Position numbers and translations under genes: made by a program. Shown piece after piece: positions 1 through 28,303 of a stretch of DNA of 28,303 nucleotides (the first letter of the stretch is position 1; the number at the start of each line of letters is the position of its first letter). The DNA is taken from the NCBI GenBank assembly GCA_032358255.1, contig JAULBX010028161.1:1-28303 (forward strand), given 5' to 3'. The notes beneath the pieces are model-generated. The model saw nothing but the letters and a program-made list of their open reading frames with translations. It did no database searches and was not told where the DNA came from. Source of the DNA: Heterotrichella gracilis. Lineage: Eukaryota; Sar; Xanthophyceae; Tribonematales; Xanthonemataceae.

Positions 1-956
1 CTGCTGCTGACCTCAGAAAGCAGTGGGACCACGATGGAAACAAAGGTTGGGTGTTAGGTCGTCGTTCCTAACCGACAGGCCATTGAATGTGCTGTGCTTC
101 ACATCGCAGCAGTGCCATCAACTGCTCCCCCCGTTTCACTGCCAGTAAAGCGTTCTCGTTTCCGTGGCGCCCAGTGTAACGGTTTACCAGACTGCTACCG
201 TGGCAAGTCCCCAAATTGTTCGCAATTTCGGGAACGCTGAGGGCGTGTTCGAGCAATGTTTGACTCGTGCAGAGGATTTCACCAGCTACGGGATTTCTCT
301 GTTAGTGCCAGGACATCAGTTCATGTCACGTAACAGAGTTGTAACAGAGTTTTGTCAGCACAAGTTGTCTGAACAATGTATTGCTTCTGGGATAGCTATT
401 TATAATGATGTGCGTTGTGATCCACTAGTCAGGCAACACCAATAAATTATGTCAAGTTGCCAACACCATTTTGCATCCGTGTTTCTGGGTATTTGCTAGC
501 TGTTGATGTAAAACATATTGCCGTGACACCGTCACTCTGAGAGGCCGTGTGTCACATATCTACAGGCACCGGGTGGGAATTTTCTGGTTTAAATGATCTA
601 TTGGATTATCCAATAGATGGCAAGAAACAATTACAGTTACATGCGTGCATCCACCAAAAGGCCACGCACTGTTCCCACAGTGGCCGGCATGGACGCTGGG
701 ATTGGAGAAAAGTTGGCACGTGGGGGTTGGGGCATGGTGGCGACGTTGGCGTCTATATGGCCGCCATGTGGCGGATTGTGATGCAGAATCATACCAGGCA
801 ATTCAAAAGGGTTGCGTTTCAGAGTGCAGGCTCCATTTTGGATACTACGACGGTGGTCCTATGCATACCAAGGGTGCACCGGAAAACATACTTCTATACC
901 TCAATGGTAAGCTTAAGGCTTGCCCATGCATGAGGTGAAATGGCACGATGTGATTG
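1..956. other. Left flank, no gene recognised
   Basis: No exon or domain was recognised on either strand; open frames here are short and overlapping. On the minus strand this is the 3' flank of the transporter gene. Two TTACA pentamers near 631-641 read TGTAA on the minus strand, the usual chlorophyte polyadenylation signal, about 600 nt past the transporter stop codon. They are candidates only. A 23-bp inverted repeat lies at 596-618. Confidence 0.5.
596..618. repeat. Short perfect palindrome (10-bp arms, 3-nt loop)
   Basis: The arms ATCTATTGGA and TCCAATAGAT flank TTA. It lies just beyond the candidate TGTAA pentamers on the minus strand, so a role in 3'-end formation is possible. It could equally be a remnant of a small element. 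Confidence 0.6.
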
Positions 957-1240
957 TAAAAATAGTGTTCCCGGCCACTATCCCCAGCGAGCGTGCGGTC
1001 ACCCAGCAGCTGTGCCCCCTCCGCTACACCCTCCACTAACCCAAACCCTACTCATACATATGGGGCAAAAAGGCGCCTGCATGGAAATCCCCATCGGGCA
1101 CCTTAACCAGCTAGCTTGCACAGGGGCGAGGCAACGCCCCTGATATAATTGTAATAATTCCGTTCCCAGGCACAATCCCCAACGCGAATGCAGTCACCAC
1201 CAGCTCGGCCCCCTCGGCGACGAAAACCCTCCACAATCCC
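957..1240 (-). repeat. Two partial tandem copies of the transporter's last-exon 3' end
   Basis: Reading plus-strand landmarks, GGGGCAAAAAGGCG, then CCCATCGGGCACCTT, then AGGGGCGAGGC, then CACAATCCCC and CCCTCC recur. The intact exon has them at about 1250-1440, a second copy is at 1049-1236, and a third, shorter copy is at about 957-1040 (second half only). The offset is about 190 bp. The outer copies carry indels and frame changes, so they are non-coding debris downstream of the stop codon. Confidence 0.85.
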
Positions 1241-1243
1241 TAC

Positions 1244-4200
1244 TCATACATGGGGCAAAAAGGCGCTCACAAGGAAATTCCCATCGGGCACCTTGACATG
1301 CCTGCACAGGGGCGAGGCGACGCCCGCGATGGAAAAAGCCGCGGACGGAATCGTGAAAATGCCATCCCCAGCCACAATCCCCGAGGCGCACGCGGCCACC
1401 AGCAGCTCCGCCCCCTCTGCATCAAAAACCCTCCATAGGGTTACCACCACGGACCCTAGGGTCATGTTCACAGCGATGGAGGGTCCAAGGAAGAAAGGGA
1501 TGGCGAAAGCCATGGGGATTGGCAGGAGCTTTGCCGGTCCCCGGGGCAGGAAATCGCGTCCCAGGTTGACTAAGATGGCCAGGGAGAAGAAGAGCGCGCA
1601 CAGCTGCAGGCAGTGGTCTGGGAGGGACGACAGGCCCTGCGTTCCTGCACAGCAAACCATTTAAGTTTCAGTCTACAAATACTCAGATGTGTTCTTCGAG
1701 CTGCCGCCACGGGAGGACAAGCCCTGTGTGCCTGCTACGGCACAAAAGGGCTTCAACTTAAACTGGGATTTCACAAGCTACAAAGAAATAAGATTGTTGG
1801 AAAACGACCAGTGTGCTGTGTGCTGCGGCAGGGATGGGGACGACGAGCCCTGTGTACCTGTTCAGAAAAACCTCCGTTTGAACTAAGTCAGCAAATGCTT
1901 TGAAGCATTACTTCAAGGCATGACAAGCCCTGCGGCACGAAAGGATTATATGCATTGTCTACCAACGAACGTAATTGGCTCCCTATCTTGTTTACTTGCT
2001 TTTGTTAAACTGCTCTTGGACTGGCCTTTGGACCGCATTGCGGCCTGCAGGTTGCAATTCCACAATGCCATGGCCACCACGAGTACCAAGCGACTCCCTG
2101 TGCTTGTGATGAACGCCCTCATCAGTGCATGTGGCGATTAGCGGCAGCCAAGATACCCAAATGAGAGGGGGGAAAACTCACGTACCCAAAATGCTCATGG
2201 CCCGGTACAGCGTTCCATAGGGCGCAGGGTAGGGCCCATGGGGGTCCCCGATGCCAAACGCCCTCCAGAAGATTTGGAATGTCAGGGGCCCCACCACGCT
2301 CCCAAAAACTGCCCCGATGACTTGGCTCACAAACATGGCACGGGGGGATGACAGCGTGAGGTAGCCCGTCTTGAAGTCCTGCATCAAGTCTGCTGCAGAC
2401 CCTGCAACCAGCAAGGATTTTGGTTCAGCATGGGTGTCAGCTGTCTCGTGTGAACCTTGACTCTGAATTTGTGAGTTTTTGGGGGCAAACCCGAAGTTCT
2501 CCCAGGCTTGCTCCCTGGGAGATCTGATTTTATTTTAATGTGAGCATGGGGTGACAGCCTGAGACAGCCCGTCTTGAAGTCCTGCATGAGGTGAGCTGCA
2601 GAGCCTGCAACAAGCATCAGTTCTGGGTCAGCATGACTGTTATCACAATGTCATATCTGATTTCTGCAACCTTGAACCTGTATCCTGTGAGTTTTTTTGA
2701 AGCAATACATATCCACCCAGGCCCGTTCACTCCCAACTCTGATCTCACAATTTAAAATGATAGTGTGAGGAAACATGCATTGCAGGGCTTGATTGGTAGA
2801 CGGACAGCCGCATGCCCGTGCGCTCAATGGCCTGCATGGTACACTCCCATGCACGCCTATGCAAACCTTCCGGTAGTGGCCAACAGCACCTCTATTTTGA
2901 TTTTAAAATGCACAACCAATTCAATAAGACTCTCATCTTATGTATCAGGGCGTTGGTTAAGGAAGAGACAAATTGAGACATGCACCCCTTGGAAACCCAC
3001 CGGTAGTGGCCAGCAGCACCCCGCGTAACCCCTGCCCCGCAATCACGCCCCCGTCCGCCCCAGCCAGGCCAAAAAGCCAAAGATACTCACCGGCAGTGGC
3101 TAGATACCCAGCACGCGACAGATCCCCAGCCCCAAAACCATGCCCCCATCCTCCCCAGTCCGGCATGCAGGGGTATACAAAACCTCTAAAACTATGAATA
3201 CCATGTGTTCATATGCAACTCACCGGTAGTGGCCAGCAGCACCCCGCAGATCCCCAGCCCAGCAATCACGCCCCCGTCTGCCCCCGCCCATGCCGTAGCT
3301 GGTGTTACTTTCCATGCATTTGTCGCGCGACAACGGGTCAAGCGATTGCTGCCACATTTGCGCAACCAGTGCAGGGCACTCTACACTCTCTTCACACAGA
3401 ACCCACACACCAACGTCGTAGTTCTGCAACCCACCGGTAGTGGCCAGCAGCACCCCGCATATCCCCAGCCCAGCAATCACGCCCCCATCCGCCCCCGCCC
3501 ACGCCGAAAAGGCAAAGATTCCCAGCTTGCCATACAGCCCTGCCATGTTCCAGTCCGTGAGGCCACAGCCGTAGGAGTTTGCCACAGCCAGCATGGGGGC
3601 CACCATGAAGGACACAAGCACGTAGTACCACCTGCGCGTGGAGAGAATGTCACATTTGTTATGGTCTACATCACAGAAATGACGAGAGGTTTAGGTGGGT
3701 GCAAAAATGTCCAGCGTGCAATAGAGCACTGCCGTGCATGCCATTTGTGATCCAGTTGGTGATGCCACAGCCGTAGGTGTTTGCCACAGCCAGCATTGGG
3801 GCCTCCAGAAACGACACGAGCACGTAGTTCCACTTGCGCGTGGAGTGGATATAGATATTTGTATCGATTCCATCATGGAAATCAGATACTTTGAGCAGAA
3901 TGTGCTACAGCTGTGTAAGTGTCATACCAGTCATACGGGTGGTTTCCAAACTGCTGCATGTTGCATAATGGTACCCAATTCCTACCTGATGAAAGGGTAC
4001 ATGAATGGCATGCTTGCAACATCGCACAGACGGCTAAACCCTAAACCCTAGCTCATCCCATGTGACAATGCTTCCTTACCTAATGTGGGGGTAGAGGAGC
4101 GGATAACTGCACAGCTTCTCGCACAGGAGAATAAATCCTAAACTTTTGCTCATCCCATCTGACAATATTTTGCTATGCTGCCTTACCTTATATGGAGGTA

Positions 4201-7200
4201 GATGAAGGGGATGACCGCACAGCCCAGCACACAAAACCCCAGGTACCCCCCCAGGGCCACCCATGCGGGGATTTGGTCCTTGACGAACACACGCGTGCGC
4301 AGCCTCCGCTCATCCTCACTCTCAGTGCCTGTGCCAGCCTTGAAACCCTCTGAAACAAAAGGGCGTGGTGTTGGGCTACCATCAGAATAGGCGACATGTT
4401 AAGCACGTACTCTTTTGGGCAGGTATAAACACATGTGGCAAACTTAGTAACAAGGAGTTCAACCACTTTAGTAAGGATCTTGAAGCTTTATTGATCAGAA
4501 TCTGGGTTTTACGCAAGGCAGGCCTGGTTGGGGACGCCGTACAAGGGTTGACCCCTAACCTGGCTGCACTGCGTGAGGACACGCCACTTGCCTTTCACCC
4601 CAGGTATCAGTACAGAAGTGTCGCAGTCAAATGGGGAAATTTGCAACGTCATCCTATGCAACCATCCTTACTGGAATAGGTAAACCCTTCATGTACATGA
4701 AACACCAGTGCCCTCATCTACCCCATCCATGCGTCCATCTCAGGTTCTACCGCCAAGGTAACATCCAGCTGCACTGCTGGAATACATGCAATGATGCAAC
4801 CCATTGCAGAAAAGCACACCTGTGCCCTCATCAGCTCCATCAACTGCATCTCCAGCCTCACTTCCCCCAGGCAACGGGTCATACTCCGATGACCCCACTG
4901 GCCCCTTGCCATTCAGGCGCCCATGGCTGGTCCGCAGGGTGATGGCCATGACCTTTGCAAAGTTGTACAGCCCATCCCCCAGGAAAATGGAGATGGCCAA
5001 AAAGCTCTTGTACCCAGTCAGACCCTTGAAGTCGTAGGCGGTGGCACCTGTGATGTCCGAAAAACACTTAGACATGATCTTTGTAAGAAAACTTTTTCCA
5101 AAGCACATCAACATGTTGTGCAACAGCAAAAAAATGGATAATTTGCAGTATTTCCTTCCCATGCATCGCTAAACCAACTGCTAAGCTGTCCTCCATATCA
5201 TATGGTTTCCTGCCCTGGTAATGCTGCTACGCTCAGAATAATATGACAAAAGCAGTAATCCTGCCGTGCATGCAGCCCTACCTTCGGGGTACCAATCGCC
5301 CTCCTTGCTCCGCACCCACAGCCACAAAAACCCCCAGGACACCACACACTCATGAGTCATAGACAGATTGACCGAGTGATGTCATAGCCTTAAAACACCT
5401 CTGGAAAGTTGGGTACATTGGGGTAATTACTTCCCAAGCATCTCTAACCCAATGCTCGCTATCCTCCTAAACATGTAATTACCACCCGTGCATGCAGCCT
5501 TACCTTCGGGGTACCAATCGCCCTCCTTGCTCCGCACCCATGGCCACAGGAAGCCCCAGGACACCCCCGCGCTCAGCATCATAGAAAGGTTGACGGAGTG
5601 TGGGCAGATCATGCCCACGCCAACATAATTCAAGCTGAACTCGGTGCCATTGGCCCACTGGAGGCCGGGAAGCTTCCACAGGGCTTGGGCTGTGGACTGC
5701 GTGGTTGACGAACATAAACACATAAGTTCACGCATATCTATCTTGAAAGACAAGTTTGATAATCCGACACCCGTGTGAGCCTGGGTTGGCTCTTTGAACT
5801 TGACAGTCAAGGTAAGTCTTGAATGTCATACATAAATACATACGCAAGAATTGATTTTGATCTTTCACCCTTTTATTCATTTATCAGATCAGATATTTCC
5901 CTTACCAGCACATGCATGTTGCAGCTTCCCAGCAGCCACAGCAGCGAATCCCACACAAAGCTGATGCCAAACCACCTGCCCATCATGTCCACTTGCCGCT
6001 TGGCGACGTCTGCGCCCTGCATGAAAGAAGGTGGTCAGCTGCACGAGTTTAGGTTCGTGGCCTTCACAAAAACCAGATAATTGCAATCATCCACAAAGAC
6101 AATCTAGACAGTCCTATAAGTATACCTGTTTGCTTATAACAAATACGTTAAACATGCGGTGATGGGTGCAAAAGAACTGCTGTCCATGAACTGGTTGCAA
6201 CAACCGCAGGTGAAAGTAGTGGATGTGGTCAGGTGCAAAGGATCAGGTTAGCGCTGGTTTACAATGTCTTGCGTGCACAGCCAGCACCACCGCCTTGCAA
6301 ACAGTTATCAGAATGGTCCAAAAGCTCGTTGGGAGCATACCTGGGGCGTGTGGAAGCTGTTGATGAGCAGCCCAGTTGCGGTTCCGCTGGGATAGGGCAG
6401 GTGGTAGTCGATCACCATCATTTTCCGCAGGGGGACCAGCATGAAAATGCCTGCAAGAAAATGGGTTGCACATTTTGACAGTTGCGCTACAAACTTTGCC
6501 AGGCAAGCACCAACATCTGCATAAGAAAGCAGACAGTGACCTGAGGCAGGTGCACTGTGCAAGGCCCTGTTTGTATTTTATCCCATACTGCAAGGTCCTC
6601 TTGCATCCCAATGGCAATCCCATTTGGCAACACTATCGTTGCTGCTTTTGCCTTCAACCCAAGTGCCTTGGCCTATTGCTTGCTGTCCAAATCACAGGCT
6701 CACCTATCACCGCAATGCTGAGCATGTAGGGGATGACCCTAGTTAGGGTTGGCTCGTACACATCCTCCTCCCTGTTGCCAGCCATGTCCCCCAGGTTGAT
6801 GTAGCTCTGCTTATCCATAGCGATGAGGTAGGACCCAAACCCTCCGTAGAACGCCAGCCCGTAGCATGACACCACACAGGTCTGGATCACGGTGTTTTCT
6901 TGCGCTGTGAAGCCAAAGACGTTTGTAGAGAACCTGCTTGGCAATGATTCGCATAGTAATAATTGCAATGTGTAGCAATGGCGGCTTGGAACGCCTTTTG
7001 TTTGTTTGTCTGTTTGTTTATAATACTTGCAATGTGTAGTAGTACTTCCTTGGGACTGCAACCAGACAGGCTCAACCCCAGAATGCTCCTGTCCAAGTTG
7101 TAGCATATGCAGGAGGCTGGCAATGAGAGTAATCATGGTAATTAGGGCAACCAGGATAATTAGGGTGATAAGAGTAATCAGGCTAATCAGGGCGCCCTGC

Positions 7201-9064
7201 CAGCTCCAACATGGAGCTCTTCTAGGTGATGCAATCCACGCTGTATATGTCATTACTATGGTGTGCTTGGCATTTGCACAGTTTGCTCCCATGCCACTCA
7301 TCCTGTGACAGGATCACCGCCAACAAGGAAGAGTGGCATGAGAGGGAAGCTGTGCAAGTGGCCAACCCACCATAGTTATGACATTAGCAGCATGGATGGC
7401 ATCACCAAACCCTAAACCCTAAACCCTACACCCTATATCATAGTGATAACATCAGCAGCTTGGATGGCATCACCAAACCCTACACCCTACACCCTACTCC
7501 ATAGTAATGACATTAGCAGCGTGGATCGCATTACCTACAACATGCTCATGTGGGAGCTGACCCTTCATCCAGCCTACCTCCACAGATTCTACACAGTGCA
7601 TGTGCAGGGTCATGGTACAGAGCTTCCTGATCAATACTACGGGCTATTTAAATACATTAACCCAAATGGCAAGCTTGCCATCAAGGTCAATAAACTCAAG
7701 AAGCCTGTAGTACTGATCAGCAAGCTCCATACCGTGACCCTGCACCTGGCCTGTGCAAAACTAAGAGGCGGGACCCTTACAACCCCGCGACCTGCAAGCT
7801 ACGCAATGCTTGGACAGTGCGGACCCTCACATTGTGTTAAACATTACTCAGCACTAGAAAAATCAGAACCCCAGGCTCTGCCAGGAGGACTATCACATCA
7901 CTGATGTATTAAAAGTCTCCTCCTGGCTCTGCCGCGAATCTAGTACGGATTAATTAGTACTCAGCTACAAAAGAGAGTGGCTGGACGCTCATTCCCCTAC
8001 AGCACCTGCTTGCCTCCTAAGCTGACCTTCTGCACGACCTTGAGTCGCATGGGACCAATAGGTGGTACAAGAGCCCCGCGAAAGAGCCGCGTGGCGCAGT
8101 GCATGCAAGACCGACTGCTCATCTGGCTGGATGCTGGAATGCATGTAAGTGACCACATGGCTATCCTAAAAAAATGCTAATACTTCAATGTCTTATGTTT
8201 GGAAATCTTTTTTAAACATTGAACCTCACCTGCTTGCCACCGCTAGCCACGATTTGATGGAAAAGAACCCCAGCAGGCCCGCAGCGATGTTGAGGGAGGG
8301 TATGACCCCAGTGGTGAAGTTGAGCTTGTGCACGATGATGCTGAACAGGGTCCCCAGAACCAAGCTGACCAGGATTGATCGCAGGGTGATCTGCTGATGC
8401 CACTCTGGTAGGCTGGACTCAACCAAGGCGCTGTCCACCTTCTCCCGCGCACACTCTGCAGCCGGCACAAGTGCATTGGTAAGACCTGAAGGGAGACAAG
8501 AAAATTGCATGTCTGGCCAGCGCTGGCAGGAAACGGGTGGTAACAGGGGCATGCTGACTAAGGGTAGCCTGGAGTAATTTTGCTGGTACTCTGGAACAGG
8601 AATGTAGCACGGTGACCGTATCCTAAGATGAGGACGGTTGCATAATGGGGAGAGTTTCGGTAGCCGTATCAGGGTGTGCTGACTAGGTTTGACCCACAAG
8701 GTTCATTAGGGTCCACAAGGGATCATTAGGGTTCACTAGGGTTTTACCCGACGAGTAACTTGCGCCACGCCACCCTGGCCAGGGAGCTGGCCTCACCAAG
8801 GGCACTGGTAGGGTTTAGGACGAGGTTTTGAAGACAAATGACTGGAGCCCCAAATTGTGCATGTGTGCGCGGTTGTGTATGGTGTAAACGCAGGTGTGTT
8901 GGTGGTTGTGTGGACCTGTATATCTGCATACCTTGTGACTCTTGTTGTGGCGACTGGGCGTGTCTTGTTGGGTGGCCATGAAAACTTTCCTCCACTATCG
9001 TCTCCGAGCTCTGCTCCAATAGCACCTGATGAGCTGCTGGGGGGGCCCGTGGTGTGTGTCCCAT
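1244..9064 (-). CDS. YSL-type oligopeptide (metal-chelate) transporter, 11 exons
   Basis: Integral membrane transporter of the OPT superfamily, Yellow Stripe-Like clade. In plants these proteins move metal-nicotianamine or metal-phytosiderophore complexes with protons; the substrate here is unknown. Exons in transcription order: 9064-8932, 8485-8230, 6933-6704, 6450-6341, 6016-5906, 5696-5504, 5047-4820, 4349-4187, 3631-3435, 2401-2186, 1644-1244. All ten introns are GT-AG with matching phases and the sum is 746 codons including stop. Family-diagnostic stretches include [10 protein letters not shown] and [11 protein letters not shown] (exon 2), [15 protein letters not shown] and GGFGSYL (exon 3), VPLRK and [12 protein letters not shown] (exon 4), [10 protein letters not shown] (exon 6), [19 protein letters not shown] (exon 7), [10 protein letters not shown] (exon 9), [19 protein letters not shown] (exon 10) and LPDHCLQLC with [11 protein letters not shown] (exon 11). 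At 745 aa it is slightly longer than the roughly 670-700 aa of plant members. The N-terminal exon ([13 protein letters not shown]...) is the least certain, supported only by ATG, donor and phase. Several introns contain copies of neighbouring exon ends. Confidence 0.92.
1689..1940 (-). repeat. Diverged copies of the transporter exon 11 5' end inside intron 10
   Basis: The true exon start on the minus strand reads GAACGCAGGGCCTGTCGTCC. Similar blocks occur upstream at about 1690-1750 (GGCACACAGGGCTTGTCC), 1822-1870 (GTACACAGGGCTCGTCGTCC) and, weakly, 1900-1940. The middle copy begins AGGTACAC, which resembles the intron's own donor GGGTACGT. Similarity is partial, so boundaries are approximate. 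Confidence 0.6.
2530..2660 (-). repeat. Copy of transporter exon 10 5' end plus acceptor region, in intron 9
   Basis: Plus-strand segments AGCCCGTCTTGAAGTCCTGC and GAGCCTGCAACAAGCA, followed by GGTCAGCATG, repeat the exon 10 start and its upstream intron at 2340-2440 (AGCCCGTCTTGAAGTCCTGC, GACCCTGCAACCAGCA, GTTCAGCATG). In translation the copy retains [13 protein letters not shown] residues ([14 protein letters not shown]) and then decays, so it is a decoy exon start. Confidence 0.85.
2871..3293 (-). repeat. Four partial copies of the transporter exon 9 3' end in intron 9
   Basis: The end of exon 9 encodes [20 protein letters not shown]. Copies lie at 3217-3293 (same residues, then a strong donor GTGAGT), 3087-3160 (diverged), 2997-3083 ([20 protein letters not shown], donor GTGGGT) and a short stub at 2871-2892. 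The donor of the 3087-3160 copy (GTGAGTATCTTTGG) runs directly into the 2997-3083 copy, so units abut. Two copies have a donor closer to consensus than the GTGGGT used in the exon 9 model. Confidence 0.9.
3731..3850 (-). repeat. Copy of transporter exon 9 5' end and acceptor, in intron 8
   Basis: Plus-strand GCCACAGCCGTAGG, TTTGCCACAGCCAGCAT, GACACGAGCACGTAGT and TGCGCGTGGAG match 3560-3645, the true exon 9 start and its acceptor. On the minus strand the copy still encodes [14 protein letters not shown] and YGCGIT before diverging. The acceptor reads GCGCAAG instead of GCGCAG, so it could still be read as a splice site. Confidence 0.88.
4025..4125 (-). repeat. Copy of transporter exon 8 3' end plus donor, with telomere-like DNA
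   Basis: The plus-strand series GCTCATCCCAT.TGACAAT, CCTTACCT, GGTAGA.GA and ACCGCACAG-like occurs at 4050-4115 and again at the real exon end at 4150-4225. The copy retains a donor-like TTAG|GTAAGG. Two telomere units (CTAAACCCTAAACCC) at 4034-4050 precede it, while a weaker AATCCTAAAC lies at the same place before the real copy. Confidence 0.8.
5150..5395 (-). repeat. Copy of transporter exon 6 3' end, donor and downstream intron
   Basis: Plus-strand 5270-5340 (CCGTGCATGCAGCC, then CTTCGGGGTACCAATCGCCC, then TCCTTGCTCCGCACCCA) is almost identical to 5487-5545. Flanking intron sequence at about 5150-5200 also matches 5425-5475. The duplication therefore carried the exon end, splice donor and intron together. 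The copy decays over the following 50-60 bp and carries an in-frame change, so it is not an alternative exon. Confidence 0.9.
7225..7405. repeat. Imperfect foldback (about 75-bp arms) in transporter intron 2
   Basis: The arm 7225-7299 is the reverse complement, with scattered mismatches, of 7331-7405. Landmarks are GGTGATGCAATCCACGCTGT against ATGGATGGCATCACC, CATTACTATGGTG against CACCATAGTTATGAC, and CCCATGCCACTC against GAGTGGCATGAGAG. The loop is about 31 nt. In an intron the transcript could form a hairpin; alternatively it is a MITE-like remnant. Confidence 0.85.
7372..7534 (+). repeat. Three direct repeats separated by telomere-like filler
   Basis: Units of the form CATAGT.ATGACATTAGCAGC, then TGGATGGCATCACC, begin near 7372, 7439 and 7501. 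The first two are followed by CCAAACCCTAAACCCTA- or CCAAACCCTACACCCTA-type sequence. The first unit is also one arm of the foldback at 7225-7405. This shows the same unit-plus-filler layout as the exon-derived arrays. Confidence 0.85.
7405..7436. repeat. Interstitial telomere-like run
   Basis: Three tandem CCCTAAA units grade into CCCTACA and CCCTATA. This is the clearest of many short TTTAGGG/CCCTAAA runs in the window; others are at 4034-4050, 9205-9221, 18506-18527, 21225-21250, 21679-21698, 22221-22258 and 24064-24077, plus throughout 11222-11920. The heptamer is the Arabidopsis-type telomere unit. Confidence 0.9.
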
Positions 9065-10150
9065 TGTGGTTCAATTTCCTATACCGCTGCGAAGCCCTAG
9101 GTTAGGGTCTGTGCTCAGGTTGTGGCTTCTACTGTGGGAGCCCTAGCCTAGGGTCTGTGTTGGAGTTGTGAGCCTACTGCAGCCCTGGCCCTCTGGCCCA
9201 CGAAGGTTTAGGGTTTAGGGTCTACTGCAGCCAAGGGGGGCAAAGGGGTCAATCGAGGGGTCATTCGAGGGACAATTCCTCCCAACAGCGCAATGCTTGG
9301 AAAGCAGGGGCCAGCCACACGTTTTGTCCCGCGTAGCACTCTGAAAGGCAAACGGCAAGCTTGAAGTTACCACTGCGTCAGATTTCTCGCAATGTACGTT
9401 TCAATTTCCTAACGGGGTGTGGTGTTTGTATGCATGCCAATGGCCCACCTCGGAACAGCGCATTGATAAAAAAAACCCAACTGAAAATTACACAGGTCCT
9501 ACCTCCTAGATCTGTTCGTATATACCTTCTTTGTTCGCCACGACGTTAGCTGTGAACGCGATAGGGTAGCAAAAACCCACCCATGGCATGCTACAACGGT
9601 AGCCAAGAAAACTACCCTGGCGTCCACTCAAAGCCGAATATGTCACTTCCGCGTCCTCAAATCGCTTCTAAGGTGGTATGCGACTGTAATCTGAGGCAAC
9701 GTGTGAAAGGAATCACGCGACCGTTCCAAGGAAAAACTGCCCACAAAATGCGGGGCCCCGGGGGTTGCTTGGCTACTCGTGGACGTAAGCAGGCTTTCCG
9801 ACCTGCAGTCAAAAAAGTTGACAATCTTCGCACCGTGCCAAACCACTTGCGAGGACAGTCCGCCCAGTTTGTGCGGCATTCGGCCACATGCTATGGGTCT
9901 TGTGGACAGGGTTTTGCCAGTGGCAGGTGGTTCAACCGGGTAGTCCCCGGGACCCGAGATATCTTTTGCTGTCCCTGGAATCCAGGGCCTGGATGGTGGG
10001 CAACAACGGCTGTTGATTTTTTACACACAAGGTGTGTGCCAGCGAAGGCTGGACAAAGGCATAGCAATCACACCTCCATGGTATACTACCAACGCTATGG
10101 CCCGCTGGGATGTGCCGTGTCAATTTGTCCTCTATGTGATGCATGTGCTT

Positions 10151-10155
10151 TTACA
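10151..10155 (-). promoter_or_regulatory. Candidate polyadenylation signal TGTAA for the SDR gene
   Basis: Reads TGTAA on the minus strand, about 190 nt past the SDR stop codon. TGTAA is the typical green-algal near-upstream poly(A) element. A pentamer occurs often by chance and a second one lies at 10021-10025, so support is weak. Confidence 0.3.
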
Positions 10156-10255
10156 CACTGGTCAGCGACCCCCCTCCTTCTGCCGCCGCTCCAGTCACTA
10201 CTGGATGTCTGCACCCTTGAGAAGGGTTTTGACCCCCCAACGGTTGCCATGGATG
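10155..10255 (-). repeat. Diverged copy of part of the SDR last exon
   Basis: Plus-strand 10175-10250 (CGCTCCAGTCACTACTGG, TGTCTGCACCCTTGAGAAGG, GTTTTGACCCCC) resembles 10405-10465 in the SDR last exon (CGCCAGCCACAGCTCGG, TGTCCGCACCCTCAAGAGGG, CTTTTTGTCCCCC). Identity is roughly three quarters by eye. It lies downstream of the SDR stop codon, like the copies past the transporter's stop. Confidence 0.6.
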
Positions 10256-10340
10256 GTGCATGCGGATACACGTTCACAAACCCTTCCGCTGTTCATTTAA
10301 TGTAATTTGCACAGCCTGTTAAAATTTCTCATGAAACTGG

Positions 10341-13300
10341 TCAGTATTGAATGACTTGCCGCTCCGCCACAAACTGGCCCGTGAGGCGCTGCGAGGGGGG
10401 CACCAGCGCCAGCCACAGCTCGGTGTCCGCACCCTCAAGAGGGCTTTTTGTCCCCCGCTGCGACGACATATCTGTCTTCACCCATCCCGGGCAGCATGCG
10501 TTGACCATGACCCCCTTGGGCTCCAGCTGAGCCGCTAGGATGCGGGTGTACTGGCTTGCGCACAGCTTTGAGATGCCGTACATGCTGCTGGGCCAACCTT
10601 CCTGAGCGTGCCTGCGGTGCAAAAAAATAAATTAAAGCATGACTTCTATTTCAATTTTGTACTCATTTTCATTACACTAGTGTACTGGCTTGCGCACAGC
10701 TTTGAGGTGTCGTACATGCTGCTAGGCCACCCTTCCTGAGCGTGCCGGTGGCCCAAAAAATAATTAAAATCACATTTTAAAAAAGTATTAAAATCACCAC
10801 TGTTAGTTTTCATTTTTGGTATTTTGTTTTATTGAAACTGGTACATTTCTTCAACCAGCATAACCGCTAGTATGCAGGCGTACTGGCGTGCGCACAGCTC
10901 CCTGCCGTTCAAGTACAGTAAAGCAAAGCATGTTGAATTCTGGAATAATTTGTCCCTTTTAAAAAGTATATACATGGGTGCATTCCCCACCCGTTCAGCT
11001 GCTTCATGCACCTTCATAACTACATCCACCAGCCCCTAGACCACCCACAAAAAAGGAAAAAAACAATGTATTGAACACATCAAACACCCACCTCCCCCTC
11101 TCAATGCCATCCACAAACTCCTCTGCCAGCTTCACCAGCTCCTCTTTGGACTGTGCAACAGCAAACCGCGCCCGCAGCGCATCGTCAGGGACTAGCTTCA
11201 GCAGGCCAGCCCTGCAGCACACGGTTAGGGTTTAGGTTTTAGAGGGCCGTGCCTGCAGCGCATCGTCAGGGACTAGCTTCAGCAGGCCAGCCCTGCAGCA
11301 CGCGTTGGGGATTTAGTGTTCGGGTTTTAGAGGGCCGTGCCTGCAGCACCTCGTCAGGGACTATTCGCAGCAGGCCAGCCCTGCACCACATGCTTAGGGT
11401 TTGGGGTGTAGATATTTAGGGTTTAGGGTTTTGAGGACCATGCCCGCAGCGCATCGTCAGGAACTATCCGCAGCAGGCCCGCCCTGCAGCACACGTGTAA
11501 GGGGTAGGGTTTAGAGGGCAGCGCATCGACAGGGACTATCCGCAGCAGACCTGCCCTGCAGCACACGTTTAAGGGGTAGGTTATTAAGGGCAGCGCATCG
11601 ACAGCGACTATCCGCAGCAGACCTGCCCTGCAGCACACGCTGACCACTAGGGTGTAGGGTGTAGGGTTTTGACAATCGCGCCCGCAGCGCATCATCCAAG
11701 ACCACGTGAAGCATGCTGCGCTGTTGCACAAGTTCACAGCTTGGAATACGGAAGTTGGGAGTCAGGGTTTGGATTTTGAAACCTAAGGTTTAGGAAGCAG
11801 GCCCCGCCCTGTTGCACACTTCTTAGGGTTTAAGCTTAGGCCCGACCTGCTGCCCACATTTTAGGGTTTGGGGTTTGGGCCTGACCTGCTGCACACGTTT
11901 AGGGTTAGGGTTTAAGGTTTAGAGTTCCGGCCCGACCTGCTGCACACGTTGACCACCCTTGCATTGGGGCTGAGGAGGGGCTTGAGGGCCTCGCACACCG
12001 CCATGGTCCCGTAGAAATTGACGCCCAATGTTGTGCGGGCCTCGGAGGGGCCAAATACGTTGCCTTTGTAGGCGAACCCTGGGGAGGGAAAGGGAGGGGG
12101 TTACATAAACTTGTAGGGCGATGGATACAGGTGCAAACTGCTCATCTGTGCTGGGCTGCTTCTATGCATGGGTACTCACTACCCTAAACCCTAAAACCCC
12201 GAACTGCACGCTGCTTCATGCACGGGTATACTCACTTCCCTACACCCTAATACCCTGATTTGTGCGCACCTGCATTGTTGACCAGGATAATGATGCTGCC
12301 CAGCTCGCTTGCGGCCCACCTCGCACATGGCAAAACTGACCCCAGTGGTGCACTACGAGCACAATCACTGGGACGACTACAGTTGATGACAACCCTGCCC
12401 CTCACTCAACCCACTAAAACCTAAGTCCTAAACCCTAACCCTTAAACCATACGCACCCGCGTTGTTGACCAGGATGGTGATGCTCCCCAGCTCGCTAGCG
12501 GCCCACTCCGCAAATGCCGCCACTGACTCTGGTTGGGCAATGTCCAGCTGTTTGAAGAACACGCTACCTGACCCGCTGCTGGCCCGGATCTCTTCTGCTG
12601 CTTTCTTGCCCAGATCAACTGCACACAGCGGGGGAAATACAAAATAAAACCTTAATATTAAAAAAGGACGAGTGAAATTCTTGTTGATTTCACACCCAGG
12701 TCCACTGCCCACAGCGAATGATCACCTTTGGGTTGTAAATGACCATCTATGCTTGCAGTCATGCATGCAAATGATCAAGCACTACATCTTTGGTTCAGGT
12801 ATGGCGCTGTGCTCTCCTCACCATTTCGTGCCGTGACCACTGTCTTGATGCCCAGCTTGGCAAGCTCCTCAGCGATGGTGTAGCCAATGCCCTTGTTGGC
12901 TGCACAGGGGGACATAACCAGGTCAGACCGATAGGTCAGGGGTTAGCGCAAGGCTATGGTGCAGCCAATGCCCTTGTTGGCTGCACAGGGGGACAATAAT
13001 CAGATCACGCGGATGGATCAGGGCCATGCACACTTGCAGGATAGGACCCCTGGTCACCAGAGTGACTTGTAGGCGCAACACACCTGCTACCTCTTTTTGT
13101 GCATTTCATCCTCATCTAGAAAAACAGGGTTACAGGTGCAGATGAGCTAATTCGGTCCTGGAGGTGCATAGCATAGAGCACCCGCTTGAACTGTTGGGTG
13201 TAACCTACGGCTACTTGAAGATACCCATCCCGAAGATGATATCGTAAGATATCCTGACTGCATACTGTAATTGTATGACAATTGAAGTTCAAGTTCAGGA

Positions 13301-13387
13301 TACCCTACCTCCCGTCACCACAGCCACAGTGTCTGGGGTCCACCATTTCTCAGGCGTGTAAGCCTTGTAGCCGCTCTCCCTGTCCAT
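10341..13387 (-). CDS. Short-chain dehydrogenase/reductase, carbonyl-reductase-like, 6 exons
   Basis: NAD(P)H-dependent oxidoreductase of the classical SDR family, closest in layout to carbonyl reductase 1 and plant menthone/salutaridine-reductase-like SDRs; the substrate is unknown. Exons in transcription order: 13387-13309, 12899-12822, 12618-12457, 12078-11937, 11211-11092, 10611-10341. Phases match at all five GT-AG introns, giving 283 aa (human CBR1 has 277). Visible motifs are the cofactor loop TGANKGIG at residues 25-32 (split by intron 1), QLDIAQPESV, NNAG at 104-107, the NVCSRAG segment holding the likely catalytic Ser at about 153, YGISK (Tyr205, Lys209) and NACCPGWVKTDM. The start MDRESGYK is chosen by fit to the family. 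The frame stays open to an upstream ATG at 13564, but that extension includes telomere-like sequence and a possible acceptor, so it is probably untranslated. Introns are full of exon-end copies. Confidence 0.92.
10678..10905 (-). repeat. Two copies of the SDR exon 6 5' end in intron 5
   Basis: Plus-strand 10678-10757 (GTGTACTGGCTTGCGCACAG, CTTTGAGGTGTCGTACATGC, CTTCCTGAGCGTGCC) repeats the exon start at 10546-10612 almost exactly. It loses the CTGCGG acceptor context, reading CCGGTGGCC instead. A third, shorter copy at about 10855-10905 (GCGTACTGGCGTGCGCACAG) decays further. The blocks are separated by AT-rich filler. Confidence 0.9.
11212..11936 (-). repeat. SDR intron 4: array of about ten exon-junction copies with telomere-like spacers
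   Basis: Copies of the exon 5 start lie at about 11249-11303, 11335-11393, 11441-11497, 11517-11572, 11589-11642 and 11677-11735. Shorter units at about 11796-11820, 11836-11858 and 11877-11900 resemble the exon 4 donor end (11928-11950). On the minus strand each full unit reads roughly (A)CGTGTGCTGCAGGGC, GGCCTGCTG, then GACGATGCGCTGC. That is the exon 4 end fused to the exon 5 start, encoding VCCRAGLL(K/R) and VPDDAL-like residues. TTAGGG-like spacers separate the units. Both splice sites of the intron are themselves members of the array. Confidence 0.92.
12142..12345 (-). repeat. SDR intron 3 repeats: tandem filler and copy of exon 3 3' end
   Basis: Plus-strand 12142-12200 and 12205-12262 are tandem (GCTGCTTC.ATGCA.GGGTA, CTCACT.CCCTA, AACCCTA-like, TG.ACGC). 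Next, 12266-12345 (GCACCTGCATTGTTGACCAG, GATGCTGCCCAGCTCGCTTG, CGGCCCACCTCGCA) copies the exon 3 end at 12455-12515, donor included. The copy still encodes part of ILVNNAG with an alternative donor CAATGCAG|GTGCGC, but upstream sequence is frame-disrupted. Confidence 0.88.
12945..13010 (-). repeat. Copy of SDR exon 2 5' end plus acceptor, in intron 1
   Basis: Plus-strand GCCAATGCCCTTGTTGGCTG followed by CACAGGGGGACA occurs at the real exon start (12882-12913) and again at 12965-12996, with flanking TATGGTG and GGATCAGGG-like sequence also matching. The copy supplies a second usable acceptor and the residues ANKGIG. The offset is about 83 bp. Confidence 0.92.
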
Positions 13388-15060
13388 GGCTGTACCCGAA
13401 ATTGCTCGTGAAACTGCTTTGAAGATGTTGCCTGGCAGCTGGGACAAGCTCACAACCCTAAGGGAGGGTGACCGTGGGGCCAGAACCCTGAAGCAGGGTA
13501 ACATCAGGATCGTTAGGGAGGGTTTAGGGTTTTGGGACCCAAGGGAGGGCAATTGTGGGTCCAAGGTGGTTGAGGCAATGTGGGTCTACATCCAAGGGTT
13601 TGCAGCAGGAGCAGGCATAGAGACAGCGACAGGATGCGGCATCAAACCAGGCTGGTGGTTGAGTGGTGCTCGGAACACTTGCGTCACAGATGGTGCCTTC
13701 AGCTGAGGCCACACCGCAAACCCTAAACCTTGAACCGTAAGCAGCTGAGGCCCCATTTGGAGCGATAGAAAACGAGCGTTTTGCTTTCTGGAAAAACACT
13801 CCTTGCAACTCAGGTGCAAGATGCAACAACAGCCAAGGGAACAACTTTAGCACTTCAACCAGCCAGAAAACCCAACTACCCCCACCAGCGATCCTAAACT
13901 CTTGAATGTACTACCCAGGTAGATGATTGGGCTCACTAAGCTGCTGGAAAGCTCAAAAGGGAAGCCAAGAAGGATACTGGCAACCGTCCCTCGTTTCATA
14001 ACAATCTAGGGGGGGCAAAGTGAACACACACATATCCTTCCTTGTTACACAACATCGGACGCAGCTAACCTAGAAGCTCTGCTGCACAGGTCTTTCCAAT
14101 ATCTGGGGTCCTGCTATATGTCCAGACCACAGGATAGGTGGGCATGTGCCTCTGACTGATTCCGCACAGTGAAACCTGCCTCCTGGAACAAACGAAGTCT
14201 ACCGCGACATACGCAAATAACCTGTTACTATGCGTAGCCTGTTATCACATGTACTTACACTCACCTGTACTGTACTCTACCCGGAGACTCCTTCGGTCCA
14301 AGCCCGCCCAAACAAAGGATTGCATGCGTAATGGAATGCATGCATGTGGGAGAAGCAACCTCACCTGAAATTAGGCCGGCTAAGGGCTGTTGAGCGAGAA
14401 GCCTTGTGAGTAATGGATCCAAACGCATTGGGTAGCAGCCGCAAAGACGCCATTCACTGCCCGGTGACCCTGCTCGCGATTGCAGCCCAGCTGGCCAATA
14501 TGCCTGCAAAAGCAACGTTGTGCAACAGCGCTGTCGTTTGACAAGGAGCTCCAGGTATTACATAAGGCTTACATACCAGACAGGTACTGGTTTTTGGGGT
14601 TTGCTCCAACTTCTAGCCAGGTTCGCACCAGCTAGGGCACGATCCCACCCTGAAACCCTACAAGCCACCTCTGGACCCTAATCTCATAAGATGCCATAAA
14701 AGTCTCAAGGGTACTTTCCCTAGTTGCTGAGGCTACGTGCTACTTCTTGCTTGGTAAAAATGGAAAGTGCCCAGATGACGCCCGCAGTGAGCAAAAGGAA
14801 CCCATATACTGGGTGTTCCCAACTTACAAAAACATGTCCTATATATATGTGAGAGCCTACAGCCCTAACAAGTCTTCTATCGTGCACCTTCTAGCAACGT
14901 GCTCTGCAGTTCTCTTACCCACGCATTCTGAACCTGGAACCTGGTGCCGCACTGCCCCACTACACAACAGTAATCTGTACCTACAAAAGAAAAGGAAAAA
15001 TGCGGGGAAGTTTATTGAAAGGTGTTAACCAGGAGGATTTATTCTGCAGTGCAGCAATCC
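13388..15060. other. Intergenic spacer between SDR and PC-esterase genes
   Basis: No exon was recognised. It should hold the SDR promoter and 5' leader (nearest the left) and the PC-esterase 3' end (right). GGGAGGGT and TTTAGGG-like repeats lie around 13450-13545. TTACA at 14824-14828 reads TGTAA on the minus strand, about 235 nt past the PC-esterase stop codon, and is a candidate poly(A) signal. Confidence 0.5.
14824..14828 (-). promoter_or_regulatory. Candidate polyadenylation signal TGTAA for the PC-esterase gene
   Basis: TGTAA on the minus strand about 235 nt downstream of the stop codon. Its position suits a green-algal 3'UTR, but the pentamer alone is weak evidence. Confidence 0.3.
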
Positions 15061-16675
15061 CTATACTAACAACTGCATCAGTTGCCACGCGTACACTGCA
15101 TACCACCCAGGGCTACACGAATGTGTGCAGTCCTTGCCACCGTTGGATGGGTGTAGGTGGTGCGCATCCCATGTGTACCTCCAAGTATCCAAAACTTTGC
15201 AACTCATCTGACTAACATAAGGGTGGGCAAGGACACTGTAAATGCCCCCATACCTGGCAAGGGATAAGTTCCTATTCAAAGCAACGCAAGGCTTAAAATC
15301 ATCGAAAAAGTGGCCAGTACTGTTCTTGTTGAACCAGTACTGGGTCGGGTAGGTGCCATATGGGTTGAGAGGGAAATGTTGGGGTGGGGTGTTTACCCAT
15401 ATGCGCAGCTGTGGGAGGGCATCAGAGTTGGCATTCTCATATGCCACCATGCCCTCCAAATGTTCTAGGTAAACGGCGACGTTTCTGTAAGGAACGTAGG
15501 GATAATGCACCCCAAAATTGAACACCAACACATCCTCCTTGAAATTTGGGACGAGGCTGACCAAGGTGGGCAGTATGTGCTCGTAGATGTGAGTGCCCTT
15601 GTCCGCATTTACCAAGCACACCCGGGTGTTCGACTGCAGATGGAGGCATGCTGGAAAGGGGTCGTAATGGTCAGCTAGACGGCGGAGGACGGGGGAAAGC
15701 GCAGCAACCACCGACCGGTTGGCACCTGGTATTGGCAGCTGCCGGCAGTACTTGGGTGCCACTGAGTACTCTGATAAGAGACACTCGATTATGTGGTGTA
15801 GATTTCGCATCTGAGAGTCCCCAACTATCCACAGTGTCCGCCCTCTGATGCGGTCAAAGAGGCGCTGGGGCTGCAAGTCGCCAAGGTCAGCATTCTTGCC
15901 AAGCAGCATCTGATGCCACTGCAAGGTGGCTGCGTCTGTGCATGGGAACGCCGTCAATCGGCCGCACACCCCTGAACACCGAAACTTCGTTTTGAACCCT
16001 TCCCTCACTTCATCGGGGCAAACCGAGCACAACTTCTCCTGTAGCTTCAGACGCAGCACTGGCGGTAGCGATCCTGCGTCTTGGTGCTTGGACCCTGTAC
16101 CAGGTTGCTGTGTTAGTTGTGTAGTCGTTGAGCCATGGGTGGATGGTTGAGCCATCCCCACACCAACGTAATATGCTTTAGGCATTTCCAACCGGTTGTA
16201 ATGCTTCTGTTGCGTATAGTACTTGTTGCATCCGTGCAAATGCCTCACTGTCACCATATGCACCTGTGCACAAAGCTTAAATGGGCAAGGCTTGGCACCG
16301 TCAGCTGAACGAAACCCGTAAGCGGACAGTTTACCACACAGCAGGAGTATGTATGTACAACTCGGAGCCACGACGGTGTAACGGCTTGAACAACTTCCTT
16401 TAAACTTGCATGCATGCATGTTTACAATGCATGCATATGCACCCACCCATCCAGCACGCCCAGTACTGAGTAACGTGCAACTTAAAATTGAATTCCATAC
16501 CTGCGACATTACGTGGCGCTGTTGGATCGCCCCCTGCTGTCACTACTGTGGCAGCGATCCACACTGCAAATACCGCAGTACCCAGATGGACGCCATTTAC
16601 GTTGCAAGACCCACTTTGATGAGCACGCTCTTTACCGACCGCAACTGAGCGACCATGTTGCGTTGACAGCATCAT
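15061..16675 (-). CDS. Membrane-anchored PC-esterase (PMR5/TBL/NXPE-like), 2 exons
   Basis: GDSL-like acyl-esterase/acetyltransferase-type protein. Plant TBL relatives O-acetylate cell-wall polysaccharides in the Golgi; the substrate here is unknown. Exons: 16675-16501 and 16304-15061, joined in phase 1 (G|CT) for 472 aa. Exon 1 gives a short basic N-terminus and a hydrophobic segment at about residues 29-47 (VHLGTAVFAVWIAATVVTA), consistent with a type II signal anchor. The body has Cys-rich patches, the GDSQ nucleophile block (LWIVGDSQMRNLHH, Ser about 222), FNFGVHYPY, and a C-terminal D-x-x-H block, DCTHSCSPGW (about 450-459). That block matches the TBL DCSHWCLPG block with Trp replaced by Ser. 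The catalytic domain is uninterrupted by introns, unlike the neighbouring genes. The frame stays open upstream of exon 2 to 16509, so an unspliced start is possible. Exon 1 is preferred for its membrane anchor, donor, acceptor and phase. Confidence 0.87.
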
Positions 16676-17970
16676 AACGATACCAACAGCATGGTGGGAA
16701 AACCCACCAGGGGTTCTCGTAGACAATGGTATCCAACACCCATAGCTGCTCTCCCCAGAAGCAGTTACAAATCCCGGTTTGAATACACTCCTAGTATTTT
16801 GTGTGGTTCTTTCTATCCATAACCCTAACTGTTGCAACCAAGGCCATTTAGTTGGTGCATGCATTTATTTGGGTGACCTGGTTTCGCCCCCGCTTGCACA
16901 AGCGCATAGTGGCTCCGCCAGGCTGCCCTAGGGAAGGTGGCCGGACGTTGACTCCAGACTGTGAATAGGCAACGCCCACCTTTGTGGCTGGTGCTTTGTT
17001 TTCGCCCACCCAAAAAGCCCCAGTTACCCAAAAGCTACAGCAGTTCTCCACCGCTGGTTTCCCCCAAAGTGGACATGCCTGAATGCGAAATTGCAGTACA
17101 CTGGTTTGGTGGGCATTTCAAACTTTCCCTGCAAGCCAGGCCGCCCCACTAAACGCTCCCTTTTGCTGTGTAAACTGCGTCTCTGAAGGGGCGATCTGGA
17201 CGGTGCTGGCTGGCTCCTAGACCAATCTGAAATTGCAATCCACACGGCGTGTGTACTGGATCGGGCACGGCCACGGCCACGGCGTCGTACATGGACCAGG
17301 TGTGTATTCTCCACTACCAGCTGTTATCGGTCATGCAAAGCGCGTTGCAGACGCACGTGCAATTTCTGTATGGCTGTAGTTTTCGTTGCAGGGTATGCCC
17401 GCACTTTGTAAAAGGAGTCCACTTTTGCGTGGCAAGCAATGTACACTGTATGCCAGTTTAGCCTTGGGGGCTGTTTCGCCTAGCCGTAGGTGTGGCCTCC
17501 CATCCGTGTGTGGCCACTGCAGGCTCATGCCGCTGCGAGCAGGGATATACACCAAAACAAAACTCAGTAATTAGAAAAAATATAAGTCTGCCCCCTTGCT
17601 GTGAGGTCCCATAGGTCACCACCGTTACCCTTTTTGGTGGGGGTCTGTAGTCCCACAAACCGTTGAGAGTCTTGCGTGATCTGAGGTTCCTGCTGGGTCT
17701 GCCCCCACTCCATTTTACCCCTGCACAGTAGCGAAATGCCAGTGCATTGCTTGCCCTAGCCATTGTTGTCACCCAGTCAGGTCTATGTGGCACAAGGGCA
17801 AGGGCCACATACCACCAGCCTTCCCACCAACCACTGCTCCGGCTCGTGCCACCCCACAACGTGCACTGCCCGCCCCCCTTCCACATTGTGAGAACCCACT
17901 TCCATGTCAATTCAATTGATTTTAATTACAACCGTAATTTAATTAATCACAAGCGTTACCACACATCCAC
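16676..17970. other. Divergent intergenic region, PC-esterase and EYA promoters
   Basis: The two flanking genes are transcribed away from each other, so this 1.3-kb region should hold both promoters. No exon or known element was recognised. An AT-rich patch at about 17905-17950 lies just upstream of the EYA start codon. Minus-strand open frames (for example 17458-17910) look like shadows. Confidence 0.5.
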
Positions 17971-20900
17971 ATGGTGCAGGTTAAACGCCACAAGCCCGAC
18001 TCAATGGAGGGACTCAGTTATGGCGGGGACCAAGCCCCGGCCAACCTCCCCACCACCACAGCTCCTGCCGCATACTACCAGCCTCCCCACCCCTTGAACC
18101 CCGCCCCAACCCCCACCGCCCCCCCCTCGTACCACCAACCTCAGCAGCAGGAGGGAGTGGCACCCCCCACTCTACCATGGCACAATGCTGCCAGCCAGCC
18201 AGTTTCGCAATACCCTCCTCAGGGTTTTGTGGAGCAGCAGCCCTACCCAGCAGTTGGTGGCCAAACGGCACCGCAATACCCTATCCAGGGGTCTGATTAC
18301 CACCCGCAGGTATCCACCTATGTAGCCCAGGCACTGTTTGCAGCCATTATGTACACCATAACATACATGCCTTTCTCCACCCATCCTATATCAAGCATGA
18401 AAGTTGAGAGTTAATGGCTCCAAGTAAGGGCCCCCTGGCTCTGCGCTGCCCAAATGTGCCCTACACTTGTTCATTGCATGTGGGAGCATGATTCCACTAC
18501 AAGATGAAACCCTAAAACCCTAAACCTACCTTCAAGCGCACCCAGCAATGCCCCACCTCCGCAATCCCCACCTCAACCACAACCCCGTCCGCAGGCACAG
18601 GCCAAACCCCACCCATGGGCCCAAGCACCACCCCCCGCCACCCACCACCCCCACCACCCACCACCCCTCCCACAGCCCTTCGGCGCGGCTGCCAGCACCC
18701 CACTGGAGGCGACAGACCCCAGCCCCACACCCCTGGGAATCGAACCCGCAATCTCAATGGCCAGCAGCCAATCCAACATGGAGACTCAGCCGACGATCGA
18801 CCCTGGGACCTCCACAGCCTTCAGGCAATTGAACCCCGGGTTTCCCCTGGGGATGGGGATCGAGCCCCGGCCATCCATGGCAAGCAGCCTGTCTACCCAA
18901 CCCACAGTGGCATCCACGTCTACCTGCCTGGATTTCGATGCCCTGGCTGCCGCTCCCTCGCTGGCGGTGTCTATGGTTTCAATGGGGGCCGAGGGCGATT
19001 TCACAGAGCAGGTGAAGAGCTCTGCCTGCGGTTTGCATTCATTAGGGAAACACGTTGTATAGCCATCATTTCTGTTAGAAGATATGAATAAGCGCCCTGG
19101 TAATACCATGCAATGCAGGCATCGATGCGTTCTTTTTCAACAGAGGGTTGGTGGCATTTTTATTACCACACACTCAAGTTTGTACAATATAAGTATAAAA
19201 TTAAAAAACCCGGAAAAGTAATTCTTGTTATTTACAGTGTTTTATATTGCATTTAATTCACGCAGGTGAAGGGGCCCAGGCGCAAGGTGTTTGTTTGGGA
19301 CCTGGATGAAACTCTCATCATCTTCCAGTCCCTGATCTCGGGCCAATTTGCCTCGGCCAATGGGGGCGGGGGCTTGGTAGAGCGCGGCCAATCGCTGGGT
19401 GACAGGTGGCAACACATCGTGCTGGACATATGTGACCAGCACTTTTTCTTCGACAAGGTGCGGTGGGGCCATCCGTGTGTTTATATAAATTGAGTAGTGG
19501 GTTTGTTCACTGGCATTTCTCTTATACATCCCTTTCTGTGGACACTGCGCTCGCTAAACAATCACCAGAACGCGTGTATGATCAGATGCGCTATAACAAA
19601 CCAATGACTGAAAGATCAGAGACTAACGGATGCTCCTAATTAATTGACTCACTGATTATACCCCCTGTACGCAGATTGAGGATTACGATCAAACGCACCT
19701 GGATGACCTCCAATCATACGACGACCATGCTGATCTGGCGGGCTACGACTTTGCATCGGATGGCTTTGTGGAGCCCTCTGGTCCCCTGTCCTTGCGCCAG
19801 CTGGCGTACCGCTTCAGGCACATCGCACAGCTCTACGAGAGAGGTGCGCATTTCACCCAATTTGATTAGATGAATAGCCAGCAAATTAATAAATATGAAC
19901 GTTGAATAGAAATGCAAAATTTTAATATCTAAGACTTGAGTCAGACACATCCCACAGCTCTACGAGAGACGTGCGCGGTTTTTAATAAATGAAATGTATG
20001 ATAGAAATAGGTGAGGGACACTGATAAGGGAAAATAGCTTTGAATTGGATGGCATAGCGAGACCTTCTTGTTCCCAATCACGACACATGGCACAGCTCCA
20101 CATACGAGGAGCGCACTTTGATGTATGAAAAAGAAATCCCACACCTTACAACAAGCATGTGGAGAAACCCTGAATTCTTCACCCTAAAGCCTTGTATTTG
20201 CCTGTGCGGGGCTGGGTGGCATGGCCAGTGCGCAGCAGCAGGCAGAGGTCCGACGCCTGTTCCACACCCTAATCTGCAAACCTTAAACCCTTGTATCCAG
20301 CTGTGCAGGGCTGGGTGGCATGGCTAGCGCGCAGCAGCATGCAGAGAAACCCTTGTAATTTAAACTTGTAAACCCTAAACATCTAACACCAACCCGAAAT
20401 TCCCTGTGCAGGGCTGAATGGCATGGCCAGTGCGCAGCAGCAGGCAGAGGTTCGTGACCTGTTCCACTCAACGGATCAGATGGTGGGGGGCTGGCTGTCA
20501 CATGCAGGTATGTCTTGGGTTTCAGGGTTTTAAGGCTAAGGGTTTGTTGTCTTGTGTGTGTGGGAGGGGTGGGTGGGTGGGTGGCTATCCCCCTATCACA
20601 TGCAGATGGGTGCAGGGGGGGAGCACATGCACGCGGGGAGGCACCCTTGGCCACTGCTGTTGCATCCCATCACCCCCACATTAGAACCATGTACAATCTG
20701 GGGGTGGGGGCTGGGGGGGATGTTTGCCGCAACATTTTGCTATTGCACAGCGTTCCCTCTGCCCGCTGTGTCCTCACTGTGGGATTGCACTACGGCTGCT
20801 GGTTGTCCGGATCCGCACTGGCACCGTGCCCCACACCCTCCCCACCACAAGGACTGGTATCAGCGTAATACATCATGTTTTATATAGTTATGATGCATTA

Positions 20901-21690
20901 AATACCTCCTGTCCCTCACCCTCCCAACCGTGGATGGCTCTGCTGCTGCCGCCTTTTGCTTTGTATGCCTCCCCTGGTTGCTGCGATTTTATTCTCACCC
21001 CCCACCTCGCCTCCTTTTGCAGCAAAGCTGCTGGCGGGGTGCGCCGGCGCTGACCCCATCCCCACCACAATCCCCAGTACCATCCCCAACAAGAATGTCA
21101 TTGTCACCACTGGACAGCTCATACCCACACTGGCCAAGCTCAGGCTGTTTCAGCTAGCTGACCTGGTGCGGAGCCAAGACATCTACAGCGCAAGGTGAGC
21201 TGCCTTAGGGGTTTGGCTAGGGTGAAGGGTTTAGGGTTTAGGGTTCAGGGTGTCCAGCTGCCAGCCTGCTGAAAGCCAGGTCATGTACAGTGCAACGTGG
21301 GCCACCTTTGGGGGTTAGAGTGTTTGATGCAGGGCTCAATTTTAACCAAGCAAAGGGGTACGAACTCATCTACATTCTTTGCAACGGTCCGCACACACGC
21401 ACACCTAGAAAAGGAAGCGTAATCGGAAACACCTTTGTCCCCCAATATCCAGGTCAACCCCAAAGCTGGAGTGCTTCCGGCGCATCAAAGCCAAGGATGG
21501 GGACAGCTGCGACTATGTGGTGATTGGGGATGGGCAGGAGGAGTGCAATGCGGCTCACACGCTGGGGTGGCCCTTTGTGCGCATCGGGTTGCGGCTAGGG
21601 GGGGCTGGGGGGGGTGGGGGGGGTGAGGGTACCCCTCTCACGGAGCTGAATGTGGAAGATTTATTGGCTGCGGCAGGGCCTAAACCCTAA
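17971..21690 (+). CDS. EYA: Eyes-absent (EYA) HAD-family protein phosphatase, 7 exons
   Basis: Aspartate-based HAD phosphatase of the EYA family; animal and plant members dephosphorylate tyrosine, and animal EYA is also a transcriptional co-activator. Exons: 17971-18309, 18595-19011, 19266-19457, 19675-19843, 20412-20507, 21023-21194, 21453-21690. All phases match, for 540 aa. Residues 253-540 form the EYA domain: RRKVFVWDLDETLIIF with nucleophile Asp264 and Asp266, FFFDKIEDYDQTHLDD, GYDFASDGF, LAYRFRHIAQLYE, NVIVTTGQLIPTLAKL, DIYSAR and YVVIGDGQEE (Asp488). Residues 1-252 are Pro/Gln-rich with spaced tyrosines (YYQPPHP, YHQPQQQ, YPPQ, YPIQGSDYHPQ), like animal EYA N-termini. The start is favoured by an in-frame TAA 27 nt upstream. 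The acceptor of exon 2 was chosen by phase (CCGCAG|GCA) and is the weakest junction. The C-terminus has a Gly run (about 506-515) and the stop lies in a telomere-like run. Confidence 0.93.
19940..20130 (+). repeat. Two decayed copies of EYA exon 4 3' end in intron 4
   Basis: The real exon end reads CACATCGCACAGCTCTACGA then GAGAG|GTGCGC (19820-19850). Copies at 19945-19980 (CACATCCCACAGCTCTACGA, GAGACGTGCGC) and 20084-20120 (CACATGGCACAGCTCCACAT, ACGAGGAGCGCA) have lost the AG|GT donor. The sequence following each (TTTAATAAATGAAATGTATG-like or TTTGATGTATGAAA) also resembles the others. Confidence 0.88.
20190..20355 (+). repeat. Two copies of EYA exon 5 5' end plus acceptor in intron 4
   Basis: TGTGC.GGGCTG..TGGCATGGC followed by AG(T/C)GCGCAGCAGCA.GCAGAG appears at about 20200-20262, 20298-20347 and in the real exon (20404-20455). 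Only the last is preceded by a good acceptor in the right phase. Each copy is followed by AAACCCT-type filler (ACACCCTAATCTGCAAACC, AACCCTTGTAATTT). Confidence 0.92.
20575..20615 (+). repeat. Short copy of EYA exon 5 3' end in intron 5
   Basis: GGTGGGTGGCTATC...TATCACATGCAGATGGGTG resembles the exon end GGGGGGCTGGCTGTCACATG with CAG|GTATG, but its donor is CAGAT. A looser match to the exon 6 start (CCACACCCTCCCCACCACAA) is at about 20825-20855. Confidence 0.55.
21262..21318 (+). repeat. Copy of EYA exon 6 3' end plus donor in intron 6
   Basis: AAGCCAGGTCATGTACAGTG then CAACGTGGGCCACCTTTGGG mirrors the real exon end at 21169-21213 (GAGCCAAGACATCTACAGCG, CAAGGTGAGCTGCCTTAGGG). The donor is weakened to AACGTGGG. 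Telomere-like GGGTTTAGGG filler (21225-21250) separates the two. Confidence 0.88.
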
Positions 21691-21929
21691 ACCCTACACG
21701 GGGGTGAGCGGGTTGATGGTGGAGGGATTTGAGGGTACACAGCAGGGTTGGAAGCTCTACTCCAAACCCCTTTGGCAGATCTGCATGTGTTTAGGTTTTA
21801 GGGTTTGGTCTGCGCATGTTCGCCATAATTGTGGCAATGCAGTATTCCGTCTTGAGTAATACCGGTAATGGATTAGAGAAGCTTGTCCCTATGAGACATG
21901 TTTCACATCGTATGACGCAAATGGTTAAA

Positions 21930-22020
21930 TGAACGAAATGAGGGCTGAGATTGGCTTGATTTACTGAACGAGTGCTGAGAGATGTGGTTACTGAAGTGCT
22001 GAGATTGACTTTTCATCAAC
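21930..22020 (+). repeat. Degenerate short tandem repeat
   Basis: Three or so units of about 30-40 bp share ACTGAACGAGTGCTGAGA, ACTGAAGTGCTGAGATTGA and GAACGAAATGAGGGCTGAGATTGGCTTGATTT-like sequence. No coding potential was recognised. Confidence 0.6.
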
Positions 22021-22145
22021 TGAACAAGCTTTGGTATTGGCTCGAGTGATAGTTGCTTGATGCTCATCAGGAGCAGATTTGCTGCAAGGTAATATGTTTG
22101 GCGTGCATGGGCAAATCATGTGCTTTCGCTTCCATGGTACCTTTT

Positions 22146-22305
22146 TGTTTTTTGCTATGATCAATGCCACTATAGTGCTGTTAGACGTCTGTACAGCAAA
22201 GGGTTGGCCAAGCCTTGTATGGGGTCAGGGTTAGGGTCATTAGGGTTTAGGGTTTTGTACCCACGATCAATGCCACTTCTGTGCTTTGAGACTGCAAAGT
22301 GCTTT
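22146..22305 (+). repeat. Direct repeat pair flanking a telomere-like run
   Basis: The unit GATCAATGCCACT.(T/A).GTGCT, followed by AGAC.(T)C(T)G.A(C)AGCAAAG-like sequence, occurs at 22148-22203 and 22263-22300. The interval holds AGGGTTAGGGTCATTAGGGT and TTAGGGTTTT. This is the same copy-filler-copy pattern seen inside the genes, here outside any recognised gene. Confidence 0.75.
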
Positions 22306-23284
22306 TACTGTCCATGGGACATTCTGTACAAAGTGTTTCACCCCTGGGAGCACCCGAGCCACCGTATGGGATTAGGGTCAGGTTTTAAGATCCAAACTGA
22401 GCATCACCGCACGTAACTGTCCCGGCGCGCCCTAGTTCTTTCACGCAACCATGAACCCTCAGCATGCTATGTTGTTGGTCATGTTTGAAGTTTGCCACAG
22501 TGCGTTTCAACTTTGAAAGAAACCACAGGTACTGAAATTGCACCCTGCATTTACACCTTGCAGCTAATGGCAGTTGAATGTGGGGGTTTCTCATGGGACG
22601 TTATGGGTGATTAACGTCAATGTGGTTAGCCATGACTTGTTGAGGTCTGTGACGTTTTGTGATGATTGACTATGTTCCTGCTCGCTCGGCCAGTGCCAGC
22701 TGTGGAGCACACAACTTGCGATTCAATCTACAGCCAGGCCAATCTTCTTATATATATGTAGTATCAGCGACGCGTTTGCAAACGCATGTGGTTTGCATTG
22801 TTAGCCATGCATGATGCATCGTGTGCATACAAGTGGTGAGCACATGTTTGCGGCACCAAGTGTCCAAGGACGCCGGCGGGCCTGCATTTGCTGATGAGGG
22901 CGACATTGTTACAGACAAGCGCTAGCGTAATAGTTATCATGACTGTCACAAGCAGCACACAATGTCACTGTGACAGCACATTTAACATGATCTAGATCTA
23001 AGCAAGCCTTCAATGAGCTCGGAGCCTGCATGCCGTGCGGCCGCAGGGTGCCATGTTGGTTGCCGCCACAGTAGTGCATTAGACCGAGTTCTAATTAGGC
23101 TATAGCTATAGGTGTACCCTGAGGGTGGTTCAAACAATGCCAGGAAAGAGCTGCTTGGCGCTGCATGTGCAAAACTGACTGCTAATCTGGCTCTATTTAA
23201 TTTGTTGAAATGCATGTATATACATTTCTACAGGTAACCAACAAAAAAATCACCAGGACAGGTCTATTGGCTAGTCAATAGTAT

Positions 23285-23466
23285 ATAGGTCATAATAAGA
23301 CCCAAGTCCAATCGTATGTCTCTATGCCGATGACGGCTGGGAATGGGCATTTTGTTTCTTGATTCCTTCTTTAGATTTAATACAAACAGATGACTAAAAA
23401 AAATGCCCATCCCCAGCCGTCATCGCCAGAGAATCATACTATGGGACTTGGATTAGGACCTATGAT
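23285..23466. mobile_element. MITE-like foldback element
   Basis: Arms of about 68 nt at 23285-23353 and 23396-23466 are inverted copies. The inner arm GCCGATGACGGCTGGGAATG with GGCATTT pairs with AAATGCCCATCCCCAGCC and GTCATCGCC; the outer arm CCCAAGTCCAATCGTATG pairs with CATACTATGGGACTTGG. The loop is about 42 nt and AT-rich. A further inverted match (GCATTAGACC near 23078 and GGTCTAATGC near 23472) may mark a larger or nested element. No clear target-site duplication was found. Confidence 0.75.
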
Positions 23467-24072
23467 AACTTGGTCTAATGCAGTATGATGGCCAACATGG
23501 TACCGTATCGCACTCAGGCTCACAAATCTCTCTCAGTGTTGCAACTTGATAGTGATAATGCACAACGCGCGCAGCTACTCCCATCTTCAGGCAAATTCAT
23601 TCGATGGGATGGCAATTTGCACCAGAAAGAGACATTTTGCTGCATGCGATGATGCACAGCAGAGCCCAGAAAGGCAATGAGGTGAAAATTGCTTTGCTGC
23701 TGCCAAAAATCATGCAAATGCAAAGAAATATTTGTTAGCAGCCTGCTTGCAAAACAAGCCCTGAGAACCCCTATTATTTCATACTAAAATGTTAAACGCA
23801 TGCTGCTACCGGGCTTAGAAGAAACAACACCCTACCCTTAAAGATGCAGGACAATTACAACTACAACTACAACTACACAAGCTGCCCATGATGAAAAATG
23901 CACGAGGGTGAGAAGAAAGAGAAATCAAACTTGTTTTCTGAAAAGGTAGCCTCATGTCACAAAGAAAGCACACCTGTGTGCACAGCATGGCGCACGCACA
24001 CCCTCACGATGCACCTGGCTGCGCCCCCATAGTGAGGGAAATGCACTTGAGCTACGGTTTATGGTTTAGGGT

Positions 24073-24318
24073 TTAGGCGCATTGGTCAAGGCTGGCAGCC
24101 GCGCCCGCTTGCCTCCTCTCCAGGTAGGCCGCATGCCGGTTGCACAGCCTGGTAAACTCGCGAGCCAGCTGCATGCAGGCGTCGAGGCTCTCGGGCTTCG
24201 GGCGGTAGCCGACGGTCCTGTGGCTGCTGCCCTCCCAGGGCCAGAACAGCCTGGCGTGCTGGTCTATGAGCACCAGCAGACCCTCGTCACACAGGTCCAT
24301 CTGCTCTTCTAAAAGGTC
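24073..24318 (-). CDS. Possible last exon of an unidentified gene (81 codons plus stop)
   Basis: The minus-strand frame starts after a plausible acceptor (TTTTGCGGCGGCAG|GAC) in phase 0. It encodes DLLEEQMDLCDEGLLVLIDQ and ends RRQAGAAASLDQCA with TAA. GC-rich, codon-biased, charged and helix-like, it contrasts with the AT-rich DNA upstream (24330-25440). The frame also stays open to an ATG at 24330. No family was recognised and no partner exons were found within the window. The stop codon lies in a telomere-like CCTAAACCCTAAAC run, as in EYA. It may be a true terminal exon with a long upstream intron, or a captured exon copy. Confidence 0.4.
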   Translation of the reverse strand, partial: DLLEEQMDLCDEGLLVLIDQHARLFWPWEGSSHRTVGYRPKPESLDACMQLAREFTRLCNRHAAYLERRQAGAAASLDQCA

Positions 24319-25497
24319 CTGCCGCCGCAAAAGGAAAAATAAGTCCGTTTGGTATAATCTTGCATTTATTTTGGCTCACAGTTTAGCAATATAACCATCA
24401 GAGTACTTAATTGACATTCAACAAAATGTGGTCCTGTGGCTCCTGACGCATTGTTTCAAATGAATTCACACGCTTATTGCCAGATGCCATTGACTTGCCA
24501 GTGCAATTTATCATATTATTCACCATTTTTGCGCTCTGATCTCAGGTACGGATGGATAATTCCAACCATTTGGAACCATTCACTGGCCCATCATTGCGCA
24601 GCTCATTGATGGCATAGTCATTCACTTATTTTTTATTATCAAAATAGTGCAAATTTAATAATTAGTCTAATAATTACCTTCAAGGTAATCAAGTTATCTA
24701 TTTGGTAATAGACTGCCTAGGCTCCACCTCTCGTCACCTTCGTGGAGTCCAAGCCCATGACTGCCTTTACCACAGCTCCATCAAGAACTTTTATTTCAAA
24801 AGGCTTGAACAACGCAAACATTTATCATTTTTTTAACTAATAGTGGCACTTCCGCTCTTTCCATTGCCAAACGTTGGCCTTCACTGATGGACTCAGCTGC
24901 ACGTGTATTTCCATTTTGCCAGGTTGGACTGGAAATATACTTTCAATGTAATCCATACTATGTGAACAAGTTTAAACCTTTTTAAAATGATATTTAATGT
25001 AATTTACAAGTAGTGGCGTACCTCAGCAATGTAAGAATACAAGCTATACAAGCTACCAGCCAGAGTCTTAAATGTATGCGATTTTCTGCAGCACCATAAA
25101 GGATGTAATGCAGTCAGCCAGTCAGCCAATATTGTCATAAACATAATTTTCCGCTGCACTATCATGTGCGTGAACAAAGTCAGACAACAACACTGCTTTG
25201 TGTCCTGGACCACTTTCCCTGGGGGAGGTGTGGAATATCCACAACAAATAGTGCACTGGGATATAGAATATCTCAAGGGATATTCAAATAACAGGGAATG
25301 GACATCACTGATATTTAATGGCATTAAACAAAAGTTAGGTTTAGTCAATTGTAAAATAGCTTAGTAGATAAGCCACATTAAATTTTGACAAATAAGTACT
25401 GCGCTGCCATATTTATATGTATATGGCCAAGCAGCAGGTGTCCAAGCCAAGTAGAGCCTGAGATACACTCACCAGGCTGATCACTCCCTACGCGCTG

Positions 25498-26032
25498 TTA
25501 GTTCACTGCTCGTGGACCCGAATCATATCGAGAAGGCATCCTTGTACGGTGCTCGTGAGAATGGCGAGTTTGCCTGCCTCCCCAGAAAAGGGCAAATTTA
25601 GCCTCTCCCCTGGATGGGTGGGCGGGTGCACCAATACAAAGGCCCTCTCGTCCTTCTTTATCGTCGAAAAGGCTTCGCGACTCTCTTCTTGAACGTCGAA
25701 GCCCTTCGAAAAGCCCTCAAACCTCTGGTTCTTGTTGAATAACTATTCAGTGCAGTTTATCATAAGCTATCAGAGCACGGGGAGGAAACGCGGCCCGGGG
25801 AACCCAGGTTCGTCGCATTGCAGTAGCATCTCTGCACCCTCCCTCGCATCTCGGGCAACTATTTTCGCCCCTAAAATTACGATCGGCTCACGCTCGCATC
25901 TTCTTCTCGATAATACGTATTAGTTCACTGCTCGTGGACCCGAGTCATATCGAGAAGGCATCCTTGTACGGTGCTCGTGAGAATGGCGAGTTTGCCTGCC
26001 TCCCCAGAAAAGGGCAAATTTAGCCTCTCCCC
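25498..26032. repeat. 113-bp direct repeats flanking 309 bp (TRIM-like or segmental duplication)
   Basis: 25498-25610 and 25920-26032 begin TTAGTTCACTGCTCGTGGAC and end TTTAGCCTCTCCCC. One mismatch was seen in 113 positions (CCCGAATCAT against CCCGAGTCAT). The interior contains CGAAAAGGCTTCG and CTTCGAAAAGCC motifs and no gene. Near-identical terminal repeats suggest a recent event. The ends are not TG...CA, and no flanking target duplication or primer-binding site was identified, so a terminal-repeat retroelement in miniature is only one option. Confidence 0.85.
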
Positions 26033-26916
26033 AAACCATCACCCCTCTCGAGCACCCCAAACCACTCTGGCGTAGCCAAACCCGCGTTTTATGCACTCTG
26101 GCTTTTCGGGAAAACTAGAGATGCAAAGCATGCTGCATATATGCATGCATATGCCAAAATACCCTAACTTAGGGTTCTCCTGGTATTGACAAGCCCTCGT
26201 GGCCTCGGGGCATCGTGGTGGCCATGGGCGTTCTAGAAACTAATCCGCCTGTGCCGGCTTGAGTCTATATGTGTATGCCCAACCGTCTAGGGTGTGGGGT
26301 TTCTGCAAGGCCACTGCAACTAGCTGAACTCCATGGATGCACAATTGTAGCACGGTGGGGGACTTGGTGCACGCAGTGCGGAGACAACTCATGTTATCAT
26401 CCAAGTTACCATCGTTGGTGAGTTACTGTATGGTAACAATGCGCCGCTGGTACTGCAAACCACCGCGTAAGAAACTGCACATGTAAGCATGTCCAATCAT
26501 TGAATGTCAATGTCATGTGGGAAAGAGTGCGGGCTGTCGTGCGCCATTAACTACAGCTGCGCAATTAGCTACACGCCAGCCATGCATGGCATATCAATGT
26601 CAAGGTCCATACAACAGTGCTATGAAAGCTATGCAAGCTACGAAAACAATACAAGCCAGGGCCGCTGAATGGCAGGGAGGTCACAAGCAATTGTATGTAT
26701 CATCCTAGGACCAATGTTCTCACACGAAGGCTGGCACCCGTGGGTGCAGTGCACAGTATGGCAGTGTACTGCACCGCCTGGCAGATACCGCCCTGCCGGG
26801 CGCCAGGAGCGTGCGCCGCCGTGGCATGCCAATCATGATGAACCAAGTGGCTATGCGCGCCCAACTGCCAAGCTATGCCCATGTCCGGCCCCTTCCCTTT
26901 CGAAGGTGGTGGGCAC

Positions 26917-26937
26917 CTACTAGGTACTACCTAGTAG
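26917..26937. repeat. Perfect 21-bp palindrome
   Basis: CTACTAGGTA, C, TACCTAGTAG. It sits 30 bp past the stop codon of the minus-strand 26968-27711 frame, where it could form a hairpin at the transcript's 3' end or mark an element boundary. Confidence 0.7.
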
Positions 26938-26967
26938 ATAGGGCGCCACTGCCCGTGACGCTGGGGC

Positions 26968-27711
26968 TCAATCGCTGAGAATCAGTGGGGACCCGCCAAG
27001 GCTTCTGGACAGTGTCGCGCCCAGCTGATGTATAGCGATGGCCTGGTCCATCCGCTCTTGTGCGCGTTCTTGGTAGCCCTTGGTGTCCACTCGGAGGGTG
27101 GCATTGGTAGTAGCCAGCAGCGTGAGCAGGTCGTGCGCAATATGGACACCCCACAATGGCTTGCCGTCTTGCGAATATGGCATCCTGGGGGGGAGACACA
27201 AGCCAACTTGTGCGTGGGTGCGCATGATGCGCACCGCGTGCGTGAAAGTATCCAAGGCTGCAATGGCTGGCAAAGCCTCAAATCCCATGCCGGGGTTTTC
27301 AAAGTGCCGCCCCAGCTGCTCTGCGGCCTCCAGCAGGATGCTGAATAGGGTGTTGCTACAGCTTGAGCTGCTCAAGAAATTCAGCCTGTCAATTGAGTCC
27401 TTCATGTAAGAACGGGCCATCTCCAGCTTAGCCATAACAAATGTGATGGGACCCTGAGTGATCATCCTGCGGTGGTCCCATTCGAAATGGCTGATCTTGT
27501 TGGCCTGAGCTGCGGGTGCCAATAATTGGAAGATGGTGGCTATCTGGTCCAAAGAAGCTGCCACTGCGCTAGCAGCGTTGTCTAAGTGACCGTCCCAGGC
27601 TGGCGCGCTTATGGCGAGCTGAATAGCGCCCCTTGATGGGCCATAGGCGGGCTGCACGGGCGCCGTGCACCCCGGGTAAGAGGGGGCCGCAGCCGGGGGG
27701 TAGCACCCCAT
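26968..27711 (-). CDS. Hypothetical protein, 247 aa, single exon
   Basis: An uninterrupted minus-strand frame begins MGCYPPAAAPSYPG with an in-frame TGA about 36 nt upstream, and ends SLGGSPLILSD. The first 30 residues are Pro/Ala-rich. The remainder is predominantly helix-like with alternating hydrophobic and charged residues (QIATIFQLLAPAAQANK, FVMAKLEMARSYMKDSIDRL, LFSILLEAAEQLGRHF, QERAQERMDQAIAIHQLGAT). No signal peptide, transmembrane segment or catalytic motif was seen and no family was recognised. Its compact, intronless form among repeats, with a palindrome just downstream and a minisatellite upstream, would suit a mobile-element (gag-like) protein, but nothing proves that. Confidence 0.5.
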   Translation of the reverse strand: MGCYPPAAAPSYPGCTAPVQPAYGPSRGAIQLAISAPAWDGHLDNAASAVAASLDQIATIFQLLAPAAQANKISHFEWDHRRMITQGPITFVMAKLEMARSYMKDSIDRLNFLSSSSCSNTLFSILLEAAEQLGRHFENPGMGFEALPAIAALDTFTHAVRIMRTHAQVGLCLPPRMPYSQDGKPLWGVHIAHDLLTLLATTNATLRVDTKGYQERAQERMDQAIAIHQLGATLSRSLGGSPLILSD

Positions 27712-28040
27712 ATAGGGCCTGCCAAAGACGGGATGGAATGCGGTAGGTCACCCTTGCCCTTGTGCTGGCGCCCCCCCATCTGTCACAGCTGAAGAGAGGG
27801 GCATGTCGCCGCCGCGCGCTTCTGAGCGGGTAATGGGCATTGTGTCCTACATATGAGTAACGGAGCAACGTCAGACATGGCATGTCCTATGGGACTGCTG
27901 CCCCGACATTTATCCGACATGTAGCACGGCGCAGCACGCATGCCGGGGCCTCAATGTTCCCACAGCGTGGTCATATCGCATGACTGCCTCGCCATGGCCC
28001 ACGGCGCAGGCCCCAAGGCACAGCCATTAAATACCCAACA
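27712..28040. other. Upstream flank of the 247-aa frame
   Basis: No gene or RNA was recognised. It lies between the ATG of the minus-strand frame and the minisatellite and would hold that frame's promoter if it is expressed. Confidence 0.4.
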
Positions 28041-28303
28041 CGTTCAGGGGTGTGCCATGCAGGGTCCCACACCAAACAGCTGGAACAGGTAAGCTGGTTC
28101 AAGGGTGCGCCCCGCAGGGTCTGGCACCAAACAGCTGGATCACCCCAGCAGGTTCAAGGGTGCACCCCGCAGGGTCTGGCACCAAACAGCTGGATCACCC
28201 CAGCAGGTTCAAGGGTGCACCCCGCGGGGTCTGGCACCAAACAGCTGGATCACCCCAGCAGGTTCAAGGGTGCACCCCGCAGGGTCTGGCACCAAACAGC
28301 TGG
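28041..28303 (+). repeat. 55-bp minisatellite, at least 4.8 copies, truncated by the window edge
   Basis: Units start at 28041, 28096, 28151, 28206 and 28261, each exactly 55 bp apart. The consensus runs GGTTCAAGGGTGCACCCCGC, AGGGTCTGGCACCAAACAGC, TGGATCACCCCAGCA. The leftmost unit is clearly diverged, the second has a few changes, and the remaining three are nearly identical, so the array is homogenising or expanding rightward. The period is not a multiple of three, so it is unlikely to be coding. Confidence 0.95.

Follow-up and report, generated by a model that had tools for sequence, protein, structure and literature searches.

Human introns have reportedly been traced to tandem arrays by Zhuo et al. 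(2007, as cited in PMC3488318), which is a likeness to the intron described here. For a claim of intron gain, strong evidence is held to require both the source sequence and the phylogeny (the criterion of Logsdon et al., as given in PMC4974935). In ATP2A1, as that paper recounts it (Hellsten 2011, in PMC4974935), the two splice sites go back to a duplicated proto-splice site, and the peptide was left unchanged. Two fission-yeast introns, in SPOG_01682 and SOCG_00815, are made of 24-nt tandem repeats (PMC3629103); in each, an exon segment carrying the proto-splice site AGGC is repeated several times in tandem, with no filler between the units, and both have comparative and EST support. In a potato RdRp intron, as outlined in PMC4974935, a single duplication crosses the intron-exon boundary and a cryptic donor is used, with no array. 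The novel introns of Drosophila described in PMC2891723 rest on 12 aligned genomes and on a 15-position test of donor-acceptor likeness in which a score of 3.75 is expected at random.

The intron considered here, intron 4 of an SDR gene, resembles that of ATP2A1 in having splice sites that look like two copies of one proto-splice site and in leaving the peptide unchanged, but it differs in its eleven units, its telomere-like spacers and its readable order of duplication, and the one empty site found is that of a distant locus, L195. It shares with the fission-yeast introns the several tandem exon-segment copies with a proto-splice site, whereas its units are spaced by 72-103 nt with telomere-like filler between them. 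The boundary-crossing duplication of the potato intron recurs in other introns of this genome, and on the Drosophila test intron 4 scores 12. What is new in intron 4 is therefore the larger number and length of the units, the telomere-like spacers and the readable order, the kind of intron itself being known. The first-pass annotation had regarded cases with a visible array as uncommon; this is so, although the two fission-yeast introns (PMC3629103) mean that they are not unknown.

The SDR gene and its fourth intron

The window, i.e., the whole stretch of DNA that was analysed, is a contig of 28,303 bp from an assembly of 68.5 Mb in 903 contigs. Intron 4 lies in a minus-strand SDR gene of carbonyl-reductase-like type, whose protein has its best matches in green algae (Myrmecia 57%, Botryococcus 59% and Trebouxia 58% identity). 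Spliced alignment places five introns in the gene, identically with each of three green-algal homologues, and recovers the join of exon 4 to exon 5 with all three. Most homologue alignments among those listed run without a gap across NVCSR/AGLL (the slash marks the junction), and splicing intron 4 out yields the homologue peptide without insertion. The range 11092..12078 given in the first-pass annotation comprises exon 4, intron 4 and exon 5:

11937..12078, minus strand: SDR exon 4, 3' end ...GTGGTCAACGTGTGCAGCAG (spliced alignment, three homologues)
11212..11936, minus strand: SDR intron 4, 725 nt, GT-AG (spliced alignment)
11092..11211, minus strand: SDR exon 5, the array's master copy, which also supplies the downstream half of unit 10 (spliced alignment)

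Units of the exon 4-exon 5 junction within intron 4

Intron 4 contains nine internal copies of the spliced exon 4-exon 5 junction, making eleven units together with the real donor and acceptor. Their junctions lie at window positions 11936 (donor), 11885, 11846, 11808, 11720 and 11627 for units 0-5, and at 11555, 11483, 11380, 11292 and 11211 (acceptor) for units 6-10. When the junction is aligned to the intron, scores of 29.5 to 53 are obtained for six copies, compared with at most 19.5 in 300 dinucleotide-shuffled introns. The two donor-side alignments, at 18 and 19, exceed the 95% point (15.0) and stay below the shuffled maximum, and the second of them merges two units. The original estimate of about ten junction copies is thus borne out by nine internal ones, six of which exceed all 300 shuffles. 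The units are as follows:

11923..11936, minus strand: unit 0, the real donor GTCGGGCC..., one base off the GGCGGGCC of unit 7
11878..11899, minus strand: unit 1, donor-type copy, AACGTGTGCAGCAG followed across the junction by GTCAGGCC, score 18
11839..11860, minus strand: unit 2, donor-type copy, AATGTGGGCAGCAG followed across the junction by GTCGGGCC, alignment merging with unit 3
11796..11820, minus strand: unit 3, GGCGGGGCCTGC directly after the junction
11674..11737, minus strand: unit 4, exon 4 (14/17) joined to exon 5, score 29.5
11590..11647, minus strand: unit 5, exon 4 (18/20) joined to exon 5, ancestral Ile, score 40
11518..11569, minus strand: unit 6, ancestral Ile retained, score 38
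11437..11496, minus strand: unit 7, ancestral Ile retained, score 44
11335..11390, minus strand: unit 8, ancestral Ile retained, score 36
11247..11307, minus strand: unit 9, the youngest, Leu codon as in exon 5, score 53
11212..11225, minus strand: unit 10, upstream half, intron end CGTGTGCTGCAG with the real acceptor

Both sides of the joined exons are matched by the units. Units 4-9 match 38-52 nt of the exon 5 side and 10-20 nt of the exon 4 side, with the longest reach into exon 4 in units 4 and 5, and in units 1-3 the match mainly covers the final 12 nt of exon 4 plus 8-12 nt immediately past the junction. At positions -20 to -13, unit 5 shares 7/8 with exon 4 and 2/8 with the native acceptor flank, unit 4 shares 5/8 and 3/8, respectively, and the other seven internal units share 1 to 4 of 8 with exon 4, their upstream flank being mostly telomere-like. 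Units 5, 6 and 7, spaced by 72 nt, stand in one frame and encode VCCRAGLLRIV-type peptides, which agrees with the in-frame VCCRAGLL-type residues noticed at first.

The units account for 448 nt and CCCTAAA-like spacer for 212 nt, together 660 of the 725 nt of the intron, leaving 65 nt that belong to neither. The spacers had been described as TTAGGG-like; their repeat is instead the heptamer CCCTAAA or, on the other strand, TTTAGGG, and this heptamer (at most one mismatch) makes up a fraction of 0.32 of intron 4 compared with 0.05 after shuffling. The same heptamers, which lie in introns and between genes in both orientations, amount to 103 counted words in the 28.3 kb window, and at least one exact TTTAGGG or CCCTAAA is present in 31 of 91 sampled introns, its share being higher in intron than in exon. 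A role of CCCTAAA as branch point was considered and set aside, CTAAAC being found in 0.06 of the branch windows and 0.00 of the interior windows, too few cases to build on.

Repeats within the intron body are recognised in algae as a sign of intron gain, and it could be imagined that an introner or other mobile element inserted intron 4. We hold this to be scarcely credible, since the units are copies of the SDR gene's own exons; moreover, a genome search for dispersed copies of intron 4, which skips simple repeats and very common words, returned only three matches outside the locus, of 39-40 nt and all in the telomere-like part. A very improbable reading is also that the repeated acceptors regulate expression by sending a share of the transcripts into stop codons. 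All ten internal acceptors tested (10/10), as well as intron retention, do lead to a stop codon, but most of these stops fall within telomere-like spacer, where they are to be expected in any case, the units decay with distance from exon 5, and similar copies are present in many unrelated genes.

The units also differ in how closely they follow exon 5, whose peptide reads RAGLLKLVPDD with Leu after the Lys. At this position 29 of the 36 nearest homologues carry Ile and none (0/36) carries Leu, while all 120 listed homologues give 42 Ile and 22 Leu. Units 5-8 encode Ile, and unit 9, which adjoins exon 5, has exon 5's own codons with Leu. Scored over 46 nt against exon 5, units 9, 8, 7, 6 and 5 have an identity of 44, 38, 39, 33 and 31, respectively, with unit 4 left out of this scoring for its indel. 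From the Ile/Leu pattern and the identity gradient, the units are read as successive fossils of exon 5, which were copied from it at different times and unit 9 latest. A unit tree gave good support only to the grouping of unit 5 with unit 6, the sequences being too short for firmness.

Splice-site likeness and exon-edge copies across the genome

When donor and acceptor are compared in register over -12..+8, those of intron 4 are equal at 17 of 20 positions, a value reached by none of 13,110 mismatched donor-acceptor pairs (maximum 16) drawn from 115 introns, among which the next own pair has 12. At the 15 positions that Lehmann et al. applied to Drosophila, intron 4 scores 12/15, the permuted maximum is 11 (0/13,110 reach 12) and the next own pair has 8. 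The -12..+8 window is one of five that were tried on the first 91 introns. Among 8,190 permuted pairs from that set, the value of intron 4 is reached by none over -12..-1 and over -12..+8, by 12 over -20..+16, by 25 over -20..-1 and by 722 over 0..+13 alone, and by 10 when donor and acceptor are aligned locally; OPT intron 1 equals the score of intron 4 in both -20 windows. That donor and acceptor are members of one array, as first proposed, is upheld by a likeness beyond every mismatched pair over -12..+8 and at the Lehmann positions, and less strongly elsewhere. Over -12..+8 the mean likeness in the 91 introns is 7.12 for own pairs and 6.95 for permuted ones, and since own pairs are barely above permuted ones, alike ends are no general property of the sampled introns.

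The genes sampled for introns form a convenience sample. The first sample consists of 91 introns (16 dropped) from SDR, OPT, eight CCT/Cpn60 stretches, which are fewer than the contigs matched, and sixteen kinesin genes. The second consists of 24 introns from twelve SNF2-type genes (4 of 28 dropped); of fifteen SNF2 stretches, C44, C75 and C613 were left out, and anchors with stop codons were omitted. In both samples a length or micro-exon filter decided what was dropped. Models of SDR and OPT were built from outside homologues, and those of CCT, kinesin and SNF2 from the genome's own domain matches; in the SNF2 and kinesin genes some introns end in weak acceptors, and for OPT the homologues disagree on some of the exon ends.

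A direct copy of an intron's own exon edge, scoring above a threshold taken as the 99.9% point in a set of 15,788 cross-gene comparisons, was found in 16 of 91 introns in the first sample (0.17 expected) and, with the same threshold, in 10 of 24 in the second, where 18/1,036 cross-gene comparisons also pass, a higher share than in the first, perhaps owing to related genes. Taken together, 26 of 115 introns carry copies of their own exon edges, intron 4 among them. The positives are unevenly placed: in the first sample they include 7 of the 14 introns within the window and 9 of 77 elsewhere, and over both samples 19 of the 101 introns outside the window; positives number four among the kinesin introns and zero among the introns tested from contigs C152, C101, C547, C498 and C134. 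Inverted copies above the threshold number 0 among 182 edges of the first sample and 0 among 48 of the second, one being equal to it, and exon edges compared with other introns of the same gene gave 0/592 in the first sample. Positive introns have a median length of 428 nt, compared with 233 nt for the others. Direct duplication across exon-intron boundaries is thus common among the sampled introns and lengthens them, and it could be neutral as long as splicing takes place at the outermost donor and acceptor. Literature searches confined to open-licence PMC papers and a limited set of terms brought up no account of exon-edge copies as a common feature of green-algal introns.

Two examples come from other genes of the window. 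In the EYA-like phosphatase gene (19814-20467, plus strand), an intron whose exon edges were read by eye has two donor-side and two acceptor-side edge copies; PDB EYA sequences (EYA2) match the hand-joined protein, for which a Pfam search gave no match. In the OPT/YSL-type transporter (2402-3434, minus strand), intron 8 holds the upstream exon edge in four copies and the downstream one in a single copy.

Each of the 15 other positives of the first sample (15/15) has a best copy that runs over the splice site into native intron, by at least 10 nt in 13, although the boundary-crossing match of CCT_C487 intron 5 is G-rich and weak. This bears on an improbable account of the array, in which reverse-transcribed copies of the mRNA seam were patched into a break at or in intron 4 and then amplified. 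Units 4 and 5 join the exons without intron sequence, as it would predict, and telomere-like filler is known from the repair of breaks. The units, however, reach at most 20 nt into exon 4 and 52 nt into exon 5, and the crossing of the splice site in those 15 positives argues for DNA or unspliced RNA as the source. Copies that span the junction were also looked for in other introns under a permissive rule, which seven copies of SDR intron 4 pass with scores up to 49; 4 of 115 introns pass it, but so do 34 of 896 null pairings, and the rule is therefore uninformative outside SDR intron 4.

Origin and age of intron 4

Boundary duplication is widespread in this genome, and the array by itself is therefore no proof of intron gain. 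An old intron may have received a new filling, with boundary duplications at both ends and a likeness of donor and acceptor due to chance or to later homogenisation. Exon-edge copies are indeed frequent in introns with unlike splice sites (25 others of the 115, own-pair likeness at most 12/20), the donor-type copies of intron 4 lie near its donor and the acceptor-type ones near its acceptor, as in the EYA intron, and the likeness on the exon 5 side alone is unremarkable. We nevertheless consider an old intron unlikely, given that 17/20 in register is matched by 0/13,110 permuted pairs, that exon 4 runs straight into exon 5 in units 4 and 5, and that only 65 of the 725 nt of intron 4 are left unexplained. 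In two internal units the match extends over 17-20 nt of exon 4, which would follow from a former state with exons 4 and 5 contiguous. These units, together with the alike ends, set intron 4 apart from the other introns with exon-edge copies.

The paired splice sites point to gain, and the best explanation, which we regard as probable, is the birth of intron 4 from duplicated coding DNA containing AG/G, followed by growth through boundary duplication. Coding DNA with an AG/G site (...GTGTGCAGCAG joined to GGCGGGCC...), in which no prior intron would have been present, would have been duplicated where it stood. A single base change (G>T at +2) would have produced the GT donor in the upstream copy, and the CAG of the downstream copy would have become the acceptor. 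Further direct duplications of the acceptor and the start of exon 5, in whatever manner they arose, would then have added units, the newest beside exon 5, with telomere-like CCCTAAA DNA being placed between them during growth. Such growth could be tolerated, given that the old mRNA is still obtained by splicing between the outermost donor and acceptor, presumably the only sites used. Boundary duplication of this kind also enlarges ordinary introns of this genome. The proposal of gain by AG/G tandem duplication is thus partly supported, with a source sequence, alike ends and exon-joining units in its favour.

For the age of the intron, the corresponding site could be viewed in L195, a eukaryotic-looking 7.6-kb contig in a Verrucomicrobiaceae MAG bin that came from a scan of prokaryote contigs. 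As modelled, its carbonyl-reductase gene contains five short introns, of which some have weak acceptors, and it has a single uninterrupted exon over VINVSSTAG, the site of intron 4. Among the listed homologues, the best match to its protein has 45.5% identity; given this distance, the uninterrupted exon is only consistent with gain. Genome and viral scans gave no other usable orthologue locus among the eight examined of 160. SDR paralogues were set aside for the intron site, since they belong to other subfamilies and the eukaryote-like ones lack a sound alignment there. Contigs C1, C111 and C222, which are AT-rich (GC 0.34-0.40) and carry long SDR frames, are probably bacterial.

In most new introns the source is obscured by sequence decay, whereas in intron 4 the source, the order of events and an ancestral codon are still legible. 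With boundary duplication in 26 of 115 introns, intron growth and birth could be counted within one genome, in place of arguments from isolated cases. We put forward tentatively that short direct duplications, arising steadily at exon-intron boundaries in connection with telomere-like DNA, account for a considerable share of intron length here and occasionally make a new intron on hitting an AG/G within an exon. If this is true, intron 4 would be a case whose history can be read, and a single genome could serve to measure the rates of both growth and birth.

Apart from these introns, an Rfam search gave no matches in the window, and positions 28034-28303, at the contig end, hold a tandem array of 55-bp units in 4.9 copies.
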